IMG/VR virus record: IMGVR_UViG_3300046009_003881 | Location: 1 to 58,222 of that record | DNA from: a virus | Direction: 5' to 3' (one strand) | DNA length: 58,222 nucleotides | Shown: positions 1 to 58,222 of the stretch, piece by piece | Position numbering within the stretch: position 1 is the first letter of the stretch | How the letters are laid out: each line of letters opens with the position of its first letter | Notes under the pieces: generated by a model | Told to the model about the DNA's origin: nothing | Seen by the model: the letters and a program-made list of their open reading frames with translations, nothing else | Databases searched by the model: none | Position numbers and translations under genes: made by a program

Positions 1-101
1 GAATCTTTAGAGTTTCCATAATCAATTAACTCTCGTGCTTGTTCATCTAATTCTGCACACAAGTCTTTTAATATTTTGTATTCTAATTTTTCTTTAGCCA
101 T
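1..101 (-). CDS. Partial second copy of the 60-residue small protein gene (start codon side)
   Basis: The ATG is the complement of 99-101 and the reading frame matches the first 33 or so codons of the complete gene at 58012-58194. This copy is an artefact of the terminal repeat: on the closed circle there is one gene. The last codons at the window edge differ only because bases 1-3 do not match. Confidence 0.8.
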   Translation of the reverse strand, partial: MAKEKLEYKILKDLCAELDEQARELIDYGNSKD

Positions 102-129
102 CTTGATTTGATTTGTGTCTCCTTAAGGA
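4..129. repeat. Terminal direct repeat, left copy
   Basis: Bases 4-129 are identical to 58097-58222 (offset 58093). The first three bases of the window do not match. The simplest reading is the overlap left when a circular or circularly permuted genome is assembled into a linear contig. A genuine short terminal redundancy is the alternative. Confidence 0.9.
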
Positions 130-132
130 GAC
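117..132 (-). repeat. Intergenic hairpin cassette, copy 1
   Basis: A perfect 6-bp stem (GTCTCC/GGAGAC) with a TTAA loop. It lies 15 nt before the ATG of the next leftward gene and 14 nt after the stop of the preceding gene. The same element is at 58210 in the terminal repeat. On the minus strand the 3' arm is AAGGAGAC. Confidence 0.9.
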
Positions 133-146
133 GGTTTGTTTTTTGA

Positions 147-398
147 TCAGACAATCTTCCGAGAAGTTATGCCGTCCTTTATTATGGTGTAACTCTGATT
201 AAAGCTATGCCATTCCTTACCAAGGTATAACTCTGTCGGTTTCATAGCAACGATTCGCTTTGATTCGTACATCCTAACGTGTACGTTAACACTTCCGATA
301 CTAGTCACCATTCCAATTGGTTCACCATCACCGCCAATCAAGTACACTTCGTCACATTTGATGAAATGTCCTACAGTAAACATTGTATTGTCAATCAT
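147..398 (-). CDS. Hypothetical small protein, 83 aa
   Basis: I do not recognise a family. The open frame extends upstream to 452, but I place the start at 398 because its ATG overlaps the stop of the preceding gene in an ATGA arrangement (395-398), which is the usual coupling in this arm. The sequence MIDNTMFTVGHFIKCDEVYL opens a compact, beta-rich protein of alternating hydrophobic and polar residues, with no signal peptide or membrane segment. It is part of the leftward early operon and is followed by hairpin copy 1. Function unknown. Confidence 0.7.
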   Translation of the reverse strand: MIDNTMFTVGHFIKCDEVYLIGGDGEPIGMVTSIGSVNVHVRMYESKRIVAMKPTELYLGKEWHSFNQSYTIIKDGITSRKIV

Positions 399-622
399 TT
401 GATTATTTGTTTTAGTTCTGTTTTGATTCTCTTTGCTGTCTCTCCTCTCCAAGTGGATGCATTCGCAAGGAAGTAGATGATGATGGTCTTCGCGTCATCA
501 TCGTAGTACTTATCATTGATAGTTCGAAGATTGAACATCACTTCTAGGTAAGGAACAGCGCCATAGTTTACGTTCTTCCAATCGCTTGCAATCTCCATTG
601 CAATTTCATTAATGTTTCTCAT
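395..622 (-). CDS. Hypothetical small protein, 75 aa
   Basis: A soluble, mostly helical protein starting MRNINEIAMEIASDW, with a tyrosine/aspartate-rich centre (DKYYDDDA) and a lysine-rich C-terminus. The ATG lies 19 nt downstream of hairpin copy 2, after a leader TGGAAATTTATTATG that resembles the leader of the gene at 1219-1425. Its stop overlaps the next gene's start by four bases, suggesting coupled translation. No family recognised. Confidence 0.7.
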   Translation of the reverse strand: MRNINEIAMEIASDWKNVNYGAVPYLEVMFNLRTINDKYYDDDAKTIIIYFLANASTWRGETAKRIKTELKQIIK

Positions 623-641
623 AATAAATTTCCAGTTTTGT

Positions 642-657
642 GTCTCCTTAAGGAGAC
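642..657 (-). repeat. Intergenic hairpin cassette, copy 2
   Basis: The same sequence as copy 1 (stem GTCTCC/GGAGAC, loop TTAA). It lies 10 nt after the stop of the 56-aa gene (668-838) and 19 nt before the ATG at 622. Confidence 0.9.
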
Positions 658-667
658 GGTTATTATT

Positions 668-838
668 TTATTCGCAGTCACATAGAAAGTCATCGTACTT
701 AAACTCTCCTGTCTCTATCCATTTGAGGACTTCTCCTTCGCAAGCATAGTCAATGCCTTCTTCGACAATGGTGTACCCTTGGTCGGTTTCAACTACCGTT
801 CCGCATAGGATGTATAGTGCTAAGATTATTTTTGCCAT
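668..838 (-). CDS. Small secreted or membrane-anchored protein, 56 aa
   Basis: This frame starts with MAKIILALYILCGTVVETDQ: a short charged start, a hydrophobic run of about 12 residues and a cysteine at position 12, consistent with a weak signal or anchor. The rest is acidic and ends in paired cysteines (FLCDCE). The start sits 16 nt downstream of hairpin copy 3 with the leader AAATCAAAATCAAG, the same leader as the gene at 58012-58194. Function unknown. Confidence 0.6.
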   Translation of the reverse strand: MAKIILALYILCGTVVETDQGYTIVEEGIDYACEGEVLKWIETGEFKYDDFLCDCE

Positions 839-854
839 CTTGATTTTGATTTAT

Positions 855-870
855 GTCTCCTTGAAGAGAC
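855..870 (-). repeat. Intergenic hairpin cassette, copy 3
   Basis: In leftward RNA sense the stem is GUCUCU/GGAGAC with loop UCAA, so the closing pair is a U-G wobble. It lies 3 nt after the stop of the lipoprotein gene (874-1008) and 16 nt before the ATG at 838. Confidence 0.9.
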
Positions 871-873
871 GGT

Positions 874-1008
874 TTATTTGTGCCAAGCGCATCCATCTTG
901 TCCATACATCTTGGACTTTGAATAGTGCGAGTGATTAAGTGTGTGCTTACTGTTTGTGCAAGATGCTAGTACGATGACTGCAATTGCTAGTGCGATTAGT
1001 TTTTTCAT
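874..1008 (-). CDS. Small lipoprotein, 44 aa
   Basis: The frame opens MKKLIALAIAVIVLASCTNS: two lysines, a hydrophobic core and a lipobox LASC at residues 14-17, so signal peptidase II should cleave before Cys17 and leave a mature peptide of 28 residues. The mature part is rich in His, Ser and Lys and has one further cysteine near the end. The gene is one of three lipoprotein genes in the leftward arm. Phage lipoproteins of this size are often superinfection-exclusion factors, but nothing in the mature peptide proves that here. Confidence 0.75.
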   Translation of the reverse strand: MKKLIALAIAVIVLASCTNSKHTLNHSHYSKSKMYGQDGCAWHK

Positions 1009-1009
1009 C

Positions 1010-1222
1010 TTAGTATAGGTCATTAGGTTTTACTCCATAAACTTCATAGAAGCATCTCTCACATTCGATATCACTGCCGTCAGTCTTCTCGATGCATTGC
1101 TCTAGCTTACGTTCATTGTTCTTGTCAATCGTATCCGTGATTGTGATTACGATGATGACTGATACTGCTATCGCCATTGCTACAGCGATGAATACCATAA
1201 TCTGTTCTAAGGTCTGTCTCAT
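1010..1222 (-). CDS. Small single-span membrane protein, 70 aa
   Basis: After a short N-terminus (MRQTLEQIM) comes an unbroken hydrophobic stretch at about residues 10-28 (VFIAVAMAIAVSVIIVITI), then a charged tail with three cysteines (QCIEK, CERC). The topology suggests an N-terminal anchor with the Cys-containing tail on one face of the membrane. The start overlaps the preceding gene's stop by four bases (ATGA), and one base separates its stop from the lipoprotein start. No family recognised. Confidence 0.7.
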   Translation of the reverse strand: MRQTLEQIMVFIAVAMAIAVSVIIVITITDTIDKNNERKLEQCIEKTDGSDIECERCFYEVYGVKPNDLY

Positions 1223-1425
1223 AATGTATTCTGTTTGATTTGATTTGATACGTAGTTATTGTAGTAGGATGTATACTTTGCGTACACTTTTCCGTATGCC
1301 CTATCCCATAGGCATTCATCACCGATGTGAATTTTTTCTCCCGTCAGAGAGCATTCTGACTCGAACTTTGCCCGAATCAAAATACTTTCCTCTGCTAGGT
1401 GTGATGGTCTTCTGTAGATGCTCAT
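1219..1425 (-). CDS. Hypothetical small protein, 68 aa
   Basis: A soluble protein starting MSIYRRPSHLAEESILIRAK. A central segment has cysteines spaced as ECSLTG and DECLW, flanked by histidine, which could form a small metal site. The C-terminal third is tyrosine/asparagine-rich. It begins one base after the stop of the upstream gene and carries the TGGAAATTTAATATG leader shared with the gene at 395-622. Function unknown. Confidence 0.65.
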   Translation of the reverse strand: MSIYRRPSHLAEESILIRAKFESECSLTGEKIHIGDECLWDRAYGKVYAKYTSYYNNYVSNQIKQNTL

Positions 1426-1426
1426 A

Positions 1427-1672
1427 TTAAATTTCCAGGTTTTCGTCTCTTCGAATAGACGGTGTGCTGTAAGTCTTTGACCAATGGTATTTCTCCAAGG
1501 TCTGTTCGTTTATAACTTCAACTTCCCATCCATCGAATCTCAATGCTCTGTTGATGGAATTATGTTGCTTGTTGATTAGGTATCCGAATGCTTCGATGTC
1601 TGATTTCTGCTCAGAGAACGTCTTTCTTAGGACGTTCTCTTGGTAGATGTTAACTGTGAATGTGTTTGCCAT
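1427..1672 (-). CDS. Hypothetical protein, 81 aa, reading through a hairpin cassette
   Basis: It starts MANTFTVNIYQENVLRKTF and looks like a small mixed alpha/beta protein. Its last 13 or so codons run through hairpin copy 4 and encode PSIRRDENLEI. In the other copies the stop codon sits just before the CCGTCT sequence, so this gene seems to have lost that stop and absorbed the cassette as coding sequence. It lies 17 nt downstream of copy 5. No family recognised. Confidence 0.65.
   Translation of the reverse strand: MANTFTVNIYQENVLRKTFSEQKSDIEAFGYLINKQHNSINRALRFDGWEVEVINEQTLEKYHWSKTYSTPSIRRDENLEI
1445..1460 (-). repeat. Hairpin cassette, copy 4 (inside a coding region, degenerate)
   Basis: Minus-strand GTCTATTCGAAGAGAC has the 16-nt layout with loop UCGA but one mismatched stem pair. 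It overlaps the 3' end of the gene at 1427-1672 and lies 19 nt before the ATG at 1425. Confidence 0.75.
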
Positions 1673-1689
1673 TTTGAGTTTGGTATTTT

Positions 1690-1705
1690 GTCTCCTTAAA
1701 GAGAC
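1690..1705 (-). repeat. Intergenic hairpin cassette, copy 5
   Basis: In leftward RNA sense the stem is GUCUCU/GGAGAC with loop UUAA and a U-G wobble at the loop-closing pair. It lies exactly CC after the TAA of the 44-aa membrane gene and 17 nt before the ATG at 1672. Confidence 0.9.
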
Positions 1706-1707
1706 GG

Positions 1708-1842
1708 TTACTTTGATTTTTGAAAGGTTAGAAAGATTGAACTGAACAGTGACAGTACTGAGATTCCGAATAGTAGTAGGTCACCGATGAATGCACTAGC
1801 TATCAGACAAGCTAGTGATGAGATAAGAGCGAATGTTTTCAT
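1708..1842 (-). CDS. Small hydrophobic membrane protein, 44 aa
   Basis: The frame reads MKTFALISSLACLIASAFIG, then a second hydrophobic stretch and the tail QKSK. It is nearly all hydrophobic, with an acidic residue (Asp21) between two likely membrane spans. It lies between hairpin copies 5 and 6 with the standard spacing (16 nt from hairpin to ATG; stop followed by CC and the next hairpin), which strongly supports it as a real gene despite its size. Function unknown; a membrane-acting early peptide is possible. Confidence 0.65.
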   Translation of the reverse strand: MKTFALISSLACLIASAFIGDLLLFGISVLSLFSSIFLTFQKSK

Positions 1843-1858
1843 ATCGATTTGGTATTAT

Positions 1859-1874
1859 GTCTCCTTGAAGAGAC
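1859..1874 (-). repeat. Intergenic hairpin cassette, copy 6
   Basis: The sequence is the same as copy 3 (leftward RNA stem GUCUCU/GGAGAC, loop UCAA). The layout is stop, CC, hairpin, 16 nt, ATG at 1842. Confidence 0.9.
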
Positions 1875-1876
1875 GG

Positions 1877-2494
1877 TTATTTTGTAAAGTTTAGTTTGAA
1901 GAATGCGAATGCTTGCTCAATCTCTTCGATTGTGTTCGTAGTGATTTGCTTCCCTTCTGAGTCTATTCTCAAAGAGACGTTTTTACCCATATCCAAAGCG
2001 CTCGCTCTGAATGAGAAGTTCATTATGTCGGATACCTTTTCTTTAACAGTGTTCTTGCTTTCGTCACCGTCACCGTCACCGTCACCTTCGCTTGTCTCTG
2101 CCTTGTTTCCATCAGCGAAGTCTAGCAGACCTTTGATTGACTTTTCCACACGTTTTCCCTCTGATTTTAGCTTGTCGCATTGGCTAATGAAGTCTTCCAC
2201 AAGCGCAGAGTTTTCTTCCAAGATTAAACCTGCATCCTTCATTCTGTGCAATTGTGCCTTTTCCCATCCGAAGATTGCCATCGAAAAGTCAGTTACTTTC
2301 CATTTAATACCTTCCGCTTTCAATTGCGCTTTGCCTTCATCAGATGAATACCAACGATATGCGCTGAGAACGTAGGGTGCTAACTCCAAACTCGCTTGAA
2401 ATTTCTTGTCTGATGCATTTGAGATTGCCTTTTGTAGCTTTTGAATTTTCGCAAGACCAAGTGTGTTTGCGATTGTTTTTGAAATGTTTGTCAT
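1877..2494 (-). CDS. Hypothetical protein, 205 aa, first coding gene of the leftward arm
   Basis: The protein is helix-rich and starts MTNISKTIANTLGLAKIQKL. Around residues 45-90 there is an aromatic segment (YRWYSS, FGWEKAQLHRM) that could be a compact helical domain, followed by an acidic low-complexity linker GDGDGDGDE near residues 136-144 encoded by a 6-bp tandem repeat. A final domain of about 50 residues follows. It is the first coding gene after the -7 box at 2899 and the structured RNA region, so it should be expressed very early. A regulatory or replication-associated role is a guess from position only; I recognise no family. Confidence 0.75.
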   Translation of the reverse strand: MTNISKTIANTLGLAKIQKLQKAISNASDKKFQASLELAPYVLSAYRWYSSDEGKAQLKAEGIKWKVTDFSMAIFGWEKAQLHRMKDAGLILEENSALVEDFISQCDKLKSEGKRVEKSIKGLLDFADGNKAETSEGDGDGDGDESKNTVKEKVSDIMNFSFRASALDMGKNVSLRIDSEGKQITTNTIEEIEQAFAFFKLNFTK

Positions 2495-2526
2495 TTGAAT
2501 AAAGTATTAAATTGTTATTGTATTGC

Positions 2527-2542
2527 GTCTCTTTAATGAGAC
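2527..2542 (-). repeat. Hairpin cassette, copy 7
   Basis: Minus-strand GTCTCATTAAAGAGAC has five stem pairs and a mismatched closing position. It lies directly downstream of the tRNA-like element rather than of a gene, and 32 nt before the ATG at 2494, a longer gap than in the other copies. Confidence 0.75.
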
Positions 2543-2549
2543 AGTTAGC

Positions 2550-2617
2550 GACAAGGAGTAGACTCGAACTACTCTACAGAATTATCGTCACAGATGCATC
2601 TGTTCTCCTATCTTGCC
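2550..2617 (-). ncRNA. tRNA-like fold without a proper D or anticodon arm
   Basis: On the minus strand GGCAAGA (2617-2611) can pair with CCTTGTC (2556-2550), six of seven positions including one G-U. Just inside the 3' strand is a perfect T-arm: stem AGTAG/CTACT with loop TTCGAGT (2557-2573). Between them lies one long arm (ACAGA..TCTGT or the palindrome ACAGATGCATCTGT) in place of separate D and anticodon arms, and no anticodon loop with U33 fits. No CCA is encoded. It could be a degenerate tRNA, a tmRNA-like end or a phage tRNA mimic, and the match may also be chance. Confidence 0.35.
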
Positions 2618-2861
2618 TAGGGTATGACTTTTTTGCGCATCACATCACCTATACTTGTCCTATACCAATATGTCAAAGAATTTCGCCTTTATACTCGTCG
2701 CGTTTCTGAGTAGTCATCTTATCGGAAGTAACACCCTTTCAGCAGTTAGCTACTTCTATGTGTAGGTTGATGACCTAGTCCTTTGTATGTATTTTGTCGG
2801 ATGCATACTCCCCGTCCGTTTAGCATAAGCAAGGCACATCGTTAACCTTTTAGCCTTTAGT

Positions 2862-3136
2862 GTTTCAGTGACGATTCACCTTCCCTTAAAAGACACGTCA
2901 AAGATATGTCAGTGATGCTTCATTGATACTATTTTTTTCATCTTTCTGTGCCCATTGTTTAACCACTTGTACCCAATAAAATGCATTCTGTGACCAAAGT
3001 TTAAGAAATGCTAAGATCCTTAGCAAAAAGAGACGGGCAAAAAAGCGAGTTTTTAGAGTAATGGCGCAAAAAGTTTGAGTTTATCCAAGGTCTACTACTG
3101 CCGTATCAGTGACGTATTTATGCTGTATCAGTGACG
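2862..3136 (+). repeat. Iteron-like repeats, consensus GTnTCAGTGACG
   Basis: Four copies of a 12-mer are at 2862-2873, 2906-2917 (ATGTCAGTGATG), 3103-3114 and 3125-3136. The last two start exactly 22 bp apart and the first two 44 bp apart, so paired copies face the same side of the helix. This is the pattern of initiator or repressor binding sites. No adjacent gene is a recognised iteron-binding initiator. Confidence 0.5.
2899..2906 (-). promoter_or_regulatory. Bacteroidota-type -7 box, leftward early promoter
   Basis: The minus strand reads TATCTTTG, matching TAnnTTTG. It faces the leftward arm, and no closer box to the first gene (start 2494) was seen, so it probably drives the early operon and the about 350-nt untranslated leader. 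I see no clear -33 TTTG. An iteron-like repeat at 2906-2917 touches the box, so a protein bound there could control it. Confidence 0.6.
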
Positions 3137-3210
3137 CATACACCCCCCTCATATGCTCGCCAGTTTTTATGCTAAAATTATTAGCACACAAAATTTGAGT
3201 GACAAGATTC

Positions 3211-3226
3211 GTCTCCTCGAAGAGAC
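3211..3226 (-). repeat. Hairpin cassette, copy 8 (upstream of the leftward promoter)
   Basis: In minus-strand RNA sense the stem is GUCUCU/GGAGAC with loop UCGA, including the U-G wobble. Unlike the other copies it is not between genes. It lies 6 nt from the parS-like palindrome and upstream of the 2899 box. Confidence 0.8.
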
Positions 3227-3231
3227 GGGAA

Positions 3232-3249
3232 TTGTTTCACGTGAAACAA
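3232..3249. promoter_or_regulatory. parS: parS-like perfect palindrome
   Basis: TTGTTTCACGTGAAACAA is an 18-bp perfect palindrome whose inner 16 bp (3233-3248) equal the canonical chromosomal ParB-binding site TGTTTCACGTGAAACA. No parA or parB gene is present in the window. Inference: the phage carries a site for the host chromosomal ParB, or for another CACGTG-type factor. Confidence 0.7.
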
Positions 3250-3250
3250 A

Positions 3251-3331
3251 ACGGGGAACGGCAGCAGCACAGAGAGACGGGCAAAGCGGAGACGGGGAAC
3301 GGCAGCGAAACGTTGACAGCAACAGAGACGG
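3251..3331 (+). repeat. Purine-rich repeat block (ACGGGGAACGGCAGC, GAGACGG, GCAGCAGCACAG)
   Basis: ACGGGGAACGGCAGC occurs at 3251-3265 and 3292-3306. GAGACGG occurs at 3222, 3274, 3289 and 3325, with a further copy at 3030. GCAGCAGCACAG-type triplets continue to about 3356. GAGACGG is also the 3' flank of most hairpin cassettes. The block sits between the parS-like site and the rightward promoter. Confidence 0.7.
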
Positions 3332-3484
3332 CAGCAGCACAGCAGCAGCACAGCAGCAAACGGAATCGCCAAAAAGTAGCAGAGAAATTTTGCTTTTCAC
3401 ACCCCCACCCTTTGATTAGGATCGCTTTCGGATTGGGGGTCGGTCGATATAAAACGCTATATAGCCCAACATCTAAATATGTCT

Positions 3485-3492
3485 TATATTTG
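3485..3492 (+). promoter_or_regulatory. Bacteroidota-type -7 box, rightward
   Basis: TATATTTG fits TAnnTTTG and ends 13 nt before the ATG at 3506. It is the first rightward promoter after the control region. It also shows that an in-frame ATG at 3479 lies upstream of the likely transcript start and cannot be used. Confidence 0.6.
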
Positions 3493-3505
3493 TAAAAACT
3501 CTACA

Positions 3506-3697
3506 ATGAACGGACTCAAAGTAATTAACGGCAGACTCATTAATGAGCGCCCAAATGGATTAACTGGCATTCAGGAAGCCGCTAGAAATAGAAAGGAAAT
3601 GAAGCGTCAGGAAAAGATTAGTATGTACTCAGATGCATTCGCTTTAGGTGATATGAAGGCTGAAGTACGTGAAATGGCTATGGGGATCATCTCCTAG
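3506..3697 (+). CDS. Small basic protein, 63 aa, first rightward gene
   Basis: It starts MNGLKVINGRLINERPNGLT and has a charged, helical centre (EAARNRKEMKRQEK). An upstream in-frame ATG at 3479 is rejected because it precedes the -7 box. The gene is monocistronic: it has its own promoter (3485) and is followed by a strong terminator (3728-3755). A small, independently transcribed gene at the arm boundary fits a regulator or host-takeover factor, but no family is recognised. Confidence 0.7.
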   Translation: MNGLKVINGRLINERPNGLTGIQEAARNRKEMKRQEKISMYSDAFALGDMKAEVREMAMGIIS

Positions 3698-3727
3698 TTT
3701 TGTGTTTAATTAGTGATAGTGGGGAGA

Positions 3728-3755
3728 GGGAGGCAAAGGCTTCCCTTTCTTTTTC
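3728..3755 (+). terminator. Intrinsic terminator after the first rightward gene
   Basis: GGGAGGC/GCTTCCC forms a 7-bp stem (one G-U) with an AAAG loop, followed by TTTCTTTTT. It separates the small gene from the chaperonin operon. Confidence 0.85.
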
Positions 3756-3764
3756 CTAATTATC

Positions 3765-3926
3765 TGTCATAGCTATGCTTTAATTATGTAACTTATCTTA
3801 TTGATTATTAGTTCTATGACAATTATGACAGTTTTAAAGTAAAACTAGATTAATAAAAAATATATATATATATAGAATATATATAGAGAATAGGGGAAGG
3901 AAGAAATTGTCATTTCGACATTTTTG
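3765..3926. promoter_or_regulatory. AT-rich operator-like region upstream of groEL
   Basis: Half-sites TGTCA or TGACA occur at 3765, 3817, 3826 and 3908, the last as TGTC-N5-GACA, around a run of alternating AT at about 3858-3890. A very similar set of motifs lies upstream of the primase gene (51262-51430), suggesting a shared regulator. Confidence 0.45.
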
Positions 3927-3954
3927 TTTTGATCAGATTCTTATGTTATCTTTG
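3923..3954 (+). promoter_or_regulatory. groEL promoter (TTTG, N20, TATCTTTG)
   Basis: TTTG at 3923-3926 and TATCTTTG at 3947-3954 match the Bacteroidota -33 and -7 elements with a 20-nt spacer. It is the best-formed promoter in the window. The ATG of groEL follows after 20 nt of A-rich leader. Confidence 0.75.
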
Positions 3955-3974
3955 TCCCACTAAAATCAAATTAA

Positions 3975-5594
3975 ATGTCAGAACAGATGGGTTATTCTCC
4001 GAAGGACTTACACTTCGATGAATCGGCTAGAGAGAAACTTCTATCCGGTGTAGCAAAAATGTCTAAGGCGGTAAAGAGTACACTTGGTCCAAGTGGTAAC
4101 ACCGTCCTTATCGAATCACCAAATCACACGCACGGTATAACCGTAACCAAGGATGGAGTCACGGTGGCTAGGTCAATTGACTTGCTGGATCCTGTTGAGA
4201 ACCTTGCGGTTAAGATTATGAAGGAGGCTGCGGACCGAACGGCTACTAATGCCGGTGATGGTACAACGACTGCGATTGTCTTGACGGAGGCTCTTGTTAC
4301 AAACGGGGCGAAGTGGATTAGTAATGGATTGAACAGAACGCAGGTGCTGAGAGATATGGTGGAGGTGACGGGCTTAGTGGTGGACAATCTCAAGAAGCAA
4401 TCGATCAAGGTCAGCAACAAGACGCTGCTTGACGTGGCTACAATCTCTGCGAACAATGACAAGTCGATTGGTAAGATAATCTCGGACGTGTACCGCGAGG
4501 TGGGACGTAACGGTGTTGTCACTATAGAGCGATCTCAGAACGACGATACGTACGCTGAGACCACAACGGGAGTTAAGGTTGGGCGTGGCTATTCGTCACC
4601 GATGTTTATCAACGACCAGAAGAAGGACGAGTGTGTGTTTGAGGACGTGTTCGTGTTGGTATCGGATGCCGAGATACATAACGTCCTGCAGATCGAGAGC
4701 ATACTCAAGCCAATCATTCAGGAGGGGAAGAAGCTACTCATCATCGCTCCGTGTGGTGCGAACGTGTTGAACACCTTGGCTGCTAACGTGGTGAAAAATA
4801 AAATTAAGATCTGCGTCATCCAACCGCCATCCTTTGGCTATCGCCAGCACGAGCTGATGCACGACATCGCGGTGAGCGTTGGGGCAACGTACTTCTCGGA
4901 GAAGACCGGTGATGACTTGAGCATCATTAACTTCTCGGACCTAGGTCACGCTGCAAAGATCATCGTTGGGAAATCGGAGACGGTTGTCATCAAGTCCGAG
5001 CTGAAGAGCAAGGAGGACGAGATCAAGGAGCGAGTTGAGCAGATACGTGCGGCTTATGCGAACGCAAAGAAGAAAAGCGACAAGGACTTTTTGCTTGAGC
5101 GAATCGCCTCCCTGACGGGAGGGATCGGAGTGATCTACGTTGGTGGTAACACAGACCTTGAGCATAAGGAGCTATACGATAGGATTGACGATGCGGTGTG
5201 TGCGGTGCGTTCCGCTATCGAGGAGGGGATCCTTCCAGGCGGTGGCAAGGCACTTGTTAACACTGAGCTGTTGATACCGATCAAAGATACTGATAGCAAG
5301 GAGATGGCTGCTGCCAAGACAATTGTCCTCAATGCGGTACTCGAGCCGTGTAGACAGATCCTTGAAAACTCGGGGTATGACTTCGATACGGTCTATCCCT
5401 ATCTAGGAGATAAGCCACGACACGGGATGAACGTGAAGACCGGAGAGATGGGTGACCTAATTCAGATGGGGATCATTGACCCGTTGAAGGTTACACGTAG
5501 CGCGATTCAAAACGCAGTTAGCGTAGCCGTAACTATCCTGTCCACAAACGCGATCGTGACAATGGCTAGATCGTACGAGACAACAAATCTGTAA
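3975..5594 (+). CDS. groEL: GroEL-type chaperonin, 539 aa
   Basis: A full-length group I chaperonin subunit (E. coli GroEL is 548 aa) that should form an ATP-driven folding ring. Equatorial motifs are intact: TLGPSG at 36-41, TKDG at 58-61, GDGTTTA at 94-100 and GGG at 422-424. Asp60, Asp95 and Asp406 (in RIDDA) align with the E. coli ATPase residues Asp52, Asp87 and Asp398. The apical segment RGYSSPMF (204-211) keeps Tyr and Phe of the substrate/GroES groove but has Met for one Tyr. The Gly-Gly-Met tail is missing; the protein ends SYETTNL. The gene has its own promoter and is followed after 5 nt by groES. From about codon 80 it is visibly more GC-rich than its neighbours, hinting at separate origin. 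Likely role: folding of the capsid or other phage proteins. Confidence 0.95.
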   Translation: MSEQMGYSPKDLHFDESAREKLLSGVAKMSKAVKSTLGPSGNTVLIESPNHTHGITVTKDGVTVARSIDLLDPVENLAVKIMKEAADRTATNAGDGTTTAIVLTEALVTNGAKWISNGLNRTQVLRDMVEVTGLVVDNLKKQSIKVSNKTLLDVATISANNDKSIGKIISDVYREVGRNGVVTIERSQNDDTYAETTTGVKVGRGYSSPMFINDQKKDECVFEDVFVLVSDAEIHNVLQIESILKPIIQEGKKLLIIAPCGANVLNTLAANVVKNKIKICVIQPPSFGYRQHELMHDIAVSVGATYFSEKTGDDLSIINFSDLGHAAKIIVGKSETVVIKSELKSKEDEIKERVEQIRAAYANAKKKSDKDFLLERIASLTGGIGVIYVGGNTDLEHKELYDRIDDAVCAVRSAIEEGILPGGGKALVNTELLIPIKDTDSKEMAAAKTIVLNAVLEPCRQILENSGYDFDTVYPYLGDKPRHGMNVKTGEMGDLIQMGIIDPLKVTRSAIQNAVSVAVTILSTNAIVTMARSYETTNL

Positions 5595-5599
5595 TCAAG

Positions 5600-5857
5600 A
5601 TGAAAGCAATTGGAAAAAATATAGTGATCAGAGTCGTTGACGAAGAGATCACAACAGCATCGGGACTACTGCTCTCAGCCGAGGACTCCAACCAAATGCG
5701 CTACAAGCGTGGTGTGGTGGTTAGCCCAGGCACAGAGGTTCCCTTCATCAAGGAGGGCGAGGAGATCTACTACGAGAAGGCGCAGTCGTTTACTATGCTG
5801 ATCGATGGTGAGCAGATGACAATCATCAAGGAGCGTGACGTGGTGCTAGTCCTCTAG
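5600..5857 (+). CDS. groES: GroES-type co-chaperonin, 85 aa
   Basis: A short GroES (E. coli is 97 aa) that caps the GroEL ring. The mobile loop lies at about residues 14-34, with SGLLL (21-25) at the place of the GroEL-binding hydrophobic tripeptide. The beta-barrel follows (KRGVVVSPGTEVPF, DGEQMTIIKERDVVLVL). The shortening is mainly in the roof-loop region. The start is 6 nt after the groEL stop, so the two are surely co-transcribed and the pair is self-contained. Its 3' end overlaps the convergent winged-helix gene by 12 nt. Confidence 0.9.
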   Translation: MKAIGKNIVIRVVDEEITTASGLLLSAEDSNQMRYKRGVVVSPGTEVPFIKEGEEIYYEKAQSFTMLIDGEQMTIIKERDVVLVL

Positions 5858-6319
5858 CTCGTCCTGCCTAGCCTTGTCCTCAGAGTTTTTCTGACGGATC
5901 TTTCTAAGCTCGGCATTCATTCCCTTGATGTAGTGTCTAAACACCTTGTCGGTGTAGGGAACACGCTTTAAGAACATTGGGTTATTACTTGGACTGACGG
6001 GGATTTCTTCCCCGTTTAGTTTTTTATAGAGGGACCGTATAGCTGCTTTGGTCTTGTAGCTTGTCTCATAGATTGCCCTGGTGTGGCTGTTGCGGTTCCT
6101 GAAGACAACGATCCATCCGTCCTTGAGCAGCCTGTTGAATCTGTTTGGGTCCCATCCCATTAGGGTGTTGTATCCGGCAAAGTCCTCCCTGCTGAAGTAC
6201 TTTTCTGAGTAGAGGAACAGCAGGATGTCTAGATCCGACTGAGTTAGCTTGTACTTTACTTTGATGAATTGGCGCACTACACGCCAGTACTTTAAGTAAT
6301 CGTATTGATATGATTCCAT
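5846..6319 (-). CDS. Winged-helix DNA-binding protein, putative regulator, 157 aa
   Basis: Residues about 25-100 read as a winged helix: a helix pair (LTQSDLDILLFLYSEKYFSR), a recognition-helix region (NRFNRLLKDGW) and a strand-turn-strand wing (IVVFRNRNSHTRAIYETSY). The C-terminal 50 residues are basic. The fold resembles MarR-type regulators, but I cannot name a family. It is the only minus-strand gene inside the rightward arm. The open frame extends to 6346, but the -7 box TATTTTTG at 6336-6343 places the transcript start after that ATG, so I choose the ATG at 6319. It probably regulates its own and the divergent promoter. Confidence 0.7.
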   Translation of the reverse strand: MESYQYDYLKYWRVVRQFIKVKYKLTQSDLDILLFLYSEKYFSREDFAGYNTLMGWDPNRFNRLLKDGWIVVFRNRNSHTRAIYETSYKTKAAIRSLYKKLNGEEIPVSPSNNPMFLKRVPYTDKVFRHYIKGMNAELRKIRQKNSEDKARQDELED

Positions 6320-6335
6320 TGAATTTAATTTATTA

Positions 6336-6343
6336 CAAAAATA
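6336..6343 (-). promoter_or_regulatory. -7 box for the winged-helix gene
   Basis: The minus strand reads TATTTTTG (TAnnTTTG), 16 nt before the ATG at 6319. It is back-to-back with the rightward -7 box at 6346, two bases apart. Confidence 0.55.
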
Positions 6344-6345
6344 CA

Positions 6346-6353
6346 TATCTTTG
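6346..6353 (+). promoter_or_regulatory. -7 box for the lysine-rich protein operon
   Basis: TATCTTTG, 28 nt before the ATG at 6382. Only two bases separate it from the divergent box, so the two polymerases should exclude each other. Confidence 0.65.
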
Positions 6354-6381
6354 TAACTCTAAATAATAAAAACAAAAATCG

Positions 6382-6816
6382 ATGGCTAAGAAAACAACAA
6401 CTGGGAAGCCGCTAGAGTCAAATAGAATCCCTATGAAGACCGCTGCTAATCCAACTCAGCAAACAAAGAAGACATCTTCTATCCCAACAAACTTTGTAGC
6501 AAGAATGAATGAAAGAGAAGCCGCTGCAAAATCAGCTAAGAACGATGCGACAATGGCAAAGATGGGACTTACACAAAAAAATTCAGACGGAACATACTCG
6601 CGTCCTAAGGCTGCGTCAGGTGCTGCGGCAGGTGCTAAGGCAGGTGCTGCGGCAGGTGCTAAGGCAGGTCCTAAGGCTGTGTCAGGTGCTGCGGCAGGTG
6701 CTAAGGCAGGTGCTAAGGCAGGCTCTAGCGCATCTCAAGATGCAAGAGCGGCATCAAAAGGATTTACAGTAAAGAACTCAGACGGAACGTACTCGCGTCC
6801 TAAGAGCAAACGATAA
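6382..6816 (+). CDS. Histone H1-like Ala/Gly/Lys repeat protein, 144 aa
   Basis: Strongly basic and low-complexity. The centre (about residues 76-115) is built of GAKA and GAAA repeats encoded by 12-bp tandem units. The motif NSDGTYSRPK occurs twice, before the repeat and at the C-terminus. The N-terminal segment (PMKTAANPTQQTKKTSSI) closely matches that of the next gene product, so both may carry a common targeting or processing signal. The composition is that of eukaryote-like H1 tails and bacterial histone-like proteins, which bind and condense DNA. A nucleic-acid-condensing role in the virion or late cell is inferred. Confidence 0.7.
   Translation: MAKKTTTGKPLESNRIPMKTAANPTQQTKKTSSIPTNFVARMNEREAAAKSAKNDATMAKMGLTQKNSDGTYSRPKAASGAAAGAKAGAAAGAKAGPKAVSGAAAGAKAGAKAGSSASQDARAASKGFTVKNSDGTYSRPKSKR
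6609..6726 (+). repeat. 12-bp tandem repeat inside the H1-like gene
   Basis: Units GCAGGTGCTAAG and GCAGGTGCTGCG repeat about nine times with a few substitutions, coding GAKA/GAAA blocks. Such a tract can expand or contract by recombination. It also creates a spurious open frame (6509-6772) in another phase. Confidence 0.85.
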
Positions 6817-6846
6817 AATCAATTCGTTACAAAATAACAAATCAAA

Positions 6847-7158
6847 ATGGAAAGAATCTCAATGAAGACTTCTTCTAATCCTAGTCAACAGACTAAGAAG
6901 ACATCTTCGATCCTAGCAAACTTTTCGGACAATACGTCTAAGGGTAAATCAGAGCGGTTGAACAATCGCGCTGAAAGAGTTATGGGAAGAGCGCAGAAGA
7001 ATTGGAGCAAGGCACAAGATGCTTTGAATTATGACGAGACAAGCAAGGCAGGGACTTCTAATGCTGTAGCGTATGCTAGTCAGAAACTCAATAAATCTGC
7101 TAGACAAGCTGAAAAAGCGCAGAAGCTTAAAGCGAAAGCTGCATCATATAAAAAATAA
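6847..7158 (+). CDS. Lysine-rich small protein sharing an N-terminal motif with its neighbour, 103 aa
   Basis: Residues 4-25 (SMKTSSNPSQQTKKTSSI and on) repeat the N-terminal motif of the product of 6382-6816. The rest is helical and basic, rich in Lys, Ala and Asn, with no membrane segment. The leader ACAAATCAAA precedes the ATG by the usual distance. The shared motif with an otherwise different body suggests a common signal, for example for virion incorporation. Function unknown. Confidence 0.65.
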   Translation: MERISMKTSSNPSQQTKKTSSILANFSDNTSKGKSERLNNRAERVMGRAQKNWSKAQDALNYDETSKAGTSNAVAYASQKLNKSARQAEKAQKLKAKAASYKK

Positions 7159-7169
7159 CAAATAGACAA

Positions 7170-7340
7170 ATGGAAAAGAAAGAACAAATCCTAGGTGTCA
7201 TCCGACACACTCTAACATTCCTAGGTGGTGTACTAGTTACGCGAGGAATTATCGACGAGTCAACACTTGCTGAGTTCTCAGGAGCTGCAGTTACGCTCAT
7301 CGGTATTGTATGGTCAGTAATCAATAACAGCAAAATCTAA
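7170..7340 (+). CDS. Small holin-like membrane protein, 56 aa
   Basis: The frame starts MEKKEQILGVIRHTLTFLGG. It has a hydrophobic segment (about 13-25), a short polar turn (RGIIDESTLAEF) and a second hydrophobic segment (AAVTLIGIVWSVI), ending NNSKI. This layout resembles the small two-segment phage holins of the Pam3-gp28 type, which have a similar GxxxxxGIIDxxxL..GIVWSV pattern. It lies 11 nt after the preceding gene. At least two other membrane proteins near the endolysin are also holin candidates, so the role is open. Confidence 0.6.
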   Translation: MEKKEQILGVIRHTLTFLGGVLVTRGIIDESTLAEFSGAAVTLIGIVWSVINNSKI

Positions 7341-7344
7341 AGCA

Positions 7345-7467
7345 ATGAAAGCAATGGGTTCAAAAAAAGCTATGGCTATGCCAATGGCTAAGAGCGCGAA
7401 GAAAGCTATGCCAATGGCAAAGGGTTCTAAAAAGCCAATGATGAAAGGTGGAAAAAAGGCTTGCTAA
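7345..7467 (+). CDS. Lys/Met/Ala repeat peptide, 40 aa
   Basis: Starts MKAMGSKKAMAMPMAKSAKK and repeats AMPMAK and GSKK blocks, ending KKAC. It is extremely basic with no predicted globular fold. The start lies 4 nt after the holin-like gene and the next ATG follows its stop without a gap, so it is embedded in a tight operon, which supports it being translated. It probably binds nucleic acid or acidic surfaces. One of a run of small basic proteins at 6.4-8.2 kb. Confidence 0.6.
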   Translation: MKAMGSKKAMAMPMAKSAKKAMPMAKGSKKPMMKGGKKAC

Positions 7468-7758
7468 ATGGCAACCAAATCTACAATGAAATGCAACCGT
7501 GTCGTTGCTTCGGATAGACCAGGGAAGAAGAAGATGGTTAAGGCTTGCGCTAACGGGCAGGAAAAACTAATTCACTTCGGGGCTGAGGGCTATGGTCACA
7601 ACTATTCGGCAGCGGCACGGAAGTCATTTAAAGCAAGGCACAAGTGCGATACAGCCAACGACAAGTTGACCGCTGCGTACTGGTCCTGTAAAAAACTATG
7701 GGCAGGTCCAGGCGGTGATACGCAGGGCAGTCCAAAATCAAAGAAGGGAAAGTACTGA
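7468..7758 (+). CDS. Conserved basic Cys-containing phage protein, 96 aa
   Basis: The pattern is one I associate with small conserved proteins of marine and Bacteroidota phages: an N-terminal MKCNR, a KACANGQEKLIHFG strand pair, then AARKSFKARHKCD, and AAYWSCKKLW near the end. Four cysteines and several histidines could bind zinc. Net charge is strongly positive. It starts directly after the stop of the previous gene, and its own stop overlaps the next start (TGATG). No function is established to my knowledge; a virion or nucleic-acid-binding role is plausible. Confidence 0.7.
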   Translation: MATKSTMKCNRVVASDRPGKKKMVKACANGQEKLIHFGAEGYGHNYSAAARKSFKARHKCDTANDKLTAAYWSCKKLWAGPGGDTQGSPKSKKGKY

Positions 7759-7871
7759 TGAAGAAGATAATAAAAAAAGCAGCGAAGTACGAGTCTAAGA
7801 AATCTTTAGATGGACCTATGAAGTTTCTCAAGGGGAACGTAAGCGAGGTGTCTAAAAAGAAAAAGAAATGA
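7758..7871 (+). CDS. Very small lysine-rich peptide, 37 aa
   Basis: The ATG overlaps the preceding TGA (TGATG) and its stop overlaps the next ATG (ATGA), so translation is likely coupled on both sides. The product starts MKKIIKKAAKYESKKSLDGP and ends in a run of five lysines. About 14 of 37 residues are lysine. There is no fold to recognise. Confidence 0.6.
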   Translation: MKKIIKKAAKYESKKSLDGPMKFLKGNVSEVSKKKKK

Positions 7872-8203
7872 AGGACGCTTGCTACAAAAAAGTAAAGGCA
7901 CAGTACGATGTCTTCCCATCGGCAAGAGCGTCACAAGCAATTGCTAAGTGCAGGAAGGCTTCGGGCAGTGTGAGAAAAGGCGAAGAGGGAACATCGCTCA
8001 AGCGATGGGAGAAGGAGAAGTGGGTAGACACACGAACAGGAAGTGCGTGTGGAGCCGGTGGAAAGAACGAGTACTGTAGACCGACAAAGAAGGTCTCAGC
8101 ATCTACTCCTAAAACGAAATCTGAAATATCACCTGCGAAACTAGCTTCTAAGAAAGCAGAGAAGTCAAGGGTTGGTATGGGAAGACGAGTATCAAGAGTT
8201 TGA
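7868..8203 (+). CDS. DUF5872-like basic protein, 111 aa
   Basis: Two conserved blocks are visible: KDACYKKVKAQYDVFPSARA with a following AIAKCRK, and SLKRWEKEKWVDTRTG with CG and YCRPTKKVS. These fit the uncharacterised DUF5872-type proteins found in phages and large DNA viruses. Four or five cysteines suggest a metal site. The C-terminal 40 residues are Lys/Ser/Arg-rich and probably disordered. It is translationally coupled to the 37-aa peptide upstream. A structural or DNA-associated virion role is inferred from the basic cluster it belongs to. Confidence 0.65.
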   Translation: MKDACYKKVKAQYDVFPSARASQAIAKCRKASGSVRKGEEGTSLKRWEKEKWVDTRTGSACGAGGKNEYCRPTKKVSASTPKTKSEISPAKLASKKAEKSRVGMGRRVSRV

Positions 8204-8225
8204 TGAAACGGATACGGAAATAGAT

Positions 8226-8321
8226 ATGTACATTTGCATAAGTAAAATTCTGACCAAGATCGGCATAAAGTTTATTCTGATGGCAGACAGGGTCAAGTGG
8301 ATTGGAAAAAAGAAACTCTAA
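8226..8321 (+). CDS. Possible small peptide, 31 aa
   Basis: An open frame starting MYICISKILTKIGIKFILMA and ending in a basic tail. It fills the only gap between the DUF5872-like gene and the next conserved gene, with an AAATAGAT leader. A shorter start at the internal Met19 is possible. There is no similarity I recognise, so it may not be translated. Confidence 0.3.
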   Translation: MYICISKILTKIGIKFILMADRVKWIGKKKL

Positions 8322-8328
8322 GATAATT

Positions 8329-8499
8329 ATGATTCAATCAGGTAAAAGCAGAGGTCTAGGCGATACGTTCGCAAAGGTTACAAAGGCTACGGGTGTCAAG
8401 AAGATTGTTGACACTGTATCGAAAGCCATTGACGTTCCTTGCGGATGCCCTGAAAGACAGGACACTTTAAACAGATTGTTCCCATACAATAACAAATAA
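8329..8499 (+). CDS. Conserved small phage protein (GLGDTFAKVTKATG type), 56 aa
   Basis: The core GLGDTFAKVTKATGVKKIVD followed by a CGCPER motif and LNRLFPY at the end is a pattern I know from small conserved proteins in phages of Bacteroidota. Its function is not established. The start is placed at 8329 (MIQSGKSRG) rather than 8302, because the family normally begins close to the GLGD motif. The CxC pair could bind a metal. It lies 5 nt upstream of the appendage protein gene. Confidence 0.65.
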   Translation: MIQSGKSRGLGDTFAKVTKATGVKKIVDTVSKAIDVPCGCPERQDTLNRLFPYNNK

Positions 8500-8504
8500 A
8501 AACG

Positions 8505-8987
8505 ATGGCATACCAAAAGCTACAAGCAGGAAGAGGAATAGCTGTAATCACAAGCAATACAGTTGACGTTCCATTTCCAGGAACAACAAAACAATCGCAA
8601 AGTACAAACACATCTACCGGTGGCGGTGGATTAAACCTGATCGATACTGCGGCATTGTTCATTACAAGAGGCGTTGTCGTAGGTGATATCATCTACAATA
8701 CAACCGATGGAACTTGCGCTGTTGTATCATCAATTGTAAGCGAAACACAACTTGTTTGTAGCGCTGCAATATTTGCTGCATCAGGTAAGAAGTACTTGGT
8801 TTTCGATAAGACCGGAAACAACGGATGCGTTCTCTACGTTGGTGGAGCAGGCAATCTTTCTGTAAGAACAGTTGGCGGTGATACCATTATTCTTAACGGG
8901 GTAACTGCAGGGCAGTTTATTCCTGTTCAAGTCCTAGGTGTTAATGCGAGCAATACTACAGCAACAAATATCGTGGCGCTCTGGTAA
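8505..8987 (+). CDS. Virion surface/appendage protein, 160 aa
   Basis: A Gly/Thr/Val-rich all-beta protein without signal or membrane segments. After MAYQKLQAGRG come alternating short strands, a GGGG turn near residue 40 and a C-terminal half (VLYVGGAGNLSVRTVGGDTI) like the spike or head-decoration proteins of marine podoviruses. It opens a run of appendage genes with short gaps. The family is not named; the structural role is inferred from composition and position. Confidence 0.55.
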   Translation: MAYQKLQAGRGIAVITSNTVDVPFPGTTKQSQSTNTSTGGGGLNLIDTAALFITRGVVVGDIIYNTTDGTCAVVSSIVSETQLVCSAAIFAASGKKYLVFDKTGNNGCVLYVGGAGNLSVRTVGGDTIILNGVTAGQFIPVQVLGVNASNTTATNIVALW

Positions 8988-8988
8988 T

Positions 8989-9135
8989 ATGGAAAGCTCT
9001 TTAATGATAGCTATTGTGAATACTATGACTGGACCTCCGTCCGGATCAGAACCCGATGTTATCTATCTTGTAAAAGAAAATGGAATAGACTTACTAGTTA
9101 CTCAAGGTGATAACTTAATGATACCAGAACAATAA
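8989..9135 (+). CDS. Small protein, 48 aa, between appendage genes
   Basis: Starts MESSLMIAIVNTMTGPPSGS, one base after the preceding stop, and its stop overlaps the next start (TAATG). An upstream start at 8938 would overlap the preceding gene by 50 nt and is rejected. The DVIYLVKENGIDLLVTQGDN segment looks like short strands of a fibre-associated or chaperone-like polypeptide. Not recognised. Confidence 0.55.
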   Translation: MESSLMIAIVNTMTGPPSGSEPDVIYLVKENGIDLLVTQGDNLMIPEQ

Positions 9136-9872
9136 TGGCAAATGTAAAATTCTCACAGTTTACCGCAGCAACTATATCCGCAACGGGATTTATAGTGGGG
9201 TATGACTCTGTGCTAAATGACAACATAAGACTTACTCTCGCTCAATTAGAAACAGCGTTAACTCTTAATAACCTATCGGGAGTATTAGGTACTGCAAAGG
9301 GAGGTATGCTTACCGGAGGAACAGCGAGTCAAGTGCTTGCAAAAAACACCAACTCAAATTATGATTTGTTTTGGAAAACCCTTACGACAGCTGACATATC
9401 AGGACTTTATAGTGTTGGTCTCACCACTGATGCTACTGCTGTGACGGGAACTAGTGCATTAACAATAATGCGCTCTCAATTAATTCCTGCCGGTACATTT
9501 GGAGTAAAGAATATAGCAGCAACCATTCGTCAACGTACTAGAAAAACAGGGACGGGAGGTACATACACAATCGGCATCTATGTAAATACAACACCATCTC
9601 TTACAGGAGCGCTTCAATTAGGAGTAGCTACCACCGCTGGTGTTGGTTTTTTAGGGCAACAAATGAAAAGAGAATTATTTTTTAAGTCTACAACAAGTAC
9701 AGAGACGATGCCTACAAACTCGTCCGCTCATACCGACGATGCGTTCACGAATCAAACTGTTGCCACTACAAATATCAATTGGGGGATTAACCAATACATA
9801 TTGTTTACCACCCAAAATGTAAGCTTAACCGATTCAGTTGTTCAAACTGGATTCACAATTGCGCTACTATGA
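9135..9872 (+). CDS. Tail fibre or appendage protein, 245 aa
   Basis: The N-terminus MANVKFSQFTAATISATGFI with NIRLTLAQLETAL is the attachment-type head seen in many phage fibre proteins (KxSQF...GYDS...LxxLE). A Gly/Thr-rich linker with GGTASQVLAKN and a beta-rich C-terminal domain (about 100-245) follow. It probably trimerises and contributes to receptor binding or virion decoration. Its stop overlaps the next start (ATGA). Confidence 0.65.
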   Translation: MANVKFSQFTAATISATGFIVGYDSVLNDNIRLTLAQLETALTLNNLSGVLGTAKGGMLTGGTASQVLAKNTNSNYDLFWKTLTTADISGLYSVGLTTDATAVTGTSALTIMRSQLIPAGTFGVKNIAATIRQRTRKTGTGGTYTIGIYVNTTPSLTGALQLGVATTAGVGFLGQQMKRELFFKSTTSTETMPTNSSAHTDDAFTNQTVATTNINWGINQYILFTTQNVSLTDSVVQTGFTIALL

Positions 9873-10099
9873 ACCTAATAAAAACATCAACGGGGCTATT
9901 GTGTGAGAGCGGAAGGTTCTACACATTTGCTTCTAATTACGTTCACTTCCCCCCTCTTGGATATGAGGGAGTCTCTGATAGCCAAGCGCTATTTGAGACC
10001 GCAGATGGAATCATACTTATGGACTTGACTATGGTTATAGACAAAATAACATTCACAGACATAGACGTGCTTATGCAGTACGTGACAACGCCTATCTAA
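9869..10099 (+). CDS. Hypothetical protein downstream of the fibre gene, 76 aa
   Basis: Coupled to the fibre gene by ATGA. It starts MNLIKTSTGLLCESGRFYTF, with an aromatic-rich first half and an acidic second half (DITFTDIDVLM-like), and no membrane segment. Small proteins at this place are often fibre chaperones or accessory tips, but this one is not recognised. Confidence 0.55.
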   Translation: MNLIKTSTGLLCESGRFYTFASNYVHFPPLGYEGVSDSQALFETADGIILMDLTMVIDKITFTDIDVLMQYVTTPI

Positions 10100-10100
10100 G

Positions 10101-10319
10101 ATGAACAATACGCACGACCTACAAGACTCAATTGCCGCAGCTACAGCAGGAACCTCTGTAGTTTCTGCCTTAGCCTCTAAGGCAACGGAACTTCAGCCTA
10201 TAATTTCTGCATTTTCAGGATTAATAGCTATAATCACTGGCGTATTCGCGATAGTCTACTACGTAAAGAGACTGAATAAGCTCGACGATGAGAACGGAGA
10301 GAGTATTGAGGACCAATAA
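10101..10319 (+). CDS. Single-span membrane protein, holin or antiholin candidate, 72 aa
   Basis: A polar N-terminal half ([20 protein letters not shown]) precedes one transmembrane segment at about residues 37-55 ([19 protein letters not shown]), then a charged tail ([17 protein letters not shown]). It sits 11 nt upstream of the endolysin gene. This is the usual place and size for a one-span holin or a pinholin-like partner. The gene two downstream is also a holin candidate. Confidence 0.55.
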
Positions 10320-10330
10320 GCCTAGGTAAT

Positions 10331-10792
10331 ATGACAACTCAGCAAGCAACAAAGCGATACGGAACCCCAAATCCAACCGGATCAGGTTACCTAACTACAA
10401 TACCACTCCCATACCCTATGCGAATTGCCTGGGATACGGATGTTACTGTAGAAAAAATGCGCTGTCACGAGCTTATTGCTAATAATCTTAGCAACGTGTT
10501 CAATGATTTGCTTGCTCACTACGGATACGATAAGATAAAGGAGCTAGGGATTGATCTATTTGGCGGTTGCTTCAACTACCGAAAGAAGATTAACGGCTCA
10601 TCTTGGTCAATGCACTCTTGGGGTATAGCGATTGACCTCGATCCTGCTAGAAATACCCTGAGAGAAACAAAGCGCACCGCTAGATTCGCTCGTCCTGAGT
10701 ACAAACCAATGATAGATATCTTCTACAAGCACGGATTTATTTCTTTGGGCGTAGAAAAGGATATGGATTGGATGCACTTTGAAATTAAATAG
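10331..10792 (+). CDS. M15-family peptidase, endolysin, 153 aa
   Basis: A cell-wall peptidase of the D-Ala-D-Ala / L-Ala-D-Glu carboxypeptidase group. The zinc motif [10 protein letters not shown] is at 93-102 (ligands His95, Asp102) and the third ligand His149 lies in DWMHFE near the C-terminus. The length is that of a single catalytic domain with no wall-binding module. There is no signal peptide, so it needs a holin to reach the murein. It is flanked on both sides by membrane proteins (10101-10319 and 10795-11247), forming a lysis cassette in the middle of the late arm. Confidence 0.85.
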
Positions 10793-10794
10793 CA

Positions 10795-11247
10795 ATGGAA
10801 GAGAGAAAAAAGTTTAGGGACACCAAGGTTGGGGTGTGGCTCAAGCAAAAGTCACCTGCAATCCTGGAAACGGTAGGGGATTTACTACCCGACGATGGGG
10901 TTCTTGGAATTGTCAAGAACTTAATTGACAAATCAACGATGTCTTCCGATGATAAGAAGTATGCTCACGAGCAATTGAAGGAATTGTATGCGTTAGAGGT
11001 TGCTGATCGTGAATCGGCTAGGAACAGAGAGATTGAAGTCTCCAAAACTAGAAGCTTTGACTTCCTGTTCAACCTAACCGGTGTTATCGGGCTAGGAACA
11101 TTCCTATTTATCATCTATGTTATCGTGTACATACAGGTTCCTGAGGAGAATAAGGAGATATGGATACATCTTATCGGTATATGCGAGGGTGTTGTCCTAT
11201 CAATCTTCGGATACTACTTTGGAAGCGCAGTAAAGCGCAATCAATAA
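10795..11247 (+). CDS. Two-span holin-like membrane protein, 150 aa
   Basis: The N-terminal 80 residues are soluble (RDTKVGVWLKQKSPAILETV, LLPDDGVLGIVKNLI). Two membrane segments follow, about 92-112 and 122-141, and the tail is basic (SAVKRNQ). The DTKVGxxLKxxxPxxLxxVG...DxGxLGxxKxxI pattern is that of the phage and gene-transfer-agent holin group. The start is 2 nt after the endolysin stop. This is the stronger of the holin candidates. Confidence 0.65.
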   Translation: MEERKKFRDTKVGVWLKQKSPAILETVGDLLPDDGVLGIVKNLIDKSTMSSDDKKYAHEQLKELYALEVADRESARNREIEVSKTRSFDFLFNLTGVIGLGTFLFIIYVIVYIQVPEENKEIWIHLIGICEGVVLSIFGYYFGSAVKRNQ

Positions 11248-11255
11248 TAATATAC

Positions 11256-11263
11256 TATCTTTG
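11256..11263 (+). promoter_or_regulatory. -7 box upstream of the fibre operon
   Basis: TATCTTTG, 21 nt before the ATG at 11285. A TTG within it (11261) is not a plausible start codon. Confidence 0.6.
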
Positions 11264-11284
11264 TTAAATCAAAAATCAAATAAA

Positions 11285-11539
11285 ATGGAAATTGTATCAG
11301 ACAAAAAGAAGGTTACAGCTGAAGAACTAAGTATGCTTCAAGCTATGAACACAACATTCATCAACTCTAAGATGGCGCTTGGCGATCTTGAACTCAAGAA
11401 GCAGTCGCTGCTTAAAGAGATTGATGATCTTAAAGTAGACTTTGCAAAAAACGAGCAAGCTCTGATTGGTAAGTACGGAATGAATTCTGTTATCAACATT
11501 CAGACTGGCGAAATAACCGAGAAAAAAGAAAATGGCTAA
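11285..11539 (+). CDS. Coiled-coil protein, 84 aa
   Basis: Starts MEIVSDKKKVTAEELSMLQA. Residues 15-60 form a heptad-rich helix (LGDLELKKQSLLKEIDDLKV), then a short C-terminal segment KYGMNSVINIQTGEI. This is a familiar small conserved phage protein with a coiled coil and a KYG...I..TGE tail; its role is not established. The upstream TTG at 11261 lies inside the -7 box and is rejected. Its stop overlaps the next start by 8 nt. Confidence 0.65.
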   Translation: MEIVSDKKKVTAEELSMLQAMNTTFINSKMALGDLELKKQSLLKEIDDLKVDFAKNEQALIGKYGMNSVINIQTGEITEKKENG

Positions 11540-13109
11540 GATTAGTACCTACCCGATAGACGCAACGCTATCAGCATCAGACCTTCTAATAGGAACGGAC
11601 GCTGATAATATGAACGCTACCAAGAACTACACACTTGGAAGCATCGCTGCATTTATTCAGTCATTAGCGCCTGCTAATACACTTCAAGAGGTTCTTGATG
11701 CTGGCAACTCAGCGACTCAAGACATTAGTCTAACGGGTGACATTACTATCTTAGGTGGTGCAAACATAATCACTTCTCCAAACGCAAGTTTTGGAAAGAT
11801 AGTTTTAACCGGAAGGTTTGTAGATGGAGCAGCTTCTGTTGGACTGTATGGTCAAGCACTAACCTCCACAGGTACAGATACACGATGGAATACTATTGAC
11901 CTTACTGCCGTTCTTCAACAAGGAAACTCTTCAGTTTATAGCATAACCCTTACAGGTTCAGCATCTTTAAGCGCACCTACCGTTGAGGCAACTCAAGCTC
12001 TTATTGTAGGTGGAACTCTTGAGGATTCTGCTAGTTCTTACGGAACAAACGGACAGCTGCTAATGTCTACTGCATCAGCAACCGAATGGACCACTATCGG
12101 TATTCAAGAGATTCTTGATGCAAACAATTCAGCTACACAGGACCTGACTTTAGTCGGTCAAATATCTACTCAAAATTTATGGGTACAGGCTGCTCTTTAT
12201 GACTCCACCGGATTTGCCGGAACAAACGGTCAACTCTTAGTTACCACCGGTGGTACTCTTACAACACTTTGGACTACTGTTGACCTTGATTATGTTCTTG
12301 GGCAAGGAAATATTGCTACTCAAGGTATTCAGTTGACATCTTATTTAAAAGATGTTTTAGGAAATAATGGAACGCTTGGTCAAGTCCTTACAGCTACAGC
12401 ATCTAATACAGTTAAATGGACTAGCCTTGGTCTTCAAAATATTCTTGACGCAAACAATACGGCTATTGAAGATATTAATCTTACAGGAACTATAACTGTA
12501 GATAACATAGTTTCTAATACCGATATTAAACTTCTAGGAACTATTACAGATGGCAACACTTCAATAGGAACTCCAGGTCAAGTCCTTACAGCTACTGGAG
12601 GAAATGTACTTTGGGAAGATGCTGAAGCTGCGTTCACTTCGTACAGAGGTTCGTTCTACAGTCTTGTAGACCAAACTCTCACAGCACCAAATACAGCGAA
12701 AGCCATTATACTTGGCTCTACAGATGTGGCTGCAACTAATGGAGTGTCAATCACTAGTGATGGGGCTAATCTGACTAGAATTACGTTTGCTCACGCAGGC
12801 GTTTATAATGTAGTGTTCTCAGCTCAATTAGAAAACGCAGCAGGCTCATCTCAAACTGCAAGCTTTTGGCTAAGAAAGAACGGGCTTATACTTGCGGATA
12901 ATGTTCCGGATACCAATGGAAAAGTAGAACTTCAAGGTGGTACTAATCACGCGATGGCTGCTTGGAATTACTTTATAGATGTCAACGCAGGAGACTTTAT
13001 TCATCTTATGTTTGCGGCTACGTCAACTAACATATCTCTAGTACACGATGCGGCAAGCGGTCCCTCTCCTGCTACACCAAGTGTTATAGTTACAGTAAAT
13101 AAGGTCTAA
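11532..13109 (+). CDS. Tail fibre protein with internal repeats and C-terminal jelly-roll-like head, 525 aa
   Basis: The N-terminus MAKISTYPIDATLSASDLLI is an attachment domain. Then come about five imperfect repeats built round L(Q/D)xxLDAGNSATQDIxLTG (near residues 52, 126, 192, 250 and 312), each followed by a GTNGQLL/LGQVLTATA strand pair, the layout of a trimeric fibre shaft. The last 150 residues (AFTSYRGSFYSLVDQ to VIVTVNKV) are beta-rich and look like a C1q/TNF-type jelly roll, a common receptor-binding head in aquatic phages. Probably the main host-recognition fibre. Confidence 0.75.
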   Translation: MAKISTYPIDATLSASDLLIGTDADNMNATKNYTLGSIAAFIQSLAPANTLQEVLDAGNSATQDISLTGDITILGGANIITSPNASFGKIVLTGRFVDGAASVGLYGQALTSTGTDTRWNTIDLTAVLQQGNSSVYSITLTGSASLSAPTVEATQALIVGGTLEDSASSYGTNGQLLMSTASATEWTTIGIQEILDANNSATQDLTLVGQISTQNLWVQAALYDSTGFAGTNGQLLVTTGGTLTTLWTTVDLDYVLGQGNIATQGIQLTSYLKDVLGNNGTLGQVLTATASNTVKWTSLGLQNILDANNTAIEDINLTGTITVDNIVSNTDIKLLGTITDGNTSIGTPGQVLTATGGNVLWEDAEAAFTSYRGSFYSLVDQTLTAPNTAKAIILGSTDVAATNGVSITSDGANLTRITFAHAGVYNVVFSAQLENAAGSSQTASFWLRKNGLILADNVPDTNGKVELQGGTNHAMAAWNYFIDVNAGDFIHLMFAATSTNISLVHDAASGPSPATPSVIVTVNKV

Positions 13110-13115
13110 TAAAGA

Positions 13116-13343
13116 TTGGCTCACATAAGGAAAATATCAATAGGTTCTGACTACAAGAACGCAATGCACTACGTTGTTGGTCAGAAGATAATTGGTGATT
13201 CTAATGAGATCCACGAGATAAATTATAACGAGCAGAAGGAATCCTATAGGATCTATGCTATGAATGAAAAGCAAGAGGTTGCTCTGTGGAAAGAGTTTAC
13301 CAATAGAGTTCCAATTTCAATTGAATATAATATCGAATTTTAA
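13116..13343 (+). CDS. Conserved small phage protein, 75 aa, TTG start
   Basis: The only plausible start is TTG at 13116. The product (MAHIRKISIGSDYKNAMHYV, then VGQKI) ends VPISIEYNIEF. The pattern SIGxDYKxAMHYVVGQxV...EIHxI and a C-terminal SxEYNIxF is one I know from small conserved proteins next to packaging genes in aquatic phages. The function is unknown. Its stop abuts the next ATG. Confidence 0.65.
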   Translation: MAHIRKISIGSDYKNAMHYVVGQKIIGDSNEIHEINYNEQKESYRIYAMNEKQEVALWKEFTNRVPISIEYNIEF

Positions 13344-13906
13344 TGAAGTCTCCATTCTATTTCATTGCAAAGCCAATGGATGGAAAGAGGTACAACAACA
13401 CTAAGGATGTCGGTGGGATCGAGTTCATCACCAGCACATCAGAGGAAGATCATAGGTTTTCAAATAGACTAGCTGTTGTTGAGGCTCTTCCAATCGGCTA
13501 TACCGGTCCCATAAAGCAAGGGGACATTCTTCTTGTACATCACAATACCTTTAAGTACTACAACGATATGAAGGGAAGGCAGCGAAGCGGCAAGTCCTTC
13601 TTTCGGGATGACCTATTCTTTATTGAACAGGACCAGTTCTTTATGTACTTCAATGACAACGGATGGAACGCTTACGATAGGTACTGTTTTGTTGAGCCAA
13701 TCGAGGCAAGGGATTCCTACATAAAGAAGATGACAACCGAGGAGCCATTGATGGGGCGTATGGTTTATTCAAACCCATACCTAGAGTCTCAGGGCGTTGC
13801 CAGCGGATCTATTGTTTGCTTCAAACCCGAAAGCGAGTACACTTTTATTGTCGATGGCAAGAAGATGTACCGAATGTTTGATCATCAAATAACGATGGTG
13901 CTATGA
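13343..13906 (+). CDS. GroES-like duplicated-barrel protein, 187 aa
   Basis: Residues about 23-52 (VGGIEFITSTSEEDHRFSNR then LAVVEALPIG) resemble the GroES mobile loop and following strand (GGIVL...RGEVLAVG). The C-terminal 50 residues (GRMVYSN..., GSIVCFKPES, IVDGKKMY, HQITMVL) resemble the second half of GroES. The protein therefore looks like two GroES-type barrels in tandem, twice the normal length. It lies directly upstream of the putative small terminase and TerL genes. It may be a specialised co-chaperonin or a virion protein that has kept the fold. It overlaps the next gene by 4 nt. Confidence 0.5.
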   Translation: MKSPFYFIAKPMDGKRYNNTKDVGGIEFITSTSEEDHRFSNRLAVVEALPIGYTGPIKQGDILLVHHNTFKYYNDMKGRQRSGKSFFRDDLFFIEQDQFFMYFNDNGWNAYDRYCFVEPIEARDSYIKKMTTEEPLMGRMVYSNPYLESQGVASGSIVCFKPESEYTFIVDGKKMYRMFDHQITMVL

Positions 13907-14238
13907 GCTACAACATAGATACAAAGAGAAGGATCATAGAGGCTGGTAAGAAGGCTATCGACGAACTTGTAAAGATTGCCGAGGACAAGGTATCCTTGGG
14001 AGGAGTTCAAGCTGATGATGATGATGGTGGGGTTACAGCTGATAAGCTAAAGAATGTAGCAATGACAAAGAAGATAGCCATCTTCGATGCGTTTGAAATA
14101 CTATCCAAGATCGAACAGGAAGAGGAGTCAATTAGAATAAGTCAATCATCCACGGGCGCAAGCAAGGTGGACAATACACAAGGATTTGCGGAAAGAAACT
14201 CAAGAAAGCCTGTACAGGGTTCTAGTAGACTACGTTGA
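13903..14238 (+). CDS. Putative small terminase subunit or packaging accessory, 111 aa
   Basis: A helical N-terminal half (TKRRIIEAGKKAIDELVKIA), an acidic Asp/Gly loop, a second long helix (KKIAIFDAFEILSKIEQEEE) and a disordered Ser/Arg-rich tail. Its place immediately before the large terminase gene and its helix-loop-helix layout suit a small terminase subunit, but I see no clear DNA-binding motif. The last 53 nt overlap the start of terL in another frame, so the two are coupled. Confidence 0.5.
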   Translation: MSYNIDTKRRIIEAGKKAIDELVKIAEDKVSLGGVQADDDDGGVTADKLKNVAMTKKIAIFDAFEILSKIEQEEESIRISQSSTGASKVDNTQGFAERNSRKPVQGSSRLR

Positions 14239-16432
14239 TAACAAGACGCTATTAAAAAAGAACTCGAATAAAACTTGGTACTATGGGTATAGCGAGGCGC
14301 ACGACCTTGTCATAATATCTAAGACCGGTCAGATAGGTGACATCTACGAAATCGAAGGACTAAAGATTGCACTTCCTCCTGCCCCAACAAAAGTAATGTC
14401 GAGAAGCGCAAAGAAGCCTGATCAGCATTGGGAAAGAAAGGAATGCCCGTCAGAACTTGCCAAGATCCAATCTATATTTCAATGGAACGATATGCCAATT
14501 CCGTTTAAGGAGAAGTGGATCGATTACATTGAGGAGGAGTTCAGACGAAGGGAAGAAGGAATGTTCTTTATGAACAATGGAGAAAAGACTTACATCAGTG
14601 GTAGCCACTATATGTATCTACAGTGGTCAAGTATAGACATTGGATACCCAGACTTTCGTGAAGCAAACAGAATCTTTTGGATTTTTTGGGAAGCTTGCAA
14701 GGCAGACCCTAGGTCATTTGGAATAGACTACCTGAAGATAAGACGTTCAGGATTTTCCTTTATGGCTTCGGCAGAGGGCGTGAATACCGGAACAATATCC
14801 AAGGACTCAAGGATCGGCATACTATCGAAGACGGGACCTGATGCTAAGAAGATGTTTACCGACAAGGTTGTTCCTATCAATAGCAAGTACCCATTCTTCT
14901 TTAAGCCGATAATGGACGGTATGGACAAGCCTAAGACAGAGCTTGCCTATAGGATGCCTGCCTCAAAGATCACCAAGAAGAATATGACAACGATATCATC
15001 AAACGATATCGAGGGATTGAATACTACCATTGACTGGAAGAACACCGAGGACAACTCGTACGATGGTGAAAAACTAATTCTACTTATCCACGATGAGAGT
15101 GGTAAGTGGGTTAAGCCCGTGAACATCTTGAACAACTGGCGAGTTACCAAGACCTGCTTAAGACTTGGTAGCAAGATCATTGGAAAGTGTATGATGGGTT
15201 CAACATCGAACGCACTGAACAAGGGTGGTGACAACTTCAAAAAACTATTCGAGGACTCTGATCCAACCAAGCGAAACGCAAATGGTCAGACCAAGAGTGG
15301 AATGTACGGACTATTCATTCCTATGGAGTGGAACCTAGAAGGATTCATTGATGTCTATGGGCATCCCGTATTCAGAAAGCCTGCTCAACCAATCAAAGGA
15401 ATAGATGGAGCAATGATCTCCAATGGCGCTATAGACTATTGGGAGAACGAGGTTGATTCGTTAAAGAGTGATCCTGATGCGCTCAATGAATTTTACAGAC
15501 AGTTCCCTAGGACTACATCACACGCATTTAGGGATGAGAGCAAGGAGTCCTTGTTTGATCTGACCAAGATCTATCAGCAGATAGACTACAATGACGCTAT
15601 GATTCAAGAGCATTACCTGACAAGAGGATCATTTAGTTGGAAGGACGGAATCAAGGATACCAAGGTTATCTTTACTCCCGACAAAAGGGGTAGGTTCCTA
15701 GTCAGCTGGTTGCCGCCTGCTCAATTACAGAATAGAGTTATAAATGCTAATGGTAGAAAATTACCAGGCAACGAACACATTGGGTCATTCGGATGTGACC
15801 CATATGATATCTCCGCTGTTGTTGGTGGAAGGGGGTCGAACGGATCCCTACACGGAATGACTAAGTACCATATGGACGAGGCTCCGGTAAACGAGTTTTT
15901 TCTTGAGTACATTGCTAGACCACAGACCGCTGAGATATTCTTTGAGGACGTGCTTATGGCTTGTGTGTTTTATGGGATGCCGATACTTGCGGAGAACAAT
16001 AAGCCAAGGCTACTGTACCACTTTAAGAACAGAGGCTATAGAGGGTTCTCTATGAACAGACCCGATAAGGTGTACGCTAAACTTACTGCTACTGAGAAAG
16101 AACTAGGCGGTATCCCGAATACATCGGAGGACGTTAAGCAGTCTCACGCCTCAGCAATCGAGAGCTATATCATAAAGCACGTTGGATATGACGAGACAGG
16201 AATGCATCGCGCTCCTGACGTTGTAGGAAGTATGCCGTTCATTAGAACGCTAGAGGATTGGGCTAAGTTCAACATTAATGATCGAACAAAATTTGACGCA
16301 TCTATCAGTTCGGGATTAGTTATAATGGCTAATCAGAAACATCTCTATGTGCCTGAGAAGCAACAATCAAAAATAAGCGTTAAATTTGCGACATATAGTA
16401 ATAGTGGAACATCAAGCCAAAGAATTAGATGA
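14186..16432 (+). CDS. terL: Terminase large subunit, 748 aa
   Basis: The ATPase-nuclease motor that packages DNA into the prohead. A degenerate Walker A region is at about 184-191 (KIRRSGFS), with GILSKTGPDA downstream. Walker B is IHDESGKW at 301-308, with the catalytic acid Glu304. The RNase H-like nuclease domain begins around GSFGCDPYDIS (533-543), where Asp538 is a likely metal ligand. The first 90 residues are an extra N-terminal domain, and the length is above average for TerL. It resembles the terminases of crAss-like and environmental phages. The start overlaps the preceding gene by 53 nt; the stop overlaps the portal start by 4 nt. Confidence 0.85.
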   Translation: MRKETQESLYRVLVDYVDNKTLLKKNSNKTWYYGYSEAHDLVIISKTGQIGDIYEIEGLKIALPPAPTKVMSRSAKKPDQHWERKECPSELAKIQSIFQWNDMPIPFKEKWIDYIEEEFRRREEGMFFMNNGEKTYISGSHYMYLQWSSIDIGYPDFREANRIFWIFWEACKADPRSFGIDYLKIRRSGFSFMASAEGVNTGTISKDSRIGILSKTGPDAKKMFTDKVVPINSKYPFFFKPIMDGMDKPKTELAYRMPASKITKKNMTTISSNDIEGLNTTIDWKNTEDNSYDGEKLILLIHDESGKWVKPVNILNNWRVTKTCLRLGSKIIGKCMMGSTSNALNKGGDNFKKLFEDSDPTKRNANGQTKSGMYGLFIPMEWNLEGFIDVYGHPVFRKPAQPIKGIDGAMISNGAIDYWENEVDSLKSDPDALNEFYRQFPRTTSHAFRDESKESLFDLTKIYQQIDYNDAMIQEHYLTRGSFSWKDGIKDTKVIFTPDKRGRFLVSWLPPAQLQNRVINANGRKLPGNEHIGSFGCDPYDISAVVGGRGSNGSLHGMTKYHMDEAPVNEFFLEYIARPQTAEIFFEDVLMACVFYGMPILAENNKPRLLYHFKNRGYRGFSMNRPDKVYAKLTATEKELGGIPNTSEDVKQSHASAIESYIIKHVGYDETGMHRAPDVVGSMPFIRTLEDWAKFNINDRTKFDASISSGLVIMANQKHLYVPEKQQSKISVKFATYSNSGTSSQRIR

Positions 16433-18864
16433 AAGATGTCAAAGTAAATATATCGTCTACAGCATTCCCTTCTCAATTTGTTTCTGACTCTGAAAAGAAA
16501 ACGCCAGAGTTCGGTCTTCAAATTGGTCAAGCGATTCAGTACGAGTGGTTTAGAAAGGACGGAAACCAATGTAGATACTACAATCAATGGAGAGACTTTC
16601 ATAGACTAAGACTGTACGCTCGAGGTGAACAGTCTACCGGCAAGTACAAGAATGAACTAGCCATAGACGGTGACTTGTCCTATCTAAATCTAGACTGGAC
16701 ACCCGTTCCTATTATCCCAAAGTTTGTTGACATTGTCGTTAATGGAATGTCAGACCGACTGTTTTCTGCAAAGGCTTATGCGCAAGATGCATTGTCTCAG
16801 GAGAATCGAAACAAATACCAGGAGTCTCTAAAGGGGCAGATGGTAGCTAGACCGATCCTTGAGAAGGTGCAAGCAGCAACTGGCATTGACCCATTCGTTA
16901 CTAACCCTGCCGACCTACCTGAGAACGACGAAGAGCTTCAGCTTTATATGCAGCTTAAGTACAAGCCTGCTATTGAGATTGCTGAGGAAGAAGCTATAAA
17001 TACTGTGCTTGATGAGAATAATTTTCAAGACACTAGAAAGAGAATTGACTACGATCAAACCGTAATTGGAATTGGTGTAGCCAAGCACGAGTTCTTACCA
17101 GGGGCAGGGATACAAATATCTTATGTAGATCCTGCGAACATAGTGTACAGCTACACTGAGGACCCATACTTCAGAGACTGCTTCTATTGGGGAGAGATCA
17201 AGACGCTTCCAATCACGGAGCTTTACAAGATTGATCAGTCGCTTACAAAGGAGCAGCTAGAAGAGATAGCGAAATACAGTCAGAGCTGGTACGACTACTA
17301 CAATGTAGCGCAGTTCTACGAGAACAGCATATTTCACAGAGACACTTGCACACTGCTTTACTACAACTACAAGACAACTACTAAGGTTGTGTATAAGAAG
17401 AAGAACCTAGAGGGTGGTGGAGCTAGAGTAATACCTAAGGACGATACGTTTAATCCTCCAAACGAAATGATGGAGGAGGGAAATTTCGAGAAGATCGAGA
17501 AGACTATTGATGTGTGGTACGAGGGCGTTATGGTTATGGGAACCAATATCATATTGAAGTGGGAGATGTCTGAGAATATGGTTAGACCTAAATCAGCAAG
17601 TCAACACGCTATACCCAACTACGTAGCTGTAGCACCTAGAATGTACAAGGGAGTTATCGAGTCGTTGGTTAGAAGAATGATTCCATTTGCGGACCTTATT
17701 CAAATCACCCACCTAAAGCTACAGCAAGTAATAGCTAGAACAGTTCCTGATGGAGTATTCATTGATGCTGATGGTCTTAATGAAGTAGACCTAGGAACAG
17801 GAAATGCTTACAACCCAGAGGACGCACTGAGACTTTACTTCCAAACGGGTAGTGTGATAGGAAGAAGCTACACGCAAGACGGTGACTTTAACAATGCAAG
17901 GGTTCCAATAACCCAGCTCACATCGTCATCCGGAGCGAGTAAGACACAGATGCTGATTGCCAACTACAATCACTACCTAGATATGGTAAGAAGTGTAACC
18001 GGCTTGAATGAGGCTAGAGATGGATCTGATCCTGACCCTAACTCACTAGTAGGATTACAAAAGCTTGCCGCTCTAAATTCAAATACCGCAACGAGACACA
18101 TACTTGAGGGCGGTCTATCAATATTCAAGGGAATAGCTGAGGCTGTAACCTATAGGGTATCGGACATTATTCAGTACGCTGACTTCAAGGATGGATTCAT
18201 AAACAGAATAGGAAAGTACAACGTGTCCCTTCTCTCCGAGATTAGAGACCTGTACATCTACGACTTCGGAATCTTCATAGAGATATCTCCTGACGAAGAA
18301 CAAAAGGCGAAGCTTGAGCAGAACGTCCAAATGGCATTGTCGAGAAACGACATCAACCTAGAGGACGCTATCGATATCAGAGAGATCAAGAACATTAAGC
18401 TTGCTAATCAGCTACTGAAGTTGAAGCGAACTAAGAAACTTGAGAGGGAAGAGAAGATGGCTATGCAGAAGCAGGCTATTATTTCTGAGCAGAACATCAA
18501 GTCGCAGGAGCTTGCAAGTCAAGTTGCTATGATGAAGATTGATGCCGAGACCAACTCTAAGATAAAGATCAAGCAGGCTGAAATCAGTTTTAATGTTCAG
18601 AAGATGGAGAAGGAAGCTGAGTTCAAACTAATGCTTATGCAGAGAGAGTTTGACTTCAACCTTCAGTTGAACGGAATGAAGGAAGAGATGCTCAACAAGA
18701 GGGAGGATGTCAAGGAGAAGGGAAAGGAAAAGAGAATCGACAAACAGAATACTCAACAATCAAAGCTCATAAACCAAAGGAAGAACAATCTTCCTCCGCT
18801 ATCATTCGAGTCCAATGAAGATACTTTGGACGGGTTTGACCTAGCTGAATTTGAGCCTAGATAG
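16429..18864 (+). CDS. Portal protein, 811 aa
   Basis: The dodecameric ring at the head vertex through which DNA enters and leaves. The identification rests on position (directly after terL, before the scaffold) and on the layout: a helical/beta wing (WRDFHRLRLYARGEQSTGKY, WTPVPIIPKFVDIVVNGMSD), a clip/stem region and a long charged coiled coil from about residue 620 (QKAKLEQNVQMALSRNDI onward) to the end. At 811 aa it is of podovirus/crAss-like size. Coupled to terL by ATGA. It ends in a disordered Gln/Lys-rich stretch. Confidence 0.8.
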   Translation: MKDVKVNISSTAFPSQFVSDSEKKTPEFGLQIGQAIQYEWFRKDGNQCRYYNQWRDFHRLRLYARGEQSTGKYKNELAIDGDLSYLNLDWTPVPIIPKFVDIVVNGMSDRLFSAKAYAQDALSQENRNKYQESLKGQMVARPILEKVQAATGIDPFVTNPADLPENDEELQLYMQLKYKPAIEIAEEEAINTVLDENNFQDTRKRIDYDQTVIGIGVAKHEFLPGAGIQISYVDPANIVYSYTEDPYFRDCFYWGEIKTLPITELYKIDQSLTKEQLEEIAKYSQSWYDYYNVAQFYENSIFHRDTCTLLYYNYKTTTKVVYKKKNLEGGGARVIPKDDTFNPPNEMMEEGNFEKIEKTIDVWYEGVMVMGTNIILKWEMSENMVRPKSASQHAIPNYVAVAPRMYKGVIESLVRRMIPFADLIQITHLKLQQVIARTVPDGVFIDADGLNEVDLGTGNAYNPEDALRLYFQTGSVIGRSYTQDGDFNNARVPITQLTSSSGASKTQMLIANYNHYLDMVRSVTGLNEARDGSDPDPNSLVGLQKLAALNSNTATRHILEGGLSIFKGIAEAVTYRVSDIIQYADFKDGFINRIGKYNVSLLSEIRDLYIYDFGIFIEISPDEEQKAKLEQNVQMALSRNDINLEDAIDIREIKNIKLANQLLKLKRTKKLEREEKMAMQKQAIISEQNIKSQELASQVAMMKIDAETNSKIKIKQAEISFNVQKMEKEAEFKLMLMQREFDFNLQLNGMKEEMLNKREDVKEKGKEKRIDKQNTQQSKLINQRKNNLPPLSFESNEDTLDGFDLAEFEPR

Positions 18865-18882
18865 CAATTAAGAATTTTGTTA

Positions 18883-18890
18883 TAACTTTG
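18883..18890 (+). promoter_or_regulatory. -7 box upstream of the scaffold-capsid genes
   Basis: TAACTTTG, 15 nt before the ATG at 18906. It gives the scaffold and major capsid genes their own promoter. Confidence 0.55.
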
Positions 18891-18905
18891 CATAAATCAA
18901 ATCAA

Positions 18906-20012
18906 ATGGAAATTAAAGTAAAAGACCTAGGTTCTATCGAAGAGAAAGGATCTCAACAGATTGAGAAGGAGTTGCTAGATAAGCACCAACAGAGCATTGA
19001 AGGCAACAAGAGCAATGAGGGTAATGAAGGTAATGATGGTAATCAAAACCAAGATCCTCCTGCTGATCCTCCTGCTGAGGTAGAACTAAAGGACGAAGAC
19101 GTTCTTTCATTTATTGGAAAAAGATACAACAAGCAAATCAGTTCACTAGATGATCTGATGGCTACAAAGGAAGAGGAAGGTCCACTTCCCGAAGACGTTG
19201 CATCTTTCTTGAAATATAAAAAAGAGACTGGTCGTGGAATCGAGGACTATATCAAGTTGAATAAGGACTACGATAAAATGGACGAGGACTCTTTATTGAA
19301 GAGTTATATCCAATCAACTCAGGATGGTTTAGATGATGACGATGTAGATGTGCTTATGGAAGAGTACAGCTATGACGAAGATCTAGACACAGAGTCTGAG
19401 ATGAAGAAGAAAAAACTAGTGAAGAAAAAAGCTATTGCAGAAGCTAAGAAGTTTTTCGAAGATCAAAAGAGTAAGTACACCACACGACTTGAGTCAAGTC
19501 AATCAGGTCTTGCTCCGGAGGAAGAAGAAGACTTCAAGGCTTACAAGCAATACATTTCAACGTCAAAAGACATTGATACCGAAAACAAGCGTAAGAGCGA
19601 GTGGTTTACAAAGAAGACTGAAGAGTTGTTTAGTACAGAGTTCAAAGGTTTTGAGTTTGACCTAAACAATAAGAAGTTCAATTTTACACCTGCCGATGCT
19701 GCTGAATTAAAGAAGTCGCAATCAAACCCATTTAACTTTATCAATAAGTACTTGGATGAGAACGGGATGATTAAGGATGCTGTAGGTTACCATAAGTCTT
19801 TGGCAATAGCAATGAACCCTGAAAAGTTTGCCAAGTTCTTTTATGAACAAGGTATGGCTGATAGCGTTGACGATCTCGACAAGCGGATGAAGAATGTAAA
19901 TATGTCCGAGCGTAGAAGTCCAGAGGCTATGAATAAAGGGGGAATGCAAATCCGATCGGTAGACAATGACTCAGGTCGTGGTCTCAAGATCAAAAGCATA
20001 AAAAAAATATAA
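18906..20012 (+). CDS. Head scaffolding protein, 368 aa
   Basis: A highly charged, helix-rich protein with an Asn/Gly repeat (SNEGNEGNDGNQNQ) and a Pro/Asp stretch near residues 42-60, then acidic helices (DDDDVDVLMEEYSYDEDL) and a basic C-terminal 30 residues (MQIRSVDNDSGRGLKIKSIK), which would bind the coat protein. This composition and the place immediately before the major capsid gene are typical of scaffolds. I use the ATG at 18906; the longer frame starts at a TTG inside the -7 box. Removed or degraded during head maturation by analogy. Confidence 0.75.
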   Translation: MEIKVKDLGSIEEKGSQQIEKELLDKHQQSIEGNKSNEGNEGNDGNQNQDPPADPPAEVELKDEDVLSFIGKRYNKQISSLDDLMATKEEEGPLPEDVASFLKYKKETGRGIEDYIKLNKDYDKMDEDSLLKSYIQSTQDGLDDDDVDVLMEEYSYDEDLDTESEMKKKKLVKKKAIAEAKKFFEDQKSKYTTRLESSQSGLAPEEEEDFKAYKQYISTSKDIDTENKRKSEWFTKKTEELFSTEFKGFEFDLNNKKFNFTPADAAELKKSQSNPFNFINKYLDENGMIKDAVGYHKSLAIAMNPEKFAKFFYEQGMADSVDDLDKRMKNVNMSERRSPEAMNKGGMQIRSVDNDSGRGLKIKSIKKI

Positions 20013-20031
20013 AAAATAAAACTTAGAAAAA

Positions 20032-21456
20032 ATGCCAGGATCAGTCCTAACCCCTCCAGGTTACAACCTACAGCCTAACGCAGAGCAGGTAGCGTTGTCA
20101 ACCAACTACATTACAAATTTCGACTTCTTGAACCAGTATCTTCCTGATACTTTCGAGAAGGAGTTTGAGCGTTATGGTAATCGTACCGTAGCATCATTCC
20201 TTCGTATGGTTGGAGCAGAGATGCCTTCAACATCTGACCTTATCAAATGGGCAGAGCAAGGTCGTTTGCACACGAAGTACACTGATTGCGCATCAGGCGC
20301 TGCTGCTGCAGCAGACACTGCGACAATTACAGTAAGCGACACGGGCGTTACAGCCATCGCTATCCGTAAGGGTCAAACAGTTATGATCACTGACAACGCA
20401 GGAACAGGTTACAACAAAGGTATCGTTATCGATGTTGATACAACTGCGAACACATTTGACGTTGCTTACTACGAAGCAGGTGGTCAAGTGTTTGGAGCTG
20501 CTGCTACTCTTACTGTATTCATTTACGGTTCTGAGTTCAGAAAAGGAACAAACGGAATGCAAGGTTCATTGGAGGCTGAAGATGATTTCTTCGACAACTC
20601 TCCAATCATCATCAAAGACAAGTACGCTGTTAGCGGATCTGATATGGCTCAGATTGGCTGGGTTGAAGTTACTACAGAGAACGGTGCAACCGGCTACTTG
20701 TGGTACTTGAAGTCAGAACACGAGACTCGTCTTCGTTTCGAGGATTACCTTGAGACTTCAATGATTGAGGCTGTGCCTGCTGAGTCTGGTTCAGGTGTTG
20801 TTAACCAAACAACTTACACTGACGCTGGTAACAAGGGTTCTGAAGGTATCTTCTACGTTGTTGAAGATCGTGGTAACGTGTGGGGCGGTGGTAACCCAAC
20901 TACACTTGCTGACTTCGATAGCGTGATTTCACGTCTTGACAAGCAGGGTGCGATTGAAGAGAACGTAATCTTCGTTAATCGTGACTTCGGTTTCGATATC
21001 GATGATATGCTTGCTACACTGAACGGTTTCAACGGATCATCTGCTGCAGGTGCTGCATCATTCGGTTTGTTTGACAACGATGTTCAGATGGCATTGAACC
21101 TTGGCTTCTCAGGTTTCCGTCGTGGTTATGACTTCTACAAGTCTGACTGGAAGTACTTGAACGATCCAACAATGCGTGGTGGTCTTCCTTCCTTCACAGG
21201 TCGTGTAAATGGTTTGCTAGTTCCTGCTGGTTCTACAACTGTTTACGATCAGATCCTAGGAAAGAACGCGAAGCGTCCATTCTTGCACGTTCGTTACCGT
21301 GCTTCTGAAACAGAAGATCGTCGTTACAAGACTTGGATCACAGGTTCTGCAGGTGGCGCAAACAACAGCGACCTTGATGCAATGGAGGTTAACTTCTTGT
21401 CTGAGCGTTGCGTATGCACACTTGGCGCGAACAACTTCTTCTTGTTCCAAAACTAA
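20032..21456 (+). CDS. Major capsid protein, 474 aa
   Basis: HK97-fold coat protein by position and pattern: an N-arm (TNYITNFDFLNQYLPDTFEK), an E-loop-like segment, an inserted beta domain around residues 85-170 (DTATITVSDTGVTAIAIRKG) and a C-terminal P/A-domain region with the adhesive end SERCVCTLGANNFFLFQN. It is preceded by an A-rich leader and followed by a strong terminator. Arginine is written almost only with CGT, while neighbouring genes use AGA/AGG heavily, which indicates selection for high expression. A plausible client of the phage chaperonin. Confidence 0.85.
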   Translation: MPGSVLTPPGYNLQPNAEQVALSTNYITNFDFLNQYLPDTFEKEFERYGNRTVASFLRMVGAEMPSTSDLIKWAEQGRLHTKYTDCASGAAAAADTATITVSDTGVTAIAIRKGQTVMITDNAGTGYNKGIVIDVDTTANTFDVAYYEAGGQVFGAAATLTVFIYGSEFRKGTNGMQGSLEAEDDFFDNSPIIIKDKYAVSGSDMAQIGWVEVTTENGATGYLWYLKSEHETRLRFEDYLETSMIEAVPAESGSGVVNQTTYTDAGNKGSEGIFYVVEDRGNVWGGGNPTTLADFDSVISRLDKQGAIEENVIFVNRDFGFDIDDMLATLNGFNGSSAAGAASFGLFDNDVQMALNLGFSGFRRGYDFYKSDWKYLNDPTMRGGLPSFTGRVNGLLVPAGSTTVYDQILGKNAKRPFLHVRYRASETEDRRYKTWITGSAGGANNSDLDAMEVNFLSERCVCTLGANNFFLFQN

Positions 21457-21488
21457 TCCTCGTGATTACGAAGTAATAGAAAATCGAT

Positions 21489-21520
21489 GGGCAGTATCTT
21501 TCGGGGTACTGCCCTTCTTT
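21489..21520 (+). terminator. Intrinsic terminator after the major capsid gene
   Basis: GGGCAGTA/TACTGCCC forms an 8-bp stem with a 10-nt loop, followed by TTCTTT. It limits read-through from the highly expressed capsid gene. Confidence 0.85.
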
Positions 21521-21533
21521 ATAATCCAATCAA

Positions 21534-22286
21534 ATGAAATACAATAAGAAAGAAGCAAAGGACCGAGTGTACAAACTCACTCGCAATGCAGCACCGTTAT
21601 CTTTTATGCTGCCAACAAGAAACTCTCGTCGATATCCACTACTGTGGTATGATGAGGATCAAAACATAAACCGTCCACTGCGCTATGCAGTAAACCAAAA
21701 GTCTGCATTTGAAGACGAGCAGGACGGAAACGCAATCGTTGAACCGATTATTTTTGAAAGCGGATTCCTCCGTGTTCCAAAAAACAATCCCGTTCTACAC
21801 GAATTTTTGTACTATCACCCTCTGAATGGAAAGGCATTTGTAGAAGTTAATCCTGAACAGGATGCTGCAAGTATACTTGACTCTATCAATGTAGAGGTGG
21901 ATGCATTAGTTCTTGCTAGAGAGCTTTCTCTAGATCAGCTTGAGAATGTATCGCGTGTACTATTCGGAAAGGATCCGTCAACAACTACATCATCTGAATT
22001 AAAGCGTGACGTTCTTATTTTTGCAAAGCGAAATCCAAGAGGATTCATCAATGCTGTAAACGATCCGTCACTAAAGCTCCAGTCCAATGTCAGAAACTTC
22101 TTTACACAGAAACTATTGACATTTAGAAATGGAAAGAAAGAGGTTTGGTTCAGCACTGACTCAAACAAAAAGAAGATGTTATCCGTACCATACGGTGAAG
22201 ATCCATACGATATGGTATCTAATTACTTGAAATCTGACGAGGGTCTCGATGCATTAAAGATGCTTGAGAGCTACTCTGAATCATAA
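21534..22286 (+). CDS. Virion-associated protein downstream of the capsid gene, 250 aa
   Basis: A soluble mixed protein starting MKYNKKEAKDRVYKLTRNAA. An N-terminal strand-rich segment (SFMLPTRNSRRYPLLWYDED, then NRPLRYAVNQKS) is followed by a helical C-terminal half. Proteins of this size and opening (PxxxMLPTRNSRRxPLLW) occur next to the capsid gene in related environmental phages, possibly as head completion or vertex proteins; no function is established. It starts 13 nt after the capsid terminator and ends at its own terminator, so it is a separate unit. Confidence 0.55.
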   Translation: MKYNKKEAKDRVYKLTRNAAPLSFMLPTRNSRRYPLLWYDEDQNINRPLRYAVNQKSAFEDEQDGNAIVEPIIFESGFLRVPKNNPVLHEFLYYHPLNGKAFVEVNPEQDAASILDSINVEVDALVLARELSLDQLENVSRVLFGKDPSTTTSSELKRDVLIFAKRNPRGFINAVNDPSLKLQSNVRNFFTQKLLTFRNGKKEVWFSTDSNKKKMLSVPYGEDPYDMVSNYLKSDEGLDALKMLESYSES

Positions 22287-22317
22287 TTGTATCATTGTGT
22301 TTTTGAATTACAAGATA

Positions 22318-22350
22318 GGGGTGTGGCTTAATCAGTCACATCCCTTTCTT
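22318..22350 (+). terminator. Intrinsic terminator before the neck genes
   Basis: GGGGTGTGGC/GTCACATCCC gives a 10-bp stem (two G-U) with a 7-nt loop, followed by TTTCTTTTTT. It lies 6 nt upstream of the next -7 box. Confidence 0.85.
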
Positions 22351-22355
22351 TTTTC

Positions 22356-22363
22356 TATCTTTG
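22356..22363 (+). promoter_or_regulatory. -7 box upstream of the neck/tail operon
   Basis: TATCTTTG directly after the terminator T-tract, 13 nt before the ATG at 22377. Confidence 0.6.
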
Positions 22364-22376
22364 TAAAAAAGAAGAG

Positions 22377-23123
22377 ATGATAAATTCAGTAAGGAATACT
22401 GTGCTTTCTATTCTGAATAAGAATAATTACGGATACATTTCTCCATCCGACTTTAACCTGTACGCGAAGCAAGCTCAAATGGAAATATTCGAGAACTACT
22501 TTTCTAACTACAATATGCAGATAGCCAAGGAGAATGCTAGGATGTCAGGCACTGGATACGCTGATTTGAAGCAGACGATGGAAGAGGCTATGGAAGTATT
22601 CCTTATGCCTGAGACCGTGTTAACGCAGGTGGCTCCATCTACAAACGAGTACTTCTTACCATCGCTTGTTACAACTGGCGATGAGTACTTTATGGTTAAC
22701 AAGATACTGTGCTACGATGTACAAGGACTTGTGTCTACATTCAAGGGGGAGGCAGAGAAAGTAAACCACTCGAAGATTACATCACTTCTTACATCAAATC
22801 TCACTAGCCCGTCAGAAACATTTCCTGCATATACCCAACAGGGACTAACAGTTAAGGTGTATCCGGATACGTTCAATGGCGCTAACGAAGTGAAGTGCGT
22901 TTACTTTAGATACCCACTTGATCCTAAGTGGACCTACGTTACTCTTCTAAATGGAGAGCCTTCGTTTGACCAATCACAACCAGACTATAAGGACTTCGAA
23001 CTTCCAATAGAAGAAGAGATCAGGCTAGTCACAAAGATACTTCAGTACGCAGGCGTATCGATAAGAGAGGCTGAGGTGGTGCAGTTTGCAAAAGCAGAAG
23101 AACAACAACAGAAAGCTCAATAA
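22377..23123 (+). CDS. Neck/ring-type structural protein, 248 aa
   Basis: Helical N-terminus (MINSVRNTVLSILNKNNYGY, with SPSDFNLYAKQAQMEIFENY), a central beta domain (EYFLPSLVTTGDEYFMVNKI, VKVYPDTF, VKCVYFRYPLDPKW) and a C-terminal helix FELPIEEEIRLVTKILQYAG that leads into a Gln/Lys tail. This head-to-tail connector layout, with the FELP...LVxKILxYxGVxIREAEV motif, is that of ring proteins stacked under the portal in crAss-like phages. It shares one operon with the following ring and muzzle genes. Confidence 0.65.
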   Translation: MINSVRNTVLSILNKNNYGYISPSDFNLYAKQAQMEIFENYFSNYNMQIAKENARMSGTGYADLKQTMEEAMEVFLMPETVLTQVAPSTNEYFLPSLVTTGDEYFMVNKILCYDVQGLVSTFKGEAEKVNHSKITSLLTSNLTSPSETFPAYTQQGLTVKVYPDTFNGANEVKCVYFRYPLDPKWTYVTLLNGEPSFDQSQPDYKDFELPIEEEIRLVTKILQYAGVSIREAEVVQFAKAEEQQQKAQ

Positions 23124-23129
23124 TGAATA

Positions 23130-24053
23130 ATGGCTTACATATCTCAATTTCAATACTATACAAATAACGGAAACACACCCGAGAATCAAAACTGGGGATC
23201 GTATCAGTACGTTAGTTTGTTTGACATAGTCAATAACTTTATGTTGATGTACAATGGTAATCATTCGCTCATCAACAACGAAGAAAGGTACAAGGTTCTA
23301 TTTCACGCAAAGCGTGCTATTCAAGAATTGAACTACGATGCCTTCAAGGAAGTAAAGGTTCTTGAGCTAAATGTAACCGACACGTTGAAGTTTGTTCTAC
23401 CATCTGACTACGTCAATTGGGTACGTATATCTCTTTACAAGGACGGGTACTTGAGACCGCTTAGTGAGAACATCCAGGCGATATCGTCTAGCGCTTACTT
23501 GCAGGATAATACCGGTAACATCCTATTTGATATCAATGGAAATATACTTGAGCCTCAGTTCTCGAATATTGACTACGAAAGAATCAAGGGTACAAAGAAG
23601 AGCATCTATCTAAATTCAGGCAGTCAGTTTGACGGGATGGATGGATACCTTGTTGATGGAGACTGGTTCTTTGACTTTGCTATAGGGGCGCGATTCGGTC
23701 TGAACACCGAGACAGCAAACTTTAATCCTACCTTCAAGGTAAACAACAAGGCAGGCGTTATTGACTTCAGCTCGGATATGGCTGGTCAAATCTGTATACT
23801 TGAGTACGTGTCCGATGGAATGGAGGGCGGTGACAATACGGTGATAACTGTCAATAAGTTATTTGAGAAGTACGTGTATGCATACATTCACTATGAGCTT
23901 CTAAGTTCAAAGCTTGGTGTTCAAGAGTACATTGTCTCTAGAGCTAGAAAGGAAAAGAGCGCACTACTCAGAAATTCTAAGATCAGAATAAGTAACATTC
24001 ATCCTGGGCGATTGCTTATGAATCTCCGTGGTATGGATAAGATGATAAAATAA
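23130..24053 (+). CDS. Neck/ring-type structural protein 2, 307 aa
   Basis: The opening MAYISQFQYYTNNGNTPENQ, the segment NWGSYQYVSLFDIVNNFMLM, and then a helix with FHAKRAIQELNYDAFKEVK are the signature of a conserved neck protein of crAss-like and related podoviruses. A beta domain follows (LKFVLPSDYVNWVRISLY), and the C-terminus is helical and basic (SRARKEKSALLRNSKIRI). It probably forms a ring between portal and tail muzzle. The start is 6 nt after the previous stop; the next gene begins 2 nt after its own stop. Confidence 0.7.
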   Translation: MAYISQFQYYTNNGNTPENQNWGSYQYVSLFDIVNNFMLMYNGNHSLINNEERYKVLFHAKRAIQELNYDAFKEVKVLELNVTDTLKFVLPSDYVNWVRISLYKDGYLRPLSENIQAISSSAYLQDNTGNILFDINGNILEPQFSNIDYERIKGTKKSIYLNSGSQFDGMDGYLVDGDWFFDFAIGARFGLNTETANFNPTFKVNNKAGVIDFSSDMAGQICILEYVSDGMEGGDNTVITVNKLFEKYVYAYIHYELLSSKLGVQEYIVSRARKEKSALLRNSKIRISNIHPGRLLMNLRGMDKMIK

Positions 24054-24055
24054 CT

Positions 24056-27000
24056 ATGGCGAATATTACTAGAAACTTTGTTGCCGGTAAAATGAACAAG
24101 GTTGTCGATGAGCGACTTGTTCCAAATGGCGAATACATTGATGCGTTGAATATCCGTATGGGTTCTACAGAGAACGCTGAGATCGGTGTCATAGAAAACG
24201 CAAAGGGTAATACGCAGTTGACCACGTTGGTGTATCCTCCAACCGGAGAGCCTCTAAGCAATATGGCTAAGGCTATCGGTACACTTCAGGACGGAGCTAA
24301 CGAAACAATCTATTGGCTTGTCAATGACCCAGCGTTCACATCTTCTCCTACGGGAAAGCTAGATATGATCGTCTCGTTCAACGAGCTTGCAGGGGTATTG
24401 ACTTATCACGTTGTCAGCACAGACGATGGCGGTGGTCAGAACACCACGCTGAACTTCAATCCGCAGTACCTATTCACGGGAATAAGTCTAGTAGACGATA
24501 TGTTGTTCTTTACGGATAAGTACGAGGATCCTAGAATGATTAACGTAAGGACATCATATCCATTGCCGGTATCATTCATTGATCAGATCACAAGGGAATC
24601 ACTTCTTGTTATAAAAAAGCCGCCATTGGAGTCTCCGTTCATTCAGCCATTTATTGTTGGTGGGCAGGAGAACTTCCTAGAGGAAAGATATATTTGCTTT
24701 GCTTACAGATATCGATACGCAGACAATCAGTACTCTGCAGTATCTCAGTTTTCAATCCCTGCGTTTGTTCCAAACTTCTTTGAGTTCAGTGAGAACAGCT
24801 TCTTGAACGAAGGTATGGTTAACTCTTGCAATTCAGTTAAGGTTACCTACAACTCTGGCGGTCCATTGGTTATTGGAGTGGACTTGCTATTCAAGGAAGC
24901 AAACAGCAACATCATCAAGGTGATAGAGAAGTTGAACAAACAGGATCTTGGGCTTCTTGATAATACGGATTATGTTTATCAGTTCACCAACAGCAAGATA
25001 TTCACCATTCTTCCGGAGTCTGAAATCCTCCGCTTGTACGACAACGTACCTAGAAAGGCTAAAGCCCAGACTATTATGGGCAATAGACTTATGTACTCGA
25101 ACTACATTGAAGGGTATAACCTTGTTGATATAAATGGCATAGCGCTTTCGTTAACATTTATAGCGGAGCTTATGACTGAGGAGGTTGGGTTAACCGAGGT
25201 TCCTGCGTCTACAGAGAGTGGGAACTACACGTTTGGCGCAATAACTTCTGTAGCAGGATCCGTTATGACTGTTGATCTCGCTGGCATTGATTTGCAAGAA
25301 GGGTCAGCACTAAGCATTGACTTTACGTTTAGACACAATTCATTTCAAGGGGACCTGCCGTTTCCATCGGAGGTTACCGATGATATAAGCATAACCTTTT
25401 TGTTTACACTTCCGGTTGCTTACAACTCGGTTTATGAGATGGCTTCTAGCGTTGAGTTTCAGAATGCAGTTGGAACACTGTTCAATATAGAGCCGGTGTA
25501 TTCGCCAATCATTGGTGATCCAACATCTTGTGATGGTGTTACATTCACTGACGTGCTGAACTGTGCTATACCTAACAACTTAGATACGCTTACAAAGTTC
25601 TCAAGTGGGATCTCTGCTGCTCAGGAGCCAATGGCTATCATTGCCACACCAGCTAGTACTCAGATAAAGATTCAGCTACCGGCTATGAGGTACGTAGACG
25701 ATACGACTACACCTACACAAAGCGTGTACGAGTACTACGAGGTGTCGGAGATAGAAGCGTTCCATCAGAACATAGCTAGTCCTAGAAGTCTTCATAGTAA
25801 TAGGGGCTATGAGATTGGTATAGTCTATATGGATGACTTCAAGAGATCATCAACCGCTCTTGTTAGTCCGAATAACACGGTGTTTGTTCCTTGTGGATAC
25901 TCATCTTCAAGAAACTATATCAATGTAACTATACCGGTTAGTCAGGTCGCTCCTTACTGGGCAACTAGGTACAAGTTTGTTATAAAGCCCGATCGTGAAA
26001 ATTATGAGACAATTTATAGCAGCATCTTTATAAAGGACCCATTGACAAATGATACGTACTTCCTTATTGACGGGGAGAACTCTAGAAAGGTTGAGGCTGG
26101 GGATCGATTGATAGTAAAAACTGATGCTGATGGACCAACTACTAATTGCAATTATGCTACAGTACTAGAAAAGAAAGCTCAAGTACAAGATTTTCTTGGT
26201 TCTGGCATTCCCTCACCGCAGGGTGTTTATATGAAGATAAATGCCAACAACTTCTCAACTGTTCAGGATGACTTAGCTATAATAGATCAAGGACCTAGGT
26301 CAGCTACTGCAGCAGATGAGAGTTTCCCGATAGCTAAATATCCTATGAACATACCAGATACATCTATCCCTGGAACGTGGATTGACTATGACGTTCCGGC
26401 TGGTAGTCGTATAGTTATGGAGATGGAGTGGTCAAGAAAGGGTCCTGGAGATGGAGATAGAAATTGCGAAAAAAGAAAGTATGTACTGAATAAAAACTTC
26501 GTGTCATCTGCCGATTATGCTAATATGAATGACTGGTGGGATCAATCAATTACTAATGCTATATTAAATGATGGCGCTCCAGACATAGGTGGTGGTGGTT
26601 GCCCTGTAACTAACACGTACATACCAACTCTTGCTTCGTCTCTATTTGACATACCGACTGATTTATGCACTAATTACTTTAGATTTTATAGGGACGGACC
26701 CACAAACGCACTGTTCTTGTTGGTTACAGGAACAAGAGCGTGCGGAAATAACGATAGAAGAGTATCTAAAGTAAAGGTTAGGTTTACTGTATATAGAGCA
26801 GACAAAACTTTGATATTTGAAACGGAACCACAGGATGCGTTGCCGGATATTTTCTACGAGTCTGACCAATCGTTTAGCATAGATGCTATTGGACAGCATA
26901 GTGGAAACCTTCAGAGTCAAGACTTCCTTACTAGCCAGCCTGCCATAGTAGAGACTAGTTTCTACAACTGCTATACGTTTGGGAACGGAGCTGAGAGCTA

Positions 27001-28654
27001 TAAGATCAGGGACTCCATTATTGGAAATACATTCGCCCTTGGCAACAGAGTAACGTCTGTTTCTGCTGAGGATTACAAAGAGGCTGATAGGTATGCGGAC
27101 ATAACCTACAGCGGAGTATACAACGATGAGACCAATGTAAACAAACTGAATGAGTTCAATCTTGGTCTAATCAATTACAAGCCACTTGAGGATTCATTCG
27201 GTCAAGTTATGTTGATTGACGGAAGAGAGACTGACGTTCTTGTTTTGCAAGAGGATAAGATATCTTATGTGCTTGCAGGAAAGAACTTGCTATCTGATGC
27301 TGCGGCAGGCGGTGCTATAACCTCCGTGCCTGAAGTACTCGGAACACAAATAGCTAGGGTAGAGAACTATGGCATAAGCCTTAACCCTGAGAGCTACGTT
27401 CAATGGGGATACGATAGATTCTTTACCGATGCAAAGAGGGGCGCTGTGATACAGCTTGTTGGAAACTCTTACAGTTCCGATCAAATCAAAGTCATCTCCG
27501 ATCAGGGAATGAGAACTTGGTTTAGGGATCTGTTCAACGATTCGCTTCAAACGCAGAAGCTTGGTGGGTTTGATCCGTATATGAATGAGTACGTTTTATC
27601 TTCGAATGATATCTTGATTCCAACTCAAGCGGAGTGCATCGACTGCGGAACCGTTCAGACATTTACCCTTGGTGATGGCTCGTTTGTTTCATTCTGCTCT
27701 AACCTAGGGCAGCTAGTTGGAACTTACGAGGTAACGTATAACGTAATTAGTTTAGAGGTTGACGCTACGTTTGTAGTGGAGTCAACGTACAATGGAACGA
27801 CAGAATCATCTGGTGTTGTCAACTCATCCGGATCAATAGTGATAGACAAGGATGATATACTCATTGGAACTTGCAACACTACAATAAATTCTACGGGCAA
27901 TATTATTCTTGAAGTAAAGGTTAGATGCGTGTCCGCTGCTCAAAAAACAATTGTCGAGGTATGTGTTACTAGCGATTCAGATAGTGGGTCTACAATTCAC
28001 AATGAATATAGGTACACTTATGGTGGTTACACATCTCCATATCAATCAAGTTTAGTTCTGTTTGCATCGGGATCAACAATCCCATTGGTATCTAGATACA
28101 ATCAAGCAACTGGATTTGTCGGAAGCACAAGTACTCCTCCTGATGGAGCAACGATGAGAATAGTCGTTAACAAGATTGGAACGGATACATTTAATTTTGA
28201 CCCGTCTCAAGATGTGCTGCGTTACCTAAATAGCAATACACTGTACGACAACCTAACGCCAGACATACTTGACCTGCTTCAGGACTCGCTTCTTGCTGCG
28301 CCAATAATAGCTGTCGGGGCAAATTTCTTCTATGCGGATGTTCCTGTTTCATCAGAGTACTACCTGTACTTGATATGGGACTACAGACAATCAACTCCGA
28401 TAACTCTTTGCTATTCAAGCGAGGCTGCTGCGGACGCTTGCTGTGAATGTGTAGAGTGCGTGTCGGTATGTAGCCTATACTATATCGATGCCGTTACGGA
28501 AGAAGCAGAAGTATCGTACAGAGATTGCTCAGGATCATTCCAATCAATAACTGTTTTTGCAGGAAACTCTGTAAGCATATGCTCAGAAATTACTCCGACA
28601 TTAACAAGCGGAACAGCAGACATAACGCTCGCTGCTTGTGATTGTCCATCATAA
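24056..28654 (+). CDS. Large tail protein, muzzle-like, 1532 aa
   Basis: The N-terminus NFVAGKMNKVVDERLVPNGE and IDALNIRMGSTENAEIGVIE mark the widespread tail protein that in crAss-like phages builds the muzzle at the tail tip. Most of the chain is beta-rich, with long strands and few lysines. The C-terminal 200 residues are unusual in holding clusters of paired cysteines (CIDCG, CCECVECVSVCS, CDC). In related phages this protein continues with a GWVSFYSFIPDFMIGMNN segment; here that segment is in a separate gene (29566-30366). Extracellular virion location; probably contacts the cell surface during DNA ejection. Confidence 0.7.
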   Translation: MANITRNFVAGKMNKVVDERLVPNGEYIDALNIRMGSTENAEIGVIENAKGNTQLTTLVYPPTGEPLSNMAKAIGTLQDGANETIYWLVNDPAFTSSPTGKLDMIVSFNELAGVLTYHVVSTDDGGGQNTTLNFNPQYLFTGISLVDDMLFFTDKYEDPRMINVRTSYPLPVSFIDQITRESLLVIKKPPLESPFIQPFIVGGQENFLEERYICFAYRYRYADNQYSAVSQFSIPAFVPNFFEFSENSFLNEGMVNSCNSVKVTYNSGGPLVIGVDLLFKEANSNIIKVIEKLNKQDLGLLDNTDYVYQFTNSKIFTILPESEILRLYDNVPRKAKAQTIMGNRLMYSNYIEGYNLVDINGIALSLTFIAELMTEEVGLTEVPASTESGNYTFGAITSVAGSVMTVDLAGIDLQEGSALSIDFTFRHNSFQGDLPFPSEVTDDISITFLFTLPVAYNSVYEMASSVEFQNAVGTLFNIEPVYSPIIGDPTSCDGVTFTDVLNCAIPNNLDTLTKFSSGISAAQEPMAIIATPASTQIKIQLPAMRYVDDTTTPTQSVYEYYEVSEIEAFHQNIASPRSLHSNRGYEIGIVYMDDFKRSSTALVSPNNTVFVPCGYSSSRNYINVTIPVSQVAPYWATRYKFVIKPDRENYETIYSSIFIKDPLTNDTYFLIDGENSRKVEAGDRLIVKTDADGPTTNCNYATVLEKKAQVQDFLGSGIPSPQGVYMKINANNFSTVQDDLAIIDQGPRSATAADESFPIAKYPMNIPDTSIPGTWIDYDVPAGSRIVMEMEWSRKGPGDGDRNCEKRKYVLNKNFVSSADYANMNDWWDQSITNAILNDGAPDIGGGGCPVTNTYIPTLASSLFDIPTDLCTNYFRFYRDGPTNALFLLVTGTRACGNNDRRVSKVKVRFTVYRADKTLIFETEPQDALPDIFYESDQSFSIDAIGQHSGNLQSQDFLTSQPAIVETSFYNCYTFGNGAESYKIRDSIIGNTFALGNRVTSVSAEDYKEADRYADITYSGVYNDETNVNKLNEFNLGLINYKPLEDSFGQVMLIDGRETDVLVLQEDKISYVLAGKNLLSDAAAGGAITSVPEVLGTQIARVENYGISLNPESYVQWGYDRFFTDAKRGAVIQLVGNSYSSDQIKVISDQGMRTWFRDLFNDSLQTQKLGGFDPYMNEYVLSSNDILIPTQAECIDCGTVQTFTLGDGSFVSFCSNLGQLVGTYEVTYNVISLEVDATFVVESTYNGTTESSGVVNSSGSIVIDKDDILIGTCNTTINSTGNIILEVKVRCVSAAQKTIVEVCVTSDSDSGSTIHNEYRYTYGGYTSPYQSSLVLFASGSTIPLVSRYNQATGFVGSTSTPPDGATMRIVVNKIGTDTFNFDPSQDVLRYLNSNTLYDNLTPDILDLLQDSLLAAPIIAVGANFFYADVPVSSEYYLYLIWDYRQSTPITLCYSSEAAADACCECVECVSVCSLYYIDAVTEEAEVSYRDCSGSFQSITVFAGNSVSICSEITPTLTSGTADITLAACDCPS

Positions 28655-28664
28655 ATAAAATACT

Positions 28665-29564
28665 ATGTCAACATCAATAACATACTACATAGATGCGCCA
28701 AGCTTGCTTGCTGCGACATCTATTTACTCTACTCCAAGCTTAACCTTCTTGGCTCCTGATGGATTCTATTCAGATGGTATAATATCTAGAGAGCAAGTGG
28801 GTGGCGTATTGCTTCCACCGCAGACTTGTCCTGCGTGTGGCGTACCTTGTAGTGAGACAAAATCAAATATGCCGGTGTCGGGCAAGGGTGTATTTACCAT
28901 TAGCGTAGAGGTAGACGCAGGAACCGGTGTCATTCCTATTTTACTTACGGGTATGACAAAGGGTGTTGGTATTATAGCCTCAATGGGAGCTGTTGTAAAG
29001 AACAGTGTGTATAGTACTATTTACGGATACATATCTTCACCGCCAGGTAGCCCAACGTACGTTGGAATAGACGGACCCTGTCCGGTAGCAGGGACCTACC
29101 CACTCACTGTCTATAGGTATAACGACATTACTAGTGCTTGGGAAGACTCTGGTAGTTCTAGTGTAGCAAGCCCTACTGCTGCTAACATACAAACAACTCC
29201 GTTAGATCCTGGGCAATGCTGGATACCATTTCCTAAACCGTCTGCTACAACTGATATTGTTATCATATCCTTTTATGCAATATGCAAGGACACTGAGTTC
29301 GAGATTGCTATAGGTTGTCCTGAGTCTCTTATACCAGTTGTAAGTACTGTCGTTGCTGAAAGTTCGGCAGAAGCTTGTGAGTTAGCATTCACAGAAGACT
29401 ACTATATGTTTGGTATAGTAGGTGGTGTATCTATACAGGTAAATGATGTAATCTTTACTGACCAAAATGGGCAGTTCCCATTAGCCGCTGGGTATTATGG
29501 TATAGGTGGTGAATATATGCAAATAGACGCAAACGGTGTTGTAATCGAAGTATCAAGTTGTTAA
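28665..29564 (+). CDS. Cysteine-containing tail-associated protein, 299 aa
   Basis: All-beta, Ser/Thr/Gly-rich, starting MSTSITYYIDAPSLLAATSI. A CPACGVPCSE cluster lies near residues 57-66, and further pairs of cysteines occur towards the C-terminus. The cysteine clusters resemble those at the end of the 1532-aa protein just upstream, so it probably packs against it as a tip component. It starts 10 nt downstream and the next gene starts 1 nt after its stop. Not assigned to a named family. Confidence 0.55.
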   Translation: MSTSITYYIDAPSLLAATSIYSTPSLTFLAPDGFYSDGIISREQVGGVLLPPQTCPACGVPCSETKSNMPVSGKGVFTISVEVDAGTGVIPILLTGMTKGVGIIASMGAVVKNSVYSTIYGYISSPPGSPTYVGIDGPCPVAGTYPLTVYRYNDITSAWEDSGSSSVASPTAANIQTTPLDPGQCWIPFPKPSATTDIVIISFYAICKDTEFEIAIGCPESLIPVVSTVVAESSAEACELAFTEDYYMFGIVGGVSIQVNDVIFTDQNGQFPLAAGYYGIGGEYMQIDANGVVIEVSSC

Positions 29565-29565
29565 T

Positions 29566-30366
29566 ATGGAATATACTCTAACCTATAGCGAACCCGTTTC
29601 AGGATGGGTTTCATTCTACTCATTCATTCCCGACTTTATGATTGGAATGAACAACCACTTCTATTCATTCAAGAGCGGCAATCTTTATAAGCACAGCGTG
29701 AATGCAACTAGAAACAATTTCTATGGAGAGCAGTACAACTCTATACTGAAGAGTGTATTCAATAACGCTCCACTAGAGAACAAGTTGTTCAAGACAATTA
29801 ACCTAGAGGGTGATGCCGCTTGGAGCGCACTGATGGAGACTGATATTCAGAACACTGGTTTTGTTGAACTAGCTTGGTTCGAGAAGAAAGAGAACTCGTT
29901 CTATGCGTTTGTCAGAAACTCAGGCGATGTGCCTGCCCTTGCCAATCAGTATCCACTTAGATCACTGAATGGAATTGGAAGAAGCACCGCTGTGTCCGGA
30001 CCAAACACGGCTCAGGTAATAGACTTCTCAATTGCGCCACTCGTATCAATTGGCAGCATAGTAAGCGTTGGTGACTACCTTTACTTTGCAACACCACCGT
30101 ACAACAACCCTATTCTTGCAGGGCAGATCACTGCTATAAATGTTGACTATCCATCATCGACAAACAATATAGTTGTTGATGCTACAATCCCTGGAGCTAC
30201 GTACCCAGTTCCTATACAGGACGCATACTTCTTATTCATAAAGAACTCAGTGGCAGAATCACACGGTGTACTTGGACACTACTGTGTGTTCACGTTAGAG
30301 AACGACTCTACCTCAAAAGTTGAATTGTTCTCAGCGGAGTCTGAGGTGATGAAGAGTTATCCGTAG
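29566..30366 (+). CDS. Muzzle C-terminal-type tail protein, 266 aa
   Basis: Residues 10-60 (VSGWVSFYSFIPDFMIGMNN, HFYSFKSGNLYKHSV, NNFYGEQYNS) and the segment SPLENKLFKTINLEGD-like (APLENKLFKTINLEGD) are the part that ends the large muzzle-type tail proteins in crAss-like phages. Here they stand alone as a gene. The C-terminal 120 residues form a beta domain with IDFSIAPLVSIGSIVSVGDY. Presumably assembles with the 1532-aa and 299-aa products into one tail-tip complex. Confidence 0.65.
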   Translation: MEYTLTYSEPVSGWVSFYSFIPDFMIGMNNHFYSFKSGNLYKHSVNATRNNFYGEQYNSILKSVFNNAPLENKLFKTINLEGDAAWSALMETDIQNTGFVELAWFEKKENSFYAFVRNSGDVPALANQYPLRSLNGIGRSTAVSGPNTAQVIDFSIAPLVSIGSIVSVGDYLYFATPPYNNPILAGQITAINVDYPSSTNNIVVDATIPGATYPVPIQDAYFLFIKNSVAESHGVLGHYCVFTLENDSTSKVELFSAESEVMKSYP

Positions 30367-30374
30367 AAAATTGA

Positions 30375-30382
30375 TATCTTTG
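30375..30382 (+). promoter_or_regulatory. -7 box just upstream of the GNAT gene
   Basis: TATCTTTG ends only 7 nt before the ATG at 30390, so the transcript should be leaderless or nearly so. Confidence 0.6.
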
Positions 30383-30389
30383 TGGTTAA

Positions 30390-30800
30390 ATGGAAATCAC
30401 CGTAAGACCACTTCTTCCTAGCGACTACAATGACATCCTTGTTGGATGGTGGAATGAGTGGGGTTGGACTCCACCCGTTGCTGACTTTCTCCCCGATGGA
30501 GGGAAGGGCGGTGTAATGGTTATGTGCGGTGACACTCCAGTGTGCGCAGGATTCTTGTACCTCACCAACTCAAAGGTAGCTTGGCTAGAGTTCACTATTT
30601 CTAACAAGTCAATTACTGATAGAGATGTCAGAAGAGTTTGTTTGGAAACCCTAGTAAGCACACTGACTGATGTGGCAGGAAACGTAGGGTACAAGTTTGT
30701 TTATTCATTAGTAAAGAACCAAAGTCTCAGAGGTATCCTTAGCGATGCCGGTTACATTGAGGGTGACTCAAATGCAACGGAGATGATTAAAAGCATATAG
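30390..30800 (+). CDS. GNAT-type acetyltransferase, 136 aa
   Basis: N-terminal MEITVRPLLPSDYNDILVGW (first strand and helix of the GNAT fold), then GGVMVMCGDTPVCAGFLYLT (paired strands) and VAWLEFTISNKSI, followed by a helix (RRVCLETLVSTLTDVAGNVG), YKFVYSLVKNQSLRGILSDA and GYIE at the end, in the usual GNAT order. The acetyl-CoA loop (Q/RxxGxG/A) is not clear. The family transfers an acetyl group to amines; the substrate here is unknown. GNAT proteins of this type recur among structural genes of aquatic phages. It heads the internal-protein operon. Confidence 0.65.
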   Translation: MEITVRPLLPSDYNDILVGWWNEWGWTPPVADFLPDGGKGGVMVMCGDTPVCAGFLYLTNSKVAWLEFTISNKSITDRDVRRVCLETLVSTLTDVAGNVGYKFVYSLVKNQSLRGILSDAGYIEGDSNATEMIKSI

Positions 30801-30801
30801 T

Positions 30802-31584
30802 ATGGCAGGATTTACAGCAGTAGCAGCGGCAGCTTCATTAACCGCAACAGCCGCAGGAAGCGGAGCGTCATTCGCCCAAGCTAGAAAGCAAAGAAAGCTT
30901 CAAGATCAAGCAATGGAAGACGCGACTAAGGCAATGAATGAGGCTCGTAAAAAGTTAGACGTTAACTTCTACGAGCAGCTTGCTATTAAGAAGCTACCGT
31001 ACGAGCTAGAGAGAGAGGCTACACTTTCATCTGTTGCTCAGTTGACTGAGGCTGCTAGAGAAGCTGGTCCTCGTGCAGTTGGTTCTAATGCAGGAAGAAT
31101 ACTTGCGGTTAGCAATGAGGCTCAGGGTGGTATCAGGTCACAGATGGCTACTGATATGGCTAACCTAGAGAAGATAACTGCGGCAGAGGATAGTAGACTA
31201 GCAGGTGTTCAAGCTGATCTTGATTTAGATGAAGCTACCGGAGCGCAATTAGCAGCAAGGGATGCAGGAGAAGCTTCGAATCTAGCAGCAATGCAGGGTA
31301 TTTCAGGAGTGACATCCGCAATTGAGCAGGGAGTTAGTATGATTCCTCTATTTGGAAAGGGTCCATCAAAGAGGTACGCTGAACTTGTTACAAAGGCAGG
31401 CAGTACGGAGGCACTTAAAAGCAAATTGATAGCTGATAATGCTAATTACTCTATTGGTGGTACGCCAATAGATAAGAAAACTATAGAGGGTATGGATGCT
31501 ATGAAGCTAGAAAACTTCTTCATTAACTATGATGCTAATGAATTGAAAAAGCTATACAACGAACTATATCCTAGTGCTAAATAA
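30802..31584 (+). CDS. Internal virion protein, 260 aa
   Basis: It opens with an Ala-rich hydrophobic stretch (MAGFTAVAAAASLTATAAGS), then a long helical Ala/Glu/Lys region (residues 30-170) and a short globular C-terminus. A small helical protein with a hydrophobic N-terminus directly before larger internal proteins matches the T7 gp14-like ejection proteins in layout, though not in recognisable sequence. Likely ejected with the DNA to form the channel through the envelope. Confidence 0.6.
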   Translation: MAGFTAVAAAASLTATAAGSGASFAQARKQRKLQDQAMEDATKAMNEARKKLDVNFYEQLAIKKLPYELEREATLSSVAQLTEAAREAGPRAVGSNAGRILAVSNEAQGGIRSQMATDMANLEKITAAEDSRLAGVQADLDLDEATGAQLAARDAGEASNLAAMQGISGVTSAIEQGVSMIPLFGKGPSKRYAELVTKAGSTEALKSKLIADNANYSIGGTPIDKKTIEGMDAMKLENFFINYDANELKKLYNELYPSAK

Positions 31585-31596
31585 GACGAATTAGTT

Positions 31597-33324
31597 ATGG
31601 CTACTACATACTATAAATACGCAGAGAGAGACGCAGCCAATCAGATAAACTGGTCCACTGTTGCTGCCTCAGTTACTCAGACTCTTGATGAAGAGGCTAA
31701 GTTACGTGAAGAGAAGAAGGCTGACATCGAGAAGGCTTCTAGAGAAATCGCCACCAAGCTAGAGAGTCAGCAACTCAGTGAGAGTGATAAGCTTAATAGC
31801 TGGTGGTTAAGCTTTACCGGTGACGCTCAACAGTCTATGCTTATGGCTGACAACCTGTTGAAGTCAGGTAAAATAAAGCCTAACGACTACGTAAAGCTTC
31901 GTCAGAACATAACTGATGGAACCGATCAGACCGTTTCTTTATTCGAGGAGTACAGCAAGGAGTACGAGGAGAAGATGAAGAGATTCAATAACGGAGATTC
32001 TGAAGCGTATGAAGCGTGGGAGATGGAGAACATCGAAGGGTTCTCAAACTTCACGGGTACAAAACTGTACATAAATCCTATGGACTTTACGGTTAGCGTA
32101 GCAAAAACCAAGGAAGAGAACGGGGTTAAAACCATAGACACAGAGGCAGGGTTCGAATCAATGGGTACGCTTAGAAATCGATTGAAAACGAAGTACGATA
32201 AGTACGATGTTATCGCTGGATTACAAGTAGGTGTTGATGCTATGGGTGAAAACATTGAGGCTATTCGTGAGATTGGTAGTAGGTACAAGCTTGGAAGCGT
32301 AACTCAAATAACAGACCAGACTAGGAGAAAGTCTATGACTAAGTCTGACGAATACGCTATTGATCTATACGAGAAAAGTGAAGAAACTTTTATAAACTCT
32401 ATACTTAATTCAGAAGTATCTGCAAGATCTATCCTTACCGACTACGTTGGTGTGAATCCAGAGACAGGTAAGCCGTATGATTTTACAACGAACGCGACAG
32501 TCGCTCAAAACGACCCGAATTTCATCCTTATGACTGTTAATGATTCTGGAAAAAGAGTACCTAACTTCTCTACAACAAATGGTCAGAAGCAATTAGAAGT
32601 GGCGAGGAAAGCGCTTAAGGTTCAGTTCAGAATGATGCTCGATAGAAAGGAGGAGATACAAACCGTTGCTGAACCATCTCCAACACCAAGGACATTGACT
32701 GCGGCTGAGATTGAGTACGCAATGTACAAGGATAATCCTGATACGTATACAGCGTTTATGAAAGCTAAGAAGGCATTAGATGGAGGTGGAACAGAAGAAA
32801 CAGCGCCAGTGAAACTTCAGTACACAGAAGCTACCGTTGGTCTTACAGAGGACAGGCTTCAGGATAAGGTTAATAAATTTATCGGTAAAGGAGCTACTGA
32901 TGAAGAGGAAGCGGCTAATTTTGATTTAGCTGTTAAGACAATGGTTGAGAATTTACCACCCGAACTTCAGTCTTTAGTAACATCTACTGTACAAGACTCA
33001 TTTGCTGATGCTAATGCTGAGGGAGGCAGAAAGGAATCACCAGACGCTTATGTTACGATAACGTCTGATATACTACCAGGTGGATTTGTAAATGTCCCTG
33101 CTGCAACTAATGCTGCAGGAATATCTAGTACTGAGGGTCAAAACGCTCAAAAGGCAATCATTCAAAAAATATATGATGCAATTCAAACTGGAAAACCATT
33201 AACAGGTCAAGAGGTAAAGGATATATTTTCGCCTGAATTATGGAGAGATTATAACGCAATTGAAGGTGGTCCAAATATATGGACACCAGCTGTAGGAATA
33301 GGAGCAGGATTAGATTGGGATTAA
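31597..33324 (+). CDS. Internal virion/ejection protein, 575 aa
   Basis: A long, mostly helical, charged protein without membrane segments, starting MATTYYKYAERDAANQINWS. It has heptad-rich helices at about 35-120, a central mixed region and a Gly/Pro/Thr-rich C-terminus (GGPNIWTPAVGIGAGLDWD). Lying between the small internal protein and the giant protein, it fits the second of three internal or cargo proteins typical of podoviruses. No enzymatic motif is visible. Confidence 0.6.
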   Translation: MATTYYKYAERDAANQINWSTVAASVTQTLDEEAKLREEKKADIEKASREIATKLESQQLSESDKLNSWWLSFTGDAQQSMLMADNLLKSGKIKPNDYVKLRQNITDGTDQTVSLFEEYSKEYEEKMKRFNNGDSEAYEAWEMENIEGFSNFTGTKLYINPMDFTVSVAKTKEENGVKTIDTEAGFESMGTLRNRLKTKYDKYDVIAGLQVGVDAMGENIEAIREIGSRYKLGSVTQITDQTRRKSMTKSDEYAIDLYEKSEETFINSILNSEVSARSILTDYVGVNPETGKPYDFTTNATVAQNDPNFILMTVNDSGKRVPNFSTTNGQKQLEVARKALKVQFRMMLDRKEEIQTVAEPSPTPRTLTAAEIEYAMYKDNPDTYTAFMKAKKALDGGGTEETAPVKLQYTEATVGLTEDRLQDKVNKFIGKGATDEEEAANFDLAVKTMVENLPPELQSLVTSTVQDSFADANAEGGRKESPDAYVTITSDILPGGFVNVPAATNAAGISSTEGQNAQKAIIQKIYDAIQTGKPLTGQEVKDIFSPELWRDYNAIEGGPNIWTPAVGIGAGLDWD

Positions 33325-33351
33325 GAATAAAGATATACACAACATATAGTT

Positions 33352-36300
33352 ATGGACGAAAAGATTGTAAAGTATTACGAGTACCTTAAGTCAAAAGGAT
33401 TAGATGTTCCTCCGACAGTGGAGCAGTTTCAGAGTACTCTTCAAGATAAAGCTAGTAGCGATAAGTACTATGCTTATCTTCAAAACAAGAAGGCATCTAT
33501 GCCTAATCTTGACATTGCACCGGATGCGAACTCGTTCTATAATACATTAAAAAAAAAAGAAGAGCAAGCTCCGCAAGCACAACCACAAAGCCAACAAGGT
33601 CAAGAACAACCGCAAAGCGGTATGGCTTCACCTTCGGCAGCACCTTTATCGGTATCGAGGTACGGAGGTCAAGGTAGGTATGCAGGTGGCTTAACAGCAG
33701 AGAACATTGACCAATTTACATTCGCTCTTGACCAACAGAGACAAAGTATTCAGCAAGGGCAACAAGCTTACGATGATCTTCGTGTTATAAATCAAGAGGA
33801 CATAGCTCCAAGGCAAGATGTCCTAACTGTACCTAAGCAAGTTGCTGTTCAAAAAGAACCAAAGAAAACTCTTGTTGTTCCTACAGGAACTGTGTATGAC
33901 TTACCACTTGATGAGTATTCAATAAAGTACTTTGAGAATAAGGCAAATCAAATTGAACAGCAAAGGATAGAGAACGAAAAGCAAAAAGCTCTTACCGCTT
34001 CTAATCTTCTTATATCTCAAGACCCAATATTTAATCAGGATCTTCAGACAATAAACAAGGCGCTTATCGATATGGAGGAAGAAGAAGCTCTTCCAATTCT
34101 TAATGATAAGTTCAGCAAGTACGGGTTCACGTTTGTGAGGTCTGGTATTGGAGATGAAATAACTGTTAGAACTTCTGAAGGTAAAAACTCAGTAGTAATA
34201 AACTTTGATCCGTTTACCGGAATAACAGAAGCGTCTGAAGCGGAAAGACTTCGGTCGTTTATAAAGTCATACGCTCAAAGTCCTGACGTTAAAAAGGATG
34301 AGGACTTTATGGCAAGCGCCATAAGAGCAAAGCAAATAAGAAATAAGGGTAGAGATAATGGAGACGGCACGGTATCAACTGTAATCTTTACATCTTTCGA
34401 AGAAGACGGAAAGTTCAAGGTCATCCCAACCTTATTCCCTAAAGATCCAAACAACTACACCACTAAGAAAGACTCTTGGATGGAGCTTGGATTTGAAGAC
34501 GCATTAAGTACAGCTCGTCAAAGAGGAGAGATATTTGAGTTCAAGACAAAGGAAGAAGCAGAGAGATTTGCTGAAGGAGAGTGGAAGGATATTAACAAGG
34601 CTGATATAGAAGCGGATAATTTCTACAAGTCTAGAGGACTCAACTACTCTAACATCAAGCAAGCAAAGGAAGAATACCTTAAGCTTAGAGATAAGATGGA
34701 CTTCATCGAAGAGCAATTAGCTTTTGAAAGAGGAGACGAGTACATAACTGATGAGAGCCTTCGAAAGAAGTACGCCTTGTTAATGGACGGGGATTTTCTG
34801 ACGGAGGATGTTAAAGCTCAGTACGAGAATCTTAAAAAACAAGAGGAGCAGTTACGTGGGGTCTTGTTTGACTCTGATGTTATGACTGCTATGGAGGACT
34901 TCGATGCGTACGCAGGAAAGAAAAGGGATGAGTCTGCTTCTGAAGCGGCTAAATTAAATAGAGAAGCAACAGTAGCTTTTGATGCGCTTGATAATGCTTC
35001 GCTACAAACACTAGGTGTTAGTATAAATGACTTGACAGCGTTCGTTCCAAAAACTTCAGAACAAAAACAATATGCTGATGCGCTTCTAAAGAAGTACGCT
35101 GAAGTGCAAATAACAAAGGGTATGGCTGCTGATAAGTACTACTTGTCAAAGACTTACTTGGATGCAGCTATAGACAAGGAAGTTAATTACGAGTTCATTG
35201 AAAACTACGATGGATTTATAAACTCATTCAAGTCTGGTCTTGCAAATGGATCTGGTGTAAACCAAATCTTGCTTGCTGCTATTGGAAAGAAGGATGTTGA
35301 AAATCCTGAGGACCTAGCTGAGATAGCTGCTATTGTAGCTGAGTCTCAAAAAGAGATGGCTCAATTATCCGGATACAAATCTAGGGTCTTGAACAGATGG
35401 CAGAACGCTGTCGGTGCAGACGAAGCTATGGCTGTTGTTCTAAATGATCCTGCAGAATGGATGCTAACCCTTGCCTCGTACAGTATCTCTCAGATGCTTC
35501 CGTATGGAAGTTGGATTGTTCCATCGTCAGTAGCTACTGGAGCTGCAATAGGAGCAGGGTATGGAGCTGCAACCGGATCTTTAGCAGCTGGAGTAGGGGC
35601 TATTCCTGGTGCTGCAACAGGCGCAGCAATTGGTGCAACTAAGGGATTTCAAGCAGGTATGGCGCTAACTGGTTTTGCTACAGAATACGGCAACGCTATA
35701 CTTCAAGCCGCTACAGAAAAAGGATACGACCTAACTAATCCTCAGGATGTGGAGGCTGCTCTTCGTGACGCTTCAGTGTGGAAAGAAGGAGGAAGAAGAG
35801 GAACGCTTCGAGGTATTCCAATTGCTGTAGTTGACTATCTATCTGCAGGTCTTGCAGGAAACGTAATGAGAGTTGGGAAGACTGCACCTCTAGCGACAAG
35901 GGCAGCAGCTTACGTAGGAGAAAGGGTTGTGTTTGATACACTAGCAGAGATGACTGGTGAAGCTCTTGCTCAAGTTAGTGAAGGAAGAGATAATATTTCT
36001 TGGGCTGAGATAGTAGAAGAAGGAGCAGGTGGTATGGGAAGCAACACGTCAAACCTTGCTTTCAAGTCTGCTATGAGCGTAAGAAAGAATAAGAACATTA
36101 GCATAGCTAATGACTTGACTGACGTTAGGAATATAGCTACCGAGAGATCCTCTGATGCTAGAATATCCAAGTGGGCAAACAATATGCAGGCTCTTGGACA
36201 GATAGACGAAGACGTTAATCAGCGAATCCAAGAGAACATCTCGTTGAGAAACGAGGCAAAGCAATTGCTCAATATTGGTATTTCAGGAAAGATTGCAAAT

Positions 36301-39300
36301 CGATTGACTGGAAATGTTGATGCCGTTACGACTAGGGTTATGGAGCTTCTTGCTGCTAAAAAGGAATTATCTCTATCTGCAAGTAGAAGGGAGGTGTATA
36401 GGGATAAGATAGCAAGTATCAATAATGAGATTGCTACTATAAGCGAAACGAGAACCATTCCAACTGAAAAGGATATGGTAAACCTAGACGCGATACTTGG
36501 GTATAAAAGAAGTGATGTCAGTGAGTATATGATTGACGGAAGAAGATATACCAAGGAGGAGTTCACTAGAAGGATTACTGGTATGTCAAAGGAGAGACTG
36601 AAGAAGTCTAAGGTACAAGTAAAGGGCGATAATGAACTTATCGCTATGATACAAAATGAAGTAGGAAAACAAATTAATACCACACAGCAAGATGCCGTTC
36701 AAGAGCAAACAGCAAGTGAAGTTTCTTTACAGCCAGAAGCCGGAGTTAGCGAAGAAGTGGCGCAAAGAGAATCCCAAGCAGAATCTGAAGTCGTTACCGA
36801 AGAAGTCGAGCAAGAAAAAGTAAGTGTACTAGATAGTCCTGAGACTATATCTAGAAGCATACTGTCCTTGAATCCGGAGGAGAAGTCTACGGTTACCTTC
36901 TTGAGAGAGGATGGAACAGAGATTGGCATTGATGGAAACGAGACGGAGGTGGCTGACGCTTATGATATAGCTGTCAAGACCAACGAGAACGAAAGGACTA
37001 ATGCTCAGAGAAGTGTCATACAAGCAGTAGAGACATTGCTTGCTGATGAAATTCAAGCGGACCAGCTTGATACTATACTAACTACTTCACAACTGTCAAC
37101 TACTGTTTCTGATCTAGAAGCCGTAGAAGCAAGAAGACAAGAAGCATTAAGTAATATTATCTCTGAAGAATCAACCGAAGAAAACAGAAGACCAAACGGT
37201 AGCATAGGTACACAAGGATTTGATCCAACACAAATGAAGGACTTGATCAAATTTTTAAATAAGAAACTAAACTTAAGTATTGATGAACAATTATTTGAGG
37301 GTGATAAGATAAAGCCGTTGATTGATTTTATTAAGGGCAACAAAAACTTAGTTGAAAAAATAAAACAATACGTAAAAACAGATCCAATAGAGGTTAGCAG
37401 AATGCCTGATGGTTCATTACACTTTAGAGATGGTAATCATAGAGCTAATCTTTTAAATTTAATTGGTTCTAACACATTGCCAACAATAGAATTTGGACAA
37501 AGAAATAAAATTGATGAAATAAACGCTGAGTATGATGCAGAACTAGGCGCGATTAGCCAATCTGATCAAGACACTAGATTCAGACTTGATGCTCAGAAAG
37601 AAGGAAAGGCTGACGAGAAGATTGTAAAGACTATGAAGGCTATGCCTACTGAGGAAAAGCAATTCGTAGAGCCATCGGGTCTTTATGATGAAGTTACTGT
37701 AGATGCTATTGGAGAATCAAAGTCATCTACTAAGGAGCAGGATAGCGCTGATCTAGTGAAGGCACTCGGTCTGAAGTCGATAGATGAACTCAACAAGCGC
37801 ATCGAAGACTTCAATGGAATGCCAGTCATACTTGGTATGTCTGATATCCTTGGGTCCGGAACCTACACCGACTCTATGGGTAACCCGATGAAGGTGAACG
37901 GTGGTATACTCTTCGGTGCGTTCGGTGGTAATACTGATCTAGCTTGGGCTGGCGTACAGAGAAATGGAGCTGAGAATCAAATGAATGAAGCTATCGCTCT
38001 GTACAATAAGAACAAGGAACTGTTCGATAGATTATGGGAGGAAGGTAAATTGCCAATGGGACACGTTCCTATGGTGATTATGAGGATGGGTGATACTGCA
38101 GTAAACTCTAACGAGGCTGCGTTCAGATGGCTTGCCCCATACGTGGCATCGCTTCCAACAAAGAATAGAAAGGATGCGCTCAACTCATTGAAGGATGTTC
38201 TTTCCAAGAAGGTTGACAACGACTCGGCTGCATCTTGGCTTGTTGATTTCAACTCATCAGTAACGAGCGGTGAGTTCTCTACCAAGGAAGAGATTGTAGA
38301 GGCACTAGAGGAGATGCTTGCTAGTGAGGAGACTCAGTCTATCGAGAAGAAAAGAAAGTCGGTAGAGACCGTACTTAATGCAGTAAAGAAAAAGAAGACA
38401 ACGGACGAAGCGGTTGAGTATCTTGAAAACAAGACGGAGAGAATCCTATCATACATTGTACTAAACCACATTAAGAACAACAAGATCACAACTCTTGACG
38501 GTCTTCTTAATAGCGTGGTTGAAGAATCTAATAAGAGAGCCAAGGGCGATAATGCCGCGATGTCTCTTCCGGTTAGATCGTTCGTATTCTCTCTAGTTTA
38601 TTCTAAGGGATCTCCAAAAACTCCAAGCCTAGCGCCAATCAAAGCGCTTATGAACGGAGTTAAGAACTTCAAGTCAGAGTACTTTACTACAGACTTCTTA
38701 TACAACGCCATAGGTGAGCCGTCTATGCTTAAAGCAAAGCAAGGTGACACGGTAGCTGTTGTTGGAATAGATGTGCTTAACCCAGAGGTTAAGGCTACGA
38801 ACCATCCGAACTATGGATTTGGTCCAAAGGGTAGATTGATTGCTACTATAAGTAACCCAACGCAGGGTGTTGAAGTATTCCCTGAGTTCAAGGCTAAGGC
38901 ATCTCGTATATTCAAGAAGACCGCTGGCAAGAAGGCAAGTTATCCGGATCCTGAAAAGGTGGCGGCTCAGGTTGGCGGTGCGTTCTTTGTGGACAAGGCG
39001 TTTAGAGGTGCTAGAATTATGAAGGGGCAGATTGATGATCTCAATTTGCTCATAGGTAAATTGCGATTCGCTTTTCCTAACGTATCCGTAGCTACAACTC
39101 AAGAGGAGTTCGATGAAATCCTCAAGGACGAGACCGTTAGAAAGAGAGTCAAGGAAGGAAAGGTAATCTATGGTGTGACCAAGGGAGGAAAGATCTATAT
39201 CAATCCAAGCGAGCGATCACTAGCTACACCAATACACGAGTTCGGTCACATATGGATCGACTACTTGAGATCAGATGCTTCTGGAAAGAAGGGAACTGAA

Positions 39301-42300
39301 TTATTGAAGAAGGGTTTGTCTTTGGTTGAAGGAACCAAGGAGCATAAAGAAGCTATCAAAAAGTACGGTGATACCGAGCTTGCCAAGGAGGAGGCGCTAG
39401 TTGAGCTTATGGCTACAAAGGGATCTACGATAATCAACTCGGCTAAGAAGGCAGGGTTCTTATCTTGGATGAATGCTACGTTCAAGTTCATCAAGGAGAC
39501 GTTCGTTGCTAACTCAAAGAGTGTAACCTACGATCAGATCAAGACCTTGAGCATAGACGAGTTCATCAACATTGGTCTAGCGGACTTATTCAAGGGGTCT
39601 GAAGTCAGTGCAAAGTTCTCGGCAAGTCAAGCTGAACAAGCGAGTAAGGCGAGACTGTCTGCTGGAAACAACGTCAACTCTATCGCATCGATAATCGAAA
39701 GGGGTAGAGCAAGTGGTATATCCGACAAGGCAATTGCCATCTCATTGACAAGAAGAGGATTCACAGCCGATGAGATAGACGCTGCGTTTAAGGGAGCGAC
39801 AACCACATTGTCAAGGTCAACGCTATCCGAGGAGACTCTCCCTGGGTACGATGCGCTTATGGCAATCGTAAGGGAAGAGGCTAAGAGCGCGATAGAAAAA
39901 GGAAGGACGGAAACAAACGAAGCTCTTGATAGCTTAATTGAGATTATAAAGTCAGAGGATATTTATATTAACGCCACTAATGTTCAGCAGGAACAACTAA
40001 TAAGAGCAGTAAGAAGAGCATTTAAGAAGCGTGAGAAGTCTGCTCCATCTGCGTACACTATTGTAACTGGCATAAGCAATATTAAAAAGATTACTATAGC
40101 TGAAGCTGATCTAATCAAGAAGCAATTGATGGATTACGAGAGGGGTGCTAAGAACGCCTTGAAAGCTTGGACCGCAAAAGGGAAAGCCCTTTCTAATGAA
40201 ATGAGAGAGCTTGCGTCTAAAAAGAAAATAACTCTTATCCAGGCTGCTGTCGTGATGAAGAAGTTTAGCAGAGTGAATATGTTTGATGAAGACTCTGTTG
40301 ATGATTTCATTACCTATATGAAAAAGGTATTCTCTGACGCTGAGTACGCAGATAGAATCAGCAAGCTTTCATCCCTGATTCCAAAGGCAAAGAATAACAT
40401 AGACAAGAAGATTGGTATCGCTAGGAATCTTCAAGCACCATTAAGGAGAATGCTTGCAATCAATCCTAGCTTTGTTCCGGATGATGTGCTTTCTACCTAT
40501 GAAAATGTAGTGAAGATGTTTGCTCAAAGCGGAGCTGTTATTACTCCTGCTGAGAGATCAAGTGTTATAGATGATGTCAATAAGGTGTTGTTATCTGTAG
40601 ACGAAAAGTCAAACAAAATAACAGAGATGTCTATGATACTAGATGAGTTTGAAAACAAAGTCTTTGATGAGAACGGTGTACTAAACTACTCCGAAACAAC
40701 GAAGGCTATGCTAAAGGATGACTTAATCACTGTTGAGGATTATGAGTTTATGCGAGACAACAAGCGAAGCATAAACAAGACTATCAAGGATGCGAATAAG
40801 GTTGTGTCTCAAGCTGATCAAGATGCTAAGGCTGCTAAACAGCAAGAAGAGAAGAAAGCGCTTATTGATTCTATCAAGCGTTCTTCTATCGTGCTATCGG
40901 ATATGTTTAGCGAGGACGAGAAGAAGCTTGGTAAGGATCTCGCTGAACTTATAAAGACAGATGCTATAGAGTCGCTGACTAATAGTGAGCTGAACAATCT
41001 GTACAAGTTGATTCAGACAATCAACAATGGCTATATGCCATCGTATGCATACCGTGTTAAAAGCAAGCTATCTAGTATAATTAATGCTGCACCGGTAACG
41101 CAGGCTATAAGTAAGTCTGGCATTGCTGTAATCTCTAAGGCTGTGGCTGGAGCAAAGAGCTTGTTCTCTAAGAAAAGAGACACGGTTCTACAAGCCATAA
41201 GAAGAGGTACTCTATTAGACATTGACAAGACCCTTGGTAATTTTATGAGCAGACCAATCTTTGATAACATATTCAGAAAGTCTACGCAAGCTCAAGCTAA
41301 ACTGAAAGCAGGAACTAATAGCATTAGGCAAAGAATGGACGATGCGGCAGAAGCTGTGTTAAAATCATTGAACAATAATGGAAATGCTTTTGTTGAATCG
41401 TCGTTCAAGATGTATGCGTATATGATACAGCTTGAGTATGAGTCGAACAAGGGAAGCAAATCCGTTAATCCTGCGTCTAAGTTTATTGATGCTACAGTTG
41501 CAGCTATAAAAAAGGGTAAAACAAAATTCTCCAAGAAGGATACTGCTATCCTTGAGAAAATAAAAAAGGAATACTCTACTAATGGTGAGATTGACATAAA
41601 AAAACTATACGATTCATTCAACTCAGCAGAGAAGAAAGCAATCAGAGTAGCCCAGGCTATTGATAAGTCTATTGTGGATAAGGCTGAGTTTACTGCAGTT
41701 GTAATTCGAGGTGAGAAGTTCACCGCGATTAACAATCACATCCACCTTAACACAATAAAGGAGGATAACAAGAGCGATATAGCTTCTGCGTCTCAAGTCG
41801 TTACTGATTATCAAAACTCAACAAGACCATCATCTAAGTCTATGTCACTTGTGTCTAGAACCGGTGAGGTATCGCCATTGAATTTTGACTTCTACGCTGC
41901 TGTTAAAAAGGGATCTACTAGCGTTCTTGTGGATTACTATATGACTCCTGCTATTAGAGAGGCAAAGCAAACTATCAAACAAGTAGAGAAGAACTTAGAA
42001 GAGAAGCAGGACGGAATAACTGAGGATGAGCAAAAAGTTATTAACGCAATATCTATGGCTTACGATGAAGCTACTGAGAACTTGTTGCTTAATTCTTTTG
42101 TTGATGATTCGATCACGGCTAAAGCTATTAATATCCTATCAAAGAATGGATACCGTGCCGCACTAGCAGGTATACCTAGAGCAACCGCAGAGCTTGCGTC
42201 AAACTTAGCCTACGCTACAATCGTTGATCTAAATGCAATGGCTACAGCGTATAAGTATAGAGATATTATTATGTCTTCAGCTGGTCTTGACGTTATGTTG

Positions 42301-43644
42301 AACTCAGATAGCTTTCAATCAAACAGAGTTTACTCTGGTCAGACGCTTAGTGGAAAATTAATCGATTCCAATCTGCTATCTCAAGTTGCAGGAATGAGTG
42401 ATACCAGAGCGAAGGCTGATGTAGTCAATAGAATGCAGCAGATTTATAATATGACTGCGAAGAAGTACGTGAACAGCGTAGAGTTCATTGCTGATACTCT
42501 TATTTCTACTCCGGATAAAATGATTATCCGTCCAATTTGGTTCGGGTCATTTGCTAACGAGTTCAAGAAAGTGACCGGATCAAATGTAGACTTCGAAAAG
42601 ATTGCTAGTAATGACAAGGCTTATATGGAAAAGTATAAGGATGCTATTGCTAGATCTAGAGAGGTTGCTGATGACGCAAGCGTTATGGCTGGTGCTTCTG
42701 ATAATGCATACACCGGAATATTGAAGGGTGTTATAAAACCTAATCAGAATGCGTTCGCTAGATCAATGAACATCTTCAACAACTATATGACTAGGTTCGT
42801 TACGTATGAATACCTAGCATCTAGAACAGCTATAAACGCACTAGTTGGAAATGGAACTATCTCTCCAATGAGAGGAGCTGCTATACTAGCAGGGGTAACA
42901 TCAAGGATGATGGTGTACACTATGCTTACAAAGGTTCTTGGTGGTACAATGACATCACTTGTTCTTGGCGCTTTAGGATTCGAGTACGACGATGAGGATG
43001 AAGAGAAGACAGCGCTTCAATTGGCTGGTCAGTCAATTGGTTCTGCCCTTACGTCATTGCTAGTTGGTAGGGACTTCGGTAACGTAGCTAGAAATATACT
43101 GAACTACGGTGTCGAGTATGTAAATGCTAACTACCTAGAGGACTTGAGAACTGGAGAGTACGATCCGTATAAGGATAGTATGCAGATGTCTATCATTCCG
43201 CAAGACCCAAGCAAAATGAAGGCTGAGAAGATGATTCAAAGTGTCGCTGGACCGCTTGCTCCTGCTATTGGAACTGGTATTTTTGTTATCAAGAAGATAG
43301 CAGAAGAACCAAAGAAGGAGAAGGAAGCTATCGAGCGAAGTGATATAGAAACAAATGTTATGATTCCGCTTAAGATAGCAGGCACACTCGGACTAGTTCC
43401 ACTGTACAAGGACATCAATAAGGCAGTGAATGACTACACTTATCAGTCGCTCAGAGATGATGACAAGGGTTCTAGCGAACCACCTATGAGCAAGGAGCTG
43501 ATGAAGAAGTACTATCCAGATCTATACAACAAGATGTACAAATCAAATCCTGCAAAGGAGCAGCAAGAGAAGAGGATTAAGGATCGCAAGGAGATGATAA
43601 AGAAAAGAAAGGAAGACGCAATAAAGAGCAAGCTTCGCAGGTAG
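33352..43644 (+). CDS. Giant internal polyvalent virion protein with metalloprotease motif, 3430 aa
   Basis: The largest gene (10.3 kb). The first 110 residues include a Gln/Pro-rich tract. At about 340-420 there is a domain ending EEAERFAEGEWKDI, common in phage polyvalent proteins. A Gly/Ala zipper and membrane-active segment lies at about 724-775 (GAAIGAGYGAATGS). At 1344-1375 there is a ParB/sulfiredoxin-like motif with DGNHRA at 1360-1365. A zinc-protease motif HEFGH lies at 1962-1966 in ATPIHEFGHIWIDYL. The C-terminal third is coiled coil, with a hydrophobic segment at about 3187-3215 and a basic end. Likely stored in the head and ejected into the host; the modules could act on envelope or host targets. 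An A10 run near codon 67 could slip. Confidence 0.75.
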   Translation: MDEKIVKYYEYLKSKGLDVPPTVEQFQSTLQDKASSDKYYAYLQNKKASMPNLDIAPDANSFYNTLKKKEEQAPQAQPQSQQGQEQPQSGMASPSAAPLSVSRYGGQGRYAGGLTAENIDQFTFALDQQRQSIQQGQQAYDDLRVINQEDIAPRQDVLTVPKQVAVQKEPKKTLVVPTGTVYDLPLDEYSIKYFENKANQIEQQRIENEKQKALTASNLLISQDPIFNQDLQTINKALIDMEEEEALPILNDKFSKYGFTFVRSGIGDEITVRTSEGKNSVVINFDPFTGITEASEAERLRSFIKSYAQSPDVKKDEDFMASAIRAKQIRNKGRDNGDGTVSTVIFTSFEEDGKFKVIPTLFPKDPNNYTTKKDSWMELGFEDALSTARQRGEIFEFKTKEEAERFAEGEWKDINKADIEADNFYKSRGLNYSNIKQAKEEYLKLRDKMDFIEEQLAFERGDEYITDESLRKKYALLMDGDFLTEDVKAQYENLKKQEEQLRGVLFDSDVMTAMEDFDAYAGKKRDESASEAAKLNREATVAFDALDNASLQTLGVSINDLTAFVPKTSEQKQYADALLKKYAEVQITKGMAADKYYLSKTYLDAAIDKEVNYEFIENYDGFINSFKSGLANGSGVNQILLAAIGKKDVENPEDLAEIAAIVAESQKEMAQLSGYKSRVLNRWQNAVGADEAMAVVLNDPAEWMLTLASYSISQMLPYGSWIVPSSVATGAAIGAGYGAATGSLAAGVGAIPGAATGAAIGATKGFQAGMALTGFATEYGNAILQAATEKGYDLTNPQDVEAALRDASVWKEGGRRGTLRGIPIAVVDYLSAGLAGNVMRVGKTAPLATRAAAYVGERVVFDTLAEMTGEALAQVSEGRDNISWAEIVEEGAGGMGSNTSNLAFKSAMSVRKNKNISIANDLTDVRNIATERSSDARISKWANNMQALGQIDEDVNQRIQENISLRNEAKQLLNIGISGKIANRLTGNVDAVTTRVMELLAAKKELSLSASRREVYRDKIASINNEIATISETRTIPTEKDMVNLDAILGYKRSDVSEYMIDGRRYTKEEFTRRITGMSKERLKKSKVQVKGDNELIAMIQNEVGKQINTTQQDAVQEQTASEVSLQPEAGVSEEVAQRESQAESEVVTEEVEQEKVSVLDSPETISRSILSLNPEEKSTVTFLREDGTEIGIDGNETEVADAYDIAVKTNENERTNAQRSVIQAVETLLADEIQADQLDTILTTSQLSTTVSDLEAVEARRQEALSNIISEESTEENRRPNGSIGTQGFDPTQMKDLIKFLNKKLNLSIDEQLFEGDKIKPLIDFIKGNKNLVEKIKQYVKTDPIEVSRMPDGSLHFRDGNHRANLLNLIGSNTLPTIEFGQRNKIDEINAEYDAELGAISQSDQDTRFRLDAQKEGKADEKIVKTMKAMPTEEKQFVEPSGLYDEVTVDAIGESKSSTKEQDSADLVKALGLKSIDELNKRIEDFNGMPVILGMSDILGSGTYTDSMGNPMKVNGGILFGAFGGNTDLAWAGVQRNGAENQMNEAIALYNKNKELFDRLWEEGKLPMGHVPMVIMRMGDTAVNSNEAAFRWLAPYVASLPTKNRKDALNSLKDVLSKKVDNDSAASWLVDFNSSVTSGEFSTKEEIVEALEEMLASEETQSIEKKRKSVETVLNAVKKKKTTDEAVEYLENKTERILSYIVLNHIKNNKITTLDGLLNSVVEESNKRAKGDNAAMSLPVRSFVFSLVYSKGSPKTPSLAPIKALMNGVKNFKSEYFTTDFLYNAIGEPSMLKAKQGDTVAVVGIDVLNPEVKATNHPNYGFGPKGRLIATISNPTQGVEVFPEFKAKASRIFKKTAGKKASYPDPEKVAAQVGGAFFVDKAFRGARIMKGQIDDLNLLIGKLRFAFPNVSVATTQEEFDEILKDETVRKRVKEGKVIYGVTKGGKIYINPSERSLATPIHEFGHIWIDYLRSDASGKKGTELLKKGLSLVEGTKEHKEAIKKYGDTELAKEEALVELMATKGSTIINSAKKAGFLSWMNATFKFIKETFVANSKSVTYDQIKTLSIDEFINIGLADLFKGSEVSAKFSASQAEQASKARLSAGNNVNSIASIIERGRASGISDKAIAISLTRRGFTADEIDAAFKGATTTLSRSTLSEETLPGYDALMAIVREEAKSAIEKGRTETNEALDSLIEIIKSEDIYINATNVQQEQLIRAVRRAFKKREKSAPSAYTIVTGISNIKKITIAEADLIKKQLMDYERGAKNALKAWTAKGKALSNEMRELASKKKITLIQAAVVMKKFSRVNMFDEDSVDDFITYMKKVFSDAEYADRISKLSSLIPKAKNNIDKKIGIARNLQAPLRRMLAINPSFVPDDVLSTYENVVKMFAQSGAVITPAERSSVIDDVNKVLLSVDEKSNKITEMSMILDEFENKVFDENGVLNYSETTKAMLKDDLITVEDYEFMRDNKRSINKTIKDANKVVSQADQDAKAAKQQEEKKALIDSIKRSSIVLSDMFSEDEKKLGKDLAELIKTDAIESLTNSELNNLYKLIQTINNGYMPSYAYRVKSKLSSIINAAPVTQAISKSGIAVISKAVAGAKSLFSKKRDTVLQAIRRGTLLDIDKTLGNFMSRPIFDNIFRKSTQAQAKLKAGTNSIRQRMDDAAEAVLKSLNNNGNAFVESSFKMYAYMIQLEYESNKGSKSVNPASKFIDATVAAIKKGKTKFSKKDTAILEKIKKEYSTNGEIDIKKLYDSFNSAEKKAIRVAQAIDKSIVDKAEFTAVVIRGEKFTAINNHIHLNTIKEDNKSDIASASQVVTDYQNSTRPSSKSMSLVSRTGEVSPLNFDFYAAVKKGSTSVLVDYYMTPAIREAKQTIKQVEKNLEEKQDGITEDEQKVINAISMAYDEATENLLLNSFVDDSITAKAINILSKNGYRAALAGIPRATAELASNLAYATIVDLNAMATAYKYRDIIMSSAGLDVMLNSDSFQSNRVYSGQTLSGKLIDSNLLSQVAGMSDTRAKADVVNRMQQIYNMTAKKYVNSVEFIADTLISTPDKMIIRPIWFGSFANEFKKVTGSNVDFEKIASNDKAYMEKYKDAIARSREVADDASVMAGASDNAYTGILKGVIKPNQNAFARSMNIFNNYMTRFVTYEYLASRTAINALVGNGTISPMRGAAILAGVTSRMMVYTMLTKVLGGTMTSLVLGALGFEYDDEDEEKTALQLAGQSIGSALTSLLVGRDFGNVARNILNYGVEYVNANYLEDLRTGEYDPYKDSMQMSIIPQDPSKMKAEKMIQSVAGPLAPAIGTGIFVIKKIAEEPKKEKEAIERSDIETNVMIPLKIAGTLGLVPLYKDINKAVNDYTYQSLRDDDKGSSEPPMSKELMKKYYPDLYNKMYKSNPAKEQQEKRIKDRKEMIKKRKEDAIKSKLRR

Positions 43645-43662
43645 TCTCTTCAATGAGACTAC
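43641..43662. terminator. Hairpin at the convergence of the two arms
   Basis: GTAGTCTC/GAGACTAC (8-bp stem, 6-nt loop) covers the stop codons of both convergent genes. There is no T-run, so termination would need another factor. Its core GTCTCTTCAATGAGAC is a relative of the intergenic hairpin cassettes. Confidence 0.6.
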
Positions 43663-44039
43663 TTGTGCTTGACGTACTTGATTGCCTTCTGCTTGTCATA
43701 GTAACAATGGAGTTCAGTCGGACTGTGTGGATCACCACCCATTCTGACTGCTCCGTTCAGCTTATCTATCTGTGCGTACATTATCCCATCGTCGCAGGAC
43801 CAAATCACAATGGGCTTAATCCTTTTGTCAACGAGCCTTGACACGTAATTGATTGGTATTGGAAGTGGGTACGCATTGTAGATCATTTTAAATCTAGGAA
43901 CCACGTAGACATAAGCCTGCGTTATACCATCCTTATTGGTAATCCTATAGAACGGATCAGCAAATACGTAAGAGAACCTTGTGATCTTTAAGAATAAGTC
44001 TATAGCTACAGACTCTCTCCTCTTAAGTTCGGATGTCAT
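43659..44039 (-). CDS. Hypothetical protein, 126 aa, last gene of the leftward arm
   Basis: A mixed alpha/beta protein starting MTSELKRRESVAIDLFLKIT. The second half, KPIVIWSCDDGIMYAQIDKL followed by GGDPHSPTELHCYYDKQKAI, has an ordered beta-sheet look with conserved-type Trp, Asp and Tyr residues. It is nuclease-like in flavour, but no catalytic set can be named. It overlaps the preceding gene by 17 nt and ends in the convergent hairpin. Confidence 0.65.
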   Translation of the reverse strand: MTSELKRRESVAIDLFLKITRFSYVFADPFYRITNKDGITQAYVYVVPRFKMIYNAYPLPIPINYVSRLVDKRIKPIVIWSCDDGIMYAQIDKLNGAVRMGGDPHSPTELHCYYDKQKAIKYVKHK

Positions 44040-44220
44040 CGTCTATTGATTTGATTAGATTTTTCATTTCAAGAATAACGGATATAGCGATGCGCTTCGA
44101 TTCCTTGGTATCCTTATCAACCAAGCTTTCGTACAGACAAGTAATAGAGTCGTGGTATTCTTGGGTCAGAATTGATATTCTCCAAGCCCTATCGATTTCT
44201 AGCTTCTTGTTATTTTCCAT
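44023..44220 (-). CDS. Hypothetical helical protein, 65 aa
   Basis: All-helical, charged, starting MENNKKLEIDRAWRISILTQ. The remainder is one or two amphipathic helices (VILEMKNLIKSIDDDI). It overlaps both flanking genes (11 and 17 nt), so it is translated as part of a tight cluster. Possibly an accessory to the DnaA-like protein upstream. No family recognised. Confidence 0.65.
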   Translation of the reverse strand: MENNKKLEIDRAWRISILTQEYHDSITCLYESLVDKDTKESKRIAISVILEMKNLIKSIDDDIRT

Positions 44221-44698
44221 TCTGTCTTTCCTTGAATACCTGCTGCAAAAAGAACTCTACTTCTTCTTCTTCTCCAGGTGGTGTGTACTTTGCAATTACA
44301 TCAATGATATATCCTAGCCTGCTGTACTTGCGTATAATCTTCCTCAGCTTTTTGTTTTCGCTAACGTCCTCGCTGCTGTTAACCTCTATGTCCTTTGCCT
44401 CACCAGGATAATACCCAAGTTCTTCTGCAAAGATAGACATACAATCGTCGTACATTTTTGTGATTCTCTTGTCGGTTTTGTACAGCTTATTGAATGCCTT
44501 TTCGTAGTATATAATACTAGAATGATCTTTCCCGAGAAAGTTTCCTATTGAATTGTACGTATGTCCTCTCTCCCTTAAGATTTTTGAGAAGCACATCTTA
44601 GCTTCGACAACCGGTCTGAGTCTTCTCATTAACTTCAAATCCATTCCGGTTACATTGCTAACAATTTTAGCAACCAATTTTATTTCTTGATTATTCAT
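44210..44698 (-). CDS. DnaA domain IV-like DNA-binding protein, 162 aa
   Basis: Residues 5-70 match the C-terminal DNA-binding domain of DnaA: a lead-in helix (KLVAKIVSNVTGMDLKLM), the basic helix (RRLRPVVEAKMCFSKILRER) and the signature IGNFLGKDHSSIIYYEKAF (51-69), equivalent to IGxxFGxRDHTTVxxAxxK, where the DHS motif reads the DnaA box. There is no AAA+ ATPase domain. The C-terminal half is acidic then helical. It may bind origin-like sites, recruit host replication factors or compete with host DnaA. Coupled by ATGA to the nuclease gene. Confidence 0.7.
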   Translation of the reverse strand: MNNQEIKLVAKIVSNVTGMDLKLMRRLRPVVEAKMCFSKILRERGHTYNSIGNFLGKDHSSIIYYEKAFNKLYKTDKRITKMYDDCMSIFAEELGYYPGEAKDIEVNSSEDVSENKKLRKIIRKYSRLGYIIDVIAKYTPPGEEEEVEFFLQQVFKERQNGK

Positions 44699-44952
44699 TT
44701 TGCACTGTCCTTTGTTACTACGTTTATACCTCTTGATTCAAGTTCTTTCTTTCTGTACTCTTGGAGCGGACTTGATTTACCACCTGGTCTTTTCACCTCA
44801 ACGAATAGAACGTCCGAGTTGTTTGGTATCGCTATCAGATCGGGTATCCCATTCTTGTTGGTCAGTGAAAGCTTGATCACATAGTAGCCCTTGCCTTCTA
44901 GATCCTTTATGATCGCGGCTTGTATGGGTTGCTCGGTCTGTTTCTTCTTCAC
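44695..44952 (-). CDS. VRR-NUC nuclease, 85 aa
   Basis: A minimal PD-(D/E)XK endonuclease of the VRR-NUC group. The core is Gln8/Gln11 in the first helix, GIPDLI at 35-40 (metal-binding Asp38), FVEVKRPGGK at 50-59 (Glu52, Lys54) and SPLQ following. Stand-alone VRR-NUC proteins in phages are thought to cut branched or flap DNA during replication and recombination. ATGA overlaps join it on one side to the SF2 helicase and on the other to the DnaA-like gene. This nuclease-helicase pair recurs in many phages. Confidence 0.85.
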   Translation of the reverse strand: MKKKQTEQPIQAAIIKDLEGKGYYVIKLSLTNKNGIPDLIAIPNNSDVLFVEVKRPGGKSSPLQEYRKKELESRGINVVTKDSAK

Positions 44953-46175
44953 TTGATTGTTCTTTTAAAGTGAGATAGCGTGTAGTCCTTCTTCTTGGAC
45001 ACAGCCTTGTAGATATCGTCCTCGATTCCATTGTTTGAGAAGATCCAAAACACATTGTTCTGAAGCCTGTCCTTTGTGGTCATCCTATCCCTTGACTGCC
45101 AGTAGCTAGTAGCACTGAAGTCGATGTTGTAGTAGACAATGAAGTCAGCATTCTTCAGCGACACGCCCTCCCTGCCCGATACAATCTGAAGTGCTATGCT
45201 CTTGCCGGTTGAATTGAACTCGTCTAGTTCCGTGGTAATCCCATCACCATACACCTGCTTGATGGCGTTCAGTTCCTCCTTGAACTTGTAGAATATCCCA
45301 ATCTTATTCAGACAGAAGTTGTTGTGTATGAACGTAGCCTTTGAATCATCAATCACCATAGAGCTTCCGCTCTCAAACTTTATTGTTCCCGAGCATAGCT
45401 GATGCAGCTTGGTCATAAGTTTTACCGGTGTATCCGCAAGGATAACCTCCTCCTTTCCTTGGATGACTAGGTTCTTCTTGAGCGCATCAATCAACTTATA
45501 GGTTGATTCTTTTAGGTCAACCCTATAGATCTTCTCTTCAATCACCGATGCGAACCCTGCCTCTTGCTGCGTGTACGAGATCATATACGGCTGCATCAAG
45601 TTCATAATGGAGTCGCGTCCTCTGCTGTAGTCCTTTACTTGGAATCCGTTGATTGGTCTTTGAGTTACGTTGACGTGGTCATCACAGAATCTGTAGAAGT
45701 TCTTGTACTTGGAGAATGGATTTCCAGGGATCGAGTAAACTTGATGGTATATCTGCGAGTAGGACTCGGGTGTCGGTGTTCCGGATAAGAGGATGACCTT
45801 GCACTTAGTCTTTGATACGATGGACTTAATTGCTAAGGCTCTGTTGCTAGGCTTCGGGAACGCACCCATACCGTGAGCTTCATCGCAGATCAGTAAGTCC
45901 CAATTCATATCGGGGTCAATAGTATGAAGGCTCTCGTAGTTTATCACACAGATTGCGAACGATGGCTTCAGCTCGTTGTAGTCTGACACGATCGAGCTTA
46001 TTGCTTTCTTCTTTGTTACAAATAGTACTAGCTCACTTCCTATTTTATCTGCAATGGATAGCGCAGTGATTGTCTTTCCGGTTCGTACCTCCATAGATAA
46101 GTACACGAACCCTTCGTCCATTACTATCCTAGTGGCTTCGTCACAAATTGACTGTTGATAATCTCTTAGTTCCAT
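44949..46175 (-). CDS. SF2 (SNF2-like) DNA helicase/translocase, 408 aa
   Basis: Domain 1: a Q-motif-like LRDYQQSI (3-10), Walker A EVRTGKT (29-35), DEAH at 98-101 in LICDEAHGM and SGTPT at 131-135. Domain 2 ends with GREGVSLKNADFIVYYNIDF and SYWQSRDRMTTKDR, the SNF2-type motifs V and VI. At 408 aa it is a minimal two-RecA-domain motor. Likely remodels replication forks or recombination intermediates with the coupled VRR-NUC nuclease. It is separated from the upstream lipoprotein gene by a hairpin. Confidence 0.85.
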   Translation of the reverse strand: MELRDYQQSICDEATRIVMDEGFVYLSMEVRTGKTITALSIADKIGSELVLFVTKKKAISSIVSDYNELKPSFAICVINYESLHTIDPDMNWDLLICDEAHGMGAFPKPSNRALAIKSIVSKTKCKVILLSGTPTPESYSQIYHQVYSIPGNPFSKYKNFYRFCDDHVNVTQRPINGFQVKDYSRGRDSIMNLMQPYMISYTQQEAGFASVIEEKIYRVDLKESTYKLIDALKKNLVIQGKEEVILADTPVKLMTKLHQLCSGTIKFESGSSMVIDDSKATFIHNNFCLNKIGIFYKFKEELNAIKQVYGDGITTELDEFNSTGKSIALQIVSGREGVSLKNADFIVYYNIDFSATSYWQSRDRMTTKDRLQNNVFWIFSNNGIEDDIYKAVSKKKDYTLSHFKRTIK

Positions 46176-46190
46176 AGTGTAGTGTGGTTA

Positions 46191-46216
46191 GCCACCCCTA
46201 GTTTCCTAGAGGTGGC
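46191..46216 (-). other. Intergenic hairpin before the SF2 helicase gene
   Basis: An 11-bp arm GCCACCTCTAG/CTAGGGGTGGC with one mismatch and a 4-nt loop, 15 nt before the helicase ATG. There is no T-run, so it is more likely an RNA stability, processing or attenuation element than a terminator. Confidence 0.6.
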
Positions 46217-46223
46217 AATGATA

Positions 46224-46475
46224 TTACCATTGAGATTCGTTTGTAACACAGAAGTTGTCACCTACGTAGTTATTTGCCCAGGTGTACTCATCAAAACAAA
46301 ATCTCTTTGTGTTATTGGTGCAATCATTTCTGATATCTAACCAACTGCAGTCACCGGTGATACCATCACTAACGATGATTCCACAGTTACATTCTTCATC
46401 CTTTGAGCAGGATGCCATTACAAGGGTTAATGCTATAACCCCAAAAAAACTCATCAATTTATTCATTGTTTTCAT
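46224..46475 (-). CDS. Lipoprotein, 83 aa
   Basis: The start at 46475 (MKTMNKLMSFFGVIALTLVM) gives a normal signal peptide with the lipobox MASC at 20-23. A longer frame to 46508 would overlap the upstream gene and place polar residues before the signal. The mature part is acidic and holds six cysteines (CNCG, CSW, CTN, CFD, CVT) that could form disulfides in the periplasm. Probably anchored in a host membrane; function unknown. Exclusion of other phages is one possibility. Confidence 0.7.
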   Translation of the reverse strand: MKTMNKLMSFFGVIALTLVMASCSKDEECNCGIIVSDGITGDCSWLDIRNDCTNNTKRFCFDEYTWANNYVGDNFCVTNESQW

Positions 46476-46476
46476 C

Positions 46477-46665
46477 TTAACTAAATAGTGTTTGTTGTTT
46501 AATTTCATTTGGATTTATGTATTTGGTAAGCTCTTCGTCAAGCTCCTTCTCTAGTTGCTTCTTCTTTCCGGAGACTGATCGGTCTCCCTTCTCGTAAGTC
46601 TTTTGTACGTGCCTGACTCTTGCTACGAGATTCAAGAATCTTTGTGGCGATAGTGGATCACTCAT
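46477..46665 (-). CDS. Small charged protein, 62 aa
   Basis: Starts MSDPLSPQRFLNLVARVRHV and continues as a Lys/Glu-rich helix (KKKQLEKELDEELTKYI), with no membrane segment. The start overlaps the preceding stop by four bases. Similar small proteins with an SPxxFLxxVxxVRxxQKxY opening occur in other Bacteroidota phages, but the function is unknown. Confidence 0.65.
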   Translation of the reverse strand: MSDPLSPQRFLNLVARVRHVQKTYEKGDRSVSGKKKQLEKELDEELTKYINPNEIKQQTLFS

Positions 46666-46871
46666 TCGTCACCTCCAATATTTTCTATTTCTTGTTTAAC
46701 CTCATCCAAATACTTATTGTAACCATCTGTGTTAAGTATATTTTCTTTTGCAAATTTTACCGCTATCAATGCACATTGCTTTGCAAAGTATAGAGTTATT
46801 AGACTTGCTGAATTAGAATGAGCCTTGTACATTTCCTTCACTAACTCTTCTGCTTTTTCTTTTGCTTTCAT
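46662..46871 (-). CDS. Small conserved-type phage protein, 69 aa
   Basis: A helical protein, MKAKEKAEELVKEMYKAHSN, then ALIAVKFAKENIL and an acidic end. The pattern (ELVxxM..., CALIAVxxI...) is that of a small protein common in Bacteroidota phages and prophages, usually paired with a protein like the next upstream one. Overlaps both neighbours by four bases. Function unknown. Confidence 0.65.
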   Translation of the reverse strand: MKAKEKAEELVKEMYKAHSNSASLITLYFAKQCALIAVKFAKENILNTDGYNKYLDEVKQEIENIGGDE

Positions 46872-47104
46872 TTGTCACCTCCGTATGTTTCGTTGTAGTA
46901 TTGTTCTGCTGATAACCATATAATCATTTCATCCCACTCTCTTGCAGTTTTATAACCATCACTTTTACCTTCATCAAATGAATTAATTATCTGCTCCTCA
47001 AACATTGCTTCTGCTTGATCAACCAATTCCTTTCTAATGAAGGTTGAGTTGTGGCAGTCGGCATTAACCTGCTCGACTAGCCACTGTACTACCGTTTGTT
47101 TCAT
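46868..47104 (-). CDS. Small conserved-type phage protein, 78 aa
   Basis: Opens MKQTVVQWLVEQVNADCHNS and closes SAEQYYNETYGGDK, an AEQYYxETYG ending that I recognise from small proteins of Bacteroidota phages. Helical, acidic, no membrane segment. Coupled by four bases to the 69-aa gene downstream, its usual partner. Function unknown. Confidence 0.65.
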   Translation of the reverse strand: MKQTVVQWLVEQVNADCHNSTFIRKELVDQAEAMFEEQIINSFDEGKSDGYKTAREWDEMIIWLSAEQYYNETYGGDK

Positions 47105-47108
47105 CTTG

Positions 47109-47507
47109 TTATACTTGCTTTCGTTCTACCTTGTAAATCTCGTAGCCACCAATAGACTTGAGGAAGTCAACCGCTTGCTGCTCAGTGATGCTAGGTTTCT
47201 GCTGCTTAGTGAACAAGTTGGTTTGTTCCTTGCGCCCCTCTCTCTTTGCTCGGTACGACTTAGCCTTTTCTCTGTGAGTGTCTATGATAACTGCGGTGTT
47301 CCAAGGTGTTAGATCAAACTCTCCTACCCACTTATACACTCCCCTTTCTACTGTTGCAACAAGCCCCATTGAAGCTAGTGTACTGATAAGTGAACCGTCA
47401 ACCTTGTGCTTTCGTAGCATATCTTGTCCGTCAAAGGTTGTCTGACTGTGGCAGTCATCTATGAATGCTGCGTACTTCTGTTCTGTTACTGATGATGATT
47501 GTCTCAT
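47109..47507 (-). CDS. Winged-helix-like protein, 132 aa
   Basis: Residues 10-55 (KYAAFIDDCHSQTTFDGQDM, LRKHKVDGSLISTLASMGLV, ATVERGVYKWVGE) read like a small winged helix: two helices and a wing ending in a GxYKWxG strand. The C-terminal half is basic and helical (REKAKSYRAKREGRKE), then ITEQQAVDFLKSIGGYEIYK. A DNA- or RNA-binding role is plausible. Its leader repeats AATCAC before the ATG. No family can be named. Confidence 0.55.
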   Translation of the reverse strand: MRQSSSVTEQKYAAFIDDCHSQTTFDGQDMLRKHKVDGSLISTLASMGLVATVERGVYKWVGEFDLTPWNTAVIIDTHREKAKSYRAKREGRKEQTNLFTKQQKPSITEQQAVDFLKSIGGYEIYKVERKQV

Positions 47508-47529
47508 TGTGATTGTGATTTGATTATTA

Positions 47530-48174
47530 TTAAAATTCAGAAATGTTTCCCTCTACAAGGTGTATGTATCCAGATTGGTATGGTGTATACTCCACGTCAT
47601 TGATTGTCCATCCGTTATCGGGGCAGTCACCCTGCCCATTGCATAGTAGTGCAGCCCAACAGATCTGACTATTCATATACCATCTGCCGGTCAGCTCGTC
47701 GAGTACCCAAGTTCTAATCTCTTGTACGCCTTGACAAGTTAGGGATCCGTAGTCATCGATTGGCAGCGTGTACCAATTCACCTGCATCATAGTGTATGGA
47801 TTCTCCTCGGGGTAGATCCCGTACCAAGGATTCCTTGACTGATAGATGAACGTGAACCTATCCTTGTCGTAGTCTGTGCTATCCGCTGTCCAGTCGGGCA
47901 GAGAGATGAAGTACACTACTTGACCATCGGGTTGTATGATTGCTGACAGATTATCCCAAGCCGTATTGCACCCCTCGTTTACGAATGGCTGCAGTGCAGG
48001 GATAAAATCAGGGATCACGTTGCCATCCTCATCGTACAAGATATCTTGTGGTAGGATTGGAGGAACTTGATCAACAGAGTTTTGGTTTTGAACTTGACTC
48101 GGAATGTTATCGAACCAAGTTGATGGTGTGCAAGATGCTAGAAGCATCAACAAGAATAGGGTGGTGGTTTTCAT
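47530..48174 (-). CDS. Large lipoprotein, 214 aa
   Basis: The start at 48174 gives MKTTTLFLLMLLASCTPSTW with lipobox LASC at 12-15; an upstream in-frame ATG (48210) would spoil the signal and overlap the methyltransferase gene. The mature part has a Pro/Asn/Gln-rich linker, then an aromatic, beta-rich domain with five cysteines (TCQGVQ, SQICWAALLCNGQGDC). Such an exposed, Trp/Tyr-rich lipoprotein could block receptors or DNA entry of competing phages; that is inference. Confidence 0.7.
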   Translation of the reverse strand: MKTTTLFLLMLLASCTPSTWFDNIPSQVQNQNSVDQVPPILPQDILYDEDGNVIPDFIPALQPFVNEGCNTAWDNLSAIIQPDGQVVYFISLPDWTADSTDYDKDRFTFIYQSRNPWYGIYPEENPYTMMQVNWYTLPIDDYGSLTCQGVQEIRTWVLDELTGRWYMNSQICWAALLCNGQGDCPDNGWTINDVEYTPYQSGYIHLVEGNISEF

Positions 48175-48191
48175 TTTACTTTTATTGTTTG

Positions 48192-48863
48192 TTAAATAAG
48201 TTTGCTCCACTGATCGGCTATCGCATCAGCCATACCTTGAAACGTCTTGCTTCTTAGTGACTGCCTTTCCTCCTTGGTCTTTGCCTTTGCCAATGCATCA
48301 GCGTACCAAGACGGGTGCGACTTTCCACTAGCAAAGGTAGTTCTGTCACCCTTACCAACAACATCCGTATGCTCTAGCTTTGGAAGGTTCTTCAGCCATA
48401 GGCACGTAGTCTTAGTTGCCTCGTCACCGAAGTGATACGGCTGAACTATTTGGTCGGGCTTTCTCCATCTGCTTGACAGCAAGCCAACGGGATTCTCAAT
48501 TGCTATCCTATCGATGTCAGCGTTGTAAAGTTTCTTCACGAACTCTACACTGTCCATCATATCTTTTCTTCTGTTTGGATACAACGGATGTGGTCTTCTC
48601 TCGTCAAAATCTAGAGCCTTGTCCTCGGGATGCGATAGCCACTGCACCGAACTTCCAGCTAGGAATGTACACGGTGGGTGCGCTATCATTAGGTCAAACT
48701 TCATAACCCTTAGCAGATCAAACACGTCACCGTGGAAGTGCCACTCGGGATGACCACCGCTACACGGAAGTAGATCGCAGGAGTAGGCTTCGATGCCTAT
48801 CTTTCTAAATGCTTTGGTGATTGCTTGGCTTTCTTCGCAAGCAACAAGTACCCTCTTACTCAT
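48192..48863 (-). CDS. DCM-like DNA cytosine methyltransferase homologue, 223 aa
   Basis: The N-terminal strand VLVACEESQAIT (SAM-site position), IAHPPCTFLA with PPC at 63-65, and IAIENPVGLL with ENP at 123-125 parallel motifs I, IV and VI of C5-cytosine methyltransferases. It lacks a target-recognition domain of normal length, so it is a small variant; proteins like it are common in phages. It may methylate phage DNA against host restriction, or be a non-methylating relative. Coupled by four bases to the primase gene upstream. Confidence 0.7.
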   Translation of the reverse strand: MSKRVLVACEESQAITKAFRKIGIEAYSCDLLPCSGGHPEWHFHGDVFDLLRVMKFDLMIAHPPCTFLAGSSVQWLSHPEDKALDFDERRPHPLYPNRRKDMMDSVEFVKKLYNADIDRIAIENPVGLLSSRWRKPDQIVQPYHFGDEATKTTCLWLKNLPKLEHTDVVGKGDRTTFASGKSHPSWYADALAKAKTKEERQSLRSKTFQGMADAIADQWSKLI

Positions 48864-51277
48864 ACTGTTTCTGTATTTGATTGTGATTCGTTTCTCTTTC
48901 TTATTCTAACCCATCTTCCATTCATATCCCTTCCTTCCTCCGGAGTTAGTCCCTCCTTGAATAAGGCGAATGCAATTACCCACTTGTAGAACCTAGTCCT
49001 GCTGATTGTCATCTTTGCTTTCGGACCGTAGTCGGGGTACTCAGCTATGAAGTCGTTGTATAGATCCTGCTTGTAACTTCTTACTCCAGTCTCTAGCGCC
49101 TTGTTCTCCTCGTTGCCATCGGTCAGTCCACACCATTCAATAAAGTCGTGGCAAGTTTCTGCTGACAGCTGCCTGATCTTTAAGTTCACGAACTTAGACT
49201 TCACAAGACCCGTGCTTAAGTAAGTCTTCAAGTTGTTGATCATATAGTTGTCGAACTCACACCACTCCTCATCGTTCCAATCCGTGAACAAGTCCTTCTC
49301 GAACTCATCCCTTGGGGTGAAGCTCATATTGTAGTGCTGATGAAACTCAAGCTCCCACTTCCTTCGGGCAAATGAATTGCCTGCTCCCTTGATTGCGTAG
49401 TTGGTAGTGATGGCAATCTTCGGTGACTTGCTGAATGGAATCTTAATTGCGTCCTTGTTCTTCTTCTCTAGCGTCAGTCCTTCGGTGACAACCGAGAACA
49501 GTCTCTCGAAGTCGAAGTACTTCTTAACGTCATCGAACACAAGTATCTGTGTGTCGGCTGATACAAGTTGGTACGGGAATGACTTCTCAAAGTTGAACGC
49601 CTTGCCATCAATGGTCACGGTCTTCTTCATATTGCTTAGTGAAGTCATAAACAATCCCTTGCCCGTTCCACCCTCGGGGTTATCCGAGATGACCTCGTCA
49701 TTCAGTATAACCGCAGGACAAAACGATAGGCTCTTGTATCCGTGCATCAAGAATCCGATCGTACTCTCCATTGACTTCACTCTGTTCTCGTCACCACCAT
49801 TGATGTTGCTGATGAACTTTCTGAAGTCACACCTACCGGTCACGCTGCATATGGAAAAGATTCTGTCAATAACGTGATCCTTCCAAACGTAACCGCCAAG
49901 GTCTAGGTAATCGATTGGCACTATGCTATCCTTGGTCACCTTGACTGCGCAGTTTCTGTAGTATAGGTATGCACTATCCTTGGTGTCCTCAATGAAGTAG
50001 ATGTCAATCGTTGAGAGCATTGATAGGAACTCCTCCTTGAAGAACCTCGTGTTGTCAGCGAAGTAATTGTACACGCTGATGTCATCGAGTTCAAGCAGAT
50101 GGTTTAGAACGAAGTCCTTAATCTCCTTCTCTGAGGTGTGGTCAATCAAGTTGTTGGTGACCTTAACGAACACGTAGTTCTTTCCACCCTCGGGGCAGTA
50201 CTTGTAGAACCCCGAGTCTTCTAGGAAGTGCTTGAAGAAAACGTGCATTACCTTGATGATTCCCTTATCGTTCTTAGTCCAGAAGATTTGCTTTGCATTC
50301 TCCTCCTCAACCTTTAGCAGAACTGAATCGATCGTCTCGCCATCTAGGTGGGATTCTTGTAGCTGATGGCGTATCTCTTTTTTTGATATGCCCCTCCTCA
50401 ACTTTGCCTTTATAGAGTTGACACGTTCTTCGTCCTCATAGTACTTCGTTCCGAAGTTTTGGGTGTTCTGATATGCCGAGTCTATAGTTCGTTGAATTTC
50501 GGCTATCGAGAAATCGTCAGAGGCATAGTTGTTCAGTACATAGGATGCTAAACTTTTGTTTATACCGAAGTCATTGAACGCCATTGCCAAGACGTACACG
50601 TTCTGATTCCTTTGTCCCTCAACCATTGGATACTTCTTGTACCACCACTTGACCAGGATATCAACGATCCTATTCTCGTCAGTGATTGGAATGGTTGGTA
50701 TGTCCCTATGCTTTGTGACCTCCTTGTACTCCGGCTCCTCAATGAGATCCCATATCGATGAGTTGTCATTCACGTAGATGAGCGGATCGTATGACTCGTA
50801 GCAAACTCTACTGATGTTCTTTGATGTCTTGTCGAAGTAGGTTGAGTTGAAGTACTTCTCAAGTGAGTTGAAGTAGTTGATGTGGTTCTCGATGTCAGCA
50901 GGAATCTTAACGAGAACCTTCAATCCATTTCCAGATGGTGATATGAATACTGAGAACACGTACTTGTTCTTGCTTAGGTTCTCCTTGTCTTGGAGCAATG
51001 TTTTCTGCTTCTCATACCCATCGAAGTCTAGGCATATCAATCCCGAGTGGTCAACGACTGCACTGTCCGCTCTCTTAGTGAACTTTCCACTAAAGCATAT
51101 GGCAGGTAGCTGCTTCTTCAATTCGTTTCTCTCGGGCTTTCTCTTCTCTGCTCTAATCTTCTTGACGATATCCTTTGATGATCCCTCCTTGATTCTCTCT
51201 AGTATTTTTCCAACCTCACGGTAGAACGGAGTGTCCGTTTCACGTATGCTTTGGAAGATTGTGACAGTTGATGTCAT
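48860..51277 (-). CDS. Primase-helicase (BT4734-like/VirE N-terminal plus D5-like helicase), 805 aa
   Basis: N-terminal primase-type domain: ICLDFDGYE at 81-89 with the acidic pair, and SPSGNGLKVLVKI at 113-125, the pattern of BT4734-like/VirE N-terminal AEP relatives. A linker follows with YPMVEGQRNQNVYVLAMAFN. The C-terminal SF3/D5-type helicase has Walker A PEGGTGKG at about 534-541 and Walker B ILVFDDV at about 578-584. It should synthesise primers and unwind DNA at phage forks. It is the only replicative enzyme apparent in the window; no DNA polymerase is encoded. An operator-like TGACA-N5-TGTCA overlaps its start. Confidence 0.8.
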   Translation of the reverse strand: MTSTVTIFQSIRETDTPFYREVGKILERIKEGSSKDIVKKIRAEKRKPERNELKKQLPAICFSGKFTKRADSAVVDHSGLICLDFDGYEKQKTLLQDKENLSKNKYVFSVFISPSGNGLKVLVKIPADIENHINYFNSLEKYFNSTYFDKTSKNISRVCYESYDPLIYVNDNSSIWDLIEEPEYKEVTKHRDIPTIPITDENRIVDILVKWWYKKYPMVEGQRNQNVYVLAMAFNDFGINKSLASYVLNNYASDDFSIAEIQRTIDSAYQNTQNFGTKYYEDEERVNSIKAKLRRGISKKEIRHQLQESHLDGETIDSVLLKVEEENAKQIFWTKNDKGIIKVMHVFFKHFLEDSGFYKYCPEGGKNYVFVKVTNNLIDHTSEKEIKDFVLNHLLELDDISVYNYFADNTRFFKEEFLSMLSTIDIYFIEDTKDSAYLYYRNCAVKVTKDSIVPIDYLDLGGYVWKDHVIDRIFSICSVTGRCDFRKFISNINGGDENRVKSMESTIGFLMHGYKSLSFCPAVILNDEVISDNPEGGTGKGLFMTSLSNMKKTVTIDGKAFNFEKSFPYQLVSADTQILVFDDVKKYFDFERLFSVVTEGLTLEKKNKDAIKIPFSKSPKIAITTNYAIKGAGNSFARRKWELEFHQHYNMSFTPRDEFEKDLFTDWNDEEWCEFDNYMINNLKTYLSTGLVKSKFVNLKIRQLSAETCHDFIEWCGLTDGNEENKALETGVRSYKQDLYNDFIAEYPDYGPKAKMTISRTRFYKWVIAFALFKEGLTPEEGRDMNGRWVRIRKRNESQSNTETV

Positions 51278-51430
51278 AACTATTACGATTTTATGTTACT
51301 TAACTAGTTGGTTTATATAGACTATGACAGTTATGTCAATTATTTCTTTAATGTAAATTAATAAATAATAGTAGTATAGTAAATATATATATAGAGATAT
51401 ATAGAGACTTCACTTCGACATTCCGTCATA
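51262..51430 (-). promoter_or_regulatory. Operator-like region upstream of the primase gene
   Basis: TGACA-N5-TGTCA at 51262-51276 overlaps the start codon. TGACA-N4-TGTCA is at 51325-51338, an alternating AT run at about 51380-51405 and TTCGACATTCCGTCA at 51414-51427. The same motif set lies upstream of groEL (3765-3926). No good -7 box is visible. Confidence 0.5.
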
Positions 51431-51440
51431 CTTAATGGGA

Positions 51441-51470
51441 TAAAAAAGGGGAAGTGACTCCCCTCTTTTA
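51441..51470 (-). terminator. Intrinsic terminator after the SSB-like gene
   Basis: GGGGA/TCCCC stem with 6-nt loop, extended by A/T pairs and followed on the minus strand by TTTTTT. It separates the SSB-like gene from the primase gene. Confidence 0.7.
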
Positions 51471-51488
51471 ATTGTATGTGTCTGATTA

Positions 51489-51791
51489 TCAGAAGGGAAG
51501 GTCTTCCTCCTCACTCGCACTTGCTTGTGGTGCTGCTGCACTTGGCTTACCAGATGAAGCGTCATTTGACTTTGTTGATTCGAAGGTGTCGAGTTCAACG
51601 TAGTAGTTTCCACTTCGTGCTTTCTTGATGTCTAGGTTTACCCAACCATTCTTTTGGTGTTCGTTGATGAACGCGATTGCTTCGCTTGCCTTTAGCGATA
51701 GTCTTCCGATAACGAAGTCCGGAGCCTTCTCACTTCTCTTGAAGATGAATCCATCTGCAAACACCTTGTCTGTTTCATTTGACTGTGACAT
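51489..51791 (-). CDS. SSB-like single-stranded DNA-binding protein, 100 aa
   Basis: The body (VFADGFIFKRSEKAPDFVIG, then RLSLKASEAIAFINEHQ and GWVNLDIKKARSGNYYVELD) looks like a small OB-type barrel. A Ser/Ala/Pro-rich linker follows, ending EEEDLPF, the acidic-hydrophobic tip typical of bacterial SSB proteins that recruits partner enzymes. It is placed between the recombination genes and the primase, with its own terminator. Shorter than host SSB (about 110-180 aa). Confidence 0.75.
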   Translation of the reverse strand: MSQSNETDKVFADGFIFKRSEKAPDFVIGRLSLKASEAIAFINEHQKNGWVNLDIKKARSGNYYVELDTFESTKSNDASSGKPSAAAPQASASEEEDLPF

Positions 51792-51894
51792 TTTTGTCCT
51801 TTGTTTTTTTGTTGCCCTAATCTATTTGTAAACTGAGGGGTGAATCTTTAGGGCTAAACTCACCACCTCAGTGTCTCTTTAAAGATACGAATTT
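51792..51894 (-). promoter_or_regulatory. Leader between exonuclease and SSB-like gene with a hairpin-cassette relative
   Basis: The minus strand carries GTATCTTTAAAGAGAC (51873-51888), a degenerate relative of the 16-nt cassettes, then T-poor sequence and a poly-A/poly-T leader (51793-51815) before the ATG. No -7 box is evident. Confidence 0.4.
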
Positions 51895-52641
51895 TTAAAG
51901 CGTTTCGTTGATAAAGTAATTCTCCACATCCTCAGTGGCACTTGCTCCGAAGTACTTCTCGTGTACCTCAACAGCCATACGCACCTTGTCCTCTCCACCC
52001 TTGATGAACTCATCCGAGCAGTGGTAGATGCCGACTTGCTTGGTCACCTTGTCGATGGCATAGAACGCCAGTGGCTTTCCGAACAGTCGTTGGTAGATGT
52101 AAGCTTGGCTGTCGTAGTTGTACTTCTTTGCCGACCATCTGAACGATGCGATGTCTGATGTGGTCTTAAGGTCAATGAGGAAGTCATTGCACTCGATGTC
52201 CGTCTTCCCCTTCCACATACGTCCGCAGATCTCACCGATAGCAGGCTTCTCTACTTGATTGCCATCAGCGTAGATGTCATCAAAGAACTTGATGTTCTTC
52301 TTCATCACTTGCGTCAGCCCAACGATGTTGTCGTACTCGCTCTTGAGCAGAGCAAAGTCTAGGTTGTTGACGGTAACAAACTCCTTGTAGATGTTTGTTG
52401 TTCTCGTGCTACAGTCCACGTACATTGTGTCGGCTGCCTTCTCGGGTTCAAGAAGTAGTTGGTGAAACAATCTCCCCTCAGCGAAGTTCTTATTGTCATC
52501 CCTTGTCTTGCCAAAGAGTTGGGGATTTGAAAGGAGAACCCCAATGTCTGAGTTGGATAGGTAGAACTTACCGATTCCACGGTAGTACTCTGAATCATCC
52601 TTGAGTTGTTCTATGATTCGAGATTTTTGTTCTTCTAGCAT
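51895..52641 (-). CDS. PD-(D/E)XK exonuclease, RecE/YqaJ-like, 248 aa
   Basis: Catalytic core: GRLFHQLLLEPE at 56-67 (the N-terminal glutamate/histidine region), GKTDIE at 145-150 with metal-binding Asp148, FLIDLKTTSD with Asp157 and Lys159, and YDSQAYIY at 176-183, the QxxxY motif. This order is that of the exodeoxyribonuclease VIII group. It would resect DNA ends to give 3' tails for the annealing protein encoded just upstream. The gap to that gene is 1 nt. Confidence 0.8.
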   Translation of the reverse strand: MLEEQKSRIIEQLKDDSEYYRGIGKFYLSNSDIGVLLSNPQLFGKTRDDNKNFAEGRLFHQLLLEPEKAADTMYVDCSTRTTNIYKEFVTVNNLDFALLKSEYDNIVGLTQVMKKNIKFFDDIYADGNQVEKPAIGEICGRMWKGKTDIECNDFLIDLKTTSDIASFRWSAKKYNYDSQAYIYQRLFGKPLAFYAIDKVTKQVGIYHCSDEFIKGGEDKVRMAVEVHEKYFGASATEDVENYFINETL

Positions 52642-52642
52642 C

Positions 52643-53335
52643 TTACTTTGTAGTGATTAGTGATTTGATTTCTTTCTTAACCGCAGCCTTGAGTTTGTAC
52701 TTGCGTTCCAATTGCTTGATGATTGTGTCGTAGTCAAGGGATGGATTCGAATCGATGTACATCTTTACCTTGGACCAGTTTGCATCGTCGATAGTTAACT
52801 CAACTAGCTCAGACGTTTGTGATGCAGGGGCTACTTGCTTTTCCTTTGGAGTTTCCTTAGGTGTCTGCTCAGTACTCTCGGGCATATCCTCACCAGCATA
52901 GATGTACAATCCGAGACCGAACATCGCAAGGTTCTTAGTAAGGCATCTCATAATTGTCTTGTTGATGTCGGTCATTGTCGCTGCCTCAACCGTCTTGTCA
53001 ACATCAGCTCGCTTACCTGCTATCCACTTGGTAGACTTGTAAGTGTACGGCTCAGACTTGAGCGCCTTGTTAGCACCGTCCATCACGGGTAACCACATCT
53101 CGTGACTAACTCCGTCAATCTCTACCTTGGTGTATACCATATACCCCGTCAACGGATCGTGTACGTATGGCAATCCATTGAACTTTACCACCTCGTAGTA
53201 GCAGTCGTTGTGAATCTTCTTTACCTCAGCCCAAGCCCAAGCCCAGGATAGGTAGGTCAAATCGTTTTTCTTTTCTGTCTTGTCGTTGACATTGATTCCA
53301 CTTAGAATCTCAAACACTGTCTTGTCTTGTTCCAT
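52643..53335 (-). CDS. Single-strand annealing protein (DUF1071/Sak, Rad52-like), 230 aa
   Basis: The N-terminal block LTYLSWAWAWAEVKK (26-40), then FNGLPYVHDPLTGYMVYTKV, MWLPVMDGANKAL, MTDINKTIMRCLTKNLAMFG and LGLYIYAGEDMPE are the DUF1071 signature, a Rad52-like annealase group. The C-terminal 70 residues are a linker plus a charged helical domain. With the adjacent exonuclease and SSB it forms an exo-SSAP-SSB recombination module, which probably supports recombination-dependent replication. Confidence 0.85.
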   Translation of the reverse strand: MEQDKTVFEILSGINVNDKTEKKNDLTYLSWAWAWAEVKKIHNDCYYEVVKFNGLPYVHDPLTGYMVYTKVEIDGVSHEMWLPVMDGANKALKSEPYTYKSTKWIAGKRADVDKTVEAATMTDINKTIMRCLTKNLAMFGLGLYIYAGEDMPESTEQTPKETPKEKQVAPASQTSELVELTIDDANWSKVKMYIDSNPSLDYDTIIKQLERKYKLKAAVKKEIKSLITTK

Positions 53336-53347
53336 TGTGTGATTGTA

Positions 53348-53647
53348 TTAAATTGAATTGATTTTGCTGATTAGTTTATTGAAGTCCTCATCCTTATCGA
53401 TTAGGTTCTGCACGTAAGCGAATATCCTAGTCCTTGATATTGAGTTTCTAGTAAGCTTGATGTTGTAGAACTCTTGAGTCCAATCAATAATCTCTGACTG
53501 TCTGATGTGCTTGTTGAGGCACACGTAGAGCAGGATGTTCTTTGCATCTCTGAAGGTGTGCTTTCCGTTCGTGAATAATACTTCGGGGGTTGTGTTGTAG
53601 ATTGAACATACCGCCTCTACATAGCGTGTGAATACGTCTCTTTTCAT
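53348..53647 (-). CDS. Putative DnaA domain IV-like protein, 99 aa
   Basis: AVCSIYNTTPEVLFTNGKHT followed by FRDAKNILLYVCLNKHIRQS parallels the start of DnaA domain IV (VAxYYxIxxEELLSxxRxRxIVxARQxAMYL), and a later helix pair follows; the DHTTV motif is replaced by SISRTRIF. It is therefore a weaker match than the protein at 44210-44698. It is the first gene after the promoter at 53668 and heads the replication/recombination genes, so it may be the regulator of that unit. Confidence 0.5.
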   Translation of the reverse strand: MKRDVFTRYVEAVCSIYNTTPEVLFTNGKHTFRDAKNILLYVCLNKHIRQSEIIDWTQEFYNIKLTRNSISRTRIFAYVQNLIDKDEDFNKLISKINSI

Positions 53648-53663
53648 TTTGTTTAATTAGTGC

Positions 53664-53695
53664 AGTACAAATGTAGTATAAATGAAGTACAGTTG
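53664..53695 (-). repeat. Three tandem 11-bp repeats over a promoter
   Basis: On the plus strand AGTACAAATG (53664), AGTATAAATG (53675) and AGTACAGTTG (53686) follow each other with a period of 11 bp, one helical turn, and cover the -7 box. This suggests cooperative binding of a repressor or activator. Confidence 0.6.
53668..53675 (-). promoter_or_regulatory. -7 box for the recombination-replication operon
   Basis: The minus strand reads TACATTTG (TAnnTTTG), 20 nt before the ATG at 53647. It overlaps the first of three 11-bp repeats. Confidence 0.6.
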
Positions 53696-53712
53696 CAGTG
53701 TTGTTGATAACT

Positions 53713-53970
53713 TTAGTCCTCGTTTTCTAGTTCTTCAATGGTCATTTTTATTGCTTCAAATATCTCCTCAGTTATGCGTGGTGACCTAATAGATTTATCC
53801 AGTATCATCATCGCTAGGCTATCGTCACAGATCTTTCCGTTTATCCTTAGCCCCTCCTCATCGGGGTTGCCCCCAACCACATCGTTGATGTGCCATAGGT
53901 TGTCGATGTAGTACCCGTTTCTTTTTAGTATCTCCTTTGCTTGCGCTACAGATACGTTACTTGCATTCAT
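53713..53970 (-). CDS. Hypothetical protein, 85 aa
   Basis: Starts MNASNVSVAQAKEILKRNGY, then YIDNLWHINDVVGG and an acidic second half. The pattern AxxxLxxxGYYxDNLWHxxDV is shared with small proteins I have seen in Bacteroidota phages, but the function is unknown. It overlaps the preceding 50-aa gene by 14 nt. It ends before the 53668 promoter, so it closes the upstream transcription unit. Confidence 0.65.
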   Translation of the reverse strand: MNASNVSVAQAKEILKRNGYYIDNLWHINDVVGGNPDEEGLRINGKICDDSLAMMILDKSIRSPRITEEIFEAIKMTIEELENED

Positions 53971-54109
53971 ATGCTACTAGTTTATTGTGGTTAATGTTTA
54001 CTCCCTTCATTGACTTGATTACCTTGTCAATAGCTTCTTGCTTTGTGTTTGCGGACACCGTTCTTATGTGGATGTTTCCGTATAGCACTCTGAATCTAGA
54101 GTCTGTCAT
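53957..54109 (-). CDS. Small basic protein, 50 aa
   Basis: Reads MTDSRFRVLYGNIHIRTVSA then NTKQEAIDKVIKSMKG and ends VAYECK. It looks like a beta-hairpin plus one helix. It overlaps both neighbours by 14 nt, which supports it as translated. No family recognised. Confidence 0.6.
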   Translation of the reverse strand: MTDSRFRVLYGNIHIRTVSANTKQEAIDKVIKSMKGVNINHNKLVAYECK

Positions 54110-54335
54110 AGCCGAAGAAGTTTAGTGTGTTGATTAGTTCCATATTATCTTCCTGCTCGTAGTGGTACAGCGTGTCTAGGTAGTTGAAGAACCTTTGCTG
54201 CTGTGATTCAGATAGCATCTCGAACTGTCTCATTGAAGAGACATCGTCACCAGATGCTTTCTTCTCAATGATGTCATCAAAGAACTCGTCAATGTTATCG
54301 AATCCATATTCAAGTAGAAGCTTTCTTGTTACCAT
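54096..54335 (-). CDS. Hypothetical helical protein, 79 aa
   Basis: Starts MVTRKLLLEYGFDNIDEFFD; all helical and acidic, ending TLNFFGYDRL. Its coding sequence holds GTCTCTTCAATGAGAC (54227-54242, minus), the same 16-mer as in the convergent hairpin at 43644-43659 and close to the intergenic cassettes. It overlaps the next gene by 14 nt. Function unknown. Confidence 0.65.
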   Translation of the reverse strand: MVTRKLLLEYGFDNIDEFFDDIIEKKASGDDVSSMRQFEMLSESQQQRFFNYLDTLYHYEQEDNMELINTLNFFGYDRL

Positions 54336-54340
54336 CGTTA

Positions 54341-54439
54341 TCAGAGTGTATTTATTAGTTCGGTTATTACTGATAGGACAAGCAGCACAGCGATTGCTAG
54401 TAGTGATAGTCCGATTAACTTTGATACAAACTTAGCCAT
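54341..54439 (-). CDS. Single-span membrane peptide, 32 aa
   Basis: MAKFVSKLIGLSLLAIAVLL followed by VLSVITELINTL: a basic start and one hydrophobic span over almost the whole length. It overlaps the preceding gene's stop (ATGG/TAA, 8 nt) and ends 5 nt before the next start, filling an otherwise empty gap, so it is probably real. Function unknown. Confidence 0.55.
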   Translation of the reverse strand: MAKFVSKLIGLSLLAIAVLLVLSVITELINTL

Positions 54440-54737
54440 TGATTATCTCCTTTATTGATTCGTAAGAAACTTCCTCTACATTACTTGTGAATGGGCATAG
54501 CCAATCGATTGCATCGTCAATGACCTCTGCATCCACGACCTGCTTGTCATTCCAATCCTTCGTATAGGTATTGCCATCGGCTAGTACATCCCACATCTCA
54601 TCGTCAATTGCGTGGACTCTGTCTTGGTAGTAGGTAGTAAGCAGATGCTCTCCGTTATGGTGAACGGTAGCTACGCCTCCGTCCTCTAGGATTATATCGA
54701 CTTCGTTTTCTGAGTGCTTGTAGATTGCGTACTTCAT
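54432..54737 (-). CDS. Hypothetical acidic protein, 101 aa
   Basis: Starts MKYAIYKHSENEVDIILEDG and continues beta-rich then helical, strongly acidic (DEMWDVLADGNTY, VVDAEVIDDAIDWL). The charge pattern is that of DNA-mimic or inhibitor proteins common in phage early regions, but no family is recognised. Overlaps the preceding gene by 4 nt. Confidence 0.65.
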   Translation of the reverse strand: MKYAIYKHSENEVDIILEDGGVATVHHNGEHLLTTYYQDRVHAIDDEMWDVLADGNTYTKDWNDKQVVDAEVIDDAIDWLCPFTSNVEEVSYESIKEIING

Positions 54738-55069
54738 TTCTTTAGTATTGATTTGATTTGGTTATCGATTAGCAGTGGTGAGTTAGATGCTAGGAAGTCA
54801 TCTACATTCTTTGTCCATTCGATGAACAGTTGGTCGAACTCATTGTAGTCCGCATCTAATGGAGAGGTAAATGAAATATCAACTGACGTTTGGAATCCTT
54901 GGTATTCTATTAATTGAACTCGACAGTCAAACGGATACTTATTAAAACGAATGGATGTTTTAGACAAGTAATCTATACCCTCACACGGATTCCCGATAGG
55001 TTCTGTAATGCTTGTCGCATCAAGTACTCGCTGCGCAAGTGTGATGAAGTGTTGAAATGGTGTTGTCAT
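54734..55069 (-). CDS. Hypothetical protein, 111 aa
   Basis: Starts MTTPFQHFITLAQRVLDATS. A central beta segment (TSIRFNKYPFDCRVQLIEYQ, FQTSVDISFTSPLDADYNEF) is flanked by helices. No signal or membrane segment. Four-base overlap with the next gene. Unrecognised. Confidence 0.65.
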   Translation of the reverse strand: MTTPFQHFITLAQRVLDATSITEPIGNPCEGIDYLSKTSIRFNKYPFDCRVQLIEYQGFQTSVDISFTSPLDADYNEFDQLFIEWTKNVDDFLASNSPLLIDNQIKSILKK

Positions 55070-55081
55070 TTTGTTGTTGAT

Positions 55082-55318
55082 TTAATTGAGTTGTTGCTTA
55101 ATAGATTTTATTATTTCATCGAGCTTGAGTTCTCTTTCATCCAGTTCAACTGCGATGTCTTTCTTTTCACTCAGCACCATTGATACTAACCTTTCATCGG
55201 GATCAATGACGTGACGGTACGTTTCAAAGAGATTGAATATCCTTGTCAGTAAGTCTAGTCTTTCTTCGAGTGCGTAGTTAGACTTTTCCTTTATCTGTTT
55301 TGATGTTAAGTTTTTCAT
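55082..55318 (-). CDS. Hypothetical coiled-coil protein, 78 aa
   Basis: MKNLTSKQIKEKSNYALEER leads into one long amphipathic helix (LDLLTRIFNLFETYRHVID) and a Lys/Glu-rich second helix (AVELDERELKLDEIIKSIKQ). Probably a small dimeric protein. Function unknown. Confidence 0.65.
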   Translation of the reverse strand: MKNLTSKQIKEKSNYALEERLDLLTRIFNLFETYRHVIDPDERLVSMVLSEKKDIAVELDERELKLDEIIKSIKQQLN

Positions 55319-55326
55319 AGTTAATC

Positions 55327-55698
55327 TTAGTTGTCTTCGTCATCGTAAAAGAATCCTTGATGCTCACAGTTCTCACTGTCTTGTAGGTCTGCCCACTCGT
55401 ATGCTTCGCTCTCAGCAAACCTTGGTAGGACCAGCTTGCCCTCTAGATTTTTGTCAAAGCACATATCAATTCCCTTGCTCCTACTCTCTTGGCTATCATT
55501 GCCAACGTACTTGTCCTTGTTCAGTTCATAGACAAGTTCGTAGTAGTCCTTGCCACCGAACACTCCGTATCCCTCGTAGCTGTCCTCTACGTAACGATGC
55601 GTTGGCGTTAGCATATACACTCTGCCTGCTCCTCTGCTAGAGTCCTCATTGCTGATGGACTTGTCTGAGTCTGATGTTTTCCACGAAAAGAATCCCAT
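55327..55698 (-). CDS. Conserved phage protein of the MGFFSWKT type, 123 aa
   Basis: The start MGFFSWKTSDSDKSISNEDS, followed by RVYMLTPTHRYVEDSYEGYG and VFGGKDYYELVYELN, is characteristic of a small conserved protein found widely in phages. An acidic end has EWADLQDSENCEHQGFFYDD. No biochemical function is established. It lies among early genes, so a host- or DNA-related role is more likely than a structural one. Confidence 0.75.
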   Translation of the reverse strand: MGFFSWKTSDSDKSISNEDSSRGAGRVYMLTPTHRYVEDSYEGYGVFGGKDYYELVYELNKDKYVGNDSQESRSKGIDMCFDKNLEGKLVLPRFAESEAYEWADLQDSENCEHQGFFYDDEDN

Positions 55699-55723
55699 TG
55701 TCTTGTTGTTTTTTTATTAGTGA

Positions 55724-56017
55724 TTATAATTCGAACGGAGCCTTCTCATTTACCTCCGTCATTAGTTCAGCTATCTCCTCATTGAACAGTTCGTCCAACG
55801 GTTTGAATAGGAAGTGATGTAGCCACCACGCTTGGGTAAAGGTTACGCATCCACAAGAACACGCCATCCTAGATTCCAATCGTATCCCCACATCTATATC
55901 TAGAACCTTACAGTTCACGCACAGCCTTAGGTTTTTCACCACGAACAGCTGACCTTCCTTGACCACACCCTGCGAGTGCGTCTTTACACATACAATCTTT
56001 TGTCCTATCTCATACAT
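55724..56017 (-). CDS. Cysteine-rich protein, probable zinc binder, 97 aa
   Basis: MYEIGQKIVCVKTHSQGVVK and GQLFVVKNLRLCVNCKVLDI form an SH3-like or small barrel start; the CVNC and CSCGC pairs (near 33-36 and 53-57) form a likely zinc knuckle; the end FKPLDELFNEEIAELMTEV is a helix seen in related phage proteins. The gene begins 16 nt downstream of hairpin copy 9. Function unknown. Confidence 0.65.
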   Translation of the reverse strand: MYEIGQKIVCVKTHSQGVVKEGQLFVVKNLRLCVNCKVLDIDVGIRLESRMACSCGCVTFTQAWWLHHFLFKPLDELFNEEIAELMTEVNEKAPFEL

Positions 56018-56033
56018 TCTACATTTGATTTGT

Positions 56034-56049
56034 GTCTCCTTGAAGAGAC
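56034..56049 (-). repeat. Intergenic hairpin cassette, copy 9
   Basis: The same sequence as copies 3 and 6 (leftward RNA stem GUCUCU/GGAGAC, loop UCAA). Layout: stop TAA, CC, hairpin, 16 nt, ATG at 56017. Confidence 0.9.
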
Positions 56050-56051
56050 GG

Positions 56052-56327
56052 TTACCATTGATTCATATTCTTTCGCTCAGGATTCTGAGCAAACGCTGCT
56101 TTGCATTCCTTCTCTAGCTCCTTATCCTTGAACGGATTCCAAGGATAGAATCCTTTATACGCTCCAAATCTTCCACGATACGTATTGATTGCGACAAGCT
56201 TCTCTAGTTCCTCTATCTCAGACTCGTCCTTGATAATACTGTAGATGTCAACCGTAGGTAGCTGTCCATATCTATCGCAATAGCCCGTGCGATAGTGCTT
56301 GATTACTCTGTCTCTTACTGATTCCAT
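56052..56327 (-). CDS. Hypothetical protein, 91 aa
   Basis: Starts MESVRDRVIKHYRTGYCDRY, then helical acidic sequence (IIKDESEIEELEKLVAINTY) and an aromatic end (RGRFGAYKGFYPWNPF). It lies between hairpin copies 9 and 10 with the standard cassette spacing at both ends. No family recognised. Confidence 0.65.
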   Translation of the reverse strand: MESVRDRVIKHYRTGYCDRYGQLPTVDIYSIIKDESEIEELEKLVAINTYRGRFGAYKGFYPWNPFKDKELEKECKAAFAQNPERKNMNQW

Positions 56328-56343
56328 TTTGTATTTAATTTAT

Positions 56344-56359
56344 GTCTCCTCAAGGAGAC
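56344..56359 (-). repeat. Intergenic hairpin cassette, copy 10
   Basis: In leftward RNA sense the stem is GUCUCC/GGAGAC with loop UUGA, fully Watson-Crick. Layout: stop, CC, hairpin, 16 nt, ATG at 56327. Confidence 0.9.
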
Positions 56360-56361
56360 GG

Positions 56362-56823
56362 TTAGTCATTTTCTATTTCGTACTCTATTCCATTTACCAC
56401 AATCGTGAACTCACTCTCCTCACTTGGAATCCATTCCGTATAGCAGAAGATGTCCTCGTTGTATGCGTAGTCAATTAACTCATCGTCACTCTTAGCAAGT
56501 AGCACGTCCTTGCCTACCTCATCGAAGTCATATGCTCCGCTGATTATGTCAATCCTTAGTTCGATAATAGTATCGTCCTTCGTCTCGGAGTAGTACGTTC
56601 CATCGCCCCATACGTACCCTTCATTCATCAGTCTGTCGCTGATATCACATCTTCTTGCGAACATCTCTACCCTTGGTAGGTCAGATAGCATTTGACCAGA
56701 GTATAGGATGTGATTGATTGCATCTTGTTCGCTCACGATTGATGCGCTGTCACCTTGTACCATCACGTACTTCGTGCCGTCTTCATTGCGTACATCGTAC
56801 GCTGCTACTAGAATTGATTTCAT
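56362..56823 (-). CDS. Hypothetical acidic protein, 153 aa
   Basis: Starts MKSILVAAYDVRNEDGTKYV. Beta-rich N-terminal third (VMVQGDSASIVSEQD), then helical/acidic, with a C-terminal strand IVVNGIEYEIEND. No catalytic motif seen. Four-base overlap with the preceding gene and hairpin copy 10 after it. Function unknown. Confidence 0.65.
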   Translation of the reverse strand: MKSILVAAYDVRNEDGTKYVMVQGDSASIVSEQDAINHILYSGQMLSDLPRVEMFARRCDISDRLMNEGYVWGDGTYYSETKDDTIIELRIDIISGAYDFDEVGKDVLLAKSDDELIDYAYNEDIFCYTEWIPSEESEFTIVVNGIEYEIEND

Positions 56824-57068
56824 TTGTCTTTGTTTAGAATTTGTATGTCATCGTATCCAACTAAGTTCACCAGTTCATCTAGTAAACTCAAGTACTCATT
56901 CCTTGTTGCTTCTCTGCACTCAGCGATGTACTCTAGGCTGCACTCTGAATGTTGACCTATGTGCTGATAGGATAGTACTCTTCCGTTCCCTTCGTGTATG
57001 TTGAGGAACGCAGCGAACACACTGCTTTCTTCCTCGGGATGGACTAAGAATAATGTTTCTGTTCCCAT
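56820..57068 (-). CDS. Hypothetical protein, 82 aa
   Basis: Starts MGTETLFLVHPEEESSVFAA. A mixed protein with HIGQHSECSLEYIAECREAT in the middle and an acidic helix at the end. It begins 16 nt downstream of hairpin copy 11 and overlaps the next gene by four bases. Unrecognised. Confidence 0.65.
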   Translation of the reverse strand: MGTETLFLVHPEEESSVFAAFLNIHEGNGRVLSYQHIGQHSECSLEYIAECREATRNEYLSLLDELVNLVGYDDIQILNKDK

Positions 57069-57084
57069 TGCTATTGTGTATTAT

Positions 57085-57100
57085 GTCTCCTTGAAGAGAC
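57085..57100 (-). repeat. Intergenic hairpin cassette, copy 11
   Basis: The same sequence as copies 3, 6 and 9. Layout: stop, CC, hairpin, 16 nt, ATG at 57068. Confidence 0.9.
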
Positions 57101-57102
57101 GG

Positions 57103-57315
57103 TTATTGTTGAAGTATTTGATTGGTCATTATCTGAATAGCTTCCTCCTTGCCGAGGATGACTCCTAACTCTCGCATAGAATCTTCGTCTTTGTACACTC
57201 CGTTCCTATCATTCCAAGTTAACCAGTCGATTAGGCTTTCACGAGACCAAGTGTTCAGTTCCGCTTGAAGTTCACCAGTTGTTTTGCCTTCAGCAAACAG
57301 TATTATTCCGCGCAT
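57103..57315 (-). CDS. Hypothetical protein, 70 aa
   Basis: I start it at 57315 (MRGIILFAEGKTTGELQAEL), four nt after the preceding stop; the longer frame to 57384 would overlap that gene by 65 nt. The sequence continues as helices with NTWSRESLIDWLTWN and GVILGKEEAIQIM. No family recognised. Confidence 0.65.
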   Translation of the reverse strand: MRGIILFAEGKTTGELQAELNTWSRESLIDWLTWNDRNGVYKDEDSMRELGVILGKEEAIQIMTNQILQQ

Positions 57316-57319
57316 ACCC

Positions 57320-58015
57320 TTAGTGTTTATAGATTGATATTGATTTTGCTTTCGATGACGTACCCTTGCACAGTCCACATACATTGCAAGTTACTTTTTT
57401 TCCTGCTTCCTTACTCGCAGGACACATCACTTCTATTGAAGATGTTTGGTCTGTCTTTGCCATCACTCTGAACGTACGCCATCCCTTTGACTGTGACTTC
57501 AGACTCAAGGCTTCAGTCTCTACCGATGCCATAAAGAATCTCGATGCCCATTGATACTCCTCGTGCATCCATTGGTGTGTGTATCCAGAAAAGTTAGATG
57601 CCGCATTTACAATTGCTCGAACTGATTCCTCTCCAAGGAGTACGGGTTCACCGTATGCTCCAAACCTTACGAACTTTCCTCGGCATTGCTCCACCTCGTT
57701 GTCAGCTATGTCCGAGACATCTAGGAACATCACGTTCCCTTTGACGAACTGATTGTGCAGTGAGTTAACCTTGGACTTGAGTCCCATCTCTGCCATTCCC
57801 TTTCGAACGTAGCAGGTTTTGTTCGCTCGCTTACTGTGAGGACAGTCCATACAAGCAGCAGAGTCATCGTCCATTGCTTGCTTGCCTTGTGTTATCCAGT
57901 TGAATGGAAGTATCCAAACTTGCACACTGTCACCGACCTTAGAGTTAGTGCTTGTGTATTGGAATTGAATAGCTACGTTTTGATTTAGCTTGTTCTTTGC
58001 AATGTAAAGATTCAT
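57320..58015 (-). CDS. Cysteine-cluster phage protein, 231 aa
   Basis: Two cysteine clusters frame the protein: CMDCPHS...CYVR at about residues 55-70 and CPAS...CNVCGLC near the C-terminus. Between them lie FVRFGAYGEPVLL and SGYTHQWMHEEYQ, MASVE. This arrangement resembles the GP88/DUF7227-type phage proteins with metal- or Fe-S-binding cysteines, whose function is not established. It is a large gene among very small ones. Coupled to the 60-aa gene upstream by ATGA. Confidence 0.6.
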   Translation of the reverse strand: MNLYIAKNKLNQNVAIQFQYTSTNSKVGDSVQVWILPFNWITQGKQAMDDDSAACMDCPHSKRANKTCYVRKGMAEMGLKSKVNSLHNQFVKGNVMFLDVSDIADNEVEQCRGKFVRFGAYGEPVLLGEESVRAIVNAASNFSGYTHQWMHEEYQWASRFFMASVETEALSLKSQSKGWRTFRVMAKTDQTSSIEVMCPASKEAGKKVTCNVCGLCKGTSSKAKSISIYKH

Positions 58016-58194
58016 CTTGATTCAGTTTTATAAAGCGATTGTAAGTTCAATTCAATTACCTTAGTCACGGTTTTCATTCCGTATCCTTCTGCTTTTTCTT
58101 TAGAGTTTCCATAATCAATTAACTCTCGTGCTTGTTCATCTAATTCTGCACACAAGTCTTTTAATATTTTGTATTCTAATTTTTCTTTAGCCAT
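58012..58194 (-). CDS. Hypothetical helical protein, 60 aa
   Basis: Starts MAKEKLEYKILKDLCAELDE and continues helical and charged to LNLQSLYKTESR. Its ATG lies 15 nt after hairpin copy 1 (58210 here, 117 on the other end) with the leader AAATCAAATCAAG. It overlaps the next gene by four bases. The complete copy of the gene truncated at the left end of the window. Confidence 0.7.
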   Translation of the reverse strand: MAKEKLEYKILKDLCAELDEQARELIDYGNSKEKAEGYGMKTVTKVIELNLQSLYKTESR

Positions 58195-58222
58195 CTTGAT
58201 TTGATTTGTGTCTCCTTAAGGA
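58097..58222. repeat. Terminal direct repeat, right copy
   Basis: Identical to bases 4-129; see the left copy. It ends within hairpin copy 1. Confidence 0.9.

Follow-up and report, generated by a model that had tools for sequence, protein, structure and literature searches.

Phages and other mobile DNA that carry parS without encoding ParB have been described in two settings. In Bacillus-type spore biology, as reported for phage phi29, the host Spo0J/ParB traps the phage genome in the spore (PMC9437464, describing Meijer et al. 2005, EMBO J). The element SGI1 carries parS mimics and no ParB, and it is partitioned by the ParABS system of the IncC plasmid, as supported by EMSA and stability data (PMC10954446). 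The chromosomal parS consensus with which such sites can be compared is that of Livny et al. 2007, as cited in PMC10197239. The concept of a borrowed parS is already known from phi29 and SGI1, and the phage of our study adds another case. We found no prior description of it, either in phages of Bacteroidota or as a trait of phages in general; most subscription journals were outside the search, so this is weak evidence of absence.

The phage genome and its parS palindrome

The window, i.e. the whole stretch of viral DNA that we analysed (58,222 nucleotides), ends in 126 nt that repeat its start from base 4, which makes a complete genome probable. The large terminase (14186..16432, plus strand), together with the portal and virion proteins, served to place the phage among Bacteroidota podoviruses: the terminase search grouped it with MW202828 (75% identity) and, at a greater distance, with Flavobacterium elemo, Cellulophaga and Tenacibaculum phages. 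It belongs to the podoviruses of Cellulophaga and of the "elemo" type of Flavobacterium. Since its kin infect Flavobacterium, Cellulophaga and Tenacibaculum, the Bacteroidota host proposed in the earlier note is likely. Host identification through the terminase in GTDB genomes was given up, as there were 6 matches to a related terminase, 3 of them in Bacteroidota MAGs and the others probably mis-binned.

The phage encodes a GroEL-like chaperonin (3975..5594, plus strand), portal and virion proteins, a DNA methyltransferase, a helicase, a primase-like protein, an exonuclease and a Sak-like annealing protein. A 187-aa gene (13343..13906, plus strand; phrog_13932) specifies a second GroES-like protein, besides the GroES that follows GroEL. 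No integrase or partition protein was detected among the 40 phage proteins scanned with PHROGs, and nothing in this scanned set was recognised as the product of a lysogeny gene. ParB (PF02195) and ParA (PF13614) had no match in the six frames of the window, while both profiles matched most control genomes.

The site itself is an 18-bp perfect palindrome, TTGTTTCACGTGAAACAA (3232..3249), which equals its own reverse complement and is therefore given no strand. Its inner 16 bp (3233-3248) match the canonical parS TGTTTCACGTGAAACA at 16 out of 16 bases. All other perfect palindromes of the window are shorter, and it is the only copy of parS in the 58 kb when up to 3 mismatches are allowed; it has 0 mismatches, and the shuffled window contained a mean of 0.30 parS-like sites at the same threshold of at most 3 mismatches. 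The number of perfect 18-bp palindromes of any sequence expected by chance in the window is 0.27, against about 2e-5 for the exact parS 16-mer in 58 kb at the window composition, so it is the parS identity, not the palindrome, that is surprising. The earlier note had described a perfect canonical parS, very unlikely by chance, in a phage with neither ParA nor ParB; all three statements were borne out, the last one for the two Pfam profiles named above. We regard the sequence as a real parS-class site, not a product of chance, and most likely a site for the host ParB.

The palindrome is located in a control region of approximately 1 kb (2495..3506), between a divergent early block (minus strand) and a late block (plus strand). 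This region has no recognisable genes and is partly filled by GAGACGG and CAGCAGCA repeats. Its left border is the first gene of the minus-strand block (1877..2494, minus strand; 205 aa, unknown function), which is conserved among relatives at 25-37% identity. The right border is the small gene that opens the plus-strand block (3507..3697, plus strand; 63 aa from its probable start, the ATG at 3507), and a homologue of this gene was found near the parS of locus L317. Just upstream of this ATG and about 250 bp from the parS site there is a putative promoter, TATATTTG (3485..3492, plus strand), proposed from its match to the Bacteroidota -7 consensus TAnnTTTG.

Other elements of the control region were also recorded. 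One of the scattered copies of a GTCTC..GAGAC hairpin repeat (3211..3227) ends 4 bp before the palindrome and is probably an element separate from it. This hairpin of about 17 bp was present in 12 copies (at 117, 642, 855, 1690, 1859, 2527, 3211, 43644, 54227, 56034, 56344 and 57085), mainly in early intergenic gaps, and its 3' arm, which reads AAGGAGAC on the minus strand, resembles a ribosome-binding site that a hairpin closes off immediately ahead of a start codon. A tRNA T-arm-like stretch, AGTAGTTCGAGTCTACT (window 2550-2580, minus strand), was called by neither ARAGORN nor Rfam. A structured RNA in the control region was rejected, as no Rfam family exceeded the threshold and positions 2540-2950 folded no better than shuffles.

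The site class in relatives and in Bacteroidota genomes

The site is also present in a contig that is identical to the window over 10,351 bp and represents the same virus. The relatives at 65-77% protein identity have no site at the corresponding place, and their control regions are not alignable. With regard to the refuting condition of the earlier note, absence of the palindrome from close relatives, the site came through only by half; because the sole alignable control region belongs to the same virus, we dropped conservation of the 3232-3249 site as an argument.

We then counted the site class GTTYCACGTGRAAC in 84 records of relatives (2.84 Mb). Elsewhere in these genomes, 12 sites were detected in 8 of the 84 records, against 0.03 expected, and the reversed pattern gave 0. 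Four of the 8 site-bearing records have two sites each, and ParB was found in none of the 8. Among 1,260 half-site permutations searched in the fetched loci of the relatives, parS had the most distinct locations (4), while 1,242 permutations had none. The sites were placed in the 3' end of groEL, in the groEL-groES gap, just upstream of groEL, within terL, within the 187-aa gene and near a tail-fibre gene. Several relatives have parS inside the 187-aa gene, and the window's copy of this gene has none. At one position of this gene the codons TCC ACG TGG AAC are common to several relatives, and parS arises if the preceding codon ends in GT; these sites were discounted, because they are partly explained by the inherited codon string. 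Peptide and codon ancestry contributes to some of the coding matches among relatives. A different perfect palindrome of 18 bp, AATGTCAATATTGACATT, was found in four relatives (L229:4551, L231:4551, L240:4227 and L224:1195), approximately 450 bp upstream of groEL; it is operator-like and occurs in imperfect form in L234 and L250.

Approximately 90% of the relatives are without a site, and parS was absent in all 9 sampled isolates of the elemo, Cellulophaga and Tenacibaculum phages, which indicates that the function would be dispensable. The presence of host-type parS elsewhere in a minority of relatives supports the use of host ParB.

The earlier note had asked for a comparison with the parS of candidate Bacteroidota hosts, and the phage site is of the parS class found in Bacteroidota genomes. 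We used 149 genomes of the class to which the Bacteroidota MAG with a related terminase belongs (taken as Bacteroidia), which is the probable host class. The GTTYCACGTGRAAC pattern was present in 130 of them (reversed control, 6) and the exact 16-mer in 32 (reversed control, 0). Usually there were two sites per genome, close together. A canonical ParB was encoded in all 15 site-bearing Bacteroidota genomes tested; one of these proteins matched solved structures of ParB, Spo0J and Noc, and an alignment with a solved ParB was obtained for its helix-turn-helix region. The proposal that parS adjoins parAB in Bacteroidota had no support, since sites and parB were on separate contigs in the genomes checked.

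Orphan parS sites in other phages

Sites of the parS type were also found in phages of other hosts. There are four GTTTCACGTGGAAC sites in phi29, one parS site each in Listeria phage A511 and Enterococcus phage Athos, three in Lactobacillus phage Bromius and two in a microvirus. The inovirus 'bajarodino virus 3' (PQ006178.1, locus L309) has six GTTTCACGTGAAAC sites in 6,183 bp, and several related inoviruses match too. PF02195 was matched in none of phi29, A511, Bromius, Athos, the microvirus and the inovirus. Similarly, 46 of 50 IMG/VR records having the exact 16-mer showed no ParB match.

A doubled 18-mer query recovered 215 phage records, versus 17 for the reversed query. In raw exact matches to IMG/VR, parS was very frequent among the matches listed, the reversed control gave 1 and a further permuted palindrome gave 33. 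We dropped the raw IMG/VR counts as proof of enrichment, because one permuted palindrome was also very frequent among the matches listed. This control palindrome, TGTTCTACGTAGAACA, is very frequent in viral contigs (L348-L467), with 75 out of 120 belonging to one flank family among the matches listed, and it may be a functional site itself or a conserved coding stretch. After masking of the site, independent flank contexts among the IMG/VR matches listed amounted to 96/120 for parS, and to 32/120 and 4/33 for the controls; we treat these counts as supportive only. At least two sites of the parS class were present in 26 of the 120 parS stretches among the matches listed.

These phages (Bacteroidota podoviruses, Listeria and Lactobacillus herelleviruses, phi29-like phages, a microvirus and inoviruses) raise the possibility, which we put forward tentatively and at less than even chances, that lytic and chronic phages of several phyla have recurrently borrowed the host centromere. 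Orphan parS would then have originated independently, and host ParABS would position or retain phage genomes in non-sporulating hosts too. We consider the breadth of orphan parS among phages the more interesting part of this work; parS is short and exactly defined. If ParB loads on such genomes, the bacterial segregation machinery would carry these phages as its cargo, and this, if true, could explain carrier states and the inheritance of phage DNA without lysogeny genes.

Explanations of the site and comparison with known systems

The explanation that we favour, somewhat above even chances, is that 3232-3249 is a genuine parS that loads host chromosomal ParB-CTP clamps onto the phage genome, i.e. 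a borrowed centromere. It is based on the exact 16/16 match, the lack of phage ParA and ParB, the presence of the class in Bacteroidota genomes and its recurrence in relatives devoid of ParB. We infer that 3232-3249 would be the nucleation point for host ParB, which would then close and slide along the neighbouring kilobases, and that the host ParA/ParB (possibly SMC) machinery would take the phage DNA as its cargo. The phage may in this way gain positioning and inheritance of its DNA in slow-growing or carrier cells without a partition system of its own. Phi29, which has four sites and no ParB and relies on host Spo0J as reported, serves as a positive control. Points against a borrowed centromere are the single site, the lack of a lysogeny gene among the scanned proteins, the siteless majority of relatives, the alignment of the control region with the identical virus only and the part of ancestry in some coding matches of relatives. 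The overall proposal of the earlier note was supported in part: the exact site, the missing ParA and ParB, the likely Bacteroidota host and the Bacteroidota class of parS all stood, while the site was absent at that position in relatives at 65-77% protein identity.

The location between divergent blocks, at some 250 bp from the Bacteroidota-type promoter match, would also suit a local role, in which ParB spreads from parS, silences the control-region promoters or sets their timing, and ties the early/late choice to host physiology. ParB of Pseudomonas aeruginosa at parS3/parS4 represses neighbouring genes (PMC5521831), and such ParB-dependent repression makes silencing conceivable here. We nevertheless find this role unlikely, since most sites of relatives fall in groEL, in terL or in late-gene regions and their position is unconstrained, unlike that of an operator; a genome-level role suits sites in or near groEL, terL, the 187-aa gene and the tail-fibre gene better than control of a single promoter. 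Scattered positions together with one or two sites per genome, as in the host chromosome, likewise speak for a genome-level role and less for an operator or for a decoy with many copies. In the decoy explanation, replicated phage genomes would titrate ParB off the two sites that the chromosome usually has and would interfere with segregation or division of the host. Many phage copies could indeed compete with the approximately two sites that most genomes of the probable host class have, and the parS mimics of SGI1 displace the helper plasmid IncC (PMC10954446); however, a decoy is expected to have many sites and the phage has one, and mis-segregation would presumably bring little gain to a lytic phage, which makes this explanation improbable.

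Two further explanations dispense with host ParB. The palindrome could be an operator bound by a phage-encoded regulator, its match to parS being coincidental, and the different palindrome AATGTCAATATTGACATT upstream of groEL in relatives illustrates that operator-like palindromes can occur in such regions. The probability that a random 16-bp palindrome is identical to parS is only about 1.5e-5 (4^-8), and the relatives show recurrent parS, first of the 1,260 permutations, and no drifting palindrome, so we consider an operator very improbable. A chance occurrence or neutral remnant without function would agree with the lack of the site in most relatives, with the alignment of the control region to the same virus only, and with the unclean raw IMG/VR counts, in which a control palindrome was also very frequent among the matches listed. 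Against this stand the 2e-5 sites expected in the window and the 0.03 expected versus 12 seen in 2.84 Mb of relatives, and we give a functionless site little credence.

Compared with the known systems, the borrowed centromere that we favour differs from the phages with their own ParABS, such as P1 and the mycobacterial extrachromosomal prophages: a centromere-like site on phage DNA is shared, but the ParA and ParB genes that a phage-encoded system requires are missing from the window phage. SGI1 is similar in being a mobile element with parS and without ParB; it is, however, an integrative element that uses a plasmid system and the helper protein Sci, whereas here a phage and a chromosomal system would be involved. 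The window phage shares its exact 16-bp sequence with the chromosomal parS of bacteria, and the same class is found in Bacteroidota genomes, including the probable host group, but its copy is single and on a phage. Finally, phi29 is, like the window phage, virulent, without its own ParB and in possession of host-type parS. Several sites per genome are a feature of phi29 that is perhaps inessential, as there is one here and one or two in the site-bearing relatives. Phi29 differs in its spore-forming host, its coupling to Spo0A and its four sites, whereas the window phage has a likely non-sporulating Bacteroidota host and a single, fully symmetric site in its control region.
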